Source: Muribaculaceae bacterium (lineage in GTDB: Bacteria > Bacteroidota > Bacteroidia > Bacteroidales > Muribaculaceae). From it: a stretch of DNA of 64,000 nucleotides. Position 1 is the stretch's first letter, and each line of letters begins with the position of its first letter. The position numbers and the translations under genes were made by a program. Below, piece after piece: positions 1 to 64,000 of the stretch. Under the pieces are notes generated by a model. It did no database searches. It was not told the origin of the DNA and was given only the letters and a program-made list of their open reading frames with translations. The stretch is taken from NCBI GenBank assembly GCA_017557665.1, contig JAFYYI010000083.1, positions 30,189-94,188 of the forward strand. Direction: 5' to 3'.

Positions 1-724
1 GTCGTTGCAGCAATACACGTTTGTCATGGCCCAAGTGATCAGCAACAGCATCGCCCAGCCCAACAACTACATCACCATCAACCGCGGATACAAAGACGGC
101 GTGAGCCCCGAGATGGGTGTCATCGACCAGAATGGCGTGGTGGGTATCGTCAACGTTGTGGGTCCGCACGCTTCGCGCGTCATCTCGCTGCTGAACCCTC
201 ACATGAGGCTCTCGTGCAAACTGCAGCACGGCGGCTTCTTCGGCAGCCTGGTATGGGACGGCAAGAGTCCGCGGTATGCTGTGCTCGAGGAGTTGCCCAA
301 GCACATCTCCTACCACAAGGGTGACACGATTGTCACCAGCGGCTACTCGGCCGTGTTCCCCGAGGGAATCATCGTGGGCACCATCGAGGGATTGGCACGT
401 GACATGAGCGAAAGCTTCGTGTCGCTGCGCATTAAACTGACGACCAACTTCAGCCAGCTGAGCAGCGTGCGTGTCATCACCAACAGCATGAAGGACCAGA
501 TTGATGCGCTCATCAGGGCAGAGCAAGGAATCGACACCGCAGCCAACATACAGACGCGGCCTGAACTCAAGCCCGAAATCGTTGACGTCATTCCCGGTCA
601 GGACAAACCCAAGAAGGCCGACAAATCAGGCAAGCCCGCAAAGCCCAGTCAACCCAAACAGACGGCACCCGTTCAGCAACCCGTTGAAGCCGTCAAACCC
701 GAATCATCAGAGGAACAGCCATGA
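1..724 (+). CDS. mreC: Rod shape-determining protein MreC, 3' part
   Basis: The reading frame is already open at the left edge, so the N-terminal membrane helix and coiled coil lie outside the window. What is visible is the periplasmic beta-rich core of MreC (for example NRGYKDGVSPEMGV and GVVGIVN near the start), followed by a Lys/Pro/Gln-rich tail of about 60 residues that is probably disordered. MreC links the MreB cytoskeleton to the elongasome and activates PBP2/RodA. Its TGA stop overlaps the mreD ATG (ATGA), which implies translational coupling. The order mreC-mreD-mrdA-rodA is the standard elongasome operon. Confidence 0.93.
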   Translation, partial: SLQQYTFVMAQVISNSIAQPNNYITINRGYKDGVSPEMGVIDQNGVVGIVNVVGPHASRVISLLNPHMRLSCKLQHGGFFGSLVWDGKSPRYAVLEELPKHISYHKGDTIVTSGYSAVFPEGIIVGTIEGLARDMSESFVSLRIKLTTNFSQLSSVRVITNSMKDQIDALIRAEQGIDTAANIQTRPELKPEIVDVIPGQDKPKKADKSGKPAKPSQPKQTAPVQQPVEAVKPESSEEQP

Positions 725-1239
725 CCAAGACCGTAATACAATTCATCGCTCTGTTTCTGGCCCTCGTGGTGGTGCAGCTGGTGTGCAACAAGATTGTGTT
801 GTTCAATGTCGCCATGCCCGTGGTGTTCATCTATCTGATTCTCAGGCTCCCCATCAACCTGCACGGCGGCTGGGTGTTGACCATCGCCTTTTTCTCGGGA
901 CTGATTATCGACATCTTCAACAACACGCCCGGCATGAACGCGCTGGCGTGCACCATTCTGGCTGCGGTGAGGCGTCCCGTCTTCAACGCCTATGTCTCGA
1001 CCGAGAAGGACAACAACCAGCCCATCCCGTCGGTCGACTCGATGGGTGTGGGTGACTACTTCAAGTATATGGCCACGCTGGTGACGCTGTATTGCACACT
1101 CATCTTCCTGATTCAGGCTTTCTCCTTGCACAATCTCGTGCTCACGCTGCTGCGCATCACCTGCAGCAGTGTGCTGTCGGTCATCATTATCTTTGGGTTA
1201 GACACACTAGTGAGCACTCGCCGTGAGAAAAGATTATAA
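721..1239 (+). CDS. mreD: Rod shape-determining protein MreD
   Basis: A 172-residue, very hydrophobic protein with about five predicted membrane helices. MreD is the inner-membrane partner of MreC in the elongasome. It starts at the ATG in the ATGA overlap with mreC and ends 17 bases inside the next gene. Sequence identity between MreD proteins is low, so the call rests on size, hydropathy and its position between mreC and the PBP2 gene. Confidence 0.88.
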   Translation: MTKTVIQFIALFLALVVVQLVCNKIVLFNVAMPVVFIYLILRLPINLHGGWVLTIAFFSGLIIDIFNNTPGMNALACTILAAVRRPVFNAYVSTEKDNNQPIPSVDSMGVGDYFKYMATLVTLYCTLIFLIQAFSLHNLVLTLLRITCSSVLSVIIIFGLDTLVSTRREKRL

Positions 1240-3148
1240 TCTCGAGAAACGCAAATTGGTCATCGGCGGCTTGATTGTGACAATCGTCATCATCTACATC
1301 ATCCGTCTGGTGCAGCTGCAGGTGCTGGACAGCACCTACAAGGCCCATGCCGACAGTAATGCGTTCATGGAGAAGGTTATCTATCCGTCTCGCGGTCTCA
1401 TCTATGACCGCAACGATTCACTGGTAGTCTATAACACGCCCGAGTATGACCTGGTGATGATTCCCAAGGACGTGTTGCCGTTTGACACCATAGACTTCTG
1501 CAACACGTTGCAAATCAGCCGCAAGGAGTTTGACCACCGCTTGGAAGAGATGAGAAAAGGCCGCAGCTACTCGGCCTTCACGCAGCAGGTGTTCATGAAC
1601 CACTTGACCCCCGAAGACTACGGACGGTTGCAGGAGAAACTTTACCGTTTCCCTGGTTTCTATGTGGTGCAGCGCATCCTCAGGAAGTATAACTATCCTG
1701 TCGCCGCTAACGTGCTGGGCGACATCCGCGAGGTCAATGCCCGCGACATCGAGAACGACGATTACTACCGTCCCGGCGACTACACGGGTGACTTGGGCAT
1801 CGAGAAGAGTTATGAGAAATGGCTGCGTGGCGTGAAAGGCAAGGAAATCCTCATCCGCGACGCTACAGGCAAAATCAAGGGGCATTATAATGACGGAGCC
1901 GACGATGTGGACCCCGTGGCGGGCAACAACCTCAAGTTGAGCATCGACATCGGCCTGCAGGCCTACGGTGAACTGCTCATGCAGGGCAAGGTGGGCGCTA
2001 TCGTCTGCATCGAACCTAAGACCGGTGAAATCCTCGCCCTGGTATCAAGTCCCAACTATGATCCATCGTTGCTGATGGGCAAAGAGCGCGGCAAGCACTA
2101 TAGCGAACTGTCCAACAACCGCCTAAAGCCTTTGTTTGACCGTTCCATCATGGCAGCCTACCCTCCCGGCTCCACCTTCAAGCCCTCACAGGGCCTGATA
2201 TTCCTTCAAGAGGGTATCATCACCACGAGCACGACTTATCCCTGTCATCGCGGTTACATCAATGCCGGACTGCGCGTGGGATGCCACGGCCATGCCGCTC
2301 CCATCGCTCTGAAACCCGCCCTGCAGACATCATGTAATTCCTACTTCTGCTGGGGTTTCAAGAACATGATGGACAAGCGGTCCCAATATGGCTCAACTGG
2401 CAAGGCGTTTGAGGTGTGGAAGAATCACATGGTGTCGATGGGTTACGGCTACAAGCTGGGCATTGATATGCCAGGCGAGAGCCGCGGCTTCATCCCCAAC
2501 ACCGCTTTCTATGACAAGATTCACGGCCAGGGCGGCTGGAGCGGACAGTCTATCATCAGTGATGCCATCGGTCAAGGCGAAATCCTTGCCACCCCGCTGC
2601 AAATCGCCAACTTGAGTGCCACCATCGCCAACCGCGGCTACTACATCACGCCTCACGTGGTGAAGAACATCGAGGGTGTCGGCATCCTCAAGAAGAGCCT
2701 TGAGCGTCACGACACCGACATCGACAAGATCTTCTATGACGACATCGTCCAGGGCATGCGCATGGCGGTGCTGGGCGGCACCTGCACCCGTGCCAACATC
2801 CCCGGCCTCGACGTGTGCGGCAAGACGGGTACAGCCCAGAACCCTCACGGTCGTGACCACTCGGTGTTCATGGGATTCGCTCCGATGGACAATCCTCAAA
2901 TCGCCATCTGTGTCTATGTCGAGAATGCCGGCTTTGGTGCTGCATTCGGTGTGCCCATCGGCGCACTGATGATTCAGCGTTACCTGCGCGGCGATTCTCC
3001 CGGCCTGCAAGCCCAGGGCCGGGCAATGGCAAGCCGCCACACCATCACGATACCCAAACCCACCAAGACTTCCGGCACCCAGGCCGACAACAATAAGACC
3101 ACCTCATCCAAACCCGCTTCTAAAGATGGAAACAAGAAATCAAGATGA
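1223..3148 (+). CDS. mrdA: Penicillin-binding protein 2 (elongasome transpeptidase)
   Basis: A 641-residue class B penicillin-binding protein that cross-links peptidoglycan during lateral wall growth. It has one N-terminal membrane helix (about residues 12-30), a pedestal/dimerisation region, and a transpeptidase domain with all three motifs: STFK with nucleophile Ser317, SCN near Ser370, and KTG at Lys534. The C-terminal 40 residues are a Lys/Thr/Ser-rich tail. The start is GTG at 1223 inside the end of mreD, since the helix needs to begin there. The gene overlaps rodA by 23 bases, consistent with coupled synthesis of the PBP2-RodA pair. Confidence 0.95.
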   Translation: MRKDYNLEKRKLVIGGLIVTIVIIYIIRLVQLQVLDSTYKAHADSNAFMEKVIYPSRGLIYDRNDSLVVYNTPEYDLVMIPKDVLPFDTIDFCNTLQISRKEFDHRLEEMRKGRSYSAFTQQVFMNHLTPEDYGRLQEKLYRFPGFYVVQRILRKYNYPVAANVLGDIREVNARDIENDDYYRPGDYTGDLGIEKSYEKWLRGVKGKEILIRDATGKIKGHYNDGADDVDPVAGNNLKLSIDIGLQAYGELLMQGKVGAIVCIEPKTGEILALVSSPNYDPSLLMGKERGKHYSELSNNRLKPLFDRSIMAAYPPGSTFKPSQGLIFLQEGIITTSTTYPCHRGYINAGLRVGCHGHAAPIALKPALQTSCNSYFCWGFKNMMDKRSQYGSTGKAFEVWKNHMVSMGYGYKLGIDMPGESRGFIPNTAFYDKIHGQGGWSGQSIISDAIGQGEILATPLQIANLSATIANRGYYITPHVVKNIEGVGILKKSLERHDTDIDKIFYDDIVQGMRMAVLGGTCTRANIPGLDVCGKTGTAQNPHGRDHSVFMGFAPMDNPQIAICVYVENAGFGAAFGVPIGALMIQRYLRGDSPGLQAQGRAMASRHTITIPKPTKTSGTQADNNKTTSSKPASKDGNKKSR

Positions 3149-4595
3149 GAATACCAACCTGTTGAGGTCGGTGGACTGGTTTACCATCGTCCTCTACGTC
3201 ATCATGGTCGTGGCAGGAGCGGTGAGCATCTATGCCGCCACCTACGACTATGACAAGGCCAGCATGTTCGACCTGAGTGAGTTCTCGGGCAAGCAGTTCA
3301 TGTGGGCGGTACTCTCACTGTTCATCGGTTTCTCGTTGCTGCTCATCGACAGGCGCATCTATGAAGCCTATGCCTATCCCATCTACGGATTCCTGATAAT
3401 ACTGCTGATAGTCACCAGTTTTATTGCTCCCGACATCAAGGGCTCACGTTCTTGGCTGGTCTTCGGAGCGGTCAGCCTGCAGCCGGCCGAGTTTGCCAAG
3501 ACAGCGACAGCTCTGGCGTTGGCTAAACTGTTCAGCACCTACGGTTTCTCGCTCAATGGCTGGCGCAACTATGCCATTGCCATTGCCATCATCGTGATGC
3601 CCATCCTGTGCATCATTCTGGAGCGAGAAACAGGCACAGCGCTGGTCTACACGTCACTCATCTTTGTGCTCTACCGCGAAGGCATGTCAGGCTTCGTGCT
3701 CTTTGCCGCATTGATGGCGGTGGTCTATTTTGTCGTGGTATTGAAATTTGCTGCCACCATCGTCATGGGCATCCCACTGGGCATGTTCATCGCGTTTATC
3801 ATGGTGATGGCGCTCATCGTGGCCATGCTGCTCATCTACTGCCGCTCATGGATACTGGGACGCAATGTGTTGCTGGGCTACCTGGCGGCAGGAGCTGTCG
3901 TTGGCGGCTTGGCTCTTGCAGGCGTCCACATCAACGGCTATGCCTTTTTCCTGCCGGTGATCATCCTGTCGCTGCTCTACCTGCTTTACGGCATGCTGCA
4001 CGACGACTTGAAGAAGGTGTTGATTACCGTCTGCTTTGCTGCCGCTTCGCTCATTTTCATGTTCACTGTCAGCTTTGCCTTCAACAACGTGCTGGAGAAG
4101 CATCAACAGACGCGCATCAAGGTCACCCTGGGCATAGCAGATGATCCTCGAGGCGCGGGCTACAATGTCAACCAGAGCAAGATTGCCATCGGCAGTGGCG
4201 GCATCACGGGCAAGGGCTTCCTGCAAGGCACACAGACCAAGCTGAAGTATGTCCCGGAACAGCACACCGACTTCATCTACTGCACCATCGGCGAGGAACA
4301 AGGCTTCATCGGCAGCGTGGCCGTGCTTGTGCTCTTCCTGGCATTAATCCTGCGCATCATCACGCTGGGTGAACGCAACCACTCGACCTTCACAAGAGTC
4401 TATGCCTACTGTGTCGCGTCCTACCTCATCTTCCACCTCACCATCAACATCGGCATGGTCATCGGCCTGTGTCCCGTTATCGGCATCCCGTTGCCGTTCT
4501 ACAGCTACGGCGGCTCCTCGTTGTGGGGCTTCACCATCCTGCTGTTCATCCTCCTGCGCCTCGACGCCGACCGCGGCAACTACGGCTCCTGGTAA
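3126..4595 (+). CDS. rodA: Peptidoglycan glycosyltransferase RodA
   Basis: A 489-residue SEDS-family polytopic membrane protein that polymerises lipid II into glycan strands with PBP2. The conserved SEDS segments are visible: the EQHTDFI motif with its catalytic-region aspartate, and the PLPFYSYGG motif near the C-terminus. It is longer than the enterobacterial protein (about 370 residues) because of extra hydrophobic segments in the middle, which is usual for Bacteroidota. It is the last gene of the elongasome operon. A 7-bp stem (4596-4602 with 4606-4612) follows the stop but has no T tract. Confidence 0.95.
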   Translation: METRNQDENTNLLRSVDWFTIVLYVIMVVAGAVSIYAATYDYDKASMFDLSEFSGKQFMWAVLSLFIGFSLLLIDRRIYEAYAYPIYGFLIILLIVTSFIAPDIKGSRSWLVFGAVSLQPAEFAKTATALALAKLFSTYGFSLNGWRNYAIAIAIIVMPILCIILERETGTALVYTSLIFVLYREGMSGFVLFAALMAVVYFVVVLKFAATIVMGIPLGMFIAFIMVMALIVAMLLIYCRSWILGRNVLLGYLAAGAVVGGLALAGVHINGYAFFLPVIILSLLYLLYGMLHDDLKKVLITVCFAAASLIFMFTVSFAFNNVLEKHQQTRIKVTLGIADDPRGAGYNVNQSKIAIGSGGITGKGFLQGTQTKLKYVPEQHTDFIYCTIGEEQGFIGSVAVLVLFLALILRIITLGERNHSTFTRVYAYCVASYLIFHLTINIGMVIGLCPVIGIPLPFYSYGGSSLWGFTILLFILLRLDADRGNYGSW

Positions 4596-4710
4596 ATTGC
4601 CGTTTCGGCAATGATAGGCCCAAAAACTATTGTTGCCACAATGTAATATGAGAAGGCATCTTGACGTTTTATATATTGGCACTATTCTTGCTTTATATAT
4701 AAATGTGTAA

Positions 4711-5955
4711 ATGCAACGATTGTTGACGAAATACTATGTGACGGTGTTGTGTGCCCTGTGTGCAACGGGTACACTTGAAGCTGTGCCCCAGCTCCCCCTC
4801 TCCAAACCTGTTTCAACCCAGGAGGAGCAACCGGAGGACTCTGTGCGCGTGAGCCTCGTCACATTTTACCCTGGCAGCGAGCCACATAACATCTGGGGGC
4901 ACAGCGAGATACGTGTCCAGCAAGGGACTACCGACCTGTACTTCAACTACGGTGTATTTGATTTTCAGGCACCTGCGTTCATGTGGCGCTTCATGCTGGG
5001 TGAGACCGATTATATGTGCCAACCAGTCCCGAGAGCCTTCGCCACCCTCGGCATGGAGGAGCGGCGCATGGTCGAGCAGGAACTTAACCTGCCCCAGGAC
5101 CGTGCCATTGCCGTGCGCGATTTCCTGTGGAACAACGCCCAGCCCGAAAACCGCTTTTATCGCTATAAATTCCTGAGCGACAACTGCTCTACCCGTCCTC
5201 GCGACATCATTGAGATGGCCGCAGGCGACGGGCTGCAATATCCCGCGATGGGCGACACTACTGTCACCTATCGTGACATTTTGGCACACTACTGCCGCAA
5301 TTACGCCTGGGAGCGCTTCGGCATCGACCTGGTCTTGGGTTGGGATGTGGACACCGTGCTTGACCAGCGCGCCACCATGTTCATCCCCATGCTTCTCATG
5401 GATGCTGTGGCCGACGCCACAATCAAGACCGATAGCGTGACCTTGCCGTTGGTAAAAGCGACCACCATTCCAATCGACAAGAGCACCGAGGGCAACGTCA
5501 GGCCGCCCACGCCGTGGTACCTCTCCCCCATCACCGTGGCCATCTTGGTGCTGGCGCTGACACTGGCCGTGAGTTGCCGTGACTGGCGCAGACGCAAGGT
5601 TTCGCGTTGGTTCGACACCATCTTGTTCACCGCTGGTGGACTGGCAGGTTGCATCCTGTTTTTCCTGATTTTCTTCTCGACACATGAGGCCACCTCGCCC
5701 AACATCAACATCGTGTGGTTGCACCCCTTGTTGCTGTTGCTCGCCGTGTTGCCCTGGTTCAAAAAGACCCGTGGCGCTGCCCGTTGGCTCCACGCTTTAA
5801 ATGCCCTGGTCGTTGCCCTGCTCATGCTGGCATGGCCCTGGCAGCCCCAAGTGGGCAATATCGCCTTCTTCCCGCTGATGACGGCACTGGTGACACGCTC
5901 GTTGACCAACGTGTGGCTCACCAGCCAGACGACTCGCGGCCCCACCCGGCGCTAA
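4711..5955 (+). CDS. DUF4105 / Lnb-like membrane protein (putative lipoprotein N-acyltransferase)
   Basis: 414 residues: a signal peptide, a periplasmic DUF4105 domain (about residues 45-250), then four to five membrane helices. Family hallmarks seen are HNIWGHSEIRV, the YFNYGVFDF segment and FLSDNCSTRPRD with a conserved Cys. DUF4105 proteins of Bacteroides were shown to include Lnb, which N-acylates lipoproteins in place of Lnt. That this copy has the activity is inference; paralogues of unknown role also exist. It lies between rodA and secA, on the same strand, probably with its own promoter in the 115-bp gap. Confidence 0.72.
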   Translation: MQRLLTKYYVTVLCALCATGTLEAVPQLPLSKPVSTQEEQPEDSVRVSLVTFYPGSEPHNIWGHSEIRVQQGTTDLYFNYGVFDFQAPAFMWRFMLGETDYMCQPVPRAFATLGMEERRMVEQELNLPQDRAIAVRDFLWNNAQPENRFYRYKFLSDNCSTRPRDIIEMAAGDGLQYPAMGDTTVTYRDILAHYCRNYAWERFGIDLVLGWDVDTVLDQRATMFIPMLLMDAVADATIKTDSVTLPLVKATTIPIDKSTEGNVRPPTPWYLSPITVAILVLALTLAVSCRDWRRRKVSRWFDTILFTAGGLAGCILFFLIFFSTHEATSPNINIVWLHPLLLLLAVLPWFKKTRGAARWLHALNALVVALLMLAWPWQPQVGNIAFFPLMTALVTRSLTNVWLTSQTTRGPTRR

Positions 5956-5983
5956 TGAGGAGTCCAGAGTTCGGGGTCAATGC

Positions 5984-6046
5984 TCTTCGAGTCCTTAAAG
6001 ACCTTAGAGACTTTAAAGACCTTAAACTCCCTATAGACCCTAACAG
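5984..6046. repeat. Degenerate 9-bp direct-repeat array (unit CCTTAAAGA)
   Basis: Seven consecutive nonamers in perfect 9-bp register: TCTTCGAGT, CCTTAAAGA, CCTTAGAGA, CTTTAAAGA, CCTTAAACT, CCCTATAGA, CCCTAACAG. It lies in the spacer between the DUF4105 gene and the secA promoter and does not continue either reading frame. It is one of about a dozen such arrays in the window. Confidence 0.75.
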
Positions 6047-6079
6047 CAAAAAGCCACACTAGAGCATTTTGTAGCCTCT

Positions 6080-6115
6080 TTTTGGCTGATAATCGGCTAA
6101 AAAGGTGTACCTTTG
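6080..6115 (+). promoter_or_regulatory. Bacteroidota-type promoter of secA
   Basis: The -7 word TACCTTTG is at 6108-6115, with a TTTTTGG block about 22-25 bases upstream serving as the -33 element. The expected transcript would start near 6120 and give a 5' leader of about 45 bases. Confidence 0.65.
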
Positions 6116-6165
6116 CCGTTTAGATTACAACAAAACATAAATACATACTACAACAAACCAAGAAA

Positions 6166-9501
<3,336 letters not shown>

Positions 9502-9521
9502 CCCTGCTGACAATTACAATT

Positions 9522-9551
9522 CACGCCAGCCTCCACATGGGGGCTGGCGTG
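9522..9551 (+). terminator. Hairpin after secA
   Basis: A perfect 10-bp stem (9522-9531 with 9542-9551) with a 10-base loop, 20 bases after the secA stop. Only a weak T-rich tail follows (ATTGCTTTAA), so it may protect the 3' end as much as terminate. Confidence 0.55.
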
Positions 9552-9564
9552 ATTGCTTTAACTG

Positions 9565-9600
9565 GATTATCTAGAATATCTAGAGTATCTAGATTATCTG
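9565..9600. repeat. 9-bp direct-repeat array (unit GATTATCTA)
   Basis: Four nonamers in register: GATTATCTA, GAATATCTA, GAGTATCTA, GATTATCTG, giving overlapping TCTAGA sites. It lies between the secA hairpin and the convergent gene ending at 9607. A related word recurs after the dehydrogenase gene at 50960-50995. Confidence 0.75.
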
Positions 9601-9606
9601 ATCTGA

Positions 9607-10353
9607 TCAGGGCAATTCATCGTCGATGATGAGACGGAGCCACTGGGCTGTGGTCAAGGGGATGGGGCCCGCAGGCTCGGTGGACATCAGGTGTTCATTG
9701 AGTTCCAGCAACAGGGGGCGGGCGTCACTCTCCCCTGCCCGCTCGATGATGGCATGAGCTTGGGGCATGGCGCGCTCCATTACGGCCAATGACGAGGGAC
9801 GCAACAGGAAACTGCGCCAGTAAAGCCAATAGGCGTAGTCATAGATGCGCTGGGCATCCTCGGGGTTGTCCAAGTCCACCTCGCTGGCAATACAGAACTG
9901 GCGCGGCACAGGAGCCTGTTCATACTCCTTGTCAAGCAGCATGAAGAACGCTGTGGCCAGCGCTTCAAGGGCGGTATCATGCGGGTCAAGGGCGTCGGCT
10001 GCTTGCTCACCGGCGATGGTCCACCACATCACATAACGGACATCGTCGCGGTTCAACTCGTAGTCCACATAATCCTCACTGCAATCATAGTGAGGCAACG
10101 GAACGCCATGGCGCTCGGTGTGCAGCCGCGTGAACGAACGCCACACGCCGCCGTCGGCCACCACATCCTGATAATAGCCCGTCACGGCAAGCACAACATC
10201 AAGGCGCACGCTATCGTCCAATTCACGCAACCACGGTGATTCATCCCACAACTTGGCCAGCCGCAGGGCGATCCACAGGTAAAACTGGTCGGTCTCGGTC
10301 ACCTTGGGATTGGCAGGCTGCCGCTCCATATAATCTTTTACACTGATTTTCAT
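9607..10353 (-). CDS. Uncharacterised protein, DUF3843-like
   Basis: About 248 residues, soluble, acidic and rich in Trp and Tyr, with no signal peptide or membrane helix. The start is taken at the ATG giving MKISVKDYM; an in-frame TTG 30 bases upstream is less likely. The pattern resembles the DUF3843 family of Bacteroidales (an N-terminal segment followed by VTGYYQDVVADGGVW and DDVRYVMWW), but I am not certain of this. No catalytic motif is recognisable and the function is unknown. It is transcribed away from tRNA-Thr, behind that tRNA's terminator, so it must have its own promoter or rely on read-through. Confidence 0.7.
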   Translation of the reverse strand: MKISVKDYMERQPANPKVTETDQFYLWIALRLAKLWDESPWLRELDDSVRLDVVLAVTGYYQDVVADGGVWRSFTRLHTERHGVPLPHYDCSEDYVDYELNRDDVRYVMWWTIAGEQAADALDPHDTALEALATAFFMLLDKEYEQAPVPRQFCIASEVDLDNPEDAQRIYDYAYWLYWRSFLLRPSSLAVMERAMPQAHAIIERAGESDARPLLLELNEHLMSTEPAGPIPLTTAQWLRLIIDDELP

Positions 10354-10381
10354 CTCAGAAACAGATTTTGGTTTATCCAAC

Positions 10382-10426
10382 AAAAAAACGGGGAAATACC
10401 ATCGTGCGACAGTTGTTTCCCCGTTT
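10382..10426 (-). terminator. Rho-independent terminator of tRNA-Thr
   Basis: An 11-bp stem (10386-10396 with 10416-10426: AAACGGGGAAA / TTTCCCCGTTT). On the minus strand it is followed by a run of seven T (10382-10388), directly after the tRNA 3' end. Confidence 0.88.
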
Positions 10427-10431
10427 AGCGG

Positions 10432-10504
10432 AGCCGCGAGCGGGACTCGAACCCGCGACCTTTTCGTTACGAATGAAATGCTCTACCGACTGAGCTATTG
10501 CGGC
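10432..10504 (-). tRNA. tRNA-Thr (anticodon CGT)
   Basis: A 73-nt cloverleaf read on the minus strand: acceptor GCCGCAA / TCGCGGC, D stem GCTC/GAGC, anticodon loop TTCGTAA, T arm GCGGG-TTCGAGT-CCCGC; CCA is not encoded. Two stem positions are mismatched: A6-C67 in the acceptor and A31-C39 closing the anticodon loop. It has a promoter upstream and a strong terminator, so it is probably transcribed. Its codon ACG could also be read by a tRNA-Thr(TGT) elsewhere. Confidence 0.9.
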
Positions 10505-10536
10505 TTGGTGCACTGCGATGTTTTGCAATGCGGATG

Positions 10537-10544
10537 CAAAGGTA
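10537..10544 (-). promoter_or_regulatory. Promoter (-7 word) of tRNA-Thr
   Basis: TACCTTTG on the minus strand, 33 bases upstream of the tRNA 5' end. Confidence 0.65.
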
Positions 10545-10570
10545 GCACTATTTTTTTAATCTCACAAACT

Positions 10571-11989
10571 TTACTCGACAATTTGTTTGCTGTAGGTAAT
10601 CTGTATCTTCGCCTTATCCAGCAACAAGCAGACTATCGCCGGGCGTGATACCATTGGCGAAATCTTCGTCATAATCGACGATTCAGAGTTATAGTAATAG
10701 TAGCTATAGGATTGAGGATACACATAGTTGGTCACATCCACCGGTGTGATGGTGAAGTTGAAGTCATCCTCGGTGGCAACTCCGCCCTGGTTTTCGAGAA
10801 TGTTCAAGACATAATTGCGCAAGCCTGTGAAAGTATAGGATTTGCTCCACTTGTTATAGATGGCATAGAAGGAGTCCTTGTTGTTGGCAAGGCTGTCACC
10901 ATTGATAAAGGTGTCCTTCTTGGAGGTCTTGACCATGAGCAGATAGGTGGGCGGCTGGATGTCATACTCGGTTGCCGGCACAGTGACAGGCAACTCCAGA
11001 GATAAAGAGTTGATGATAGCCTGGTTGTTGCCTACATTAGCCTTGTAGCTGTCGATAATATCCTGAACAGGGAAACGCACCTGCACCTCATACCCGGCCG
11101 GAGCTGCGATAACCGCCTCGCCACGGTCGACCATCGCTGTGATGGCATCATCGATGTCAAAGTGGATGATATTGTCGGAAATCACCTCGGGCGTGGAAGC
11201 CAGGTAAGTCTGGTTGTGAGCTGAGTCCACCTGGGCGGTGTCACCCAGCAACACATGCTTGTGATAATACACGTCCAGCTCGGTGGCCTTGATATTCATC
11301 ACATGGCCACTGCCGTAGCTGTTGGTGATATAGATGCCAGGGAAAACATCGGCAAATGCCTTGGGGCTGGCAAACTTCTCGGGATGGCTTTTGTAAGTAT
11401 TGAACAGTTCACGGGCGAGTGACGTGGGCATCGGTATCGACAACACGCGGGTGGAATCGATCTGGAGCGAGCCTATCGCATAGGACTGACTCACCTCGAG
11501 CCACCCCGACTGGGGCGAATAGGATTCCGATGCCAGCAAGTCGTTGCTGTCATAGTAGCCCGTGGGGTCAAAGTCACTGAAGATGGGATTGGGCAAAGCC
11601 TTGTTCAGACGGTACACTTCCAGTCGCATGGGAGCACGCGCGTCACCGGTAAACCCATCGTGGACGGGCAAACGCAGCTTGAGTCGGCAAGAATCAATCC
11701 ACTCTGACTTAATGCCAGTGGTATCAATATTGGCAGCGGGCATCCACATCGTCACCGCTGAGGCCGACAAGCGGCCAAAGCCATCGGAGGCGAGCAAACC
11801 CAGCATTTTGGTGGGGGTGCGCATCTGCACCCTGTCATTTCTCACCGACTGACCGGTGATGACAAAAGAAGAATCCTCGATAATCGACGACACACTGTCG
11901 GTAATAGAGAGACCGATTGTCTCGTCGGTGCATGCGTACAGGCCAAGCAGCACAGCCGCTGCCAGTATCACATTAAAAAAATGTTTCAT
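10571..11989 (-). CDS. DUF4270 outer-membrane lipoprotein
   Basis: 472 residues with a lipoprotein signal peptide ending LLGLYAC (Cys20), then a beta-rich domain matching the DUF4270 family (the segment MRTPTKMLGLLASDGFGRL is characteristic). The role of DUF4270 is unknown. In Bacteroidales it is regularly found next to the GlgA-like gene, as here (61 bases downstream of it on the same strand), so the pair is probably one transcript. Multiple Tyr residues near the C-terminus (SYSYYYYNSESS) are notable. Surface location is inferred from the signal only. Confidence 0.82.
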   Translation of the reverse strand: MKHFFNVILAAAVLLGLYACTDETIGLSITDSVSSIIEDSSFVITGQSVRNDRVQMRTPTKMLGLLASDGFGRLSASAVTMWMPAANIDTTGIKSEWIDSCRLKLRLPVHDGFTGDARAPMRLEVYRLNKALPNPIFSDFDPTGYYDSNDLLASESYSPQSGWLEVSQSYAIGSLQIDSTRVLSIPMPTSLARELFNTYKSHPEKFASPKAFADVFPGIYITNSYGSGHVMNIKATELDVYYHKHVLLGDTAQVDSAHNQTYLASTPEVISDNIIHFDIDDAITAMVDRGEAVIAAPAGYEVQVRFPVQDIIDSYKANVGNNQAIINSLSLELPVTVPATEYDIQPPTYLLMVKTSKKDTFINGDSLANNKDSFYAIYNKWSKSYTFTGLRNYVLNILENQGGVATEDDFNFTITPVDVTNYVYPQSYSYYYYNSESSIMTKISPMVSRPAIVCLLLDKAKIQITYSKQIVE

Positions 11990-12049
11990 ATTCCCGAAAT
12001 GAAAAACAACAATTTAAGAATATAGAAAAGGGAGCAAAACGTCACGTGG

Positions 12050-12853
12050 TTAATCAAACAAGGAGGAATAGAACTGCGTCACCTTGTTGACATCATCATC
12101 GTCGATGAACTGCAACTTGGGCAGAGATCCGGCTGCTGTGAGCACCGTGTCACTCACGCCTTCCTCACATTCAATGACAGCATCGGCATACTTGAGAGAA
12201 TATGCCATCAGTTCCTCATAGCTCAATTCCTTGCCGGCGATGGGCTTCAGGGCATTCTTGGGAATGCCGTCCTGATGCATCTTCTCGCTCAAGCGTGCGT
12301 CGAGAGGTCCAACAATCTGCTCATTGAAGAGCGCCGTGACAATCTTGGCGTCGCGGAACGACGGGTCGTCACCATAGAGCGTGCGGATGTAAACCGGAGC
12401 CAGAGCCGAAATCCATCCCGTACACTGAATGATGTCGGGCACCCAACGCATCTTGCGAATCGACTCGATGACCGCACGAACAAAGAACATGCTGCGCTCG
12501 TCATTGTCCTGAGGCGAACAGTTCATCTCCAACTCATCAATCCTGCTACTGGCAAAGTAGTCCTCGTTGTAGATGAAATATACCTGGAAATGAGCTTGTT
12601 GCAGAGTTGCAACCTTGATAATCAAGGGATGGTCGGTATCGTCGATAATCACATTCATACCAGACAGCCTGATCATCTCATGCAACTGGTTGCTGCGCTC
12701 GGCTATCATACCATACTTGGGCATGAACGTGCGTTCCTCAATACCCTGTTCCTTAATGCCCTGAGGCAACAATCTGCCTATCAGCGACAAGCGTCGCTCG
12801 GGCACGTAGGGCTCAATCTCTTGAGATATGAATAAGACTTTTTTTACATCCAT
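12050..12853 (-). CDS. GlgA-like protein (isolated glycosyltransferase-5 N-domain)
   Basis: 267 residues resembling only the N-terminal Rossmann domain of glycogen/starch synthase: VLFISQEIEPY at the start, FMPKYG, and an IIQCTGWISALAPVY segment like the DWHTAL region. The ADP-glucose-binding KTGGL motif is replaced by an unrelated sequence (ERRLSLIGR), and the C-terminal GT-B domain is absent. Catalysis as a glycogen synthase is therefore unlikely. It precedes the DUF4270 lipoprotein on the same strand; this pairing is recurrent in the order. A TATCTTTG promoter lies just upstream. Confidence 0.75.
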   Translation of the reverse strand: MDVKKVLFISQEIEPYVPERRLSLIGRLLPQGIKEQGIEERTFMPKYGMIAERSNQLHEMIRLSGMNVIIDDTDHPLIIKVATLQQAHFQVYFIYNEDYFASSRIDELEMNCSPQDNDERSMFFVRAVIESIRKMRWVPDIIQCTGWISALAPVYIRTLYGDDPSFRDAKIVTALFNEQIVGPLDARLSEKMHQDGIPKNALKPIAGKELSYEELMAYSLKYADAVIECEEGVSDTVLTAAGSLPKLQFIDDDDVNKVTQFYSSLFD

Positions 12854-12878
12854 GTCGCTTTTTGTTTTAATTTAAATG

Positions 12879-12886
12879 CAAAGATA
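12879..12886 (-). promoter_or_regulatory. Promoter of the GlgA-like/DUF4270 operon
   Basis: The -7 word TATCTTTG on the minus strand, 26 bases before the start codon, in an AT-rich stretch. Confidence 0.7.
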
Positions 12887-13239
12887 GCATTTTTTTTTGA
12901 TTTTGGCGACATTTTTTGTGCCCTCATAGTGCATTTTTAAGTAAAAATACCTGCTTTTTAACATCTTCTAATCTTTTTTCGGCCTCAAGAATAAGCAGTC
13001 CATGAGATAGAGAAAACGGATTCATGAAAAGGAAAGACGATGATATTTCCGGCCAGCACAAAAAAAGAGGGAAGCCCCTCCTTCAAACAGGAAATGCTCC
13101 CCTACTATCAAAACACACACACGATTAGATTTTATTATTCTAAGCATCATTTGAATCATGTATCAGTTACATTAATTCGGTTCATGCTTTATACATAAAA
13201 TGCATTTTCACATTGTACCAGCTACAAAGTAACAAAGAA

Positions 13240-13374
13240 ATGTTTGAATATGAAAGGCCTCAAAGGCCACTTCGCGACCAATCGCCCGAAGATGTTGACA
13301 AACGCCAAGATAATCAAGACAAAGACACTTCTCAAGTGGTAGGCAACAGAGCACGAATCTCAAAATTTTTGTAA
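13240..13374 (+). CDS. Possible small protein, 44 aa
   Basis: An ATG-to-TAA frame of 44 codons starting MFEYERPQRPL and ending ARISKFL. The composition is very hydrophilic (many Asp, Gln, Arg, Lys) with no membrane segment. The region is less AT-rich than its surroundings, as expected of coding sequence in this genome. There is no clear ribosome-binding site, which is normal for Bacteroidota, and no obvious -7 word directly upstream. No family is recognised and it may be chance. Confidence 0.3.
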   Translation: MFEYERPQRPLRDQSPEDVDKRQDNQDKDTSQVVGNRARISKFL

Positions 13375-13399
13375 ATAAATCAAAAAATATGTAGTCGGC

Positions 13400-13432
13400 T
13401 TGTCCATTATTTCGAAAAACGATGTATATTTG
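13400..13432 (+). promoter_or_regulatory. Promoter of nagA
   Basis: TTG at 13400-13402 and the -7 word TATATTTG at 13425-13432 with 22 bases between them. The leader would be about 60 bases. Confidence 0.65.
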
Positions 13433-13500
13433 CAATTCAAGTAAAATTCTCAAGTCCACAACCGCGACTTGGGTAAGGGTAAGGATAAAAAAGATTGGGA

Positions 13501-14691
13501 ATGTTGACTCAGATTTACAACGGTCATGTGCTCACTCCCGAAGGATGGATCAACGGCGGGTCGGTAATCATCGAAGACTCTCGCATCAAGGAGGTGAGCA
13601 AGAGCAGCAGGCAACTGGACGGCATGGACAAGACCATCGACGCCCGTGACATGCACGTGGTGCCCGGTGGGATTGACCTGCATTGCCATGGCGGTGGCGG
13701 TTGTGACTTCCAGGAGTGTACGCGCGAGGCTTTTGAGACAGCGGCATCCACCCACTTGAGACACGGCACCACCAGCATCTATGCCACCCTGTCGTCCTCT
13801 CCCATCGAAATGATGGAACAAGCTTGCCAGACATGTGACGACCTGATGAAAGAACCCAATTCCACCATCATGGGCATGCACATGGAGGGGCCCTACTTCA
13901 ACCCCAGCCGTGCCGGTGCACAGATGCCCGAGGTTATCCGCATCCCCGACCCCAAGGAGTATGTCCACATCGTCGAGGACTTTGACTGCATGCGCCGCTG
14001 GGACACCGCACCCGAGCTGCCTGGCGCCGTCGAGATGGGCAAATACATCACCAGCAAGGGCATTGTCGCCGCCATCGGCCACACTGCAGCCGAGTACCCC
14101 CACGTCAAGGCCGCCTGGGATGCCGGTTATACCCTGGCGACCCACTTCTACAACGCCATGCCCGGATTCCACAACGTGCGCGAGTTCAAGCATGCCGGCA
14201 CTGTCGAGAGCATCTATCTGCTCGATGACATGGCCGTTGAGGTGATTGCCGACGGCATTCACGTGCCCGCGACGTTGCTCAACCTGGTCTATCACATGAA
14301 GGGTGTTGAGCGCACAGCCCTGTGCACCGATGCCCTAGCCGTGACCGACAGCGACAGCGAGCATGCCTTTGACCCCCGTGTTATCATCGAGGACGGCGTG
14401 TGCAAGCTCTCGGACCGCAGCGCGCTGGCGGGCAGCATCGCCACCATGGACAGACTCATCAAGACGATGGTGCGCGTGGTTGACGTTCCATTGCAGGATG
14501 CCGTGCGCATGGCCAGCGAGACCCCTGCAAGAATCATGGGCATCTATGACCGCAAGGGCTCCATCCAACGTGGCAAGGATGCTGATATCCTGCTGCTGGA
14601 CAGTGACATCAACCTGCGTGGCGTGTTCTCGATGGGCGAGTTTGTCAAGGGCAGTGACCGCATCGCTCCTGCCGCCATCGTGACCAAGTAG
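13501..14691 (+). CDS. nagA: N-acetylglucosamine-6-phosphate deacetylase
   Basis: About 397 residues of the amidohydrolase superfamily. It removes acetate from GlcNAc-6-phosphate in amino-sugar catabolism and wall recycling. Metal and catalytic motifs are intact: the HCH pair (His61, His63), HMEGPYF with the metal Glu, GHTAA, THFYNAM, and the catalytic aspartate in LCTDAL. The ATG at 13501 is chosen over an in-frame TTG six bases upstream. It stands alone with its own promoter; no nagB or GlcNAc transporter is in the window. Confidence 0.95.
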   Translation: MLTQIYNGHVLTPEGWINGGSVIIEDSRIKEVSKSSRQLDGMDKTIDARDMHVVPGGIDLHCHGGGGCDFQECTREAFETAASTHLRHGTTSIYATLSSSPIEMMEQACQTCDDLMKEPNSTIMGMHMEGPYFNPSRAGAQMPEVIRIPDPKEYVHIVEDFDCMRRWDTAPELPGAVEMGKYITSKGIVAAIGHTAAEYPHVKAAWDAGYTLATHFYNAMPGFHNVREFKHAGTVESIYLLDDMAVEVIADGIHVPATLLNLVYHMKGVERTALCTDALAVTDSDSEHAFDPRVIIEDGVCKLSDRSALAGSIATMDRLIKTMVRVVDVPLQDAVRMASETPARIMGIYDRKGSIQRGKDADILLLDSDINLRGVFSMGEFVKGSDRIAPAAIVTK

Positions 14692-14781
14692 TCAAGGCTT
14701 CTACCGGCCCTTGATGAAGTTGACAACCTAACCCCCTTGCACGTCAATACGTGAAAAATTCCAAGTTTTTTCGCAATATTC

Positions 14782-14812
14782 TTGCACAGAAATAAAATTG
14801 GTATTATCTTTG
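14782..14812 (+). promoter_or_regulatory. Promoter of tRNA-His
   Basis: TTG at 14782-14784 and TATCTTTG at 14805-14812, spaced 20 bases, 31 bases before the tRNA. Confidence 0.7.
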
Positions 14813-14843
14813 CAGCCGCATTTGAGAGAAAATGCGTTACATG

Positions 14844-14917
<74 letters not shown>

Positions 14918-14928
14918 CTTAAGTGAAT

Positions 14929-14972
14929 AAAACCCTACATCGCAACCGCGATGAAGGGTTTTATGTTTTTTA
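14929..14972 (+). terminator. Rho-independent terminator of tRNA-His
   Basis: A hairpin with arms AAACCCT...CATCGC and GCGATG...AGGGTTT (loop AACC), followed by a T-rich stretch (TTTTATGTTTTTTATG). Confidence 0.85.
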
Positions 14973-15017
14973 TGCTTTTGATTTCAGGGCAAGCACCTGA
15001 TGTGGAGTCATTAGAGG

Positions 15018-15782
15018 TCAGTCCTTGAGGTTTTCCTTAGCTTGGTCAATCAGGGTCTCGGCATTGAGCCACTCTTCCATCATTTTCTCTCCCAGGGCCA
15101 CTCTCTCAGGGTTGTCTTGTTTACTTGCCCGATGCTTGGTGAACTCACTCATGTCTTTCTCGCTCACGCCCATCATCGTCATGCACCTGTCTCGGCTATC
15201 CTTCATTTCTTGCAGGAAAGACCAATTCATGTAAGAATAAAAAGGCATGTCGACATCCAACAGCGACTTTAACGACGTCATTATTCCTTTCCCTTCGATA
15301 TCTTCCCTGAATTTGTCCATTACCTCCTCCTTGTATTTGTGACGAGTGATGAAGAACGATGACACTTCATTGACAAAATTAACATCGCCAATGGTATTGA
15401 AAGTCTCGATGCTGGTGGTGAAAATCTTCTCGACTGTCTCTGAATAATCATAACTCGCCACATGCACCACTGGAGCAATTTTACTGCTCAGGCTGTCGAA
15501 ATACTCTGGATGGACCGCCAGTTCCTGTTCCAGCTTGCTGGCATCCCGCAAGATGGTATCGGACCTCTCAATCATCTCGATGGTCTCGTCAATGTCGCTG
15601 ATGACCATCATCACCATTTCCTTTTTGGCCACGTTTTTCTTATGATGGTCAACGATAGCCGCCGTTCCAAAGGTGAGCGCAATCGATACCGTGGTTGCGA
15701 CGAGCGACAGGAAGAACTGCTTAATCGATGACATGCCGCTGCCTGCCTGTAAAGATTTGGGTGTATGTAGTTTTACGTTCAT
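15018..15782 (-). CDS. Uncharacterised single-pass membrane protein
   Basis: About 254 residues from the start MNVKLHTPKS; an upstream in-frame ATG at 15812 lies inside the -7 promoter word and is rejected. A single N-terminal membrane helix (about residues 20-40, FFLSLVATTVSIALTFG) is followed by a charged, largely helical domain rich in Glu, Asp, Lys and Met, presumably periplasmic or cytosolic. No family is recognised. It is a solitary gene with its own promoter, flanked by two similar hairpins (14929-14972 and 15897-15930) next to tRNA-His, so it may be a mobile or recently acquired gene. Confidence 0.72.
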   Translation of the reverse strand: MNVKLHTPKSLQAGSGMSSIKQFFLSLVATTVSIALTFGTAAIVDHHKKNVAKKEMVMMVISDIDETIEMIERSDTILRDASKLEQELAVHPEYFDSLSSKIAPVVHVASYDYSETVEKIFTTSIETFNTIGDVNFVNEVSSFFITRHKYKEEVMDKFREDIEGKGIMTSLKSLLDVDMPFYSYMNWSFLQEMKDSRDRCMTMMGVSEKDMSEFTKHRASKQDNPERVALGEKMMEEWLNAETLIDQAKENLKD

Positions 15783-15809
15783 ATTGTTGGAAAAATTAGT
15801 AAGACAGTG

Positions 15810-15817
15810 CAAAGGTA
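15810..15817 (-). promoter_or_regulatory. Promoter (-7 word) of the unknown membrane protein
   Basis: TACCTTTG on the minus strand, 28 bases before the chosen start codon at 15782. Confidence 0.65.
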
Positions 15818-15896
15818 GTGTTTTTTTCTCAAAACCCTCATTCTCTTACAGATTAGTTCACGATACCCCCTTGTTATCGGACGGCGCTAATCTCAC

Positions 15897-15930
15897 TAAA
15901 AACCCTGCATCGCGATTGGCAATGCAGGGT
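15897..15930 (-). terminator. Terminator of the first ompH-like gene
   Basis: Arms ACCCTGCAT (15902-15910) and ATGCAGGGT (15922-15930). On the minus strand the stem is followed by TTTTT. A second nested palindrome (GATTAG...CTAATC, about 15851-15892) sits beyond it. Confidence 0.78.
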
Positions 15931-15957
15931 CATTCTTTCACACGATGATCGTGCTCA

Positions 15958-16464
15958 CTATATGCCGAGAATTGCCTTTACCATCGGCGTGATGTCCACG
16001 GTATTGGGACCAGTATAGGCCACTGGAGTGACGGCAGTGTCGAATACCACGTCAAATCCGCCCTGCTCGCCTACTGTGCGTATGGCTGCCTGGATGCGGT
16101 CGGTGATGGGCTTAGTGAGTTCGTAACGTTTTGTTTCCAGGTCACCGGCGGCGCGGCGCTGGAATTCACGTATCTTTTTGTCACTCTCCTGCAGTTCCTG
16201 CACACGGCGCTCCTTGATAGTCTCGGGCATCGCGGCATCGGCAGCGACCGTCTGGTAGTCGGCAAATTTCTTGTCAAACGCGGCTTGCATCTCTTCACAT
16301 TCGTAATGATACCTGTTGCTCATGGACTTGAGTTGGGCCTCGGCTGCGGCCTTCTCGGGCATGAGATCAAAAAGCTGTTGCGAATTGACAATGCCTATTT
16401 TGGCCTGGGCCATAAGCATCAGCGGCAGGCACATCAACAAAATAAATACACTTGATTTCTTCAT
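15958..16464 (-). CDS. OmpH/Skp-family periplasmic chaperone (copy 1)
   Basis: 168 residues: a signal peptide ending LMAQA, then the two-helix coiled-coil tentacle typical of Skp/OmpH (long helices from about residue 35 to 125, containing QELQESDKKIREFQRRA). Skp trimers hold unfolded outer-membrane proteins in the periplasm. It resembles copy 2 (17978-18490) more than copy 3, sharing the MPEKA.AE segment, and probably arose by duplication. It is separated from the bamA cluster by a WG-repeat gene and has its own candidate promoter and terminator. Confidence 0.85.
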   Translation of the reverse strand: MKKSSVFILLMCLPLMLMAQAKIGIVNSQQLFDLMPEKAAAEAQLKSMSNRYHYECEEMQAAFDKKFADYQTVAADAAMPETIKERRVQELQESDKKIREFQRRAAGDLETKRYELTKPITDRIQAAIRTVGEQGGFDVVFDTAVTPVAYTGPNTVDITPMVKAILGI

Positions 16465-16595
16465 ATCGTTTCTTATTTACGTGAGTTTGACGAAATACAA
16501 CTGTCTGTAAACTTGGTGTTTGGCGAAATACGCTGTACGCTTAAAGTGCTAAACCACAAAGGTTTACAGGCAATAATCGCTATGATTACCGAGGA

Positions 16596-16603
16596 CAAAG
16601 TTA
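16596..16603 (-). promoter_or_regulatory. Candidate promoter of ompH copy 1
   Basis: TAACTTTG on the minus strand, about 130 bases upstream of the start; this is the only good -7 word in the 266-bp gap. Confidence 0.45.
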
Positions 16604-16730
16604 CGGAATTATTTTGTATTGCAGATGATTTCCGTCAGTTTTTGGCACCATGATGTCAAAATCTAGGCTAAAGGCCTCGGAAGCCCGATTATCACTTTAA
16701 CTCGAGAGTAAGCACAAGCGATTTTAACCT

Positions 16731-17690
16731 TTAATTATCTTTCTCGTCGAGGCAGAAGGTAATGCGGCCTTTCTTGTCCATGAGGCCCCATACATGCTCG
16801 TATTTGCCTTTACCGATGACGACTGCAAGACCATGCGAATATACTATCTCGTTGCCTGTGTAGACGATGTCACGATTCACCTGGAAAAGTCGTTTGCCTG
16901 TCTTGTCGATGACAAAGCAGGAGTCGTACTTCAGTGTCTGTGCCACACCATCGTGGAACTTGCGGCCCCACCATCCTTCAGGCAATGTAATCGCCATCTC
17001 ACCAGAATGGTCGATATAGCCACCTTGGTACTTTTCGCCAGTTAGCGTGACGACAGCCAGACCCTCGCTGAAATCGCCAGCATGACTGAAGACGCCAGGA
17101 AAGGCCAGTTTGCCAGTCTTGTCAATATAACTGAACCATTCGTGCTCACCATCCACTACCACGGCACAGAGACCTTCATGGAAATCATTACCGTTGCTCT
17201 CGGATGGGTGATCGAACTGATAAGGTATGACCAGTTCACCCTTCGTGTTGATATAGCCAACCAAGCCGGGGTCGTTGATGACCAGGGCCATGCCATCGCT
17301 GAAATCGCAGGCGAAATCATACTGATAAGGAATGACAAGTTTATCATTGGCATCAACGAAACCATACGCACCATCCTTGTATCGCGCCTTCAAAGCATTT
17401 GGGTCCACTTCCTCCTCAGGCAGACTATCTAATATGTGTCCCTGCAGGTCGATATAAAACCGCTCGTCGCCTTTGTCCATAGAGATGACGCCATTATCTA
17501 ACATATACAGATAAGTGCTGCCCTCAATGGCCTTGGCAAGGGCTTCGAAATCGTAAGATTCTTTTTCTGTAACTGTGGATTCTGGAGCATCTACGACGGC
17601 AGTGCTTGCCTGTGTCTGGTTTTGTTTGCCGTTGCATGAGATTATCGTGACGGCACAACACAACAGCATTGTAAATACATTCTTCTTCAT
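16731..17690 (-). CDS. WG-repeat lipoprotein
   Basis: About 319 residues. The lipoprotein signal is MKKNVFTML...IISC with Cys19. This start is preferred to an ATG 15 bases upstream that would fall at the predicted transcription start. The body consists of degenerate WG/beta-hairpin repeats of about 40-50 residues with the pattern GYIN..G.LVIPYQFD...F.EGLA.V (units at roughly 100-145, 146-200, 200-245, 245-290). Such repeats form surface-exposed propeller- or solenoid-like structures of unknown role. It lies inside the OmpH cluster on the same strand but has its own promoter. Confidence 0.82.
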   Translation of the reverse strand: MKKNVFTMLLCCAVTIISCNGKQNQTQASTAVVDAPESTVTEKESYDFEALAKAIEGSTYLYMLDNGVISMDKGDERFYIDLQGHILDSLPEEEVDPNALKARYKDGAYGFVDANDKLVIPYQYDFACDFSDGMALVINDPGLVGYINTKGELVIPYQFDHPSESNGNDFHEGLCAVVVDGEHEWFSYIDKTGKLAFPGVFSHAGDFSEGLAVVTLTGEKYQGGYIDHSGEMAITLPEGWWGRKFHDGVAQTLKYDSCFVIDKTGKRLFQVNRDIVYTGNEIVYSHGLAVVIGKGKYEHVWGLMDKKGRITFCLDEKDN

Positions 17691-17710
17691 AACATTATGT
17701 TTCATTTTTG

Positions 17711-17718
17711 CAAAAGTA
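17711..17718 (-). promoter_or_regulatory. Promoter of the WG-repeat gene
   Basis: TACTTTTG on the minus strand, 21 bases upstream of the chosen start. A second -7 word, TACCTTTG at 17854-17861, lies further upstream on the same strand. Confidence 0.6.
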
Positions 17719-17902
17719 ATACAATTCCGTATCTCTAAATACTAATTTGCGCATTATTTTCATCAATTGATGAACAAGGCACCATCCATTCCTTAGGAAA
17801 GACAAGAAAGCGTTTCATTGTCCTGCCTGGTCGTGACACATTAAATAATGGGGCAAAGGTAGGGACTTTTTCCCATCCCACACAAGGAATACACTAAACG
17901 AA

Positions 17903-17935
17903 AGCCTCTCGCTGGCATCCCGCCAGCAAGAGGCT
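17903..17935 (-). terminator. Terminator of ompH copy 2 (end of the bamA operon)
   Basis: A stem of AGCCTCT + GCTGGC with GCCAGC + AGAGGCT, a 5-base loop and one internal mismatch. It is followed on the minus strand by a T-rich stretch (TTTCGTTTAGTG). Confidence 0.75.
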
Positions 17936-17977
17936 CATCTTCTTAGCATTATCGTGTCGTGAATTGAGTGTATCTCC

Positions 17978-18490
17978 TTATTTGATACCTAACTTGGCCT
18001 TCACCTTGGCGCTCACGTCCTCGGCACCGGTGCCGGTGTAGATAATGGAACCAGCGGCCTGGTCAAAGATGAAGGTGTATCCGCCCTCGGCACCAACAGC
18101 CTGAATGGCATTCTGGAGCTTCTGAGTAATGGGGGCGAGCAAGGTTTCCTGCTGACGCTGCAAATCCTGGGCAGCGGTCTGCTGGAAGTTCTGGATCTTT
18201 ACGTAGTCATCTTGCAGCTCCTGGTTGTGGCGGTCCTTGATGGCCTGGGGAGTAGTGGGGTCCTGGTCGGCAGCCTCATACTCGGTAATCTTCTTCTGGA
18301 ACGCGTCCTGCAAGTTCTTGAACTCGGTCTCATACTTGTCGCTCACCTGCTTGAGGGTACTCTCGGCGGTAGCCTTCTCGGGCATCACGTTGAAAATCTC
18401 GCTGGTGTTAACGTAACCGAATTTTTGAGCTTGTGCTGTAAGGCACATCATAGTAGCCGTGATGGCTAAGAGCATAAATCTTTTAAACAT
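17978..18490 (-). CDS. OmpH/Skp-family periplasmic chaperone (copy 2)
   Basis: 170 residues with a signal peptide ending TAQAQ, a long amphipathic coiled-coil pair, and a C-terminal beta segment (GGYTFIFDQAAGSIIYTGTG). It is a predicted holdase for outer-membrane proteins. It lies downstream of copy 3 on the same strand, separated by a heptamer repeat array, and is the last gene before the terminator at 17903-17935. The order bamA-ompH-ompH is conserved in Bacteroidota. Confidence 0.88.
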   Translation of the reverse strand: MFKRFMLLAITATMMCLTAQAQKFGYVNTSEIFNVMPEKATAESTLKQVSDKYETEFKNLQDAFQKKITEYEAADQDPTTPQAIKDRHNQELQDDYVKIQNFQQTAAQDLQRQQETLLAPITQKLQNAIQAVGAEGGYTFIFDQAAGSIIYTGTGAEDVSAKVKAKLGIK

Positions 18491-18538
18491 GTCTAAAAAA
18501 ATTTTGTTATTATAATTGTTCTTTTTCTTAATAATCAG

Positions 18539-18608
18539 TTTTTAGTTTCTAGTCCCTAGTTTCTAGTCCCTAGTTGGCATCCGCCTTCCTAAAGCCTAAG
18601 ACCTAAAG
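18539..18608. repeat. Compound 7-bp repeat element with GC-rich core
   Basis: Left array, five heptamers in register: TTTTTAG, TTTCTAG, TCCCTAG, TTTCTAG, TCCCTAG (18539-18573). Core: TTGGCATCCGCCTT (18574-18587). Right array: CCTAAAG, CCTAAGA, CCTAAAG (18588-18608), ending two bases before the stop codon of ompH copy 3. The same core and left word recur at 31063-31104. Confidence 0.82.
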
Positions 18609-18610
18609 CC

Positions 18611-19123
18611 TTACTTGTAACCCATCTTCTCGAGTACCTCGTTGCTGACATCGATGCGGGGTGATGCAAAAATGATGCTCTGGCTGCTGGCGCGGTCCAT
18701 AATCATCTGGAAACCACGTTCCTCACACACCTTCTTGCAGGCGTTGTACACGTCATCCTGAATGGGCTTAATGAGCGACTGGCGCTTCTTGAACAGTTCG
18801 CCCTGCGGGCCGAAATACTTGTACTGCAGCTGCTGGGCCTCTTTCTCCTTCTCGGTGATCTCGGCCTCTTTCTTCTTCTTCTGGTCATCGGTCAGGAAGA
18901 CCATGTCGGCCTGGTAGTTCTTGTACATGGTGTCGGCCTCCTTCTTGAGCTCGTCCACCTCACGCTGCCAGCGTTGAGAAACCTGGTTCAGCTGCTCGTT
19001 AGCCATCTCATAGGCAGGGATATTCTTGAGGATATACTCCATATCCACGAGCGCAAACTTCTGCGCGTTGGCGGCCATGAAGCCGGCAACAAGCGCCACT
19101 GCGATTAAAGCGATTCTCTTCAT
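18611..19123 (-). CDS. OmpH/Skp-family periplasmic chaperone (copy 3)
   Basis: 170 residues: a signal peptide ending AANAQ, then helices rich in Lys, Glu and Gln (KKKEAEITEKEKEAQQLQ), then a C-terminal hydrophobic strand region ending MGYK. It is the first ompH after bamA (80-bp gap), so it is expected to be co-transcribed and to deliver substrates to BamA. It is more divergent from copies 1 and 2 than they are from each other (YILKNIPAYEMANEQL in place of the MPEKA segment). Confidence 0.9.
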   Translation of the reverse strand: MKRIALIAVALVAGFMAANAQKFALVDMEYILKNIPAYEMANEQLNQVSQRWQREVDELKKEADTMYKNYQADMVFLTDDQKKKKEAEITEKEKEAQQLQYKYFGPQGELFKKRQSLIKPIQDDVYNACKKVCEERGFQMIMDRASSQSIIFASPRIDVSNEVLEKMGYK

Positions 19124-19203
19124 AATATATTTATCTGTTTGGTTTAAATTCGACTTTTAGACTACCGTTCAGTCAAATCGTTTATTTGATTAACTTAACT
19201 TTG

Positions 19204-21888
19204 TTAAAATTCCTGGCCAAGAACGAAGTGGAAATTGCTGCCACCCTTCTCGCCAAAGACCTTGTCGAAGCCATAACCCCAGTCAATACCCATCATACCG
19301 ATCATCGGCAGGAAGATGCGGGCACCGACACCGGCCGAGCGCTTGATGTCGAACGGGTTGAAGTCCTTGACACTGGTCCATGCGTTACCACCCTCGATGA
19401 ACACGAGAGGATAGATGGTAGCACTCTGCGACAACATCAAGGGGAAGTGCAACTCGATGACAAAGCGGTCATAGGCGTAACCCTCGCTTCCGTAGGGCGT
19501 GAACGCACCGTTCTCATAACCACGCAGGGCGATGGTCTCGGTGGCATAGGTGTAAGAACCCGACATACCGTCACCGCCGACATAGAAGGTCTCAAACGGC
19601 GACTTCAGCCACTTGTTCCAACTGCCCAGCAGACCGATGTCGGCACGCGTCATCAGCACGAGCGTCCAGCGGCCGTAGGGATCGGTGAGCGGCGTGTAGG
19701 TGCGAGCCTGGAACTTGAGTTTCCAGTATTCAATCCAGCGGTAAAGCTCCTTCTTGGACTGCTCGGTCTTGCTCTCGGTCAAGGCCTGCCAGTTCTTCTT
19801 GCCGAACAGGCTAGCAGGCGGCGTGGCATTGAATGACAGCGTGAACGAACTGCCTCGACGGGTGTAGAGCGGGTTGTCGATACTGTTGCGCGACAGGGTC
19901 AAGCCCAGCACAAACGAGTTGGAGACACCGTTCTTCATATAATAAAGGTACTCCCAGTTCTTGAGGCTGTACCACTGATAGCTCAGGCTAGCCATGAAGG
20001 TGAAGTAGTCGTCTGGCCACTTCAGGCGCTTACCGAAGCCCACGGTCACACCTGCCATCTGCAGGTACTTGTTGGGGTCGTAGGCGTTCTCATAGTAGTT
20101 GTAGCCGCCGTAATTACCATAACCGTAGCCATAACCGCCATAGCCGTAGCCATAACCGTACATCGAGTTGGCATAGTTGTACATGGCGTTCTGGTACAGC
20201 TGGCTATAGTAGGACGAGTTGATACCCGTCTGACGGCTATAGAACGCCGATACCGACAGCGAGTTGGGGCGTTTGCCGCCGAACCACGGGTCGAGGAACG
20301 ACACGCTGTAGGCCTGGTAGTACTTGGCGTTGGTCTGGGCACTGATAGTAAAGGTCTGGCCCTCGCCCTGCGGGATCAGTCCCTTGTAGGACGACGGATG
20401 CAGCAGGTTCTGAATCGAGAAGTTGGTGAACTTGAGCGATGCCTTGAGGATGACACCCGTCTGTCCCCAACCGGCGCTCAGCTCGACTTGGTCGTTAGCC
20501 TTGCTCTCGAGGTTCAGGATGATGTCCACGGTACCGTTATCGGCATTGGGTTCGGGGCGGATATCCATCTTCTCGGGGTCGAAATGTCCGGTCTGGGCAA
20601 TCTCACGCGCCGAGCGCATGAGGTCCTCCTTGGAGAACAGGTCACCGGGGCGCACACGCAACTCGCGGCGCACCACCTTCTCATAGAGGCGGTCGTTACC
20701 GTTGATGACCACCTTGTTGATGCGTGCCTGCTTACCCTCGTACATGCGCATCTCCAGGTCGATACTGTCGCCCTCAATCTTGCTCTCGATAGGGATGAGC
20801 TGATAGAAGAGGTAACCGTTGTTGAGGTAGAGGTTGGCCACGGCGTCATCATCCTCCTGGGTGCGCTTGGTCAACAGTTTCTGGTTATAGACGTCACCTT
20901 TCTTGATACCCAAGAGTTCATCGAGGCGCACCGACGGGTAAACCGTGTTACCCACCCAGGTGATGTCGGAGATATAGTAACGCTTGCCCTCGTTGACGGT
21001 GAGGTAAACGTCAACCGACTTCTCGTCATAGGGGACCACGCTGTCGCTCACGATGACGGCATCGCGGTAACCCTTCTCGTTATACTTGTCGATGATGAGC
21101 TGCTTATCGGCTTCATAATCGCTCTGGACGAACTTCTTCTGCGAGAAGATTTTCCAAATGTCCTTCTTCTCGTTGGTCTTCTTCATGGTGCGTTTGATCT
21201 TGCGGTCGCTCAGCACCTCATTACCGGCGATATAAATCTTGTGGACCTTGATTTTCTCGTGCTTGTCAACATTGATGTTGACGATGACCTCGTTCTGCTT
21301 GCTCAAGTCGGGGACCTGGACCACCTCACATGTGGCTTGACCGAAGCCCTTGCTGGCATAGTACTTCTCGACAATGATCTTGATGCGGTCGGCGATATTG
21401 GGGGTCATCTGGCTGCCAGGCTGGAAATTCAGGCGCTCGATGATGTCCTTCTTCTCACCGCTCTTCATGCCATTGTAGTTTACCTGGGAAACGCGAGGCT
21501 GCTGGCGCAGGTTAAACACCAGCCATGCCTGGTCCTGATAAATCTTCTCGACCTGAATCTGTACCTTGGAGAACAAGCCTTGTCTCCAGAATCGCTTTGC
21601 TGCAGCCTTGATGTCATCGCCGGGGATATCGACGCGCTGCCCTACGGCCAGTCCCGAATAACCGATGATGATGTCCTGGTCATAATTATCAACACCCTCG
21701 ACACGGATGCCCGCAATCTCATACTGCGACGGCGTCCCCGCGAAGACGACCTTGGGATTATAGATAGTATCGCCAACGGTATAGGTGCCCTGATTGCTCT
21801 GGGCAAGGGCGACCACGGGTGAGAGCAGGGCCACCGCCAACACCGCCAGCAACTTGTGTTTGATATGCATTGATGATTTACGCTTCAT
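19204..21888 (-). CDS. bamA: Outer-membrane assembly factor BamA
   Basis: About 894 residues. A signal peptide is followed by about five POTRA domains (roughly 40-450) and a 16-strand Omp85 barrel ending in the typical C-terminal aromatic (GQEF). BamA folds and inserts outer-membrane proteins. The start chosen ([10 protein letters not shown]) overlaps the uppS stop, ATG-AAG-CG-TAA; an ATG 18 bases further in is possible. The barrel contains an unusual run rich in Gly and Tyr (about residues 575-610, repeats of YG), probably an extracellular loop. Operon: uppS-bamA-ompH-ompH. Confidence 0.95.
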
Positions 21889-22645
21889 TATCCTGATTAA
21901 CCTGTTCGCTCGTTTTACCATAACGACGCTCACGTGCCTGGAAATCGGCTATCGCCTCCACAAAATCTTCCTTGGTAAAATCGGGCCAATATTTAGAAGT
22001 GAAGTAAAGTTCGCTATAAGCTATCTGCCATAACAGATAATTGCTCACGCGCAGGTCACCGCCGGTGCGTATGAGCAGGTCGGGATCGGGCATGTCACGA
22101 GTTGCCAGGTGACATGACATCATCTCATCGTTGATGTCTTCGGGATTAAGCTTTCCCTCAGCGGCCTCACGCGACATCTGGCGGCAAGCCTCAACGATTT
22201 CCCAACGCGACGAGTAACTCAAGGCCAGGCACAACACCAGTCCAGTGCAATGTCCCGTGTCCTCCATACACTTGCGCAGACGGGTGGCGGCAAACTCAGG
22301 CATGCGATGCATGTCACCGATGGTGGTCAGCCTCACGTTATTCTTGATGAGGTCGGGCGTCTGCTGCTCGATGCTCACCACAATGAGGTTCATGAGGGCA
22401 TCCACCTCATCCTGGGGACGGTTCCAGTTCTCGGTAGAGAAGGTATAAAGCGTGAGATACTTCACGCCGACCTCACTGGCGATTTCGGTCACCTGACGCA
22501 CTGTAGAGACACCATTCTCATGACCGAAACTGCGCTCCTGTCCATGCTCTTTGGCCCAACGGCCATTGCCGTCCATGATGATGGCAACGTGGCGCGGGAT
22601 TCGTGCCTGGTTTAACTGTTGTATTTTGTCGCTGAGTGATGACAT
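21878..22645 (-). CDS. uppS: Undecaprenyl diphosphate synthase
   Basis: 255 residues, a cis-prenyltransferase that makes the C55 carrier for peptidoglycan and surface glycans. The signature [14 protein letters not shown] has catalytic Asp25; the [17 protein letters not shown] and [19 protein letters not shown] segments are all present. It overlaps the bamA start and follows the DUF6089 gene by 14 bases, so it is part of the envelope operon. Confidence 0.96.
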
Positions 22646-22659
22646 GGAGTTAATCGTCG

Positions 22660-23340
22660 TTATTCAATATAATTACACTTGATGCAACGTTTGCCAAACT
22701 CATAGGTCATCGAGAACATGGCAAAGGAATACCAATCAGTATTCTTGGCAAACGAATGTTTGATGCCGAACAAGTCACTCTGACCGTCGATGCGGTCGCT
22801 GAATTCCTTGCGCATGGTAAACTCAAAGCCCAAGTTGATCCTTTCCTTGAGTTTGTATTTCACACCGATGCCGATGGGGATGGTGAAGGAGGCATGATTG
22901 CGGCCGTCGCAAATGGCGAACACAAAGCCCACACCAGCCACCATATAGGGCGAAATGGGTTTATATTTCTTGTAGGCAGGGCCACGGCCGTAGTTCAGGA
23001 AATTGAACTCGGCAGTGAGTCCCAAGTCAATCAAACTGGAGGAGAACTTGTAGTTGGCGCCGTCGGGATACCACGACTCATCGTACATGCTGTCGCCACG
23101 GATGTTGGCATAGTTCAAGTTGGCCTTGAACGCCCAGCGGCTGTTGTGGGCATAGCGGAACAGACCACCAATGGTGAAACTGGGATGCTTGAACAGCATG
23201 CCATTATTGCCTTCACCCAAGTAGCCCGTCATTCCCAACGAGGGTCCAACTTCATACTTGTACTGCTGTGCCACACAAGGAAGCACGGCAATCAACAGCA
23301 ACAATATGGACAATGTTCTCTTTATCATACTGTCATTCAA
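22660..23340 (-). CDS. DUF6089-family outer-membrane beta-barrel protein
   Basis: 226 residues with a signal peptide ending LPCVAQ, then a predicted eight-stranded barrel ([17 protein letters not shown] at the N-terminus, a terminal YEFGKRC-type strand). The family is recurrent directly upstream of uppS-bamA in Bacteroidales; its function is unknown, though remotely similar barrels include PorT. The start at 23340 overlaps the stop of the DUF6242 gene; an internal ATG 12 bases later would also keep the signal peptide. Confidence 0.82.
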
Positions 23341-24829
23341 CAGGATAGTTGGTCAAGCGATTATACACGCCGCGCCACATGTAGGGCAACAAGGCACCCT
23401 GGTCGTTGTAGCCGCCGAAGAGGTAAATGTAGGGACACTCCCACGTGATCACGGGCTGTGAAACGCGGCGAGGAGCGCCATTGGCACCGCTCGGGGTCAA
23501 GGTCTCTTCATAGACAAACGCTTGCGCCCCGTAGAACTTGGTCATGTAGGCGGGTTGCGAGATGGTCGAGTCGCCCACAGTCCAGGTAATGCCTTGGGTG
23601 GTCGACATGTAGATCTTGTCATTCAGCGTTCCGTCGGCAAGGCGTCCGCCCATGAGGTACCATGTCGGCTGCTGAGTGAAGCGACGAACACCGCTTGTCG
23701 ATTTGTAGGTGTAGTAGGTGAACAGTGTGGCGTCAGCCAACGCAGGCAACACCTTGGTGTGGATGTTGTTGATTTTGCCCCAGGTGTCGCCATCATAGCC
23801 CCACACTGTGTTCAACACCTTACCTGAACGGTCCACGCCACCCACAATCATAGCCTGCTGTGAAACGGACCAATCGTTAACGGTCTCTATCATGTCGGAT
23901 GAATGCTCCACAGGGAAGCCGTCGGGCACGGCAGTAGACACGAAACCGTCGCCACGGGGGAACTCGTCATGATAATAACCGTCATCACCGGCTACAATGC
24001 CCAGCACGCGGTTTTCATAAGTGCCCAGGATGCTATGCCATGTCACGCCGCATCCGGTCCACGATATGCCGTCGGGCGAGGTGTAGAGCACGCCGTCATT
24101 GCCCAGGACATAGAGGGCGTTTTCGGTGGCGGTGAGCGACTGCACCTGCGGAATGAAAGGCAGGGAAATTGTCGCTTCCTCCCATACTGCCTGGTTGGGC
24201 GCTTCGGCCGCCAGCAGGTTGCATTCCACGCCGTTGTAAACCATGGCGTAATAGATATCACCCTTTTTCACCACCTTGTGACCGATAGCGTTGTAGCGAT
24301 ATCCCGGCAGGTCACGACGCCAAGAGCGGTCCCAAATGAGTGAATCAGGATTGTACTTGTGGACGAGGACCTTGATCTCATACTTCTTGACCTGAGATTT
24401 GTCGGCCGAAGTGACAGTGAATACCGTCTTTCCCGAGAAGTCAAGCTCCTTGGTCATCGAGCTGGTGTACTCGATCGTTGTGTCGGCCTGCTCCTTGGCA
24501 CCGGTGATCGAGAAGATGGCCGACGAGACCGTGTTCAGGAATTTCACCGAGACCTTAAGACCCGTGATATCGGTTCCCACGGGCAATGAGTCGGCATTGT
24601 AAATCAAGCCGTTAGCGTAGTCAATCGTGAAATGTACCGAATCCAGATTAGCCAGCACGTCGGCATCGTTCTGCAGTGAGAAGGACTGAACAAGCGTCGT
24701 CTGGGTGCTGGTGCTGTAAGAGTAAACATCATCGTCATCGTCGTCCTTGCTCTTGCAAGACACAAACGAAGGCAATGACCACAGCAACACTGCTATCGCC
24801 AGCACAAAATATAGCGGGTTTCGTCTTGT
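23333..24829 (-). CDS. DUF6242 lipoprotein with beta-propeller-like body
   Basis: About 498 residues. The lipoprotein signal starts MTRRNPLYF and ends FVSC (Cys26), followed by an acidic linker (SKDDDDDD), a DUF6242-type N-terminal domain and Kelch/propeller-like repeats (WGYDGDTWGKINN, YLMGGRLADGTLNDKIY). The conserved location before the DUF6089-uppS-bamA set suggests a role at the outer membrane, but no biochemical function is known. The start is the ATG at 24829, not an in-frame ATG 42 bases upstream that lies inside the promoter. Confidence 0.78.
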   Translation of the reverse strand, partial: TRRNPLYFVLAIAVLLWSLPSFVSCKSKDDDDDDVYSYSTSTQTTLVQSFSLQNDADVLANLDSVHFTIDYANGLIYNADSLPVGTDITGLKVSVKFLNTVSSAIFSITGAKEQADTTIEYTSSMTKELDFSGKTVFTVTSADKSQVKKYEIKVLVHKYNPDSLIWDRSWRRDLPGYRYNAIGHKVVKKGDIYYAMVYNGVECNLLAAEAPNQAVWEEATISLPFIPQVQSLTATENALYVLGNDGVLYTSPDGISWTGCGVTWHSILGTYENRVLGIVAGDDGYYHDEFPRGDGFVSTAVPDGFPVEHSSDMIETVNDWSVSQQAMIVGGVDRSGKVLNTVWGYDGDTWGKINNIHTKVLPALADATLFTYYTYKSTSGVRRFTQQPTWYLMGGRLADGTLNDKIYMSTTQGITWTVGDSTISQPAYMTKFYGAQAFVYEETLTPSGANGAPRRVSQPVITWECPYIYLFGGYNDQGALLPYMWRGVYNRLTNYPVE

Positions 24830-24868
24830 CATTATATCTTTTTCGTTCTTTTCTTTTTTTACAAACGG

Positions 24869-24876
24869 CAAAATTA
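24869..24876 (-). promoter_or_regulatory. Promoter of the DUF6242-DUF6089-uppS-bamA operon
   Basis: TAATTTTG on the minus strand, 40 bases upstream of the DUF6242 start. The genes below it are linked by overlaps or short gaps down to ompH. Confidence 0.6.
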
Positions 24877-24945
24877 CAAAAAATCGTACACACCAAACAC
24901 TCCCGTTAAAGATAATAAACGGTAAAAGGCCGTTTTTTACACCTT

Positions 24946-24963
24946 TTTAACGAGTTTAACGAG
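24946..24963. repeat. Tandem nonamer overlapping the ribD stop
   Basis: TTTAACGAG occurs twice back to back. On the minus strand the last codons and stop of ribD (ACT CGT TAA) are repeated directly downstream as ACTCGTTAA. Confidence 0.6.
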
Positions 24964-25987
24964 TAAGATGGATAATGGTATTGCCGTCTATGTGATAACA
25001 AGCGGTCTGTCGCCCTACAATACGGGGCGCCTTGAGGCCTTCACTCACCGTGCGCTGGCTGATCTCGATGCGTGCCTCATCCCAAGTGCCGGCATCGATC
25101 ATCTCCTGAAGCACCCGCGTGCCTCCCTCGACCATGACACTGGTCACACCGCGGCGGTACAAATCCTCCAGCCAGGCGTGAGGTTCATGGGTGTCCAGTT
25201 TGATATACTCGACAACACCTCTCACCTCGTTTTTCATACCGTTATAGACTATTGTCGGGAGGCCATCGGTAAGCAGATTGAGGTTGTCGCGAATTGACAA
25301 ATTCCGTGACAGAACAACCCTTAGCGGTGACCGGCCAGGCCACTCTCTTGTTGTCAACGAGGGGTTGTCGATGCGCGCAGTGGCAGCCCCCACGACAATG
25401 GCGTCACACAACGCCCGCTGGCGGTGCATCAGCCGCATGGTCACAGGGGTGGACATGTGCAGGGGATTCTCGCCGGCATCAGGAGGCAGCGCGATGAAGC
25501 CGTCGGCAGTCTGCGCCCACTTGAGTTGCACCCAAGGACGGCCTGTCGTGTGGGCAGTGATGAAACGATGGTTCAACTCACGGCATTCCCGCTCCAGAAT
25601 ACCCACCACGACCTCAACTCCAGCCTCACGCAACTGTGCCACACCACGGCCCGCGACCTTGACGAACGGATCCAGGCATCCCACCACCACACGGGGGATG
25701 CCACGCTCGATGAGCAACCGGGCACACGGCGGTGTCTTGCCATAGTGTGAGCATGGCTCAAGGGTTACATATATAGTGCTGTCCTTCAATAGGTTAGCGT
25801 CATCAACGCTGGCAATCGCATTCACCTCGGCATGGGCCTCACCGCACCTGCGATGCCACCCCTCGCCAATGATGCGACCATCGGGCGCGACAATCACCGC
25901 TCCCACCATGGGATTGGGTGACGTGTGGCCTGCTCCAAGGCGTGCCAGCTGTAACGCCCGGTGCATGTATTTCTCGTTGATATCCAT
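24956..25987 (-). CDS. ribD: Bifunctional riboflavin deaminase/reductase
   Basis: 343 residues. The N-terminal cytidine-deaminase-like domain has zinc ligands in HAEVN (His52, Glu54 catalytic) and PC...PPC (Cys79, Cys88). The C-terminal reductase domain (about 150-343) carries RPWVQLKWAQT and the VEGGTRVLQ motif. It converts the GTP-derived pyrimidine to the ribitylamino-uracil precursor. It starts three bases after the prmC stop, so the two are co-transcribed. No FMN riboswitch is visible upstream, and no other rib gene is in the window. Confidence 0.95.
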   Translation of the reverse strand: MDINEKYMHRALQLARLGAGHTSPNPMVGAVIVAPDGRIIGEGWHRRCGEAHAEVNAIASVDDANLLKDSTIYVTLEPCSHYGKTPPCARLLIERGIPRVVVGCLDPFVKVAGRGVAQLREAGVEVVVGILERECRELNHRFITAHTTGRPWVQLKWAQTADGFIALPPDAGENPLHMSTPVTMRLMHRQRALCDAIVVGAATARIDNPSLTTREWPGRSPLRVVLSRNLSIRDNLNLLTDGLPTIVYNGMKNEVRGVVEYIKLDTHEPHAWLEDLYRRGVTSVMVEGGTRVLQEMIDAGTWDEARIEISQRTVSEGLKAPRIVGRQTACYHIDGNTIIHLTR

Positions 25988-25990
25988 CGG

Positions 25991-26833
25991 CTATCGCATG
26001 ATGGCGGCGGCAAAGCGCGTGTTGCCGAAACTGTCCTCAATGATGCGCACCTCGTCGAAGCCGTTATCCTGTAACAGGCGCTTGACCTCGTTGCCAAAGC
26101 GCTGATTGATTTCTAGATACAAGCGGCCACCACGTTCCAGCGACCGAGCGGCATAGGGCACTATCGCCTTGTAGAACAGCAAGGGGTCATTATCGGGGAC
26201 AAACAGGGCCTGACCCGGCTCGTAGTCCTTCACATTGCGAGCCATCGCCTCGCGCTCACTCCAGCACACGTAGGGGGGATTGCTCACGATGATGTCATAG
26301 CTGGCCGACGGCTGCGGCAAGAGCATGTCGCTCTCAAAAATGCGCACTTTCACCTTAAGTGCAGCCGCATTCTCGCGGGCAACAGCAAGGGCGTCACGCG
26401 AGACGTCGAGCGCATCGACCTGGGCAAACTTCAATGCCCTCGCCAGTGATATGGCAATGCATCCGCTGCCTGTGCCCATATCCAGGACACGCAAGTCGCT
26501 GGCCGGGTTTTCATCGATGATGAGGTCCACCAGCTGCTCGGTCTCGGGACGAGGAATCAGCACGGCAGGGGTAACTTTGAACCGGTGGCCGTGAAAACGG
26601 GCGCTACCCACGACATACTGCAAGGGTTCTTGACGGCGCAGGCGAGCGATGATGTCCGTGATGCGCTCCTGTGCAAACTCGGGCAACTCACTCTCCTGGC
26701 GCAAGGCCACATCCACCTGATCATAGTTAAACACATCCTCGCAGATGATGCGTATCATCGCCTGCACTTCTTGGGCCTCGGCAACGCCTGCGAGGCCATT
26801 CCTTAATTGGTCAATCGCTTCTTTCAGTATCAT
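25991..26833 (-). CDS. prmC: Release factor glutamine methyltransferase PrmC
   Basis: About 280 residues. A helical N-terminal domain that recognises release factors is followed by an SAM-binding Rossmann domain with DMGTGSGCIAIS and the substrate motif NPPYVC. It methylates the Gln of the GGQ motif in RF1/RF2. The start MILKEAIDQLR at 26833 is chosen because an upstream TTG would require translating through the -7 promoter word. Only seven to eight bases separate that word from this ATG, so the mRNA may be nearly leaderless. Confidence 0.94.
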   Translation of the reverse strand: MILKEAIDQLRNGLAGVAEAQEVQAMIRIICEDVFNYDQVDVALRQESELPEFAQERITDIIARLRRQEPLQYVVGSARFHGHRFKVTPAVLIPRPETEQLVDLIIDENPASDLRVLDMGTGSGCIAISLARALKFAQVDALDVSRDALAVARENAAALKVKVRIFESDMLLPQPSASYDIIVSNPPYVCWSEREAMARNVKDYEPGQALFVPDNDPLLFYKAIVPYAARSLERGGRLYLEINQRFGNEVKRLLQDNGFDEVRIIEDSFGNTRFAAAIMR

Positions 26834-26841
26834 AGGCTGCA

Positions 26842-26849
26842 AATTTACA
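26842..26849 (-). promoter_or_regulatory. Promoter of prmC-ribD
   Basis: TAAATTTG on the minus strand, followed by CAGCCT and then ATG. The start codon is thus about where transcription is expected to begin. Confidence 0.55.
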
Positions 26850-26973
26850 TAAAAATCTTGTAAAAGGGTCAAGAAGCAGGAAAAACACCATGTCTAGCGA
26901 CCTAAAACTTTCGATATAGAAAATTTTTTTGAAATTTTATTATAATTTATTACCTATTACCAAATATTATGTG

Positions 26974-26981
26974 TAATTTTG
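26974..26981 (+). promoter_or_regulatory. Promoter of the Lrp-family regulator
   Basis: TAATTTTG in a very AT-rich stretch; it predicts a leader of about 95 bases. Confidence 0.5.
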
Positions 26982-27081
26982 TGGCGCCATTGGTAAGCTT
27001 TGAGTGCTTTGCCTTTGTCAATAAACGTGTTAAAAGGCATATAAATTGAATTTTTAGAATCTTCTTTAAAACTATAAAATT

Positions 27082-27561
27082 ATGGCCAATAAACTTGATT
27101 CACTTGATTACAAGATCTTAAAAATGCTATCGTTGAATGCACGCAAACCATATCTTGAAATTGCGCGTGCCTGCAACGTGTCGGGTGCTGCCATTCACCA
27201 GCGCATCCAGAAACTTTACAACATGGGTGTCATCAAGGGGTCCATTTCCTTGATTAATCCCGCATCGGTTGGGTATGAGACCTGTGCTTACATCGGCTTC
27301 TTCCTGAATGATCCCTCCAAGTTTGACGAGGTAGTGGCTCGTCTCAAAACCGTGCCCGAGGTGGTTGAATGCTACTTCACCACAGGTAAGTATGACATGT
27401 TTGTCAAACTTTATGCCCAAAACAATGACCACCTGCTGCAGATTATCCACGACCGCTTCCTGAAGATGGGTCTGGGCCGCAGCGAGACGCTCATCACCTT
27501 TAAGGAAGTCTTCAAACGTCAAATTCCCATTGATCCTGACGGTGAAGAGGTGAACGTTTAA
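27082..27561 (+). CDS. Lrp/AsnC-family transcriptional regulator
   Basis: 159 residues. An N-terminal winged helix-turn-helix (LDYKILKMLSLNARKPYLEIARACNVS... split over residues 6-55) is joined to a C-terminal RAM/ligand-binding domain (VPEVVECYFTTGKYDMFVKLYA). Family members form octamers that respond to amino acids and bind DNA globally or locally. The leader of about 95 bases and the strong terminator indicate a monocistronic gene. The effector and targets cannot be told from the sequence. Confidence 0.92.
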   Translation: MANKLDSLDYKILKMLSLNARKPYLEIARACNVSGAAIHQRIQKLYNMGVIKGSISLINPASVGYETCAYIGFFLNDPSKFDEVVARLKTVPEVVECYFTTGKYDMFVKLYAQNNDHLLQIIHDRFLKMGLGRSETLITFKEVFKRQIPIDPDGEEVNV

Positions 27562-27569
27562 CAACATCA

Positions 27570-27599
27570 AGGGGGCGCGACAATCGCTCCCTTTTTTTA
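27570..27599 (+). terminator. Rho-independent terminator of the Lrp-family gene
   Basis: GGGGGCG / CGCTCCC stem (one G-T pair) followed by seven T. Confidence 0.9.
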
Positions 27600-27700
27600 G
27601 GGACCAGATACCATGCCGGACGGCAGTAATCCCCCAAAAGGATTTCTCAGATTATAACAAAGGTTTCAAATCAGGTAAAATAATTTCAAAGGTAAGAAAG

Positions 27701-28498
27701 ATGAAAAACATGATGATTAACGATTTAACGCCTCAGCAGCAGGAATGGCTTGATTGTGCACGACTGATGGGGCAGGAAGCCAGTGAGGTGCTGAAAATGC
27801 ACTTTCGCCGCCGCGACCTCAGCATCGAGGATAAGGGCAGCGCATTTGACATCGTGACCGAGGCCGACAAGGGCAGCGAGCGCATCATCCTCGACCACCT
27901 ACACCACCATTTTCCCGACCACGCCATCCTGAGCGAGGAGAGCGGTGATGACCACCGCCAAGCCAAGTACCAGTGGGTCATCGACCCGCTCGACGGCACT
28001 GTGAATTACAGCGCCGGCATCGCTACCTACTGCATCTCCATTGGCCTCAAGGTGGACGGCGAGACACACTTCGGCTACGTCTATGCCCCGACACTGGACG
28101 AGGAATTCTGCGCCATCAAGGGCAAAGGGGCATATGGTCCCTACGGACGACTGCAGGCCAAGGGCACGACCGAGTTGGCCCGAGCCGTGGTTTCGACAGG
28201 CTTCCCCTATGACAAGGCGACCAACCCCGATAACAACCTGGACCGCGTGGCGCGTGTGATGCCTCGCGTCAGGGGCTTGCGACGACTGGGATCAGCAGCG
28301 ATGGACCTGTGTTATGTGGCCGCCGGCTGGCTTGACGGCTACTGGGAGTTAAACCTCAAGGAGTGGGATGCCTGTGCCGGAGAACTCATCGCCCTTGAGG
28401 CGGGTGCCACCGTCAAGCGTTACCGCAATGACCACGGCATCTGCATCCTTGCGGCTTGTCCCGGTATTGCCCAGCAACTGCTGCAATTGGTCGAGTAG
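27701..28498 (+). CDS. Inositol-monophosphatase-family phosphatase
   Basis: 265 residues of the Mg-dependent, Li-sensitive phosphatase family. Metal and catalytic motifs are present: EADKGSE, EESG, IDPLDGTVNYSAG, and WDACAG near residue 225. The substrate could be inositol phosphate, or 3'-phosphoadenosine phosphate as for CysQ; the sequence does not decide. The start at 27701 (MKNMMIND) or at the second Met is possible. The gap of about 140 bases after the Lrp terminator has no clear TAnnTTTG word. Confidence 0.9.
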   Translation: MKNMMINDLTPQQQEWLDCARLMGQEASEVLKMHFRRRDLSIEDKGSAFDIVTEADKGSERIILDHLHHHFPDHAILSEESGDDHRQAKYQWVIDPLDGTVNYSAGIATYCISIGLKVDGETHFGYVYAPTLDEEFCAIKGKGAYGPYGRLQAKGTTELARAVVSTGFPYDKATNPDNNLDRVARVMPRVRGLRRLGSAAMDLCYVAAGWLDGYWELNLKEWDACAGELIALEAGATVKRYRNDHGICILAACPGIAQQLLQLVE

Positions 28499-28553
28499 AC
28501 GGCATTCCATCATAGCAGATACCGCATTTAACGTTGTTTAACAAATCCGCTCC

Positions 28554-28583
28554 TTGTTGAACATGAGGCGCTGCGTATCTTTG
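28554..28583 (+). promoter_or_regulatory. Promoter of the FKBP gene
   Basis: TTGTTG at 28554-28559 and the -7 word TATCTTTG at 28576-28583. It predicts a leader of about 35 bases. Confidence 0.65.
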
Positions 28584-28620
28584 TCGCATCAATTATCCTA
28601 TTTAAAATGTCCATAATACT

Positions 28621-29859
28621 ATGATGAAAAGACTGCTTTACTCTGTTGTGATGACCCTTGTGGCTTTCACAGCCTTTGGCCGCGCCACTCAACAAATCAC
28701 CCATAACGAGAACCAAAATACTGAATACCAGTCCATTTCACCCGAAGCAACCAGGGCCGTCGACTCGCTGAGTATTATTCTCGGCGACGTTTTTGGAATT
28801 GGATTAGGCCAGCAATTGCACGGTATTCCAGACGTAGACATCGATATCGCGCAAGTCACCAAAACCATCAACCAGATAGTCAATTGTCCAGAGGGCAAAG
28901 ATTTCATCGACGGAAAGCAGATGGGAGTAATGAGTGCCCAACTGCTTCGGGATTTCAAGAATAACCATGGCTGCGATCTCAACAAACAACTGCTTTTAGA
29001 GCATCTGAAGGCTGAATTATTGACCGAGAATCCCATTGACGAAACCTCGACATATGCCCTGGGAGAAAGAATCAATGATCTATTTGAGCAATTAAAAACC
29101 AATGGCGAGGGCCCAAGCGACGCCTTAACCGACTCGTTAAGCAGCACAATTGGCACTATGAATGGCTCCCAGATACGCCACAACCTTGACATGACAGACA
29201 CAGACCTTGAACAGTTCTTCAAAGGCTTTGAATACGGCTTTGAACAGGAAGTCGATAATATATCCCTGGTCTGTGAACAAGCAGGAATCCAAATTGTTCA
29301 AACATTGGATTACTTCCAGGAGCAAACTCACATGCCGCTCAACAAAGACCTATTTATGGAGCACCTGACCCGCGGACTGAGTGTTGAAACCTTCGACGAA
29401 GAAGAGATTCTAACTCTACAACACCAGATTGAGCCGTTGATGACAAGGGCGGTCGAACTGTCACCCGAGTCTATCGCCAATAAAAAAGCCGGCGAGGCCT
29501 ATATGGAACAATTACGCAAGGACAAGAGTTTCAAATTCACCAAGAGCGGGCTGGCCTATAAGGTGCTCAAGAAGGGCAAGGGCAAGAATTTCACCGAAGA
29601 TGATGTGGTAAATACCATCTATGTGGGCAAGCACCTCGACGGCACCGTGTTCGACTCGAGCGAAGGCGAGCCCATGCCTTTTAGCAGCGATCCGGTCATT
29701 CCAGGCTTTTCAGAGATGCTGCAACTCATGAAACCAGGCAGTAAGGCAATTGTTGTCATCCCCAGCAATTTGGCCTATGGCGCCAGCGGCGCCGGCGGAT
29801 TGATTGGTCCCAACGAGACCCTCATCTTCGAAATCGAAACCGTCGACCGCCAGATATAA
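28621..29859 (+). CDS. FKBP-type peptidyl-prolyl isomerase with duplicated N-domain
   Basis: 412 residues: a signal peptide ending TAFGRA, two successive helical segments that each resemble the Mip/FkpA dimerisation domain (about 42-150 and 165-290, both with the pattern SLS..G...G..., QI/QL.., KDLF.EHL), then a C-terminal FKBP domain (about 305-412) with FDSSEGEPMPF, PGFSEML and AYGASGAGG. Ordinary Mip/FkpA proteins are about 240-270 residues with one N-domain. A periplasmic foldase role is expected. It has its own promoter and stands before trpS. Confidence 0.88.
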   Translation: MMKRLLYSVVMTLVAFTAFGRATQQITHNENQNTEYQSISPEATRAVDSLSIILGDVFGIGLGQQLHGIPDVDIDIAQVTKTINQIVNCPEGKDFIDGKQMGVMSAQLLRDFKNNHGCDLNKQLLLEHLKAELLTENPIDETSTYALGERINDLFEQLKTNGEGPSDALTDSLSSTIGTMNGSQIRHNLDMTDTDLEQFFKGFEYGFEQEVDNISLVCEQAGIQIVQTLDYFQEQTHMPLNKDLFMEHLTRGLSVETFDEEEILTLQHQIEPLMTRAVELSPESIANKKAGEAYMEQLRKDKSFKFTKSGLAYKVLKKGKGKNFTEDDVVNTIYVGKHLDGTVFDSSEGEPMPFSSDPVIPGFSEMLQLMKPGSKAIVVIPSNLAYGASGAGGLIGPNETLIFEIETVDRQI

Positions 29860-29920
29860 TTTGCTCTGGACTGCCTATAATTTAGGATAGCGTCAATTGA
29901 AAATCTCATACACTTATACA

Positions 29921-29949
29921 TTGTATTGACAATATTTGCATTACCTTTG
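29921..29949 (+). promoter_or_regulatory. Promoter of trpS
   Basis: TTGTATTGAC at 29921-29930 provides the -33 element and TACCTTTG at 29942-29949 the -7 word. It predicts a leader of about 30 bases to the ATG at 29984 and excludes an earlier in-frame start. Confidence 0.7.
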
Positions 29950-29983
29950 CAGTCTATTTATTGAAAATACAAGAAATCAGAAT

Positions 29984-31057
29984 ATGGATAAGAAGATTGT
30001 TTTAAGCGGAATCCGCCCCACAGGACAGTTGCACTTGGGTAACTACCTGGGCGCATTGAGTAACTTTGTGAAGATGCAGAACGAGGGCAAGTATGAGAGT
30101 TACTACTTCATTGCCGACCTGCACGCCCTGACAACCAACCCTGACCCCAAGGAGCTGCACACCAACGTGCGCCACATCCTGGCCGAATACCTGGCCGCCG
30201 GGCTCGACCCCGAGAAGTCGACCATCTTTGTTCAGAGCGACATCCCCGAGGTGAGCGAGATGTACCTGCTGCTCAACATGCACGTGGGTATCGGCGAACT
30301 GATGCGCACTGCCGCCTTCAAGGACAAGGCTCGCAAGGCCTTAGGCATCACTGCTCCCACCCAAGGCGATGACGACGAAGATGTTGCCAAGGAAATCATC
30401 GGCGCCAGCACCAACAAGCGTGTCAACGCCGGACTGTTGACCTACCCCACCCTGATGGCTGTGGATATCCTCATCCAGCGCGCCGACTTCGTGCCCGTAG
30501 GCAAGGACCAGGAGCAGCATCTGGAACTGACGCGCCGCTTCGCCCGTCGCTTCAATTCGTTCTACAAGACCGAGTACTTCAAGGAGCCGCAAAACTTCAA
30601 CTTCGGCAGCGCACCCGTCAAGGTGCCCGGTCTGGACGGCAGCGGCAAGATGGGCAAGAGCGAGGGCAACTGCATCTATCTGGTGGATGACGAGAAGACC
30701 ATCCGCAAGAAGGTGATGCGTGCCGTGACCGACGGTGGTCCCACCGAGCCCAATATGCCGATGGCCGAACCCGTGCAGAACCTGTTCACCATCCTCAAAC
30801 TCGTCGGCACTCCCGACAAGGTTGAATTCTTCACCGAGGCCTACAACAACTGCTCCATCCGCTACGGCGACCTCAAGAAGGAGATTGCCGAGGACATCGT
30901 GGCCATGACCACGCCCATCCGTGAGCGCATCCTCGACATCGAGAATGACAACGCCTATCTGCACCGCGTGCTTGAAATGGGTGCCGAGCGTGCCCGTGCC
31001 CGTGCCGGCAAGACGCTGGCCGACGTGCGCGAGATCATGGGCATCACCAAGTTCTAA
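29984..31057 (+). CDS. trpS: Tryptophanyl-tRNA synthetase
   Basis: About 357 residues, a class I synthetase. The HIGH-type motif is HLGN (residues 17-20) and the KMSKS-type motif is KMGKS near residue 222. The start MDKKIVLSG is chosen because the promoter lies within the upstream in-frame extension. It is followed immediately by the compound heptamer element at 31063-31147. No leader peptide or T-box is seen upstream. Confidence 0.96.
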   Translation: MDKKIVLSGIRPTGQLHLGNYLGALSNFVKMQNEGKYESYYFIADLHALTTNPDPKELHTNVRHILAEYLAAGLDPEKSTIFVQSDIPEVSEMYLLLNMHVGIGELMRTAAFKDKARKALGITAPTQGDDDEDVAKEIIGASTNKRVNAGLLTYPTLMAVDILIQRADFVPVGKDQEQHLELTRRFARRFNSFYKTEYFKEPQNFNFGSAPVKVPGLDGSGKMGKSEGNCIYLVDDEKTIRKKVMRAVTDGGPTEPNMPMAEPVQNLFTILKLVGTPDKVEFFTEAYNNCSIRYGDLKKEIAEDIVAMTTPIRERILDIENDNAYLHRVLEMGAERARARAGKTLADVREIMGITKF

Positions 31058-31062
31058 TTAAG

Positions 31063-31147
31063 TCCCTAGTCCCTAGTTTCTAGTCTCTAGTTGGCATCCG
31101 CCTTGTTGTTACAACTAGAAACTAGGGACTAGGGACTAGAAACTATA
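31063..31147. repeat. Compound 7-bp repeat element with 22-bp perfect inverted repeat
   Basis: Left array: TCCCTAG, TCCCTAG, TTTCTAG, TCTCTAG (31063-31090). Core: TTGGCATCCGCCTT (31091-31104). Right array: AACTAGA, AACTAGG, GACTAGG, GACTAGA, AACTATA (31113-31147), which is the left word inverted. Bases 31063-31084 are the exact reverse complement of 31114-31135. The element fills the whole spacer between trpS and the next ATG, leaving no room for a ribosome-binding site. Confidence 0.88.
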
Positions 31148-31151
31148 GACC

Positions 31152-31862
31152 ATGAAAGGTTATATCGAGGACAAGGAATTAGGAAAAATTTATGTTGAAC
31201 TGCGCCGGGGCATGACCTCGGTGCGGTTCACTTATCACCCCGATGGTCATCTGCTCATGCGCGCTCCAATGGGTGTTACAGTGGCTGAACTCCAGCACAT
31301 CGTGAATGTCAATCGGGAGCGACTGCGGAGCCTGCCGAAGCCCGAGGCGGTGATGTTCCAATTTGGCCAAAACATCGGCTGCTTCAGGTGCTCGGTGATG
31401 ATTGAGCCACAGTCAAGCCACCCTGGCTACATCCTCAACCGATGGGAAGGAGAGACCCTGCACGTTTGCCCTCATGAGACAGCCGACTTGAACGACGAGG
31501 CCATCAAGAAAACGATTTCCAAGGTCATTGGGCGTGCCATGGAAGTCAAGGCTGAAGAGGTACTGCTGCCCTATGCCCGTGAGGTGGCTGACGGACTGGG
31601 CCTGAATCCCGCCGGCCTGGAAATCGGCCGCGGAATGCGCAAACTGGGGCACTGCACGGCCAAGCAGGTCATCCAACTATCCCGCAACCTTATGTTTCTG
31701 CCCGAAGAACTCATCCGTTACATCATCTGCCACGAACTGGCCCATCTCACCCACATGAACCACTCACCCGAGTTCCACGCCTTGGTTAACCGATACACCG
31801 GCGGCAAGGAAAAGGAACTGGAACGCCAACTGCGCCAATTCCGCTTCCCCATCATCAAGTAG
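31152..31862 (+). CDS. YgjP/SprT-type zinc metallopeptidase (M48-like, DUF45)
   Basis: 236 residues with the YgjP-like arrangement: an N-terminal beta region, and a C-terminal HELAH motif (about residues 194-198) followed by the third zinc-ligand region HSPEFHALV. E. coli YgjP is a predicted metal-dependent hydrolase of uncertain substrate, and the same caution applies here. The ATG is four bases after the repeat element, with no Shine-Dalgarno-like sequence. It is convergent with the Smr gene, separated by a palindromic repeat. Confidence 0.87.
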   Translation: MKGYIEDKELGKIYVELRRGMTSVRFTYHPDGHLLMRAPMGVTVAELQHIVNVNRERLRSLPKPEAVMFQFGQNIGCFRCSVMIEPQSSHPGYILNRWEGETLHVCPHETADLNDEAIKKTISKVIGRAMEVKAEEVLLPYAREVADGLGLNPAGLEIGRGMRKLGHCTAKQVIQLSRNLMFLPEELIRYIICHELAHLTHMNHSPEFHALVNRYTGGKEKELERQLRQFRFPIIK

Positions 31863-31869
31863 ATATAAG

Positions 31870-31940
31870 GAAAACAATAAGTACAATAAATACAAGTCAT
31901 TGAAAACCAATTATTTGTACTTATTGTATTTATTGTTTTC
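31870..31940. repeat. 26-bp inverted repeat built of 9-bp units (CAATAAGTA)
   Basis: 31870-31895 and 31915-31940 are inverted copies with two mismatches and a 19-base loop. Each arm contains CAATAAGTA and CAATAAATA in 9-bp register. It lies between convergent genes and could be a bidirectional transcription-end structure, but it is AT-only and lacks a T run. Confidence 0.8.
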
Positions 31941-31966
31941 TGTTTATCCGTGCTATAGCTTTTTTA

Positions 31967-33046
31967 TCAGTGGATGGTGACTTGGGTGGCACCGAAGCCG
32001 TATTCGCGGAAACTGGCATCCTGGGCGGTGCAACGCGGATAGCGGCGCTTGAGTTCGCTCAACAAATGCTGTCGCAGTTTGCCTTCGCCCTTGCCGTGGA
32101 TGAAGACGATGCGCTGGCCGTGTTTGCTCAGGTTGGCATCCATCACCTCGCGGAACTTGTCCATCTGGTACTCGAGGATGGCGCCCGGTGTCATGCCGCT
32201 GAGGTTGTCGAGCAGTGAGGTGATGTGCAGGTCCTGCACGATGATGCCGTTAGAATCGGTCTTCTTCTGCACGGGTTTGCGCTGGGGGCGGTCAAGGCGT
32301 TTCTTCTCCTTCATGGCACGCTCAAGTTCGCCACTGTCGATGCGCATCATGCGAGCAGGACGGTCATTGGTGACGATTTCCACAGCGATGACAGGCACCT
32401 CATAATACGGGTTCTCGTGGAAGCAATGTAACTTGTAGAACTTGGTCACATCTAGGCGCTGCTCGACGAGGGCCGGATTCTTGAGCTTGAAGCCCTTGTC
32501 CTGCTTGAAAGCGACATACTGCACGGCGATGTGCGTCATGTCGTTCAGGTCATCATGCCCGAATTCCTCGAGTTGTATCTGGATGTTAGGTTCCACGATG
32601 CCGTGATAACGGGTCTTCCACTCGCCATCACCATCGCCACGCGTCATGTAGGTAAAATAGAGGAAATAGTTACTGTCGTTGACCAGCGATGCATAGAAGG
32701 TGGTGGTGTTCAAGTGCTTGATTTCTCGGGCCTCATAGCCCAGCACAACATTCAGCACCTCGCCCTCGGGGGTCTCCTCGATGGGCAACACAGGTTCCGG
32801 TTCCACTACTTTAGGCTTGGGCGCGGGTTTGTCGGGCTCGACCTGGCGGGTGCGGATGTCCAGCGGTCGCTCATAGGCCGACGCCTTGGTGCCAGCCTGT
32901 CCCACGACAACCAGGTCACGTTCCAGCGCAGGGCGCTCAAAGCCATCCTCGTCCTCCACATAGACAGTCTTGCCGTCAATCCTTGACACACGGCCGCCTC
33001 CCACATCGTTCAGGAAGCGCACTATATCGTTAATCTTTACATTCAT
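31967..33046 (-). CDS. DUF2027 protein with C-terminal Smr domain
   Basis: 359 residues. The N-terminal DUF2027-type barrel region (KINDIVRFLNDVGGGRVSRI, with VYVEDEDGFERP) is followed by a middle domain and a C-terminal Smr domain (about 275-359) with DLHI and the catalytic-type HGKGEGKLR. Smr domains nick or cut nucleic acids in MutS2 and act on RNA in other proteins. This fusion is typical of Bacteroidota and uncharacterised. It is monocistronic, with a TATCTTTG promoter. Confidence 0.88.
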   Translation of the reverse strand: MNVKINDIVRFLNDVGGGRVSRIDGKTVYVEDEDGFERPALERDLVVVGQAGTKASAYERPLDIRTRQVEPDKPAPKPKVVEPEPVLPIEETPEGEVLNVVLGYEAREIKHLNTTTFYASLVNDSNYFLYFTYMTRGDGDGEWKTRYHGIVEPNIQIQLEEFGHDDLNDMTHIAVQYVAFKQDKGFKLKNPALVEQRLDVTKFYKLHCFHENPYYEVPVIAVEIVTNDRPARMMRIDSGELERAMKEKKRLDRPQRKPVQKKTDSNGIIVQDLHITSLLDNLSGMTPGAILEYQMDKFREVMDANLSKHGQRIVFIHGKGEGKLRQHLLSELKRRYPRCTAQDASFREYGFGATQVTIH

Positions 33047-33069
33047 GATGTTGTCGTTATTTTAGGGTG

Positions 33070-33077
33070 CAAAGATA
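33070..33077 (-). promoter_or_regulatory. Promoter of the DUF2027-Smr gene
   Basis: TATCTTTG on the minus strand, 24 bases upstream of the start. Confidence 0.65.
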
Positions 33078-33092
33078 CACATTTCAGACAAC

Positions 33093-33177
33093 ATTGACAA
33101 CTAACAAAACAACTTGGGCAACATTATGATTGTCCTTGCGGACGTCATGTTGCCCAAGTTGTTAGAGAATTGTCAAT
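33093..33177. repeat. Long palindrome after the cytochrome bd operon
   Basis: A perfect 15-bp inner stem (33110-33124 with 33147-33161, CAACTTGGGCAACAT) is extended by CTAAC/GTTAG and by an outer ATTGACAA/TTGTCAAT pair. It lies 25 bases beyond the cydB stop, so it probably ends or stabilises the cyd mRNA, although no T tract follows. Confidence 0.7.
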
Positions 33178-33201
33178 AGCAATCGGCTAAAAGCTAATCG
33201 C

Positions 33202-34341
33202 TTAGTACTTGTGATCGGTGGAGTTGAGCTCGTCGCTGGTGAGTTTGCGGCGGTCCATCTTGTACCAGCAGTAGGCGATATAGGCCAGCACAAAGGGGAC
33301 GAGGATGCTCACAACGCTCATCACGGTGAGGGTGAACTCGCTCGACGAGCTGTTGCGCAGCGTGAGCGAACTCTGGACGTCGAGCAGCGAGGGCAGGTAG
33401 GCGGTGTTGTTGTAGCCCACAACCCAGAAGAGGGTCATCACCACCAGCACGGTGCCGATGCCTGCAGGCCAGATGCCGTACTTGTAATCACCCTTCATGA
33501 GCGTCTTGCCGACGCCATAGAGCACCATCACCACACCGATGAGCAGTATGATGAGTGCCCACCACATCGTCAAGAAGTTGTGCAGGTACTTGTAGGGTAT
33601 CCACTCCATATTGCCACTGTCGTCATAGCCCACGCCTGCCGAAGTGAGAATCACCACAACGACAGCAAGGAATAAGGGCACAAACACGCCAGCATTGACC
33701 AGCAGCTGGTGACGCTGACTGGCATTGACCTCCTCATCGTCGATATTGTTGATGAAATAGAGCGAAGCCAGCGTGCGAGCCAGGAAGAACACCATCACGC
33801 CAAACAACAGGTTTTTCCAACAGAAGATGGCCTCGATGCCGTGCTTGGGTCCCCACTGCGAGATGGACGAGCTCTGCACGTTGAGGATGTTGCTCTTGGT
33901 CACCGTGAACTCAGCACCAAAGAACATGGTCGCCACTGCCACACCCAACAGGACGGGCCCGACGATACCGTTAATCAGCAGTAACGTGTCGTAGAAACGT
34001 GAACCGTAGATGTTGCCGGGTTTGGAACGGTACTCATAGCTGATGGCCTGGATGACAAAACTGAACAGGATGAGCATCCACAGCCAGTAGGCACCACCAA
34101 AGCTGGTGCTATAGAACAACGGGAACGATGCGAAGAAGGCGCCACCAAAGGTTACCAGCGTCGTGTAGGTCAACTCCCACTTGCGTCCCATCGAGTTGAT
34201 GAGCAACGCGCGCTTGTCGGGTTTGCTGTAGTGGATGAGCATCGACTGGCCGCCCTGCACCATGAGCAGGAACACCAGCAATGCGCCCAGCACCGACATG
34301 ATGAGCCACCAGTAATTCTGTAACAGATTATATGTAGTCAT
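33202..34341 (-). CDS. cydB: Cytochrome bd quinol oxidase subunit II
   Basis: 379 residues with about eight to nine membrane helices, the second subunit of the oxygen-scavenging quinol oxidase. In anaerobes such as Bacteroides this oxidase allows nanaerobic respiration. It is 18 bases downstream of cydA on the same strand and is clearly co-transcribed with it. It is followed by the palindrome at 33093-33177. No cydX-like small ORF was found after it. Confidence 0.94.
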   Translation of the reverse strand: MTTYNLLQNYWWLIMSVLGALLVFLLMVQGGQSMLIHYSKPDKRALLINSMGRKWELTYTTLVTFGGAFFASFPLFYSTSFGGAYWLWMLILFSFVIQAISYEYRSKPGNIYGSRFYDTLLLINGIVGPVLLGVAVATMFFGAEFTVTKSNILNVQSSSISQWGPKHGIEAIFCWKNLLFGVMVFFLARTLASLYFINNIDDEEVNASQRHQLLVNAGVFVPLFLAVVVVILTSAGVGYDDSGNMEWIPYKYLHNFLTMWWALIILLIGVVMVLYGVGKTLMKGDYKYGIWPAGIGTVLVVMTLFWVVGYNNTAYLPSLLDVQSSLTLRNSSSSEFTLTVMSVVSILVPFVLAYIAYCWYKMDRRKLTSDELNSTDHKY

Positions 34342-34359
34342 GTCTCGGGTCCTCCTTTC

Positions 34360-35937
34360 TTAGTCGTTAACGGTTTCTAAATCGGTCTGAGACTTCTTGG
34401 AAATCTGCTTGCAGATGATACCGATGTCGGCAATCAGCAGGGCAGTGAATACCACCGCAAAGATCCAGAAAGTTGTCTGCACATAGCCGGCACTCAGGTC
34501 ACTGATGGCCACCTTGTTGGGCATCAGGTCCTGGATGGTCCAGGGCTGGCGTCCCACCTCGGCAACAATCCATCCGCTGGCGCTGCACAGGTAGGTCAAC
34601 GGGATGGTGATGATGGCAAGGCGGTACCACCAGTTGTTCCACTTGGCCTTGTCAAGAATCTGCGGCTTATAGACGAACAGCAGGGCTAACAGCAGGAACA
34701 GCAACAAGTAGCCGCCGACGGTCACCATGAAGTGGAAGGTGTAGAACGTCAAGGGGACATTAGGCACCGCCTCCTCGGGTTTATCAAGATAGGCGTAGCC
34801 AAAGTGTTTGAAATCGGCATTGATCGCTGCCTTGAGGCTGTCTTGCATCAGCGTGTTGCCGCTTGTCATCGCGGCACTGTACTGCGAGAGCATCTCCTGC
34901 AACTGCTTGCCGCGTTCCATGCGTTCGGCATAGGAGACGGTGTTCACCTCGTTACCGTCCTTATCGTAGCTCACACCGTTGATGATGTCCTCGATACCGG
35001 GCACAAAGGCCTTGAAATCGTGGGTCGCGAGGAAGGACAGGCCGTAGGGAATGCTGATGTCGAACAGATAGGGGTCTTGTTCGTCGAAAGCCTGTTTCGA
35101 CGGGTTCAAGATACCGAAAGCCACAATCGATTGCCCGTGGTTACCCTTGAAGAGGCCCTCCATGGCCGCCAGTTTCATGGGCTGGTACTTGGCCACCGTC
35201 ACAGCACTGGTATCGCCAGTGATCATCGTCAGCACGATGCCGATGACACCCACCCAGGCGCCCACCTTGAGGCTGCGCTGGCAGTGGTCATAGTTGCGCT
35301 TCTTGAGCAGCATCCAGCCACACACACCGCACACGAAGGCACCGCCCAGTGTCCAAGCGCTCAACACCGTGTGGAAAAACTTGTTGATTGCCATGGGTGA
35401 CAACGCGACAGCGGCAAAGCTCGTCATCTCGTTGCGCATCGTCGCGGGGTTGAACTCACAGCCCGTGGGATACTGCATCCACGCGTTGGCCACGAGAATC
35501 CACAGGGCCGACAGGCTGGCGCCGATGGCCGTGAGCCAGGTGGCCGCCAGGTGGAACTTGGGACTCACTTTTTTCCAGCCGAAGAACATGACAGCGATGA
35601 ACGTCGACTCCATAAAGAAAGCTAGGATGCCCTCTACCGCCAGCGGAGCGCCGAAGATGTCCCCGACGAACCAGCTGTAGTTGGACCAGTTGGTGCCGAA
35701 CTCAAACTCCAGGATGATGCCCGTGGCAACACCAATGGCGAAGTTCACCCCGAAGATTGTCATCCAGAACTTGGTTGTTGCCAGCCATTTCTCGCTCTTG
35801 GTCCGATAGTAGATGGTTTCCATCACAGCAATAATGATACCCAGACCCAACGTCAACGGCACGAACAGCCAATGGTAGATGGCCGTCAGCGCAAATTGCG
35901 CCCTCGACCAGTCAACAGCATTGATTAATTCTTCCAT
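34360..35937 (-). CDS. cydA: Cytochrome bd quinol oxidase subunit I
   Basis: 525 residues. The N-terminus ARAQFALTAIYHWLF contains the conserved heme-ligand His (His22, equivalent to E. coli His19), and the C-terminal GRQPWTIQDL motif is present. The insertion of about 100 residues in the quinol-binding region is soluble-looking (EDIINGVSYDKDGNEV...). It carries the hemes and oxidises quinol. The preceding gene encodes DUF4492; the order DUF4492-cydA-cydB is conserved in Bacteroidales. Confidence 0.95.
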   Translation of the reverse strand: MEELINAVDWSRAQFALTAIYHWLFVPLTLGLGIIIAVMETIYYRTKSEKWLATTKFWMTIFGVNFAIGVATGIILEFEFGTNWSNYSWFVGDIFGAPLAVEGILAFFMESTFIAVMFFGWKKVSPKFHLAATWLTAIGASLSALWILVANAWMQYPTGCEFNPATMRNEMTSFAAVALSPMAINKFFHTVLSAWTLGGAFVCGVCGWMLLKKRNYDHCQRSLKVGAWVGVIGIVLTMITGDTSAVTVAKYQPMKLAAMEGLFKGNHGQSIVAFGILNPSKQAFDEQDPYLFDISIPYGLSFLATHDFKAFVPGIEDIINGVSYDKDGNEVNTVSYAERMERGKQLQEMLSQYSAAMTSGNTLMQDSLKAAINADFKHFGYAYLDKPEEAVPNVPLTFYTFHFMVTVGGYLLLFLLLALLFVYKPQILDKAKWNNWWYRLAIITIPLTYLCSASGWIVAEVGRQPWTIQDLMPNKVAISDLSAGYVQTTFWIFAVVFTALLIADIGIICKQISKKSQTDLETVND

Positions 35938-35970
35938 ATCATTTTCAATTTATATTTAATGTTTATAGTT

Positions 35971-36204
35971 TTAACGATCGGTGAGTTGATGGCGAACGTA
36001 CTCAGACTTCTCCTGCTCGGTGTCGCACTTGGAATTCAGGAAATTGGGGAAGAAAATCATCTTGATGATGACAAAGAAGATAAACAGCTTAATAGCAATG
36101 ATGAGCCATAGCGTCTTACCCACAGTCATGCTACGGAATCCATCGTAGTAGAGATGGAACACGCGTGACCAGAACCCTTGATTTTTCTCCTGATTGCTGT
36201 GCAT
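35971..36204 (-). CDS. DUF4492 small membrane protein of the cyd operon
   Basis: About 77 residues with one or two membrane helices (LWLIIAIKLFIFFVIIKMIFF region) and a charged C-terminus. The start MHSNQEKN is chosen over an in-frame Met six codons upstream. The family is found almost always upstream of cydA in Bacteroidota, so an accessory or assembly role for the oxidase, comparable to CydX or CydH, is a reasonable inference but unproven. Confidence 0.82.
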   Translation of the reverse strand: MHSNQEKNQGFWSRVFHLYYDGFRSMTVGKTLWLIIAIKLFIFFVIIKMIFFPNFLNSKCDTEQEKSEYVRHQLTDR

Positions 36205-36314
36205 AGACCCAAAAATAAACAACTCACAAAATTAGTGAAAAAAAATTAATTTGCAAACTATTCCTTCAAAAACTTACATTTCATCCAACAAAATGACATT
36301 TTGCTTCAGAATTA

Positions 36315-36346
36315 TTTGCTTATATGCATGAAATCGACTACATTTG
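36315..36346 (+). promoter_or_regulatory. Promoter of the giant LRR protein
   Basis: TTTG at 36315-36318, a 20-base spacer, and TACATTTG at 36339-36346: a near-perfect Bacteroidota promoter. It predicts a leader of about 35 bases. Confidence 0.75.
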
Positions 36347-36384
36347 CGCTAATTGAACTACTCACAACATAAAATATTTTGCTT

Positions 36385-39300
36385 ATGAATAAACTTATCT
36401 ACCTCAAGACACTGGCCGCCATTGTGGCGTGTCTTGCACTGGCGTTGCCTGCCAGTGCCTACAGTTTTGTGAAGGACGGCATCTACTACAATGTCAGCGG
36501 CACCAGTGCCAATGTTACCTATAAAGATGCCAATTACAACAGTTACAGCGGCACTGTAATCATTCCCGCCACCGTGACCAATGGCGGGACCACCTACAAT
36601 GTCAGGTCCATCGGCCCGTCGGCGTTTCAGAATTGCACTAATCTGAGGCGTGTGGTATTGCCCAACACGATTGAGTACCTGATGAACAATGCTTTCCAGA
36701 ACTGCACAGGACTTACCAACATTACCCTCCCAGCCTCGGTATACACCATTTACAACAATGTGTTTGATGGTTGCACTGGATTGAAGTCTGTCATTTGTCT
36801 GAATCCCAATGCTCGCCCATGCTATACCAACAACTTCAGCACCACGACCTATTCCGTTGCCAAGCTTATCGTGCCGCAGGGCAGCCTAAATGCCTATCAG
36901 GCGGCCACCGATGCCTGGGGCAATTTCAGTAGTATCGAGGAAATATCATGCGATTTTGTTGAGGATGCCATCTTCTATAACATTTTGAACGACAATATGG
37001 TAGAAGTCACAAATGTTGTCCGGGGCGCCGAGGCCTACAGCGGTAACATCGTTATTCCCCAAACCGTCACTCACAGCGGCACCACCTATACTGTTGTAGC
37101 CGTAGGGAATGAAGCATTCTATTATGGTCACCAATTATATACCCTGGAACTCCCCTCCACTGTCAACAGTATTGGCAATTATGCCTTCTATGAATGCATC
37201 AATCTGGAAAGCGTGAACATTCCTGAGGGCGTCCAATATCTCAACTACTGCACCTTTGCACATTGCCGCGCGTTGAGCGACATCAACATCCCCTCAAGCG
37301 TGACGTGGATTGCCCAAAATTGCTTCTATGGGTGCACCACCCTGTCAAGCATCAGGTGTAAGGCAGCGAGTCCTCCGATGTGTGTTGACAGCAGTTGTTT
37401 CCCTTCAGAGGCCTATGACGAAGCATCGCTTTATGTCCCCGCGGGGTCATTGAACGCATATCGATCAGCGTCGGTGTGGCAGAATTTCAACAATATTGTC
37501 CAACAGTATTATGATTTTGAGGCCAATGGCATCTACTATATCATCACCGGACCTAACACAGCAAGCGTGACCTTCAAGGACAGCAACTACAACAGTTACA
37601 GCGGCAGCGTGAATGTGCCTTCAACGGTGGTTCATCAGGGTAAGACCTACACCGTTACCGCAGTGGGGCGCGGGGCATTCTATCGATGCGAGAACTTGAC
37701 CTCGGTCAGCCTTCCCAACACGGTTACCATGCTGGACTATGCTGCCTTCGCCAACTCCGGCCTGACATCGCTTTCAATACCGCAGAGTGTGACCACCCTG
37801 GGTGAATTCTGTTTCCAGGGCTGCTCTTCACTGGTAAGCATCAACTTGCCCAATGGCATTACCAGCATTCCCCGCCAATGTTTCACCAATTGTACGTCAT
37901 TGCAATCAATCACCATTCCCGGTAGCGCCAAGGTCATCTACTACTACGCCTTCTATAATTGTACGGCATTAGAGAATCTAACTATCCAAAATGGTGTTGA
38001 AAGCATCCTGTATGCAGCTTTCGCTACATGCGCGTTTCAGTCGGTCACTATCCCTGCCAGTGTGACAACAATTGAGGAGCATGCATTCGATAATTGCACC
38101 TCAATAAGCGCCTTCTATGTCAACAGTAGCAATACCCACTTCTGCTCGGTTGACGGTGTGCTGTTCACTGCCGAGATGGATACCTTGAAGCAATATCCTC
38201 CCCAAAAATCGCTGTCATACTACCAAGTTCCTGTAGGAGTGAAGGTGATTGATAGCGGTGCTTTCAGTTCTTGTTATCGCTTGGAAGGCATCACCCTCGT
38301 TGAAGGTCTTGAGAACATAGGTGTGTCAGCATTTGCTGACTGCAGCAGTCTGACCGTGATGACTATACCCGCTAGTGTCCGCGAAATCGGCATTGCCGCT
38401 TTCACCTACTGCTATAACTTGAGAAGCATCAATGTGAAAGACGAAAACCAAAATTACATGTCGGATGACGGAGTGCTCTATACCAAAGACGGCAAAATCA
38501 TTCTTCAGTATCCTTGCGCCCGTCCTGACAAGCATTATTCAATCCTCAACACAACCGACAGCATCAACGATTACGCTTTCACAGAAAATGCTTATCTCAA
38601 GTCAATCTATCTGCCTTCAGGCATCAAAAGCATTCCCGAGCGGACGTTTTTCAGGGCCCATTTGGAGCGTGTGGTTGCTGATGAGGGATTGGAGCATATC
38701 GGGACAAACGCATTTGCCGGTTGCTATGATATGAAGAGCGTCTATCTGCCATCGACCCTTTCCCATATTGATGACCTGGCGTTCCAAGTCAATACCGCGA
38801 TTGAGCAGATAACTTTTGCCGGCACAACACCACCAACATTAGGGGACAATCCTTTCTATGGTGTGGGATACAATGCCGATGAATGTAAAGTTTATGTACC
38901 CAGCAGTGCCCTGAACAACTACCAATCACTTAATTGGAACTCAGAGGAGTTCAACAGCACTTTCACTCCGATTTCATTAGTCTCGAGTGGCGATGAATTC
39001 ACTGTCGATAGCCTCAAGTTCACAGTAACTGACAATAACCTGAAGGTTAAAGTGAGTGATATTACCAGCGATAATTTGGTTGACCCGGGCATTCCGCCCA
39101 AGGTGGCATACCAGGGCCAGTTGTGCACCGTGACCATGCTGCAAGACCATGTATTTTTCAACCTCAGCAAGATGATTCGTGCCGAGGTGCCCTTTACCGT
39201 TGAGCTGATTGATGATTACGCATTCTATAACTGCAAGAATCTGGAAAAGCTCACCGTGAGGGATGGTGTCAAGCAGATTAACGGTTATGCTTTCGCACAC

Positions 39301-40860
39301 ATTAACAAACTGACCAGTATTAATATCCCGGCCAGTGTGGACAGTATCAGGGGCGATGCATTCACCTATGACCCTGCCTTGCGCTCGATTAATGTTTCAA
39401 GTGCAAACAGCAAGTACACCAGTGTGGACGGCATCCTGTTCTCGAAGGACAAGAAGAGTCTGTTGGCATTTGCCGATGGTTATGGCACGAGGTATACCGT
39501 TCCCGATGGTACCCAGGTGATTGGTAGCGAAGCCTTCCGCGGCGCATCGGCTTTGGAATCCATCACTATGCCTAATTTCCTCAAGACGATTGAATCATTG
39601 GCATTCCTAGACTGCACGTCAATTACCGAAGTCCAGGTGCCTCATGGAGTGACAAGCATTGAACTTTCGGCTTTCAATGGCTGCACGGCGTTGATGTTTG
39701 CCGACCTGCCCGCCACGCTGACCTCGATGGGTTACAGTGTCTTCAATAACACACCCAGTCTGGCACGACTCAATGTCAGAGCCACAACCCCGCCCATGTG
39801 CCACACAAAATATGAACCACGCACCGGCAACTACTATTGGACCTTCGCCGAGTACAACTTCACCAACGTGCAACTGGTGGTACCCGCAGGGTGCGCCAAT
39901 GCTTACAGCAACGCCTTTACCTGGAAGAATTTCACCCACATCAGCGAGACCGACTTCCCGACCTTCTTCATCCGCGGTGACGTGAATGGAGACGGAGAGG
40001 TCAATATCAGCGATGGCATCGCGCTCATCAATGGCATTCTGAACGACAACTTCTCCAACATCAACATGGATGCCGCCGATACCAATGAAGACGGTGACGT
40101 GAACATCAGCGACGCCATCACGCTCATCAACTACGTGTTGAATGAAACATGGCCCGAGCCGCGTCCCATCGACATGTGGTACCTTTGGGGCAATTTCATC
40201 GGTTCCAGTCCATGGGGCGACATCTACGACAACCACCTGTTGGGCATTAGCGCCCTGCCTCTGTATCCCGTCGGGGATTTCAACAGTCAGGGCAAGGGCA
40301 CGCTCTCATGGACAGGCTTTGTCCCTCGCATGAGTTTCACAATCACCCACAATCTGAGCAGCTATGACGATATCGTTAGCGAGATGTGGGTGGTCAACAA
40401 CTCTACTGGCCAATACTGTGTGCGTGATATGACTGATGAGGACCCCAACTACAGCTCTTTGCTACTCGATCAGGGCTACTACACCATCACACTCAATACA
40501 CAAACCATGACCCTAACCATTGAGCCGTATCTCTCAACGATTTACTACTATGAATCAATCAATATGCCCGGGTATTATAACGATTGGGATAACACAGCCA
40601 ATGCTATGGATCCCGTGAATGAGTACAGATTGGGAGTTGAGAACCACGACTGGTGGGTTGACGATTTTACGATAGCCTACGATGGCTACGCTGGTCAAAT
40701 GAAGTTCTGCTTGTTCGACGATTGGTCCACTAACTGGGGCTCAAATGAGTTCCCCTATGGCAAAGGATTACAGGACGGACAGAACATTCCGGGCCAACCA
40801 GGTACTTACACGGTGTTCTTCAACGACATCACTGGACAGTACAATTTCATCAAAAAATAA
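36385..40860 (+). CDS. BspA-type leucine-rich-repeat surface protein with dockerin-like module
   Basis: About 1491 residues. A signal peptide (ending LPASAYS) is followed by many BspA-type LRR_5 repeats of about 23 residues with pattern I..AF..C..L..I.IP..V..I (about 60-1170), interrupted by three or four copies of an F..DGIYYNI...V beta-module. Residues about 1197-1250 form a tandem EF-hand dockerin-like module (DVNGDGEVNISD, DTNEDGDVNISD). A C-terminal beta domain of about 240 residues resembles SusE/SusF-type glycan-binding modules (YLWGNFIGSS...). No T9SS tail is evident. The start is ATG at 36385, not the upstream TTG. It is probably a cell-surface binding protein. Confidence 0.87.
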   Translation: MNKLIYLKTLAAIVACLALALPASAYSFVKDGIYYNVSGTSANVTYKDANYNSYSGTVIIPATVTNGGTTYNVRSIGPSAFQNCTNLRRVVLPNTIEYLMNNAFQNCTGLTNITLPASVYTIYNNVFDGCTGLKSVICLNPNARPCYTNNFSTTTYSVAKLIVPQGSLNAYQAATDAWGNFSSIEEISCDFVEDAIFYNILNDNMVEVTNVVRGAEAYSGNIVIPQTVTHSGTTYTVVAVGNEAFYYGHQLYTLELPSTVNSIGNYAFYECINLESVNIPEGVQYLNYCTFAHCRALSDINIPSSVTWIAQNCFYGCTTLSSIRCKAASPPMCVDSSCFPSEAYDEASLYVPAGSLNAYRSASVWQNFNNIVQQYYDFEANGIYYIITGPNTASVTFKDSNYNSYSGSVNVPSTVVHQGKTYTVTAVGRGAFYRCENLTSVSLPNTVTMLDYAAFANSGLTSLSIPQSVTTLGEFCFQGCSSLVSINLPNGITSIPRQCFTNCTSLQSITIPGSAKVIYYYAFYNCTALENLTIQNGVESILYAAFATCAFQSVTIPASVTTIEEHAFDNCTSISAFYVNSSNTHFCSVDGVLFTAEMDTLKQYPPQKSLSYYQVPVGVKVIDSGAFSSCYRLEGITLVEGLENIGVSAFADCSSLTVMTIPASVREIGIAAFTYCYNLRSINVKDENQNYMSDDGVLYTKDGKIILQYPCARPDKHYSILNTTDSINDYAFTENAYLKSIYLPSGIKSIPERTFFRAHLERVVADEGLEHIGTNAFAGCYDMKSVYLPSTLSHIDDLAFQVNTAIEQITFAGTTPPTLGDNPFYGVGYNADECKVYVPSSALNNYQSLNWNSEEFNSTFTPISLVSSGDEFTVDSLKFTVTDNNLKVKVSDITSDNLVDPGIPPKVAYQGQLCTVTMLQDHVFFNLSKMIRAEVPFTVELIDDYAFYNCKNLEKLTVRDGVKQINGYAFAHINKLTSINIPASVDSIRGDAFTYDPALRSINVSSANSKYTSVDGILFSKDKKSLLAFADGYGTRYTVPDGTQVIGSEAFRGASALESITMPNFLKTIESLAFLDCTSITEVQVPHGVTSIELSAFNGCTALMFADLPATLTSMGYSVFNNTPSLARLNVRATTPPMCHTKYEPRTGNYYWTFAEYNFTNVQLVVPAGCANAYSNAFTWKNFTHISETDFPTFFIRGDVNGDGEVNISDGIALINGILNDNFSNINMDAADTNEDGDVNISDAITLINYVLNETWPEPRPIDMWYLWGNFIGSSPWGDIYDNHLLGISALPLYPVGDFNSQGKGTLSWTGFVPRMSFTITHNLSSYDDIVSEMWVVNNSTGQYCVRDMTDEDPNYSSLLLDQGYYTITLNTQTMTLTIEPYLSTIYYYESINMPGYYNDWDNTANAMDPVNEYRLGVENHDWWVDDFTIAYDGYAGQMKFCLFDDWSTNWGSNEFPYGKGLQDGQNIPGQPGTYTVFFNDITGQYNFIKK

Positions 40861-40876
40861 CGCACAACATCTATTC

Positions 40877-40912
40877 AATGAGGGTATTAGAATTCTAATG
40901 CCCTCATTTTTC
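40877..40912 (+). terminator. Terminator of the giant LRR gene
   Basis: AATGAGGG...CCCTCATT with an inner ATTAGAATTCTAAT palindrome, followed by TTTTT. Confidence 0.85.
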
Positions 40913-40979
40913 ATATACAGCAATGGCCAACTTTTTTAAATAATGTCAATAAAGTGGGGACATATTGCCAAAAATACCG

Positions 40980-40987
40980 TATCTTTG
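40980..40987 (+). promoter_or_regulatory. Promoter of the GSCFA gene and downstream operon
   Basis: TATCTTTG, 29 bases before the ATG at 41017. The genes that follow up to about 47097 are joined by overlaps or short gaps. Confidence 0.6.
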
Positions 40988-41016
40988 TCAGTTAAAACAA
41001 CCATTTTAAGTTTCAG

Positions 41017-42000
41017 ATGGAGTTCAGGACGACAGTCAAGACAGGCGAGAACCGCGGCATTCTGCATCACAGCGACAGCGTGGTGCTGCTGGGATCATGC
41101 TTCAGCGACAGCATTGGAGCCAAGATGCGTGGTGCGTTTATCCGTGCCACGGTCAACCCCATGGGTACGCTCTACAACCCGATGAGTATCGCGCGTGGCG
41201 TGAAACGGCTGATTGCTGATGAACCTGTCGCCGGCCAAACCCTGTTCATGCAGAGCGGCGTGTGGAACAGTTTTGATTTCCACTCACGTCACTCCCTGCC
41301 CGACAAGCAGGCGACCATCGATCAGATGAACCGCCGCATCGAGCAAGGGCATCAGGCCTTGAAACAGGCGCAGTTGCTCACCATCACCCTGGGCACAGCC
41401 ATCGTCTATCGCTTGAAAGCCTCGGGCGAGGTCGTTGCCAACTGTCACAAGGTGCCGCAGCACGAGTTTGAACGCACGATGGCAACCGTCCCCGAGATGG
41501 TCCAGGAACTCGACACGATGCTCAACGCCCTGCATGCGTTCAACCCAGACCTTCACGTCATCTTCACCGTGAGCCCCATCCGTCACGTTGCCGATGGACT
41601 TGACACCAACTCGTTGAGCAAGGCTCTGTTGCGTGTCGCCATTCACGAGGTGATGGCTCGGCACCGTGACTACTGCGACTACTTCCCCGCCTACGAAATC
41701 ATGCTGGACGACCTGAGGGATTACCGCTTCTACGCCAGCGACATGGTACACCCGAGCGACGTGGCGGTGGAATACATCTGGCAGGCGTTCCAGGCGACCT
41801 ACCTTGACGACCGCAGCGCCCTTGCCGTGGCGCGTTGTGAACGTGTACACAAGCGACTGCAACATCGTCCCATGAGCACCAACCGCGACACGGTGGAGCG
41901 TTTCAACAATGACACGGCCAACGTGGTGCGCAACCTCATCAAGGAATACCCCTATCTGGCCGAGAATCCTGAACTGAAGGGGTTGACAGTTAATAGTTAA
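41017..42000 (+). CDS. GSCFA-domain protein (SGNH-hydrolase-like)
   Basis: 327 residues with the eponymous motif as GSCFSDSIG near residue 27. The GSCFA family belongs to the SGNH/GDSL hydrolase superfamily; the Ser-Cys-containing motif corresponds to the nucleophile block, and DMVHPSDVA near residue 245 to the Asp-His block. The substrate is unknown. The last six codons lie inside a heptamer array (from 41983), so the C-terminus (GLTVNS) appears to be repeat-derived. It precedes murF-alr by 33 bases. Confidence 0.86.
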   Translation: MEFRTTVKTGENRGILHHSDSVVLLGSCFSDSIGAKMRGAFIRATVNPMGTLYNPMSIARGVKRLIADEPVAGQTLFMQSGVWNSFDFHSRHSLPDKQATIDQMNRRIEQGHQALKQAQLLTITLGTAIVYRLKASGEVVANCHKVPQHEFERTMATVPEMVQELDTMLNALHAFNPDLHVIFTVSPIRHVADGLDTNSLSKALLRVAIHEVMARHRDYCDYFPAYEIMLDDLRDYRFYASDMVHPSDVAVEYIWQAFQATYLDDRSALAVARCERVHKRLQHRPMSTNRDTVERFNNDTANVVRNLIKEYPYLAENPELKGLTVNS

Positions 42001-42024
42001 CAGTAGGGAACTGAAGACTAAAAA
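41983..42024. repeat. 7-bp repeat array across the GSCFA stop codon
   Basis: TTGACAG, TTAATAG, TTAACAG, TAGGGAA, CTGAAGA, CTAAAAA in 7-bp register, starting inside the coding sequence and ending 9 bases before the murF-alr ATG. Confidence 0.65.
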
Positions 42025-42033
42025 ACAAGGGAA

Positions 42034-44523
42034 ATGAACTATTCGATTACAGAGATATACAATGTGCTGGAAGTGACCGGCGGACAAATCGTTGACGAAG
42101 ATGCCATCGTCAGCCAGTTGCTGACCGACTCACGGTCACTCACCTCACCCGAAGAGACCATCTTCTTCGCGCTGCGCACCGAGGGCGGCGACGGCCACAA
42201 CTTTATCCCCGACCTCTATGGCAAGGGTGTGCGCAACTTTGTCGTTGCCAGCGACTATTATGCTATGCCCGAGTACAGTGCTGCCAACTATATCGCCGTG
42301 GATTCTCCGCTGGATGCGTTGCAGACACTGGCCACCTTCCACCGCAGGCGTTTCCGCGAACTGCCCGTCATCGGCATCACCGGCAGCCGCGGCAAGACCA
42401 CCGTCAAGGAATGGCTCTACCAGCTGCTCAAGGAGGATTACCGCATCGTGCGCTCGCCGCGCAGCTACAATTCCCAGATCGGTGTTCCCTTGTCGTTGTG
42501 GGACATCGACAACAACACCGACCTCGCCATCATCGAAGCCGGCATCTCGACAACAGGCGAGATGGACAACCTGCAGGCCATGATTCGCCCCACCATCGGC
42601 ATCATCACCAACCTGGGCAGCGAGCATAACGACGGTTTTGCCTCAATGGAACAGAAAGCCCAGGAAAAGGCCAAAATCCTGTTCAACTGCGAATGTGTCG
42701 TCTATCAGGCTGATGACCCGCTGGTGACCCACACCATCGCTCCCCTGGTCGAGAGCGACGTGGCCCTGGGCATGTCGTGGTCACGCAACCACTGTGATGC
42801 ACCGCTGCAAGTGGACCGCACCGACCGCACCGAGAACGCCACCACCCTGCACTATACCTATGATGATGAATCCAGCGAGGTCACCATACCTTTCACCTCT
42901 GACCGAGACCTGGACAATGCCATTACTTGCCTGGCAGTGCTGCTGCACCTGGGAATGGACCGCGAAGTCATCTCCGAGCGCATGGCAGTGCTCACGCCGG
43001 TAGGCACACGTCTCAACGTCATCGAGGGTGTGAACGACTGCACGGTGATTGTGGACAGCTACACCAGCGACTACAACTCCCTGACGCCGGCCTTGAACTT
43101 CATGACGCGCCGTGCCGGCAATCGCCCGTGCACCGTCATCCTGAGCGACCTGAGCAACGAGAGTTACAGCGGCGACGAACTGTACATCCGCGTGAGTGAG
43201 TTGCTCAAGACCAAGCGAGTGAACCGCCTCATCGGCATCGGCAAGGACATGTGCCGCTACCAGCGCTATTTCAGCGACGTGCCGCAGTCCCATTTCTTTG
43301 ACGACACGCAGGACTTCATTAGCCACTTCGCCAAGGGAGACTTCGACGACGAGACCATCCTCATCAAGGGTGACCCACGGTTCGGTTTCAGCCAGATCAT
43401 CAACCTGCTGGAAGCCAAGGAGCATATCACCGTCATGGAGGTGGACCTGAATGCCCTCGCCCACAATTTCAAGTTCTTCAAGTCGCTCATCAAACCCAGC
43501 ACCAAGACCATCGGCATGGTCAAGGCCAGCGGTTATGGCGCCGGCAGTTACGAGATTGCCAAGACGCTGCAGGACTGCGGCTGCGACTACCTCGCTGTCG
43601 CCGTGCAGGACGAGGGTGTGGAACTGCGCAAGGCGAGCATCACCATGCCCGTTATCGTGCTCAATCCTAACGGTGTGAACTACAAGGCGATGTTCCAGTA
43701 CAAGCTGGAACCCGAGCTTTACAACCTGGATATGGCTCATGACCTCATCAAGGAGGGAAAACGCTATGGCGTGAAAGGTTTTCCCGTTCACATCAAGATT
43801 GACAGCGGCATGCACCGCCTGGGCTTTACCCGGGACCAGCTGCCCGAACTCATCGCGATGCTCAAGAGCCAGGACGTCATCACTCCGGCCTCGGTGTTCA
43901 CCCACCTGAGTGTCGCCGACGAGCCAGATCAGGACGCCTACACCCAGGCACAGTTTGACTACTTTGATGATTGCAGCCAACTGCTGTTGCAGTCATTCGA
44001 CCATCATATCATGCGCCACGCCCTCAACACGAGCGGCATCGTGCGCTTCCCCGAGCACCAGTACGACATGGTGCGCATCGGTATCGGCCTTTACGGCATT
44101 CGCACGTTGTTTGATGGCAGTGAGGACTCACTGAAACCCGTTTCGGCACTGCGTTCCATCATCATCAGCATCAAGGAATGGCCCGCCGGAACCACCGTGG
44201 GCTACAGCCGCCGCGGCGTGCTTGAACGCGACAGCCGCATCGCCACAGTCAACATCGGCTATGCCGACGGCTTTGACCGCCACTTTGGCAACGGACATGC
44301 CAGCATGTGGGTGAGCGGCAAGTTGTGTCCCACTGTGGGCAACGTGTGCATGGATGCTGTGATGATCGACGTGACCGATGTGCCCTGCAAGGTGGGCGAT
44401 ACGGTCGAGATATTCGGCGAGCACGTGCCCGTCGAGCAGTTGAGCGAAGCACGCGGCACAATCCCCTACGAAATCCTGACCAGCATTTCGCCCCGCGTGA
44501 AGCGCGTTTATTATCGAGAATGA
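42034..44523 (+). CDS. murF-alr: Bifunctional MurF ligase / alanine racemase
   Basis: 829 residues in two enzymes. The N-terminal half (about 1-455) is a Mur ligase with the ATP loop GITGSRGKTT. It adds D-Ala-D-Ala to UDP-MurNAc-tripeptide, although its GKT-distal motifs are divergent. The C-terminal half (about 460-829) is a PLP alanine racemase with VKASGYGAGS (Lys497) and GYSRRG plus VNIGYADGF. The fusion couples D-Ala supply to its use and is characteristic of Bacteroidota. Its stop overlaps the next ATG (ATGA). Confidence 0.95.
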   Translation: MNYSITEIYNVLEVTGGQIVDEDAIVSQLLTDSRSLTSPEETIFFALRTEGGDGHNFIPDLYGKGVRNFVVASDYYAMPEYSAANYIAVDSPLDALQTLATFHRRRFRELPVIGITGSRGKTTVKEWLYQLLKEDYRIVRSPRSYNSQIGVPLSLWDIDNNTDLAIIEAGISTTGEMDNLQAMIRPTIGIITNLGSEHNDGFASMEQKAQEKAKILFNCECVVYQADDPLVTHTIAPLVESDVALGMSWSRNHCDAPLQVDRTDRTENATTLHYTYDDESSEVTIPFTSDRDLDNAITCLAVLLHLGMDREVISERMAVLTPVGTRLNVIEGVNDCTVIVDSYTSDYNSLTPALNFMTRRAGNRPCTVILSDLSNESYSGDELYIRVSELLKTKRVNRLIGIGKDMCRYQRYFSDVPQSHFFDDTQDFISHFAKGDFDDETILIKGDPRFGFSQIINLLEAKEHITVMEVDLNALAHNFKFFKSLIKPSTKTIGMVKASGYGAGSYEIAKTLQDCGCDYLAVAVQDEGVELRKASITMPVIVLNPNGVNYKAMFQYKLEPELYNLDMAHDLIKEGKRYGVKGFPVHIKIDSGMHRLGFTRDQLPELIAMLKSQDVITPASVFTHLSVADEPDQDAYTQAQFDYFDDCSQLLLQSFDHHIMRHALNTSGIVRFPEHQYDMVRIGIGLYGIRTLFDGSEDSLKPVSALRSIIISIKEWPAGTTVGYSRRGVLERDSRIATVNIGYADGFDRHFGNGHASMWVSGKLCPTVGNVCMDAVMIDVTDVPCKVGDTVEIFGEHVPVEQLSEARGTIPYEILTSISPRVKRVYYRE

Positions 44524-45689
44524 CAATGAGCAAGAGAAACCACATATGGATGACATTGGCCTTGATGGTGTGCTGTGCCTTGAACGGATTCAGCCAGGAC
44601 ATTGAGGCTGGCGGCATCTACTATGACATCATCAGCGACACCCAGGTCGCTGTGACATCGGCCTACCACGACGGCAAGAACCACTACGAGGGATGCATCA
44701 TCCTCCCCGAGCGGGTCTACTGCGACGGCGTGAACTATGACGTGACGGCCATCGCCCCGAGGGCCTTTTGGCAGTCGGGCATAACCCAGATACAGATTCC
44801 CAACAGCGTCACCATGATTGGCGATGCCGCGTTTGCCGACGCCGAAAATCTGACCGACATCACCCTGCCCCTGGGACTGACCGCCGTGAGCCGCTATATG
44901 TTGGCAGGAACTGCCGTGAGCAGTGTGGTTTTGCCCGAGCGCGTGACATCTATCGGCAAGGGGGCCTTTGAAGACTGTTCACGTCTGAGCACCATCTACC
45001 TGCCCGCAACACTGCGGGTCATCGGCGACGGAGCGTTCGCCTATTGCACCAATCTGGCCGAGATTTATAGCGACTCCTCCACCCCACCCCAATTGAATGG
45101 CTCCCCCCTTGAAGGCTGTGAAGGCGTCAGCGTGATGCTGGCCGACGCTGCCACCAGCAACCGCTATCGCGACGATGCCGGTTGGGGCGACGAGGACCTG
45201 TTTTCGCTGTGGATTGACGAGGGGCTGGCAGTACTGCCCACCATGCAACAGGAATACCTGGGCGAACATTGGACCGCCCTCACCCTGGGCAACAAGCTGG
45301 CTTACAAGATTTACGGTCCGGACGGATATCTGTTGGCAGAGACTGCCGCCGACCGCTACTTCCTCCCCATCGGCGCCTTGAGCACTGATTATCTGGTAGT
45401 ACCCACGACGTTGATGTATGACGAGGAGGACCTGCAACTCGTGGCCACATCCGAGCCTACCGCCATCGAGGAAATCCAAGAGGAGACCAAACCCGAAATC
45501 AGCATCGTGAGCATTGACGGCACCATCTACATCGGCGGCGACACCCATGGCTTGTGGACCGCTATCTATGATGTGTATGGCAACCAGTGGTATGAAGGCT
45601 TCTCGACACGCAATTGGATCGGTCTGCCTGGACCGTGCGTGTATGTCGTTCGGGTGGGCGACACGGTCCGTAAAGTGATAGTGAACTGA
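44520..45689 (+). CDS. LRR (BspA-type) surface protein with T9SS-like C-terminal tail
   Basis: About 389 residues. The start is the ATG overlapping the murF-alr stop (or an ATG six bases later); an upstream open frame inside murF-alr is not coding. It has a signal peptide (ending NGFSQ), a short BspA-type LRR region (about 60-205), a linker domain, and a C-terminal segment of about 70 residues with the pattern ..AIYDVYGNQW...GLPGPCVYVVRVG...RKVIVN. This matches type A T9SS sorting domains (Y/F-D..G......L..G.Y.V...). It is probably exported and surface-attached. Placement inside a housekeeping operon is odd. Confidence 0.8.
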   Translation: MTMSKRNHIWMTLALMVCCALNGFSQDIEAGGIYYDIISDTQVAVTSAYHDGKNHYEGCIILPERVYCDGVNYDVTAIAPRAFWQSGITQIQIPNSVTMIGDAAFADAENLTDITLPLGLTAVSRYMLAGTAVSSVVLPERVTSIGKGAFEDCSRLSTIYLPATLRVIGDGAFAYCTNLAEIYSDSSTPPQLNGSPLEGCEGVSVMLADAATSNRYRDDAGWGDEDLFSLWIDEGLAVLPTMQQEYLGEHWTALTLGNKLAYKIYGPDGYLLAETAADRYFLPIGALSTDYLVVPTTLMYDEEDLQLVATSEPTAIEEIQEETKPEISIVSIDGTIYIGGDTHGLWTAIYDVYGNQWYEGFSTRNWIGLPGPCVYVVRVGDTVRKVIVN

Positions 45690-46153
45690 TGAAAACCGAG
45701 GATATCGACATCAGATACATGCGCATGGCGCTAGATGAGGCCCACAAGGCGCTTGAACGTGACGAGGTGCCCATCGGGGCCGTCATCGTGTGCAAGGGAC
45801 GCGTCATCGGGCGCGGCCACAACCTGACTGAGGCCCTGACCGACGTCACCGCCCATGCCGAGATGCAGGCCATTACTGCCGCGGCTTCTACATTGGGCGG
45901 CAAATACCTGACTGACTGCACCTTGTATGTCACTGTGGAACCCTGCCTGATGTGTGCAGGAGCGCTGGCGTGGAGCCAGATTCCGCGCATCGTCTATGGT
46001 GCCAGCGACGACAAGCGCGGCTACCACACCCAGTGTGCCTCGCCGTTCCATCCCAAGACCACCGTCACAGCAGGAGTGCTTGGCGACGAGTGCAGCCAAC
46101 TCATGACCAATTTTTTCAAGAAAAAACGACCACTTAAAACCAAGGAAAAATGA
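45689..46153 (+). CDS. tadA: tRNA-specific adenosine deaminase TadA
   Basis: 154 residues of the cytidine-deaminase fold. The zinc site HAE has His56 and catalytic Glu58, and PCLMC has Cys86 and Cys89. It converts A34 to inosine in tRNA-Arg(ACG). The ATG shares one base with the previous stop (TGATG), and its own stop overlaps the next ATG (ATGA), so the three genes are translationally coupled. A FolE- or guanine-deaminase role is less likely given the length and motifs. Confidence 0.93.
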   Translation: MKTEDIDIRYMRMALDEAHKALERDEVPIGAVIVCKGRVIGRGHNLTEALTDVTAHAEMQAITAAASTLGGKYLTDCTLYVTVEPCLMCAGALAWSQIPRIVYGASDDKRGYHTQCASPFHPKTTVTAGVLGDECSQLMTNFFKKKRPLKTKEK

Positions 46154-47097
46154 AAAAGACCTTACTGTTGCCGCTGTCGCTGACTTTCGCCATGATGCTC
46201 ATGGCCTTTACTGCGTGTGCCCACCCCACCGATAAAAAAGCGACTAAAACCGAAGCTGCAAAGGCTGTAACGACTAAAACCGAAACGCCTTATGAATACA
46301 AGGATTATCCTGCCGACACCATCGAGGTGATGAGCCAAGCGATGGGCCGCACCATCAAGAATGTTGTTGTCAGGCCATCGAAGGATTTCATCGCTGAAAA
46401 TGACACGATGCGTTTTCCTGTACTCTACCTGTTGCACGGCGCCTTCGGTTGCTACAGCGACTGGTCAAAAAAGGCCGACCTGCATCGACTGGCCGACTTA
46501 TATGACGTCATCATCGTGTGCCCCGACGGGCAGGACAGCTGGTACTTTGATTCGCCTGTGGACCCGAAGATGCAGTTCGAGACCTACGTGAGCAAAGAGC
46601 TGGTCACCTACATCGACAGCCACTATCCCACCTATGCCAACCGCTACATGCGCGCCATCACGGGCTTGAGCATGGGTGGCCACGGCGCGCTGTTCCTGGC
46701 GTTCCGCCACCCTGACGTGTTCTGGTCGTGCGGCAGCATGAGCGGCAACATGGACATTACCCAATATCCTGACAAGTGGCATATCAAGGACCGCCTGGGC
46801 GACTATGCCACCAACAAGCAGCGCTGGCACGATCATGCCGTGTGCAACCTGGTGGACCAGGTCAAAGCCAGCACCCTCAAGCCCGCCCAGAACATCATCA
46901 TCGACGACGGCCTGAATGACATCTTCATCAAGAACAACATCGCCATGCACGACCAACTTGTCGAGAAAGGCATCGACCATGACTTCACCGTGCGCCCCGG
47001 CCGTCACAGCTGGGATTACTGGGTGAACTCGCTGGATTACCACCTGATGTTCTTTGACAAGGCCTTTGACCGCGGCAGGAAACTCATGCAAGAATAA
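46150..47097 (+). CDS. Esterase D/CE1-like alpha/beta-hydrolase lipoprotein
   Basis: 315 residues. The lipoprotein signal ends MAFTAC (Cys23), followed by a Lys/Thr-rich linker and an esterase D-like alpha/beta hydrolase. The nucleophile elbow is GLSMGGHG with Ser174; the oxyanion segment is YLLHGAFG; the catalytic His is near the C-terminus (GRHSWDYW). Related proteins include acetyl-xylan/feruloyl esterases and mycolyltransferase-like esterases; the substrate is unknown. It is coupled to tadA by the ATGA overlap. Confidence 0.86.
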   Translation: MKKTLLLPLSLTFAMMLMAFTACAHPTDKKATKTEAAKAVTTKTETPYEYKDYPADTIEVMSQAMGRTIKNVVVRPSKDFIAENDTMRFPVLYLLHGAFGCYSDWSKKADLHRLADLYDVIIVCPDGQDSWYFDSPVDPKMQFETYVSKELVTYIDSHYPTYANRYMRAITGLSMGGHGALFLAFRHPDVFWSCGSMSGNMDITQYPDKWHIKDRLGDYATNKQRWHDHAVCNLVDQVKASTLKPAQNIIIDDGLNDIFIKNNIAMHDQLVEKGIDHDFTVRPGRHSWDYWVNSLDYHLMFFDKAFDRGRKLMQE

Positions 47098-47118
47098 CTC
47101 TACTTCAACAATACCATT

Positions 47119-48162
47119 ATGACAAACTACAAGAAACCGAAAATACTGATTATCTACACTGGTGGCACCATCGGCATGATTGAGAACCCCGAGACTCACG
47201 CTCTGCAGCCGTTCAACTTTGACCACCTGATGGACAATGTACCTAAAATCAAGAAACTGGACTATGATATCAGCAATCTCCAGTTCAATCCGCCCATCGA
47301 CAGTTCCAATATGGACCCGAAACACTGGCGCGATATTGCATTGGCCATTGAAGAACGCTACTACCGCTATGACGGTTTTGTCGTGCTGCACGGCACCGAC
47401 ACGATGGCCTTCACCGCCTCGGCGTTGAGTTTCATGCTCGAGAACTTGAGCAAGCCTGTCATCATTACCGGCTCGCAACTGCCCATCGGCGAGGTGCGCA
47501 CCGACGGCGATGAGAATCTGATAGCAGCCCTACAGGTCGCTGCCGCTATGGACGAGAAGGGTCGCCCACGCGTTCAAGAAGTGGCTATCTTGTTTGGTGG
47601 CTACCTGTGGCGCGGCAACCGTGCCACCAAGATGAGTGCCGATAACTTCAACGCCTTCAAGAGTTTTAATTATCCCGAACTGGCTGAAATCGGACTCGCC
47701 ATTGAATATAACCCCAAATGTCTGAGAATCATGCCACCTCGACCTCTCAGGGTGTGCCCCGATATGGATCCCAATGTCATCTTCCTCGAGCTCAACCCCG
47801 GCATGAGCGAGCAGACGCTTGACTACCTGTTGCACACACCGGGCATCAAGGGCATCGTTCTCAAGACCTACGGCGCGGGCAACACACCCAACCATCCCTG
47901 GTTCATCAAGTGCATCAAGGAAGCCGTTGACCGCGGCGTGGTCATCGTCAACGTGACCCAGTGTGTTAATGGCGGGGTAAACTGCTCGCTCTATGAGACC
48001 GGCAAGACGCTTCTTGACGCTGGCGTCATCAGCGGCTACGACATCACCAGCGAGGCCGCCATCACCAAGCTGATGTTCCTCTTCGGTATGCAGTACTCCC
48101 CCAGCATGGTCAAGAAATACATGGCCAGTGACCTGTGCGGTGAAATCACCATCCCAGAGTAA
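47119..48162 (+). CDS. ansA: Type I L-asparaginase
   Basis: 347 residues, cytoplasmic (no signal peptide). The first nucleophile motif is YTGGTIG (Thr14) and the second HGTDTM (residues 91-96). The C-terminal domain has KTYGAGN. It hydrolyses asparagine to aspartate and ammonia. It lies 21 bases after the esterase gene, so it is probably part of the same transcript, which ends at the hairpin at 48183-48219. Confidence 0.93.
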   Translation: MTNYKKPKILIIYTGGTIGMIENPETHALQPFNFDHLMDNVPKIKKLDYDISNLQFNPPIDSSNMDPKHWRDIALAIEERYYRYDGFVVLHGTDTMAFTASALSFMLENLSKPVIITGSQLPIGEVRTDGDENLIAALQVAAAMDEKGRPRVQEVAILFGGYLWRGNRATKMSADNFNAFKSFNYPELAEIGLAIEYNPKCLRIMPPRPLRVCPDMDPNVIFLELNPGMSEQTLDYLLHTPGIKGIVLKTYGAGNTPNHPWFIKCIKEAVDRGVVIVNVTQCVNGGVNCSLYETGKTLLDAGVISGYDITSEAAITKLMFLFGMQYSPSMVKKYMASDLCGEITIPE

Positions 48163-48182
48163 CAACCCATAGCATCATACGG

Positions 48183-48225
48183 CAAGCCGCCAGGACCTTC
48201 ATAGAATCCCGGCGGCTTGTTTGGT
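48183..48225 (+). terminator. Terminator of ansA (convergent region)
   Basis: CAAGCCGCC (48183-48191) pairs with GGCGGCTTG (48211-48219), followed by TTTGGT. It could also serve the convergent DUF4332 gene. Confidence 0.7.
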
Positions 48226-48241
48226 AATTGAAAGACCTGGA

Positions 48242-48649
48242 TTAGTAGGTCATGCGAGGCTCAAGTTCCTTGGCTTGGTCAATCATCTTCTGGATTTCAA
48301 CCTCGGCGGGCACGCGGCCACACAGGTGCTTCTCCTCATTGACCTCGGCCACCTTGGCGGCGAGGTTAGCGGCAACGCGATGACGCAACTCCTTGACGGT
48401 GTCAACACCGGCAGCCTCAAGCAGTTCGGCGAACTGCGGTCCGATGCCGTTGATGCGGAACAGGTCGGCATGGTTGGTCCACTTGAGAATCAGTTTCTCG
48501 CTGATACCGGTCTTCTCGGCCAGTTCCTTGCGTCCAGCAGGAGCGGCGCAGCGATCCAGCAGTTGCTCAACAGTCTCAACGCCCTCAGCAATCAGTTTGG
48601 GAGCATAAACATCTCCAATACCCTCGATGTCAATAATCTTGTAATTCAT
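48242..48649 (-). CDS. DUF4332 helix-hairpin-helix protein
   Basis: 135 residues with two helix-hairpin-helix-like repeats: IEGIGDVYAPKLIAEGVET at the N-terminus and INGIGPQFAELLEAAGVDT at about 65-83. DUF4332 proteins are predicted to bind nucleic acid non-specifically; no enzymatic motif is present. It lies downstream of the aquaporin gene on the same strand with a 33-base gap and may be co-transcribed. The cellular role is unknown. Confidence 0.87.
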   Translation of the reverse strand: MNYKIIDIEGIGDVYAPKLIAEGVETVEQLLDRCAAPAGRKELAEKTGISEKLILKWTNHADLFRINGIGPQFAELLEAAGVDTVKELRHRVAANLAAKVAEVNEEKHLCGRVPAEVEIQKMIDQAKELEPRMTY

Positions 48650-48682
48650 TGTAATTAAACGTTATTTAGTTGGTAAATAAAA

Positions 48683-49393
48683 TTATTCAGCTTCCTTGCA
48701 GCAGTCGCAGCCGATGACTTTCCAGATGCAAGCTGCCAAAGCACCACCGATGAACGGGCCGACGATGAAGATCCACAGTTCCTTCAAAGCATCGCCACCG
48801 GCGAACAGAGCGGGACCGATAGAACGAGCAGGATTCACGCTTGTGCCTGTGTAGTGGATGCCCACCAAGTGGATGAGAATCAGCGACAGACCGATGGCAA
48901 GGCCTGCGAAGTTGTTGGTGGCGCCGTTGGTCTTGCTGGTCGAACCAAGCACAACAAGCACAAAGAGCATGGTGAGCACAATCTCGGCAATTAAGCCTGT
49001 GGTTACCGAAACCTTCCCGGCCGGACCGATTTCATTAAGGGTCTGCAAGCCGTTAGCACCCAGGCCACTGTCACAGCCAGCCAGCACACACAGCACTGCA
49101 GCGGCGAGAATAGCGCCAATCACCTGGAAAACGATGTACATGCCACAATCCTTGGCACTCATACGGCCACTCAGGAAACAGCCCAGCGAGATGGCGGGAT
49201 TGATGTGGCAACCGCTGATGCCGCCGATGGTGTAGGCCATGGCCACGACAGCGAGACCAAAAGCGATAGCAGTTCCGATGACTGCGGGCGTACCAGCCAC
49301 AACACCGGTGTTGCAACCCAGACTAACTGCCGCACCGCATCCCAAGAACGTCAACACAAATGTGCCAACCATTTCAGCTAAATACTTCTTCAT
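48683..49393 (-). CDS. Aquaporin / MIP-family channel
   Basis: About 236 residues with six membrane helices. The two pore motifs are HINPAIS and SVNPARS. The Arg after the second NPA and the narrow-pore residues (His and Cys/Thr around the filter) suggest an AqpZ-like water channel rather than a glycerol facilitator, but this is inference. The start MKKYLAEMVGT is chosen over an upstream Met that would add a non-conserved extension. The C-terminus CDCCKEAE has a Cys cluster. Confidence 0.9.
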   Translation of the reverse strand: MKKYLAEMVGTFVLTFLGCGAAVSLGCNTGVVAGTPAVIGTAIAFGLAVVAMAYTIGGISGCHINPAISLGCFLSGRMSAKDCGMYIVFQVIGAILAAAVLCVLAGCDSGLGANGLQTLNEIGPAGKVSVTTGLIAEIVLTMLFVLVVLGSTSKTNGATNNFAGLAIGLSLILIHLVGIHYTGTSVNPARSIGPALFAGGDALKELWIFIVGPFIGGALAACIWKVIGCDCCKEAE

Positions 49394-49445
49394 AATGCAA
49401 AGACAATTAATATTTTGGTTAAACAAGTTAATTTATCACATCATG

Positions 49446-49515
49446 TTTAGAGTTCAGGGTTTACAGTTTAGAGGGGCATTCGCACCAAAAGCCTAAGCGA
49501 TACCTAAAGTCTAAA
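49446..49515. repeat. Compound 7-bp repeat element with GC-rich core (third copy of the architecture)
   Basis: Heptamers TTTAGAG, TTCAGGG, TTTACAG, TTTAGAG (49446-49473), then GGGCATTCGCACC, then a right part with CCTAAG, CCTAAAG and TCTAAAAG. The core and right word resemble the element at 18539-18608. It lies between the divergent aquaporin and dehydrogenase genes. Confidence 0.65.
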
Positions 49516-49574
49516 AGATTGGCAAACATAGCATTTTTTTGTCTAAAGTGCAAGAAAAAAAGATAAAAACTTCC

Positions 49575-49582
49575 TATATTTG
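49575..49582 (+). promoter_or_regulatory. Promoter of the dehydrogenase gene
   Basis: TATATTTG, 45 bases upstream of the ATG at 49627. Confidence 0.65.
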
Positions 49583-49626
49583 CAGATTAATTACATAGCA
49601 AACCAAGAAAACAGAAAATAACGACT

Positions 49627-50943
49627 ATGAACGTTTCAATAGTAGGAACAGGATATGTGGGCCTGGTGAGCGGCACCTGCTTTGCCGATCTGGGTGTGAA
49701 CGTGACCTGCGTGGACCGAGACGGCCAGAAGATTAACCGCCTGGTGTACGGCGCCATCCCCATCTATGAGCCGGGGTTGGACAATATGATTAACCGCAAC
49801 GTCAACGACAAGCGCCTCGTCTTCTCCAGCGACTACAAGCAAGGATTCATCGACCAGGACTTTGTCTTCTGCGCCATCGACACCACCGCCGATGCCGACG
49901 GCTCAACCGATGTGGGTCCCATCCTAGACATCGCCAGAGATTTCGGTGAGCACATCACACACTACAGTGTGTTTGTCATCAAGTCCACCGTTCCCGTGGG
50001 CACGGCACAGTATGTGACCAAGGTCATTAACGACACGCTCGAGGCCCGTGGTGCCAAGGACATCAAGTTTGATGTCGCCAGCAATCCCGACTTCTTGACC
50101 GAGGGCAATGGCATCAAGGACTTCATGAAGCCCGACCGCATCGTCATCGGCACTGAGACGACAACTGCGCGCCAAGCCATGGAACGGCTCTACCGCACAA
50201 TCCTGATGCACAACAACCGCAACGTCATCTATACCGACACGCGCACTGCCGAGATGATCAAGTATGCCGCGACATCGATGCTTGCCACCCGTGTGAGCTT
50301 CATGAACGAGATTGCCAACTTGTGTGAAATTGTGGGCGCCGACATCAACGTGGTGCGTCACGGCGTGGGAACCGACAGCCGCATCGGCCCCAAATACATC
50401 TTCCCGGGCTGCGGCTATGGCGGCACGCTGTTCCCCCAGGACATCAACGACCTGATCAAGATTGGCAGCGAGCACAACTATGACATGGAGATTCTCAAGG
50501 CCGTGGAGAACGTGAACGCGCGCCAAAAGCGCATCCTGTTCAAAAAACTGAACAACCACTTTAAGGGCGACCTCGAGGGCAAGACCGTAGCCCTGTGGGG
50601 ACTGAGTTTCAAGCCCGAGACCGACGACATGACGATGGCGCCCGCCATCGACACCATCAACCTGCTGATGGAAGCCGGCTGCCAAGTGCGCGTCTATGAT
50701 CCCGTCGCCATGAATGCCACCAAGCGCCGCTGGAGCAATGTGTATTGCGGCTTGGACATGTATGACGCTGTCAAGGGCGCCGATGCCGTGCTGCTGCTCA
50801 CCGAGTGGCGCCAATTCCGCATCCCCGCATGGCAGACCGTTAAGAGCCTGATGCACACGCCGGTAGTTATCGACGGCCGCAACGTGTATGACGGCGACGA
50901 ACTGCAGGATCTCGGTTTCACCTACTACTGCATCGGCCGCTGA
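49627..50943 (+). CDS. UDP-glucose 6-dehydrogenase homologue with altered active site
   Basis: 438 residues with the full three-domain architecture of UDP-glucose/GDP-mannose dehydrogenases: a GTGYVG NAD loop at residues 7-12, KSTVPVG, and a C-terminal domain ending in the typical DGRN.YD...FTYYCIGR. The active site is not canonical. The nucleophile block is GGTLFPQD (Leu268, Gln271) instead of GGSCFPKD. The KYAAN block is KYAAT (Thr216 for Asn). The NPEF block is NPDF (Asp155). Lys212, Glu159 and Asp272 are retained. Reading frame and length are intact, so it is not a pseudogene. Normal two-step oxidation to UDP-glucuronate is doubtful. Confidence 0.85.
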   Translation: MNVSIVGTGYVGLVSGTCFADLGVNVTCVDRDGQKINRLVYGAIPIYEPGLDNMINRNVNDKRLVFSSDYKQGFIDQDFVFCAIDTTADADGSTDVGPILDIARDFGEHITHYSVFVIKSTVPVGTAQYVTKVINDTLEARGAKDIKFDVASNPDFLTEGNGIKDFMKPDRIVIGTETTTARQAMERLYRTILMHNNRNVIYTDTRTAEMIKYAATSMLATRVSFMNEIANLCEIVGADINVVRHGVGTDSRIGPKYIFPGCGYGGTLFPQDINDLIKIGSEHNYDMEILKAVENVNARQKRILFKKLNNHFKGDLEGKTVALWGLSFKPETDDMTMAPAIDTINLLMEAGCQVRVYDPVAMNATKRRWSNVYCGLDMYDAVKGADAVLLLTEWRQFRIPAWQTVKSLMHTPVVIDGRNVYDGDELQDLGFTYYCIGR

Positions 50944-50959
50944 GTGGCCCGTCATTCCA

Positions 50960-50995
50960 GATGGTTTGGATATTCTAGATGATCTAGAGGGTATC
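50960..50995. repeat. 9-bp repeat array (unit GATNNTCTA)
   Basis: GATGGTTTG, GATATTCTA, GATGATCTA, GAGGGTATC in 9-bp register, directly after the dehydrogenase stop. The word is close to that at 9565-9600. Confidence 0.6.
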
Positions 50996-51040
50996 AACAA
51001 CAAGAAACCGCCTCGTAGGGCGGTTTCTTGTTGTTTTGTT
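50996..51040. terminator. Bidirectional terminator between the dehydrogenase and PorE-like genes
   Basis: A perfect 17-bp stem (50996-51012 with 51019-51035) with a 6-base loop. T-rich tails follow on both strands. Confidence 0.9.
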
Positions 51041-51053
51041 TCCAGTAATCCTT

Positions 51054-53051
51054 TTAGTACTGGTACTCGGTGTCTAGGACTGTGAATTCGGTTCGGCGGT
51101 TGATTTGGTCGGCCGCCGCCTTGTCTTCCTTGCTCAAGGTCTTGATGAACTCCTCGTTTAACGTGACACCTTCCTCAAACTGGGGATACTGGCTGTGGAT
51201 GCGCTTGGTGACGGTCTTGGGCCGTGACTTGCCATAACCAGCGGGTTTGAGGCGCTCACGCGGAATGCCCTGCTCAACCAGGTAATCGACAACACTCTGG
51301 GCACGACGCTGTGACAGTCCCTGGTTGTATTTCTCGGTACCCACACGGTCGGTGTGTGAGGCCATCTCGATGACGATATTGGGATGGTCCTTCAAGAGCA
51401 TGACCATACTGTCGAGCGCGAGTTTGGACTCATCACGCAGAACGGCCTTATCAAAATCATAGAAGATGTTCTCGATAATCTGAGCCTTGAACGTCGCAGC
51501 CAGGATAAAGTCCACATTATACTCCGCGTCTTCCTCGGTGCTGTCGCTCTCAAACTCTTGACGGGCATTCAGGTAGCCATCGGCACTAGCCAGCATAGCG
51601 TACTTGACACCTCGCTGCAGGTCGAAGCGGAAAGAGCCGTCGGGCTTGGCGACAGTCTTCTGGTTGCTGCCGTCGTCACCGACGATGCGGATGACCGCAT
51701 TAGGCACCGGCTCATCGTCCTTGTCCACAACATAACCCGAGATCCATATCTGCAGGTCGGGCTTAACAAACTTGAAAATGTGGTCATAGCCACGGGCGTC
51801 GCCGCGGTTGCTGGAGAAGAATCCGCTCTCGCCCTCACCAAAGGTGATACCGAAGTCATCGGCCGACGAGTTCATCGGAACACCCATATTCTCGATGGCC
51901 CACTTGTCCAAGGAGAACTTGTCGTCCTTTTCACGGGGCTGCAACTTGGCCACAAACAGATCCAGACCGCCCATACCAGGATGGCCGTCACTGGAGAAAT
52001 ACAAGAGGCTGTCGGTGCGCACATTGGGGAAACGCTCGTTACCCTTGGTATTGATTTGCGGGCCCAAATTCTCGAGCGTACCGTGCTTGTCCTTGATGTT
52101 GATGCGCCAAATGTCCGTACCACCCTGTCCGCCGGGCATGTCGCTGGCGAAATAAAGCCAGATACCATCGGGGCTGACAGCCGGGTCGGTATAGTTGCTT
52201 AAGGTGTCGGCAGTGATTTCAAACTTTTGCGGAGCGCTCCACTTGGCCTCGCTGCGGCTACTGGTATAAATCTCTACCGTCGTGGGCCAGTCCTGACGGA
52301 CGGCACGTGCGAGGTACATGGTCGAACCATCGGGAGAAAAGGCCGCCGCTCCCTCGTCGTGCTCGGTATTCAGGCCACCATCCACGACTTCGGGACGAGA
52401 CCAGTTACCCTTTTCGTCCTTTTTGGAAAAGAAGATATCGCCCTTCTTGATGCCCGTGATTTCACTGCGCAGCTCACCGGTTGACTTGTCGTTGGTAGAG
52501 GTGAGATACAGGTACTCGTGATTCTTGTCAAGAAACATCGGGCAATAATCAGCACGGCGCGAGCTGAACAGGGAAAAGGACTTGACAATGTAGCGCGAAC
52601 CTTCCTCTTTCCACTGTGGTGCCAGTTCACAACCACGGATACCCACCCAGGCTTCCCAACTGTCGGGAGCAATGTTCAAATACTCGTTGTAACTCTTGAT
52701 GGCTGCAGAATACTGGCCATCTCGCTGCTGCGCCTGAGCCAGTCGCAGCATGATCGTCGTGTCCTCATGTTGATAACGGACGGCATTCTGGAAAGCAGCC
52801 GCAGCACGGTTGCCTTGATTGAGGCGCAAGTGGCACATACCCAACTGGAAAGCCAACTCGCCACGCAGCCAAGCGTCCTCCTTGCGATTATAGCGGTTGT
52901 ACAGCTTGCGATAGATGGTGGCAGCATCGAAGTACTCGCCACGGTCGTAAGCTTCATCGGCATCCTTGAGCTTAGGCCCTTTACAAGATGTCAACGAGAG
53001 CACTACCGATGCGAGCATCAAGCCCACCATGATATAGAGTATCCGTTTCAT
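51054..53051 (-). CDS. PorE-like OmpA-family lipoprotein (TPR, PD40 propeller, CRD, OmpA)
   Basis: 665 residues. The lipoprotein signal ends LSLTSC (Cys23). It is followed by TPR repeats (about 30-150), a beta-propeller of PD40/WD40-like repeats (about 165-415: YLYLTSTNDKSTG, STMYLARAV, IWLYFASDMPGGQGGTDIW), a carboxypeptidase-regulatory-like domain (about 425-500) and an OmpA peptidoglycan-binding domain (about 540-660, SHTDRVGTEKYN). This is the domain order of PorE of Porphyromonas gingivalis, a periplasmic T9SS component. Related proteins are common, so the T9SS role is inference, supported by two T9SS-tailed proteins in the window. Confidence 0.83.
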   Translation of the reverse strand: MKRILYIMVGLMLASVVLSLTSCKGPKLKDADEAYDRGEYFDAATIYRKLYNRYNRKEDAWLRGELAFQLGMCHLRLNQGNRAAAAFQNAVRYQHEDTTIMLRLAQAQQRDGQYSAAIKSYNEYLNIAPDSWEAWVGIRGCELAPQWKEEGSRYIVKSFSLFSSRRADYCPMFLDKNHEYLYLTSTNDKSTGELRSEITGIKKGDIFFSKKDEKGNWSRPEVVDGGLNTEHDEGAAAFSPDGSTMYLARAVRQDWPTTVEIYTSSRSEAKWSAPQKFEITADTLSNYTDPAVSPDGIWLYFASDMPGGQGGTDIWRINIKDKHGTLENLGPQINTKGNERFPNVRTDSLLYFSSDGHPGMGGLDLFVAKLQPREKDDKFSLDKWAIENMGVPMNSSADDFGITFGEGESGFFSSNRGDARGYDHIFKFVKPDLQIWISGYVVDKDDEPVPNAVIRIVGDDGSNQKTVAKPDGSFRFDLQRGVKYAMLASADGYLNARQEFESDSTEEDAEYNVDFILAATFKAQIIENIFYDFDKAVLRDESKLALDSMVMLLKDHPNIVIEMASHTDRVGTEKYNQGLSQRRAQSVVDYLVEQGIPRERLKPAGYGKSRPKTVTKRIHSQYPQFEEGVTLNEEFIKTLSKEDKAAADQINRRTEFTVLDTEYQY

Positions 53052-53138
53052 GAAATTGCGTTACTATTGCTTTAACAATAAAAACGTCAAATCCACCTTA
53101 TTTATTGTTTCAAGCTCCTAAAACCTAACTGTTAACGG

Positions 53139-53972
53139 CTACTCGCTGTAACTGCGCGTGATTGTCATCTGGCGCTTACCATCGAGGGCGATGCTCACGC
53201 GGGTGTAGCGACCGTGGGTGTCGATGTCATAGTCGAAGGTGCGCTCGTGAATCACGTCGTTGCCCTTGAGCTCCTTGATGGCGATGAGAAACTTCTTGCC
53301 GGTCGCCGTGTCAAAGTCGTAGTGATAGCGGAACACCCTGCCACCCGTCTCCTCGCGCACGACATAGCCGTCCTGATAGACAAGCGTGCGCTTGTCGCCC
53401 TTGGTCGGGGTGACCACCAGTTTGGTCAAGTGGCCGTTCTCGTTGAAGGTGTAGTCCTGACGACTGCCGTTGTCGCCCTTGATGGACTCACGGCGTCCGT
53501 GCTCACCATAAATCGGCGCATACTTGATGGTGCGGTTCTTGCTCTTGCTCTGCTTGATGGTGAAACCCAGCACAGGGTCGTAGGCATAGGTATAGTTGGT
53601 CACCGTCTTGGTGCCCTTGTTGCCCTGGATGGTGGACTGGGTCAACAGCCCCTGGGCATTGAAAATGAATACGTTATCACGCTTGGACCCGTCGGTCATG
53701 ACAACCTGCTCGTCCACCCGACCCGTGCAGCCATTGAAGCCCACATCAAAGTGCTCGATGCGGTAGCTGTGAGTGGGATTGTTCACCAGATTGCCATAGA
53801 AAAGCTTGACGGCAGGCTTCACATCTCGAGTGGTATCGATATAGGTAGCAAGGTCCTCCAGGGTAACCTGCTCACTGCACAGGGAGTGCATCTGCCCTTG
53901 GCCCATAGCAGCAGCCACCGCGATGATAGCGGTTACCGCCAACAGTAAAACTCTCTTTATCATAATGGTCAT
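53139..53972 (-). CDS. Uncharacterised secreted protein (YD/RHS-like strands)
   Basis: 277 residues with a signal peptide (IKRVLLLAVTAIIAVAAAMGQ) and a beta-rich body with repeated strands of the form YTYAYDPVLG, YTFNENGHLTKL, FRYHYDFDT and TFDYDIDTHGRYTR. These look like degenerate YD/RHS or toast-rack-type repeats. No catalytic motif or family is recognised; the location is periplasm or cell surface. The start may instead be the Met four codons in. It is solitary with its own promoter. Confidence 0.72.
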   Translation of the reverse strand: MTIMIKRVLLLAVTAIIAVAAAMGQGQMHSLCSEQVTLEDLATYIDTTRDVKPAVKLFYGNLVNNPTHSYRIEHFDVGFNGCTGRVDEQVVMTDGSKRDNVFIFNAQGLLTQSTIQGNKGTKTVTNYTYAYDPVLGFTIKQSKSKNRTIKYAPIYGEHGRRESIKGDNGSRQDYTFNENGHLTKLVVTPTKGDKRTLVYQDGYVVREETGGRVFRYHYDFDTATGKKFLIAIKELKGNDVIHERTFDYDIDTHGRYTRVSIALDGKRQMTITRSYSE

Positions 53973-53992
53973 GTGTTATTAATTTCCTGCTG

Positions 53993-54000
53993 CAAAGATA
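53993..54000 (-). promoter_or_regulatory. Promoter of the unknown secreted protein
   Basis: TATCTTTG on the minus strand, 21 bases before the start codon. Confidence 0.65.
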
Positions 54001-54057
54001 ACTAAAAACTTCAATCACACAAAAAAACGCACATTTAGCGGCAATTATGGCCGTGGG

Positions 54058-54080
54058 TTGCCGTTTTTTGCCTATCTTCG
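54058..54080 (+). promoter_or_regulatory. Candidate promoter of the OPT transporter
   Basis: TATCTTCG at 54073-54080 with upstream TTG and TTTTTTG blocks. It is one base off the consensus and predicts a leader of about 50 bases. Confidence 0.45.
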
Positions 54081-54133
54081 CAGTTTGTTAACCGAATAAT
54101 ACATTACCAATTCAATAACATCATCTATTTTTT

Positions 54134-56140
54134 ATGAAAGACGAAGAAACCATTGTTCAACAACAGGAGGACGACATGTCGTTGCCCGAGAACGCTGCGC
54201 GCGAGCTCAAGCCAGGGGAGAAATATGTCCCCATCTTGAAGCCCGACAGGACGTATCCCGAGATTACGCCCTACAGCGTTTCGCTGGGTCTGATCATGGC
54301 TGTCATCTTCAGTGCCGCGACAGCCTATCTGGGCCTCAAGCTGGGCCAGGTATTTGAGGCTGCCATTCCCATTGCCATCATCGCCGCCGGCATCGGTGCC
54401 GCGGCCAAGCGCAAGAACTCGCTGGGCGAGAATGTCATTATCCAGTCGATCGGTGCCGCATCGGGCATCATCGTGGCCGGTGCCATCTTCACCCTTCCCG
54501 CCCTGTACATCCTGCAGGCCAAGTACCCTGAAATCACGGTGAACTTCCTGGAAATCTTCCTCAGTTCATTACTGGGTGGCTGCTTGGGCATCCTGTTCTT
54601 CATCCCGTTCCGCAAATACTTCGTGAGCGACCAGCATGGCAAGTTCCCGTTCCCCGAGGCTACCGCGACCACCCAGGTGCTCGTCAGCGGCCAAAAGGGC
54701 GGCAGCCAGGTGCGTCACCTGCTCATCGCCGGTATCGTGGGCGGTCTGTATGACTTCCTGCTCAATACGTTCCACTGGTGGAAAGAGGTGCTCACCACCT
54801 CCGCTATTCCTGCCATCCAAGGCTTTACCGACAACGTGAAGATGATTTTCAAGGTCAACACCAGCGCTGCGGCTCTGGGTATGGGCTACATCATCGGCCT
54901 GCCTTACGCCTTCATCATCTTTGCCGGTAGTGCCTTCATCTGGTGGGTGATTGTGCCGCTCATGGGTTCCATGCATCCTGAATTGGCAACTGCTTCACCC
55001 GAAAGTATCTTCGCTGGAGTCTCAGGAGCCAACGGTAGCATCATCGGCGGCGCCAAGTTCATCGGTATCGGCGGTATCGCCATGAGCGGTATCATCGGCA
55101 TCATCAAGTCGTGGGGTGTCATCAAGAGCGCCGCCGGACTGGCTGGCCAGGCCCTCAAGGGCCAAGATCAGAGCCAGGGCCAGCAGGTGGAGCGCCACCA
55201 GCGCGACATCTCCATGAAGGTGCTTGTATTCGCATTGTTGGCAGCCCTGTTGGTCACCTTCGTGTTCTTCTATATCGGCGTCATCCACAACCTGCTTCAG
55301 GCCATCGTAGCCTTCTTCGTTGTGCTGGTCATCGCCTTCCTGTTCACGACTGTTGCCGCTAACGCCATTGCTATCGTGGGCAGCAACCCCGTATCGGGTA
55401 TGACCTTGATGACCCTCATCGTTGCCAGTGTGATCTTTGTATCCATTGGCCTGAAAGGTCCACAGGGTATCGTAGCCGCTATGGTCATCGGTGGTGTTGT
55501 GTGCACCGCTCTCTCGATGGCCGGCGGTATGGTCACCGATATGAAGATCGGTTACTGGATCGGCACCACGCCTGCCAAGCAGCAGACGTGGAAGTTTGTC
55601 GGCACCCTCGTGTCGGCAGCTACCGTCGGTGGTGTGATGATGATTCTGAACGAGGCCTACGGCTTTACCGATCCCAACGTCATGGCAGCGCCCCAAGCCA
55701 ACGCCATGGCTGCCGTCATCGACCCCCTGATGATGGGTGGCGATACTCCTTGGTTACTCTATGGTGTGGGCGCTGTTCTCGCTCTGTTGCTCAACTGGCT
55801 CAAGGTGCCCGCTCTGCCCTTCTCGCTGGGTATGTTCATCCCCTTCCAGTTGAATGCTCCGCTGCTCATCGGTGCCATCGTTAGTTGGTTCGTCGGCAGC
55901 CGCAGCAAGGACGAGGCCGTCAATGCTGCTCGCAAGGAGCGCGGTACACTCATCGCCAGCGGTTTCATTGCCGGTGGAGCCCTGATGGGTGTCGTCTGTG
56001 CAGCCCTGGCCTTCTGTGAGATCAAGTTCGATGCTCCCGAAAACGAGCTGCTCACCAACTCGCTGGGCATCATCATGTACCTCGCCCTGATCCTCTTCCT
56101 TGCCGTTTACAGCTTGCGCGCCAAGAAAGACAGCAAGTAA
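54134..56140 (+). CDS. OPT-family oligopeptide/metal-chelate transporter
   Basis: 668 residues with about 14-16 membrane helices, and a soluble glutamine-rich loop near residue 345 (KGQDQSQGQQVERHQRD). The N-terminal motif PEITPYSVSLGLIMAVIFSAATAYLGLK (here split: helix 1 of the family) and GGSQVRHLLIAG match bacterial OPT/YSL-like transporters, which take up small peptides or siderophore-metal complexes by proton symport. The substrate is unknown. It is monocistronic; a REP palindrome lies 8 bases after the stop. Confidence 0.92.
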   Translation: MKDEETIVQQQEDDMSLPENAARELKPGEKYVPILKPDRTYPEITPYSVSLGLIMAVIFSAATAYLGLKLGQVFEAAIPIAIIAAGIGAAAKRKNSLGENVIIQSIGAASGIIVAGAIFTLPALYILQAKYPEITVNFLEIFLSSLLGGCLGILFFIPFRKYFVSDQHGKFPFPEATATTQVLVSGQKGGSQVRHLLIAGIVGGLYDFLLNTFHWWKEVLTTSAIPAIQGFTDNVKMIFKVNTSAAALGMGYIIGLPYAFIIFAGSAFIWWVIVPLMGSMHPELATASPESIFAGVSGANGSIIGGAKFIGIGGIAMSGIIGIIKSWGVIKSAAGLAGQALKGQDQSQGQQVERHQRDISMKVLVFALLAALLVTFVFFYIGVIHNLLQAIVAFFVVLVIAFLFTTVAANAIAIVGSNPVSGMTLMTLIVASVIFVSIGLKGPQGIVAAMVIGGVVCTALSMAGGMVTDMKIGYWIGTTPAKQQTWKFVGTLVSAATVGGVMMILNEAYGFTDPNVMAAPQANAMAAVIDPLMMGGDTPWLLYGVGAVLALLLNWLKVPALPFSLGMFIPFQLNAPLLIGAIVSWFVGSRSKDEAVNAARKERGTLIASGFIAGGALMGVVCAALAFCEIKFDAPENELLTNSLGIIMYLALILFLAVYSLRAKKDSK

Positions 56141-56148
56141 TCTATCAA

Positions 56149-56210
56149 CAAGCCGGTGGCTCGCACTACTACAACCACATCCTGTTGCAGTAGTGCAGGC
56201 CACCGGCCTG
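56149..56210. repeat. REP palindrome pair (BIME-like) upstream of the RAYT gene
   Basis: Two inverted REP-like units: GCCGGTGGC (56152-56160) pairs with GCCACCGGC (56199-56207), and GCACTACT (56163-56170) with AGTAGTGC (56189-56196). In both orientations a GTAG tetranucleotide precedes the hairpin foot (GTAGTGC). A partial copy, CAGTAGTATAA, follows at 56221. It shares CAGTAGTGCAGGCC with the element at 57258-57271. Confidence 0.85.
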
Positions 56211-56247
56211 TTTATCATTCCAGTAGTATAAAAAGCACCAGGTCCAC

Positions 56248-57237
56248 ATGAGCAACCAGAGGCACGACCGCGACGAGAGGCGCAGGCAGTGGTGGAAAGA
56301 CCATCATGAGGGCCTCCAAGTCAACCGCTCCATGAAGCGGCGCAACGCTTGGCACGACTATCATAGCCGCTGCATCTATATGGTGACCATGGCTGTGGAA
56401 GGACGCAAGCCGCTCCTCGGAGAGCTCTGTAACCCCGATGACACTCATCCCAGACCCTGGATTCACCCAAGCGCCCTCGGTGAGAGCGTGCTCAACTGCT
56501 GGCAATCCATCACAACCCATTATCCCGAAGTGCGGCTGCTGGATATCCAGTTGATGCCCGACCACTTGCACGGAGTCCTCTTCGTTACCCGCCAGGTCCC
56601 CTACCACCTGGGCAATGTGGTAAACGGTTTTAAGGTGGGATGCAATGCTGCCGCACGGGAATTGTTGGGTACAACCCTCTGGGAAGAGGGCTACCATGAC
56701 AGAATTCTCATCAACAAAGGGCAGTTGGAAACCATGCTGAACTACCTGCATGACAATCCACGCCGACTATGGACCAAACGCTACCATCCTGATTTTTTTA
56801 CCATCCAACAAGACATTACTTTAGGAGATACCCAAGTCGCCATCGCAGGCAACCGATTCCTACTTGATCACCCCTTCAAGGTCGTGGTGCAATGCTCACG
56901 AAGCATCAATACCGATGAAGCCATAGCACACGAAGTCAACCGTTACATGGCAATGGCGCGGGACGGCGCCGTCTTGGTCTCTCCATGCATCAGCCCTTGC
57001 GAGAAAGCTGTGATGAGAACCGCCTTTGATGCAGGGATACAGGAAATCATTCTGCTCGAGAACGGTTTCTCCCCCATGTGGAAGCCAGGCGGCCAGCAGT
57101 TTGATGCCTGTGCACGGGGGCAGTTGCTCTTCGTCGCTCCTTGGCCCTATCACAGCGAGAAAAAGAAAATCACCCGCGAGCAGTGCCTGCAACTCAACAG
57201 CCTGGCAAAGGCTATTACCACCCTATCATCCAAGTAA
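56248..57237 (+). CDS. REP-associated tyrosine transposase (RAYT) with extra C-terminal domain
   Basis: 329 residues. Residues about 35-185 form the Y1/IS200-like domain: MPDHLHGV with His106 and His108 as the metal-binding HUH pair, and LNYLHDNP with candidate catalytic Tyr166. RAYTs cut and join single-stranded DNA at REP hairpins and are domesticated, single-copy genes. Residues about 205-329 are an additional domain (VLVSPCISPCEKAV, ILLENGFSPMWKP, FDACARGQLLFVAPW) resembling the DprA/SLOG Rossmann fold. REP sequences lie on both sides. Confidence 0.85.
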   Translation: MSNQRHDRDERRRQWWKDHHEGLQVNRSMKRRNAWHDYHSRCIYMVTMAVEGRKPLLGELCNPDDTHPRPWIHPSALGESVLNCWQSITTHYPEVRLLDIQLMPDHLHGVLFVTRQVPYHLGNVVNGFKVGCNAAARELLGTTLWEEGYHDRILINKGQLETMLNYLHDNPRRLWTKRYHPDFFTIQQDITLGDTQVAIAGNRFLLDHPFKVVVQCSRSINTDEAIAHEVNRYMAMARDGAVLVSPCISPCEKAVMRTAFDAGIQEIILLENGFSPMWKPGGQQFDACARGQLLFVAPWPYHSEKKKITREQCLQLNSLAKAITTLSSK

Positions 57238-57257
57238 CACAATCCATCACCCCACTC

Positions 57258-57285
57258 CAGTAGTGCAGGCCTTGGCCCGCACTAT
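57258..57285. repeat. REP hairpin downstream of the RAYT gene
   Basis: TAGTGC (57261-57266) pairs with GCACTA (57279-57284) and GGCC (57268-57271) with GGCC (57274-57277), with a 2-base loop and an A/C bulge. It is preceded by CAG and contains the GTAG foot, as in the upstream copy. Confidence 0.85.
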
Positions 57286-57320
57286 AATTTTGAATATTTA
57301 TAACAAATTTGTCGTTCGTT

Positions 57321-57351
57321 TTGGTAATTTGCCAGAAAACCACTACTTTTG
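57321..57351 (+). promoter_or_regulatory. Promoter of the second LRR/dockerin gene
   Basis: TTG at 57321-57323, a 20-base spacer and TACTTTTG at 57344-57351; the leader is about 70 bases. Confidence 0.7.
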
Positions 57352-57424
57352 CAGCCATTATTAAGGGTGCTTTGTAGCATTCTGCTATCATGATAACAAT
57401 TTGACAATATCACTATACCAAATT

Positions 57425-59707
57425 ATGAAAACAAGTATCAAAACCGTAATTCTGGCCTTAACAATCTTATTGCCGGCACTTGCTTCGGCCCACGACTTTG
57501 AAGTCGATGGCATTTACTACAACATCAACGGCAACGAAGCCATTGTGACTTATCAAGGGATGAATCCCACTCAATTTGATGAGTACGCTGGTCAAGTCGT
57601 GATTCCCGAAACCGTCACTCATGACGGTGTCACCTATCCTGTAACGGCCATCGGCCTTTACGCATTTGAGCACAGCAGTAATCTCACGGGCGTTGAGATG
57701 CCCAACTCGATCACCTCCATCGGCAACTATGCCTTCTCTTACTGCAGCAGGTTGGAGAGCATCCATATCGGCAATTCGGTTACCTCGATTGGCAGCGGGG
57801 CATTCTCCAACTGCGACGCTCTGTCGGATTTAACCATTGGCAATGCCGTCCACACCATCGGCACTTGGGCATTCAATAGCTGCTACAGTCTGACGACTTT
57901 GACCATCCCCAACTCGGTCATCTCAATCGGTGAATCTGCCTTCAACAGATGCAATGGACTCACGAGTGTGACCATGGGCAATGCCGTCACCACCGTGGGC
58001 AAGGACGCGTTTGTGGATTGTTCAGCCCTGCAAAGTGTCAACGTTGACAATCTTGCCGGCTGGTCCAAGATCAATTATGAAAACGAGAAAGCCAATCCGC
58101 TGTATTATGCCAAGCACCTTTACCTGAATGGTACCGAGGTGAAAAATGTGAACATTCCAGGTTATTTCAATGCCATCGGCAACTATGCGTTTGTTGGCGG
58201 CACGAGTCTGACGAGCGTAACCATCCCCAGTTCGGTCACCACTATCGGCAATGGTGCTTTCAATAGATGCTCTAACCTGACGAGTGTGACCATCCCCAAT
58301 TCGGTCACTGCCATCGGCAAGAGCGCATTTTCGAGCTGTAGTAGCCTGCAGAACGTGACGATTCCCAATTCGGTCATTACCTTGGGGTCGGCCGCATTCA
58401 CCGACTGCAGCAGCCTGACGAGCGTGACCATCAGCGACGCAGTCACCACGATTAACGACATGACTTTTTGCCGTTGCCGTGCCCTGACGAGCGTGACTAT
58501 ACCCAATTCGGCCACCTCCATTGGCAGCAACGCCTTTGCAGGATGCAACAACCTGGCCAATGTGACCTTCGGCAATTCAATCACTTCGATTGGTTCTGCC
58601 GCATTCAGCAGCTGCAGCAGTCTGACGAGCGTCACCCTCCCCGAGGGTGTCACCAGCATCGGCAGCAACGCTTTCCAATACTGCTCTGGCATTACAAGTT
58701 TCCTCATTCCCAGCACTGTCAAGACTATCAGCTCCAATGCTTTTTCAGGGTGCAAGATGTTGACCAGTATCAAGGTCCCCGACTCGGTAACATCCTTAGG
58801 TAACAGCGTATTTGATGACTGCTCCAACTTGACAAGCGCGACTCTTAGCAATGCCATCCCCACGATTGGTTATGGTTTATTCCGTGGTTGCAGCAGCCTG
58901 ACAAGTGTGATAATCCCCGGCTTCGCCACTTCAATCGGCAGTAACGCATTCTACGGCTGCACTGCCCTCACCGGCGTGGTCATCCCCAATTCCGTCACCA
59001 CCATCGGCTTCAGTGCGTTCGAGAATTGCAGCTCCATGACGAGCGTGACCCTGAGTAACGCCATCACAACTATCGACGAAAAGACTTTTTCGGGCTGCAG
59101 CAGTCTCGAGAGCGTCATCATCCCCAAGGGTGTCACGACGATAGGCTACAACGCTTTTGCAAACTGCTATGGTCTGGCAAGCGTGACGCTTCCCACCTCT
59201 GTCACTTCGCTGGCCTACTATGCGTTTGAAAACTGCTATCACATCTCTTCCTTAACGCTGATTGGTGAAGGAGAATGGAAAGGCGGAACCATCTTGATTC
59301 AGAGGCCTGTCGAGGTGTACATCAACAGCCAGATCACTGGCGTTAAGGGCATGTACATCAAGCCTTCTCACGTTTATTGCTCAGCGATGACGCCTCCCAC
59401 CTGTGACGGTAATTCATTCTCAGATTATTCAGGCACCCTTCACGTTCCCGCCTCCTCACTGACGGCCTACAGCACCGCTGACTATTGGAAAAACTTCACG
59501 CACATCGTTGGCGATGCATCTGAGCTTGGAGATGTGAACATGGATGGCTCAGTAAACATCAGTGATGCCATCAGCGCTATTAATTATCTGCTCAACGATG
59601 ACGCCACCGGCATCAATGTCGCTAATGCCGACATGAACAACGATGGCTTCGTCACCATCACCGACGTGATTGATTTCATCAACATGATTCTCAACACAAA
59701 CGATTAA
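57425..59707 (+). CDS. BspA-type LRR surface protein with C-terminal dockerin-like module
   Basis: 760 residues. A signal peptide (ending ALASA) and an F.VDGIYYNI module are followed by some 20 or more LRR_5 repeats of 23 residues with near-identical consensus (LTSVTIPNSVTSIGSNAF..CS, about 75-620), a short module with VYCSAMTPPTCDG, and a C-terminal dockerin-like pair of EF-hand loops (about 701-760: DVNMDGSVNISD, DMNNDGFVTITD). It shares this design with the giant protein at 36385, but the dockerin is terminal here. DNA-level similarity between repeats indicates recent unit duplication. The start is the ATG at 57425. Confidence 0.88.
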   Translation: MKTSIKTVILALTILLPALASAHDFEVDGIYYNINGNEAIVTYQGMNPTQFDEYAGQVVIPETVTHDGVTYPVTAIGLYAFEHSSNLTGVEMPNSITSIGNYAFSYCSRLESIHIGNSVTSIGSGAFSNCDALSDLTIGNAVHTIGTWAFNSCYSLTTLTIPNSVISIGESAFNRCNGLTSVTMGNAVTTVGKDAFVDCSALQSVNVDNLAGWSKINYENEKANPLYYAKHLYLNGTEVKNVNIPGYFNAIGNYAFVGGTSLTSVTIPSSVTTIGNGAFNRCSNLTSVTIPNSVTAIGKSAFSSCSSLQNVTIPNSVITLGSAAFTDCSSLTSVTISDAVTTINDMTFCRCRALTSVTIPNSATSIGSNAFAGCNNLANVTFGNSITSIGSAAFSSCSSLTSVTLPEGVTSIGSNAFQYCSGITSFLIPSTVKTISSNAFSGCKMLTSIKVPDSVTSLGNSVFDDCSNLTSATLSNAIPTIGYGLFRGCSSLTSVIIPGFATSIGSNAFYGCTALTGVVIPNSVTTIGFSAFENCSSMTSVTLSNAITTIDEKTFSGCSSLESVIIPKGVTTIGYNAFANCYGLASVTLPTSVTSLAYYAFENCYHISSLTLIGEGEWKGGTILIQRPVEVYINSQITGVKGMYIKPSHVYCSAMTPPTCDGNSFSDYSGTLHVPASSLTAYSTADYWKNFTHIVGDASELGDVNMDGSVNISDAISAINYLLNDDATGINVANADMNNDGFVTITDVIDFINMILNTND

Positions 59708-59715
59708 AAGGAAGA

Positions 59716-59742
59716 CAATCAATACAATAAGTACAACACCAT
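59716..59742. repeat. 9-bp repeat array (unit CAATAAGTA)
   Basis: CAATCAATA, CAATAAGTA, CAACACCAT in register, after the LRR stop. The unit is the same as in the inverted repeat at 31870-31940, and CATCCGGCTTG directly follows, reminiscent of the GC-rich core of the compound elements. Confidence 0.5.
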
Positions 59743-59770
59743 CCGGCTTGTAGCATTGTATTACATATAG

Positions 59771-59806
59771 AAAAAGAAAGGCGACAGTAATGTCGTCTTT
59801 CTTTTT
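59771..59806. terminator. Bidirectional terminator (LRR gene / tRNA-Ser)
   Basis: The AAAAAGAAAGGCGACA / TGTCGTCTTTCTTTTT stem (one G-T pair) has a GTAA loop, so A-rich and T-rich arms give T tails in both directions. Confidence 0.88.
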
Positions 59807-59896
59807 GGCGGAGTGACCGAGATTCGAACTCGGGATACGCTTTTGGCGTATACACGCTTTCCAGGCGTGCCTCTTCAGCCACTCGAGCATCACTCC
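59806..59896 (-). tRNA. tRNA-Ser (anticodon GGA)
   Basis: A long-variable-arm tRNA on the minus strand: acceptor GGAGTGA / TCACTCC perfectly paired, anticodon stem ACGCC..GCGTG with loop CTGGAAA, and a variable arm of about 20 bases (TATACGCCAAAAGCGTA). The discriminator G and an encoded CCA (59806-59808) are present, unlike the other two tRNAs in the window. Confidence 0.95.
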
Positions 59897-59913
59897 ATTC
59901 GTCAAATGCGGGG

Positions 59914-59921
59914 CAAAGGTA
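59914..59921 (-). promoter_or_regulatory. Promoter (-7 word) of tRNA-Ser
   Basis: TACCTTTG on the minus strand, 18 bases before the tRNA 5' end. Confidence 0.65.
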
Positions 59922-59964
59922 ATACAATTTGGCGGATTATCGCAAGATTTTGGAGAAATTTTGA

Positions 59965-59972
59965 TATTTTTG
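59965..59972 (+). promoter_or_regulatory. Candidate promoter of the helicase gene
   Basis: TATTTTTG followed by TAGGC and then the ATG at 59978. If used, the mRNA would be leaderless or nearly so. Confidence 0.4.
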
Positions 59973-59977
59973 TAGGC

Positions 59978-61444
59978 ATGAACGGCGAGAATCGACTGCA
60001 AAGCTATAAGAACCCGGGCCATACCGACCGTCAGGACCCACGCGTGAAACAGCTGGCGATGGACGTGCTGCGGTGGCTGCCCTATGACCCCAACGACGAC
60101 CAGATGCTGGTGGTTGTTGCGCTGGCTCATTTCCTGCTGTACGCACCGGAGCGGTCGGTCTTTATCCTGGGAGGCTATGCCGGCACAGGCAAGACATCGC
60201 TCACGGGCGCAATCGTTAAGGCACTGCACCAGCAAGGCAAGAAGAGCGTGCTGATGGCGCCCACGGGTCGCGCGGCACACATCTTCAGCGACTACTCGGG
60301 CCATCCGGCCTACACCATCCATCGCAAGATTTACCGTCAACAGGGTTACGGCATTGATGCCTTTGGCCTTGCCGAGAACAAGCACACCGAGACCGTCTTC
60401 ATCGTTGATGAGGCGTCGATGATCAGCAATGCCAACGACGGTTCCATCTTCGGCAGCGGACACCTGCTCGAGGACCTCGTGGGCTACGTCTATAACGGCA
60501 TGGGATGCAAACTGGTGCTCATGGGCGACAACGCCCAGCTGCCGCCCGTGGGTCAGCTGTTGAGCCCTGCCCTCGATGATGAGATACTGCAGTCGTTGGG
60601 GCTGACGACCTATGGCGTGTTCCTGCGTCAGATTGCCCGACAAGCCGAGGAGAGCGGCATCCTGCACAATGCCACGTTGCTGCGCCAAGCCATGGAAGAC
60701 GGAGCGCTTGGCCGTCCACATTTTGACCTTGACGGCATGGAAGACATCGGCAGCGTGTCGAGCGAGTTCCTGCTGGAGACCATCAGCGACTGCTATGACC
60801 GCGATGGCATGGGCGAGACTATCATCGTGACACGCAGCAACAAGCGCGCAACATTATTTAATATGGGTGTGCGCAACAGCATCCTCTACCGCGAGGATCT
60901 GCTGGTGAACGACGACATGCTGTTGGTGGCCAAGAACAATTACTACTGGGCCCGCGACTATGACCAGCTGGATTTCATCGCCAACGGCGACGTGTGCCGC
61001 GTGCGCCGCGTGTGGGGTGACATCGAGCGTCGCTACGGCTTGCGCTTCGCCAACGTCACCGTTGAGTTTCCCGACCATGACGGCGTGGAGATGGACTGCA
61101 AAATCGTGGTGGACTGCCTGTTAAGCGACACCCCAGCCCTGAACCGCGAGCAGAGCGAACGTCTGTTCAATGAAGTGTGGGCCGAGCTGACCGGCGACAA
61201 GCGAGAGCGCTATAAGCAGCTGAAGGAGCACCCCTACTTCAATGCCCTGCAGGTCAAGTATGCCTATGCCGTGACATGCCACAAGGCACAGGGTGGCCAA
61301 TGGCGCAACGTGTTTATCGACATGGGCGGCATCATGCCCGACGCCATGCAGTCGATGGACTTCTACCGCTGGCTCTACACCGCCGTGACGCGCGCCCGCG
61401 AGCACGTTTACCTCATCAACTGGGTGAATGAGAGTGAGGAATGA
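59978..61444 (+). CDS. RecD/Dda-like superfamily 1 DNA helicase
   Basis: 488 residues. Walker A is GYAGTGKTSL (Lys72), Walker B is DEASMIS near 144, motif III is LMGDNAQLPPVG, and the C-terminal UvrD-like motifs are TCHKAQGGQW and YTAVTRAREHVYL. A short RecD2-like SH3/barrel insertion precedes motif V. It is a predicted 5'-3' helicase for repair or replication restart, lacking the RecD2 N-terminal domain. An upstream open frame running through tRNA-Ser is not coding, so the ATG at 59978 is used. The last four codons and the stop lie in a heptamer array. Confidence 0.9.
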   Translation: MNGENRLQSYKNPGHTDRQDPRVKQLAMDVLRWLPYDPNDDQMLVVVALAHFLLYAPERSVFILGGYAGTGKTSLTGAIVKALHQQGKKSVLMAPTGRAAHIFSDYSGHPAYTIHRKIYRQQGYGIDAFGLAENKHTETVFIVDEASMISNANDGSIFGSGHLLEDLVGYVYNGMGCKLVLMGDNAQLPPVGQLLSPALDDEILQSLGLTTYGVFLRQIARQAEESGILHNATLLRQAMEDGALGRPHFDLDGMEDIGSVSSEFLLETISDCYDRDGMGETIIVTRSNKRATLFNMGVRNSILYREDLLVNDDMLLVAKNNYYWARDYDQLDFIANGDVCRVRRVWGDIERRYGLRFANVTVEFPDHDGVEMDCKIVVDCLLSDTPALNREQSERLFNEVWAELTGDKRERYKQLKEHPYFNALQVKYAYAVTCHKAQGGQWRNVFIDMGGIMPDAMQSMDFYRWLYTAVTRAREHVYLINWVNESEE

Positions 61445-61467
61445 GGAATTAGAAATGAGGAATGAGG
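61433..61467. repeat. 7-bp repeat array (unit AATGAGG) across the helicase stop
   Basis: AGTGAGG, AATGAGG, AATTAGA, AATGAGG, AATGAGG in 7-bp register; the helicase TGA stop (61442-61444) is inside the second unit. Confidence 0.72.
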
Positions 61468-61563
61468 GATGGCTTGGGTAAGAAATTTGAGCTTCTATCC
61501 TCAGCAACAAGGGCTAAAAGCTAAAAAGCGGGGTACAAATAGCAACAACTTAAAACTTTTCAT

Positions 61564-61571
61564 TACCTTTG
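61564..61571 (+). promoter_or_regulatory. Promoter of the endonuclease I gene
   Basis: TACCTTTG, 31 bases before the ATG at 61602. Confidence 0.65.
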
Positions 61572-61601
61572 TGGTTCACAATCAACTGAATTCAAACAGC
61601 T

Positions 61602-63311
61602 ATGATACACAAGAGTTTATACCGCATAGCGATGGCCGTATTAGCCATCACGGCTTGGTTGGGTGCCGATGCTACGATTCCTACCGGATACTACGACTCT
61701 CTTGAGGGCAAGAGCGGACAGGCGTTGAAAGATGCTATCCATGAATTGGCTACTCGCCACACCACGCTGAGTTATGGCAGCCTGTGGATATACTTTGCCG
61801 AGACCGACTGCCAGGCCGACGACAAGAGCAAGGTGTGGGACATGTACAGCAACCGCACCTATTACTTCAGGGGCGGCTCCAGCGGCGTGAGCGGTATGCA
61901 CAAGGAGCACTCGCTGCCCAAGAGCTGGTGGGGAGGATATGACGAGAACCAGGGGTATGCCGGCTACACCGACATCAACCACCTCTACCCCTCGGACGGT
62001 GACGCCAACATGGCGAAATCCAACTATCCGCTGGGCGAGGTGTCGAACGCCTACTTTGACAACGGCGTGACCCGTGTGGGTGCTCCCAAAATGGGTCAGG
62101 GCGGAGGCAGCAGCTCGGTGTTTGAGCCCGACGACCGCTACAAGGGAGACTTCGCGCGCACCTACTTCTATATGGCCTGCACTTACCAGCAATACACATG
62201 GAAATACACCTACATGCTTAACAACTCATCGTGGAAGGGCTTTAACGAGTGGTCTATCGACCTGCTGTGCCGCTGGGCCCGCAACGATGCGGTGAGCGAC
62301 AAGGAGATTGACCGTAACGATGCGGTGCAGAAGTTCCAAAACAACCGCAACCCCTTCATTGACATCCCCGAGCTGTTTGAATACATCTGGGGCAACCGCC
62401 AGGGACAGGTCTTCTACCTGAGCGAAGCCGGGACCAGCAGCGACACCACGACCTATACCGGTGATCCCGAACTCATCTCACCCACTCAGGGCACAGTGCT
62501 CGACTTTGGCGAGGTGGCTATCGGCAAGAGTCTGGACTACACCGTTTACATCAAGGGCCGCGGCCTGAACAACCCGTTGTCGTTGCAGCTCTACCGCTAT
62601 GACTATGAGATGTTCAGCATCCCTGTCACCTCGGTGAGCCGTACCGTGGCAAACAGCCCCGAGGGTTATCCCTTGAAGATCACCTACACGCCGACCTCTA
62701 TTGGTGAACACACCGCCAGACTGCTCATCTTTGACGGTGGCCTGGTTGGCAGCGTCGGTGTCGAACTGCGCGCCCGTTGCGTTCCCGTGCCCACATTATC
62801 ACAACTCATTGCGCTCGATGCCACCATCCTGACGGGCAACAGCTACCTCGCCAACTGGCGTGCTGCCAACGAGGAAGTGGATTACTACATCATCACGCGC
62901 ACCGTCTATAACAAAGAGAACGGCGAGACGCGCACCGAGACCTTCACCACCACCGATGGCAGCACCACCGAATACCTCTTTGAGGACCGCCAACCCGGCG
63001 AGACCCACACCTATTACGTTCAATCCTATCGTCTGGGCTACCTGAGCGAGCCGTCGAACGTCATCACCATCGATGCCACAGGCATCACAGGCATTCAGGC
63101 CGACAAGCCCTTGCAGCTACTGACCATGGAAGGTGGCGTTCTCGTGAAATGCAGTGAGGACTTGGGCAGTGCCACCGTCTATGACATGGCAGGCAGGACC
63201 GTGCGCCAAATCGACAACCTCCACAACGATATGATTATCGACTTGCCTCGCGGCATCTACCTGCTCAAGACTTCGACCAGCCGCACGGCTTGGAAAATCG
63301 CCGTGAGGTAA
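61602..63311 (+). CDS. Secreted endonuclease I-family nuclease with T9SS type A tail
   Basis: 569 residues. A signal peptide (ending GADA) is followed by an endonuclease I/NucM domain (about 25-275) with KEHSLPKSWW and HLYPSDGDANMAKSNYPLG containing the catalytic His and metal-binding Asn. Next come an ASH-like beta domain (about 285-390, LDFGEVAIGKSLDY), a fibronectin III-like domain (about 400-490) and a C-terminal sorting segment (about 505-569: VYDMAGRTVRQ, LPRGIYLLK, WKIAVR) of T9SS type A. It probably degrades extracellular DNA for nucleotide uptake or biofilm turnover. It is monocistronic. Confidence 0.9.
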   Translation: MIHKSLYRIAMAVLAITAWLGADATIPTGYYDSLEGKSGQALKDAIHELATRHTTLSYGSLWIYFAETDCQADDKSKVWDMYSNRTYYFRGGSSGVSGMHKEHSLPKSWWGGYDENQGYAGYTDINHLYPSDGDANMAKSNYPLGEVSNAYFDNGVTRVGAPKMGQGGGSSSVFEPDDRYKGDFARTYFYMACTYQQYTWKYTYMLNNSSWKGFNEWSIDLLCRWARNDAVSDKEIDRNDAVQKFQNNRNPFIDIPELFEYIWGNRQGQVFYLSEAGTSSDTTTYTGDPELISPTQGTVLDFGEVAIGKSLDYTVYIKGRGLNNPLSLQLYRYDYEMFSIPVTSVSRTVANSPEGYPLKITYTPTSIGEHTARLLIFDGGLVGSVGVELRARCVPVPTLSQLIALDATILTGNSYLANWRAANEEVDYYIITRTVYNKENGETRTETFTTTDGSTTEYLFEDRQPGETHTYYVQSYRLGYLSEPSNVITIDATGITGIQADKPLQLLTMEGGVLVKCSEDLGSATVYDMAGRTVRQIDNLHNDMIIDLPRGIYLLKTSTSRTAWKIAVR

Positions 63312-63312
63312 A

Positions 63313-63348
63313 ACGGAAAGAACGGATAATACGGATATTACGGAACAA
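63313..63348. repeat. 9-bp repeat array (unit ACGGATAAT)
   Basis: ACGGAAAGA, ACGGATAAT, ACGGATATT, ACGGAACAA in register, beginning two bases after the nuclease stop and running into the terminator stem. Confidence 0.72.
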
Positions 63349-63376
63349 GCGGTTGACCTGATGGTCAACCGCTTGT
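63345..63376. terminator. Hairpin between endonuclease I and korC (convergent)
   Basis: A perfect 14-bp stem (63345-63358 with 63363-63376) and a 4-base loop. T tracts are weak, so it is a bidirectional 3'-end hairpin. Confidence 0.75.
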
Positions 63377-63398
63377 TGCAACGGAATTGTTTTAAATC

Positions 63399-63938
63399 TT
63401 ACTCCTTGATGAGGTTGCCGCCTTCCTTCAGAGCCTCCTCGTTGAGGGGGATGAGGTGCCAGTGGCGCTCGGGGAGGGTCTTCTTGAGGGCCTTGAGCAC
63501 GCTCTCGATGGTCACCATGGGGCGCACCTTGAGCATCGAACCCAGGACGATCATGTTGAAGGTCTTGGAGTTCTTCATCTCGATAGACTTCTCGGTAGCA
63601 TCGATAGGATAAATCTTGATGTCGGTGCGGGTGGGTTTCTTGTGGATGCCATAGGTGTCATACATCAGAATACCACCGGGCTTTACCTTGCTCTCGAACT
63701 TGTCAAGCGACTGCTGGTTGAGCACAACCACCACGTCATAGGTGTTGAGGACGGGCGAGCTGATGCGCTCATCGCTCACGATAACAGTGACGTTGGCGGT
63801 ACCGCCACGCTGTTCGGGACCGTAAGAGGGCAGCCAGCAGACTTCCTTATCCTCCATCAGGCCAGAGTAGGCAAGAATCTTACCCATTGACAATACACCC
63901 TGTCCGCCGAAACCGGCAATAACTATTTCATTAATCAT
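63399..63938 (-). CDS. korC: 2-oxoacid:ferredoxin oxidoreductase gamma subunit
   Basis: 179 residues with the gamma-domain signature GFGGQGVLSMGKILA at the N-terminus and the WLPSYGPEQRGGTANV segment typical of 2-oxoglutarate:ferredoxin oxidoreductase gamma. With KorA/KorB it makes succinyl-CoA from 2-oxoglutarate, or the reverse in reductive metabolism. A pyruvate- or branched-chain-specific complex cannot be excluded. It follows the korB end by 15 bases on the same strand, so it is the last gene of a kor operon extending beyond the right edge. Confidence 0.9.
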   Translation of the reverse strand: MINEIVIAGFGGQGVLSMGKILAYSGLMEDKEVCWLPSYGPEQRGGTANVTVIVSDERISSPVLNTYDVVVVLNQQSLDKFESKVKPGGILMYDTYGIHKKPTRTDIKIYPIDATEKSIEMKNSKTFNMIVLGSMLKVRPMVTIESVLKALKKTLPERHWHLIPLNEEALKEGGNLIKE

Positions 63939-63953
63939 AGTGTCTTCTAAATT

Positions 63954-64000
63954 TTAGCGTTGAATACCATCTTTCAAGTCCTTCAAGTCTCCGAGGGGAT
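63954..64000 (-). CDS. korB: korB, last codons (partial)
   Basis: A minus-strand frame running in from the right edge and ending PLGDLKDLKDGIQR then TAA at 63954-63956. Position, strand and the 15-base gap before korC indicate the C-terminus of the thiamine-diphosphate beta subunit. Only 15 codons are visible, so identity rests on context. Confidence 0.55.
   Translation of the reverse strand, partial: PLGDLKDLKDGIQR

Follow-up and report, generated by a model that had tools for sequence, protein, structure and literature searches.

The dehydrogenase-like gene and its locus

The window, by which we mean the whole 64,000-nucleotide stretch of DNA analysed, carries on its plus strand a gene (49627..50943; ATG start, 438 amino acids plus stop) coding for a homologue of UDP-glucose dehydrogenase (UGDH) that lacks the catalytic cysteine. 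Its product exceeds the Pfam cut-offs for PF03721 (180.6 bits), PF00984 (112.1 bits) and PF03720 (104.3 bits) and scores 403.4 bits against TIGR03026 (cut-off 189.8), and this three-domain architecture with the UGDH fold places it in the UDP-glucose/GDP-mannose dehydrogenase superfamily. It stays below the 700 bits required by the NCBIfam TuaD equivalog NF047673 (466.1 bits); a canonical paralogue, P0122, does so too (562.3 bits), and hence this model does not separate the two. The gene is divergently oriented with respect to an AqpZ-type aquaporin gene (48683..49393, minus strand; 236 aa from the Met at 49393, or 247 aa from an upstream TTG), which is over the cut-off of the MIP model and under that of PRK05420 (217 bits, cut-off 256). 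Other genes of the window include those for a 135-aa protein with weak helix-hairpin-helix-like matches (48242-48649, minus strand), shared by 9 to 11 variant loci among the closer ones, a T9SS PorE-family protein (51054-53051, minus strand; NF052230 893 bits, cut-off 600), which adjoins the variant in its closest relatives only, and a MurF-Alr fusion (42034-44523, plus strand; PRK11930 1048 bits, cut-off 804).

The UGDH of P. gingivalis (PDB 3gg2, with UDP-glucuronate) features the motifs GGSCFPKD, KYAAN, NPEF and DDMREAP, whereas the window protein has GGTLFPQD (residues 265-272), KYAAT, NPDF and DDMTMAP. We followed these positions through 275 distinct near-full-length relatives (best database matches and fetched loci rather than a random sample), which divide into 145 sequences with Leu at position 268 (the variants), 126 with the full canonical set and four with Asp155 and Thr216 that keep the Cys. 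Leu268 (50428..50430) takes the place of a catalytic Cys found in 126/126 canonical relatives, Asp155 of NPDF (50089..50091) that of a Glu and Thr216 of KYAAT (50272..50274) that of an Asn, each likewise invariant in the 126; Asp and Thr occupy these two positions in 145/145 variants. Also replaced are the canonical Lys by Gln271 (50437..50439; Gln in 112 and Lys in 33 of the 145 variants), the canonical Arg by Thr336 (50632..50634; Ser 63, Arg 42, Thr 39 and His 1 among the 145) and the Gly-Thr-Pro-Pro of canonical relatives by the altered NAD loop Asp85-Thr-Thr-Ala88 (49879..49890). The Rossmann glycine loop GTGYVG (residues 7-12, 49645..49662; G7 in 144/145 variants with one gap, G9 in 141/145, G12 in 132/145), Lys212 of KYAAT (50260..50262; 145/145) and Asp272 at the general base position (50440..50442; 144/145, one gap) are kept, all these features lying on the plus strand. 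In the AlphaFold model, the loop 250-268 carrying Leu268 has a pLDDT below 50.

By sequence alignment rather than superposed coordinates, positions 155, 212, 216, 268, 271 and 272 correspond to Glu141, Lys204, Asn208, Cys260, Lys263 and Asp264 of the S. pyogenes enzyme, all of which except Lys263 are listed among the residues invariant in 229 enzymes (PMC4794789). The same work describes a salt bridge between NAD pyrophosphate and the Arg at the position of Thr336 and a nicotinamide-ribose contact for the Lys at that of Gln271. The window protein has 15 of the 18 residues on the invariant list, of which the positions of Thr83, Ser117 and Gly12 vary across the 145 variants; the three replaced, all expected of a four-electron EC 1.1.1.22 enzyme, are the catalytic Cys (Leu268), Glu141 (Asp155) and Asn208 (Thr216). 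Judged by these residues, the variant is in all likelihood something other than an ordinary dehydrogenase converting UDP-glucose to UDP-glucuronate.

The initial annotation had pointed to Leu268, Gln271, Thr216, Asp155, Lys212, Glu159, Asp272 and Cys262, all of which we confirm. Its statement that the NAD loop is retained holds for GxGYVG and the adenosine-ribose Asp30, but not for Asp85 (canonical Gly), Thr87-Ala88 (Pro-Pro) and Thr336 (Arg). It had also suggested Cys262 as a substitute nucleophile; however, this residue accompanies the catalytic Cys in 77/81 non-redundant canonical enzymes, besides being present in 52/52 non-redundant variants, and being thus ordinary it is no replacement. 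Five canonical UGDHs (L039, L044, L046, L062 and L074) have an Ile at this position and keep the catalytic Cys.

Distribution, codon use and selection

Of 397 genomes sampled from one Bacteroidales family, 73 yielded a member of the clade (E 1e-180 or better; 72 with Leu and one with Cys at position 268), the hosts being uncultured gut and rumen bacteria. In an order-wide sample of 393 genomes the centre genome, G001, was the sole match at 1e-175, a limit that could miss divergent members. The initial annotation had proposed to check the substitutions in close homologues: every one of the 145 distinct Leu268 sequences has both Asp155 and Thr216. The combination Leu268/Thr216/Asp155 is a conserved feature of a clade and no sequencing error; a misread or misassembled Cys is ruled out by the 73 distinct genes, the 145 Leu268 sequences and the use of six Leu codons at this site (CTG 32, CTC 18, CTA 11, TTG 9, CTT 2 and TTA 1 in the 73 distinct genes). 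Thr216 is encoded in these genes by all four Thr codons. Across nine genomes (36 pairs) the dN/dS of the variant gene averages 0.060, and its dN is lower than that of the canonical gene in 36/36 pairs, though as a dN/dS control the latter is weak, with its dS saturated in part of the pairs. The variant gene is under purifying selection, as had been supposed and as clade conservation, a dN/dS of about 0.06 and the six Leu codons attest. An assembly artefact or a decaying gene, for which the lost Cys itself and nothing else would speak, can hence be given a negligible probability against 73 distinct genes with open frames and these codon and rate data.

Origin and order of change

We built a tree with the key columns removed and plasmid-borne UGDHs as outgroup, the very distant outgroup of an earlier tree having rooted inside the variants. 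The variants and the four Cys-bearing sequences form one clade (100/100) nested among the canonical UGDHs of Bacteroidales, and this clade was recovered again when the longest outgroup row was omitted. By this tree the variant is a paralogue, which probably arose by duplication of a Bacteroidales UGDH. The four Cys-bearing sequences, L210, P0083, P0084 and P0086, are living intermediates, already changed to Asp155 and Thr216 but with an intact Cys268 and intact NAD residues: they resemble the variants in the first two residues and in an acidic residue at position 85, and differ from them in having kept Cys268, Lys271, Arg336, Thr86 and Pro87-Pro88. On the tree, sites 155 and 216 changed once each, 268 and 271 twice each, 86 eight times and 336 eleven times. 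Since the C6-side sites changed once, the Cys twice and sites 86 and 336 repeatedly, the C6-side contacts were the first to change, followed by the Cys and then, in many lineages, by the NAD-side residues. One Leu268 row, P0111, groups with the intermediates with weak support, so that the Leu268 rows alone need two changes; a single Leu268 clade is not rejected (p-AU 0.39).

Constraint on the NAD and UDP-sugar sites

To compare constraint at the two ligand sites, we contrasted position-wise entropy in 52 non-redundant variants and 81 non-redundant canonical sequences, using only sites invariant in the canonical set and leaving out the catalytic sites. The lists of NAD and sugar contacts were drawn in part from what we take to be the annotation of human UGDH. 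PMC4794789 backs Thr83, Ser117, Thr118, Lys263, Arg327 and Asp29 as NAD sites and Gly257, Lys320, Lys204, Arg244 and Glu145 as sugar-nucleotide sites. At the ten nicotinamide/pyrophosphate sites the variants have a mean entropy of 1.106 versus 0.367 at the 128 other canonical-invariant sites (P 0.0013), the eight adenosine-end sites display no significant shift (0.514, P 0.23), and the 15 UDP-sugar sites are lower than the others (0.098, P 0.024). With the 17 genome-derived rows only, the corresponding values are 0.893 (P 0.0027), 0.495 (P 0.17) and 0.124 (P 0.077). This stricter test superseded an initial one against all sites (NAD, 22 sites, P 0.0004; UDP-sugar, 18 sites, P 0.72).

At the level of single residues, Lys212, Asp272, Glu159, Arg252, Lys329, Arg418 and Asp30 are fixed in 52/52 non-redundant variants, and in the full set of 145 the adenosine-ribose Asp30 is present in all and T121 in 142, compared with 118 for S120, 112 for T86, 42 for R336 and 33 for K271 on the NAD side. 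At the sugar end Asp155, Thr158 and Thr216 are changed and the UDP contacts unchanged, a pattern with which the other sugar nucleotide suggested in the initial annotation is conceivable; 13 sites are invariant within each group but carry different residues in the two, including E155D, K158T, N216T, S267T and C268L around the sugar. The pattern expected of a pseudoenzyme, with sugar contacts kept and catalytic and cofactor residues lost, is thus seen for the nicotinamide half of the NAD site and not for its adenosine half. Some adenine nucleotide, NAD or other, may still bind, because Asp30 and Thr121 are kept and the adenosine half is not significantly relaxed. The retained sugar contacts and the relaxed nicotinamide side together fit UDP-sugar binding without hydride transfer.

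The same residues bear on the main rival reading, namely a two-electron dehydrogenase that would take the C6 position of a UDP-sugar as far as the aldehyde, or reduce it in the reverse direction, and halt there for want of the Cys trap. Lys212, Asp272, Thr121 and GxGYVG, all of the first hydride transfer, are kept, and PMC3184952 reports a human C276A mutant unable to finish from UDP-glucose that nevertheless oxidised added aldehyde. However, an active NAD enzyme should keep its nicotinamide/pyrophosphate sites, which here vary freely (P 0.0013), and we regard this reading as unlikely. The 6-aldehyde-releasing enzyme proposed in the initial annotation shares this standing: the retention of Lys212, Asp272 and Thr121 speaks for it, and the relaxed nicotinamide site disfavours it.

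Canonical paralogues in the same genomes

The search for a second, canonical UGDH that the initial annotation had called for succeeded in part: a TuaD-type enzyme (66% or more to P0122) is encoded in 32 of the 73 variant-bearing genomes, most of which are incomplete MAGs in which absence is a soft observation, but no second UGDH lies in the 64,000-nt window itself. The P0122-like paralogue is present in 28 of the 32 genomes closest to the window, at 83-100% identity to P0122, and in 4 of the 41 others. No close canonical paralogue was found in 41/73 variant genomes, again mostly incomplete MAGs, but in one of them, G184, the variant sits on a single 3.34 Mb contig; its set comprises the variant, one protein with GGYCLPKD and one with GGHCIAVD, and no TuaD-type enzyme. 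A PF00984 search of ten genomes gave 31 matches, namely 10 variants and 21 others, of which the 20 examined all keep the catalytic Cys. The GGHCIAVD protein occurs in 10/10 of these genomes and passes, in the example L249, the NCBIfam cut-off for UDP-N-acetylmannosamine dehydrogenase; the GGYCLPKD protein occurs in 7/10, and its example L240 has as top model the UGDH PRK15057 (566.7 bits, under the cut-off of 757).

The TuaD-type UGDHs of these genomes (P0122 and L081-L089) are of equal length to the window protein and 52-55% identical to it, and all nine keep GGSCFPKD, unlike the window protein. They sit in a polysaccharide locus beside a kinase-like ORF, presumably of the Wzc type by its motifs, whereas the variant lies outside polysaccharide loci. 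One could envisage that the variant joins the cell's own canonical UGDH in a mixed oligomer, where it would serve a regulatory or structural purpose, in line with the 28/32 co-occurrence in the closest genomes and with the central-domain sites being the least relaxed (mean entropy 0.191 versus 0.548 in the N-domain). Yet the paralogue accompanies only 4/41 of the more distant variants, G184 lacks a TuaD-type paralogue and has its other UGDH of a different type, and the two genes are on separate contigs in the nine genomes compared; we thus hold such an oligomer to be rather improbable. A general partnership with a canonical UGDH is weakened in particular by the 41/73 genomes without a close canonical paralogue.

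Gene neighbourhoods

We compared 55 variant loci longer than 5 kb. In 30 of these the AqpZ gene is the divergent neighbour, at a distance of no more than 610 bp (no more than 250 bp in 28); in 12 it is glpA, arranged head-to-head at about 320 bp or less; and the remaining 13 show neither arrangement. In L147, glpA and glpB both exceed the respective NCBIfam cut-offs. Neither neighbour is found in 70 canonical loci, which belong mostly to other genera and are not a matched control (L013 and L150 being the same place). Of 14 variant-bearing genomes searched for MIP genes, 13 have one and G184 has two. The divergent intergenic region of the window (49394..49626, 233 bp) has promoter-like boxes on both strands, conserved in 14/14 loci aligned and complete on the aquaporin side only; we judged the boxes against what we take to be the promoter consensus. 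On the minus strand (the aquaporin side), TTG-n17-22-TAnnTTTG occurs in 14/14 loci aligned, of the 30, versus 0.9% per shuffled sequence, and on the plus strand (the variant side) TAnnTTTG occurs in 14/14 versus 12% of shuffles, with TTG at that spacing in 0/14, these being related sequences set against mononucleotide shuffles. The downstream neighbours differ by branch, with phosphofructokinase, the T9SS PorE gene and others flanking single branches. A functional operon was rejected as the neighbours vary between branches, and on the same ground a glycerol or osmotic pathway was not inferred from them. The adjacency to the aquaporin would be mostly inherited synteny, perhaps with shared regulation, and not a pathway.

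This diversity also bears on the idea of a new chemistry on another UDP-sugar, other than C6 dehydrogenation, such as an isomerisation or other acid-base work by K212/D272. The 13 fixed-but-different sites and the change of E155 and N216 before the loss of the Cys could be so explained; but no shared neighbour hints at a pathway, the partners differing between branches, and the open-access literature offered no precedent in the UGDH fold, for which reasons we deem it very improbable.

Functional interpretation

On balance, and with modest confidence, we favour the reading that the variant is a UDP-sugar-binding pseudoenzyme. A UGDH paralogue would have given up the four-electron oxidation. In the sequence, Leu stands for the thioester Cys, the C6 residues Glu141 and Asn208 (S. 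pyogenes) were replaced together on one stem branch, and constraint was then lifted from the residues that contact the nicotinamide and pyrophosphate of NAD, whereas those contacting the UDP-sugar stayed fixed, as did Lys212, Asp272 and the cross-subunit Arg252. The protein presumably retains the usual dimeric or hexameric UGDH fold, would bind UDP-glucose or a similar UDP-sugar, and might act through its bound or empty state, be it as a sensor, a scaffold or a regulatory partner, instead of producing UDP-glucuronate. Against this reading stand the adenosine half of the NAD site (D30 in 145/145 and T121 in 142/145 variants; P 0.23), the retention of the first-oxidation residues K212 and D272, and the NAD-pyrophosphate Arg and the Lys that persist in 42/145 and 33/145 variants; the partly human-derived contact lists and the low pLDDT of the loop with Leu268 also count against it. 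Among the options of the initial annotation, a regulatory paralogue fits best: the paralogy is borne out by the tree and the losses suggest ligand binding without redox, whereas regulation itself stays conjectural.

A more specific version, which we advance tentatively as a possibility, is a sensor made from a dehydrogenase by stepwise removal of its chemistry, that is, a soluble UDP-glucose receptor reporting on the envelope-precursor pool, perhaps with the half-site that is left occupied by an adenine nucleotide and, in one branch, a possible tie to water or osmotic balance via the divergent aquaporin gene. The likeness to UgtP of Bacillus and OpgH of E. coli (PMC3723540 and PMC5889556) is one of idea only, namely a UDP-glucose-binding reporter of the sugar-nucleotide pool; both are glucosyltransferases of unrelated fold, unlike the window protein. 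Our literature search, confined to open-access papers, turned up no account of a UGDH clade that lacks the Cys. If the ligand-binding reading is true, a dehydrogenase has here become a receptor for UDP-sugars without redox activity, and the sequence of its losses can be read from intermediates that survive. Reconstructed pathways for these bacteria may include a UDP-glucuronate step on the strength of a gene probably incapable of it, and UGDH names in databases need care because homologues are named by similarity: the Leu268 protein P0019, for example, is called ‘UDP-glucose 6-dehydrogenase’ by its source.
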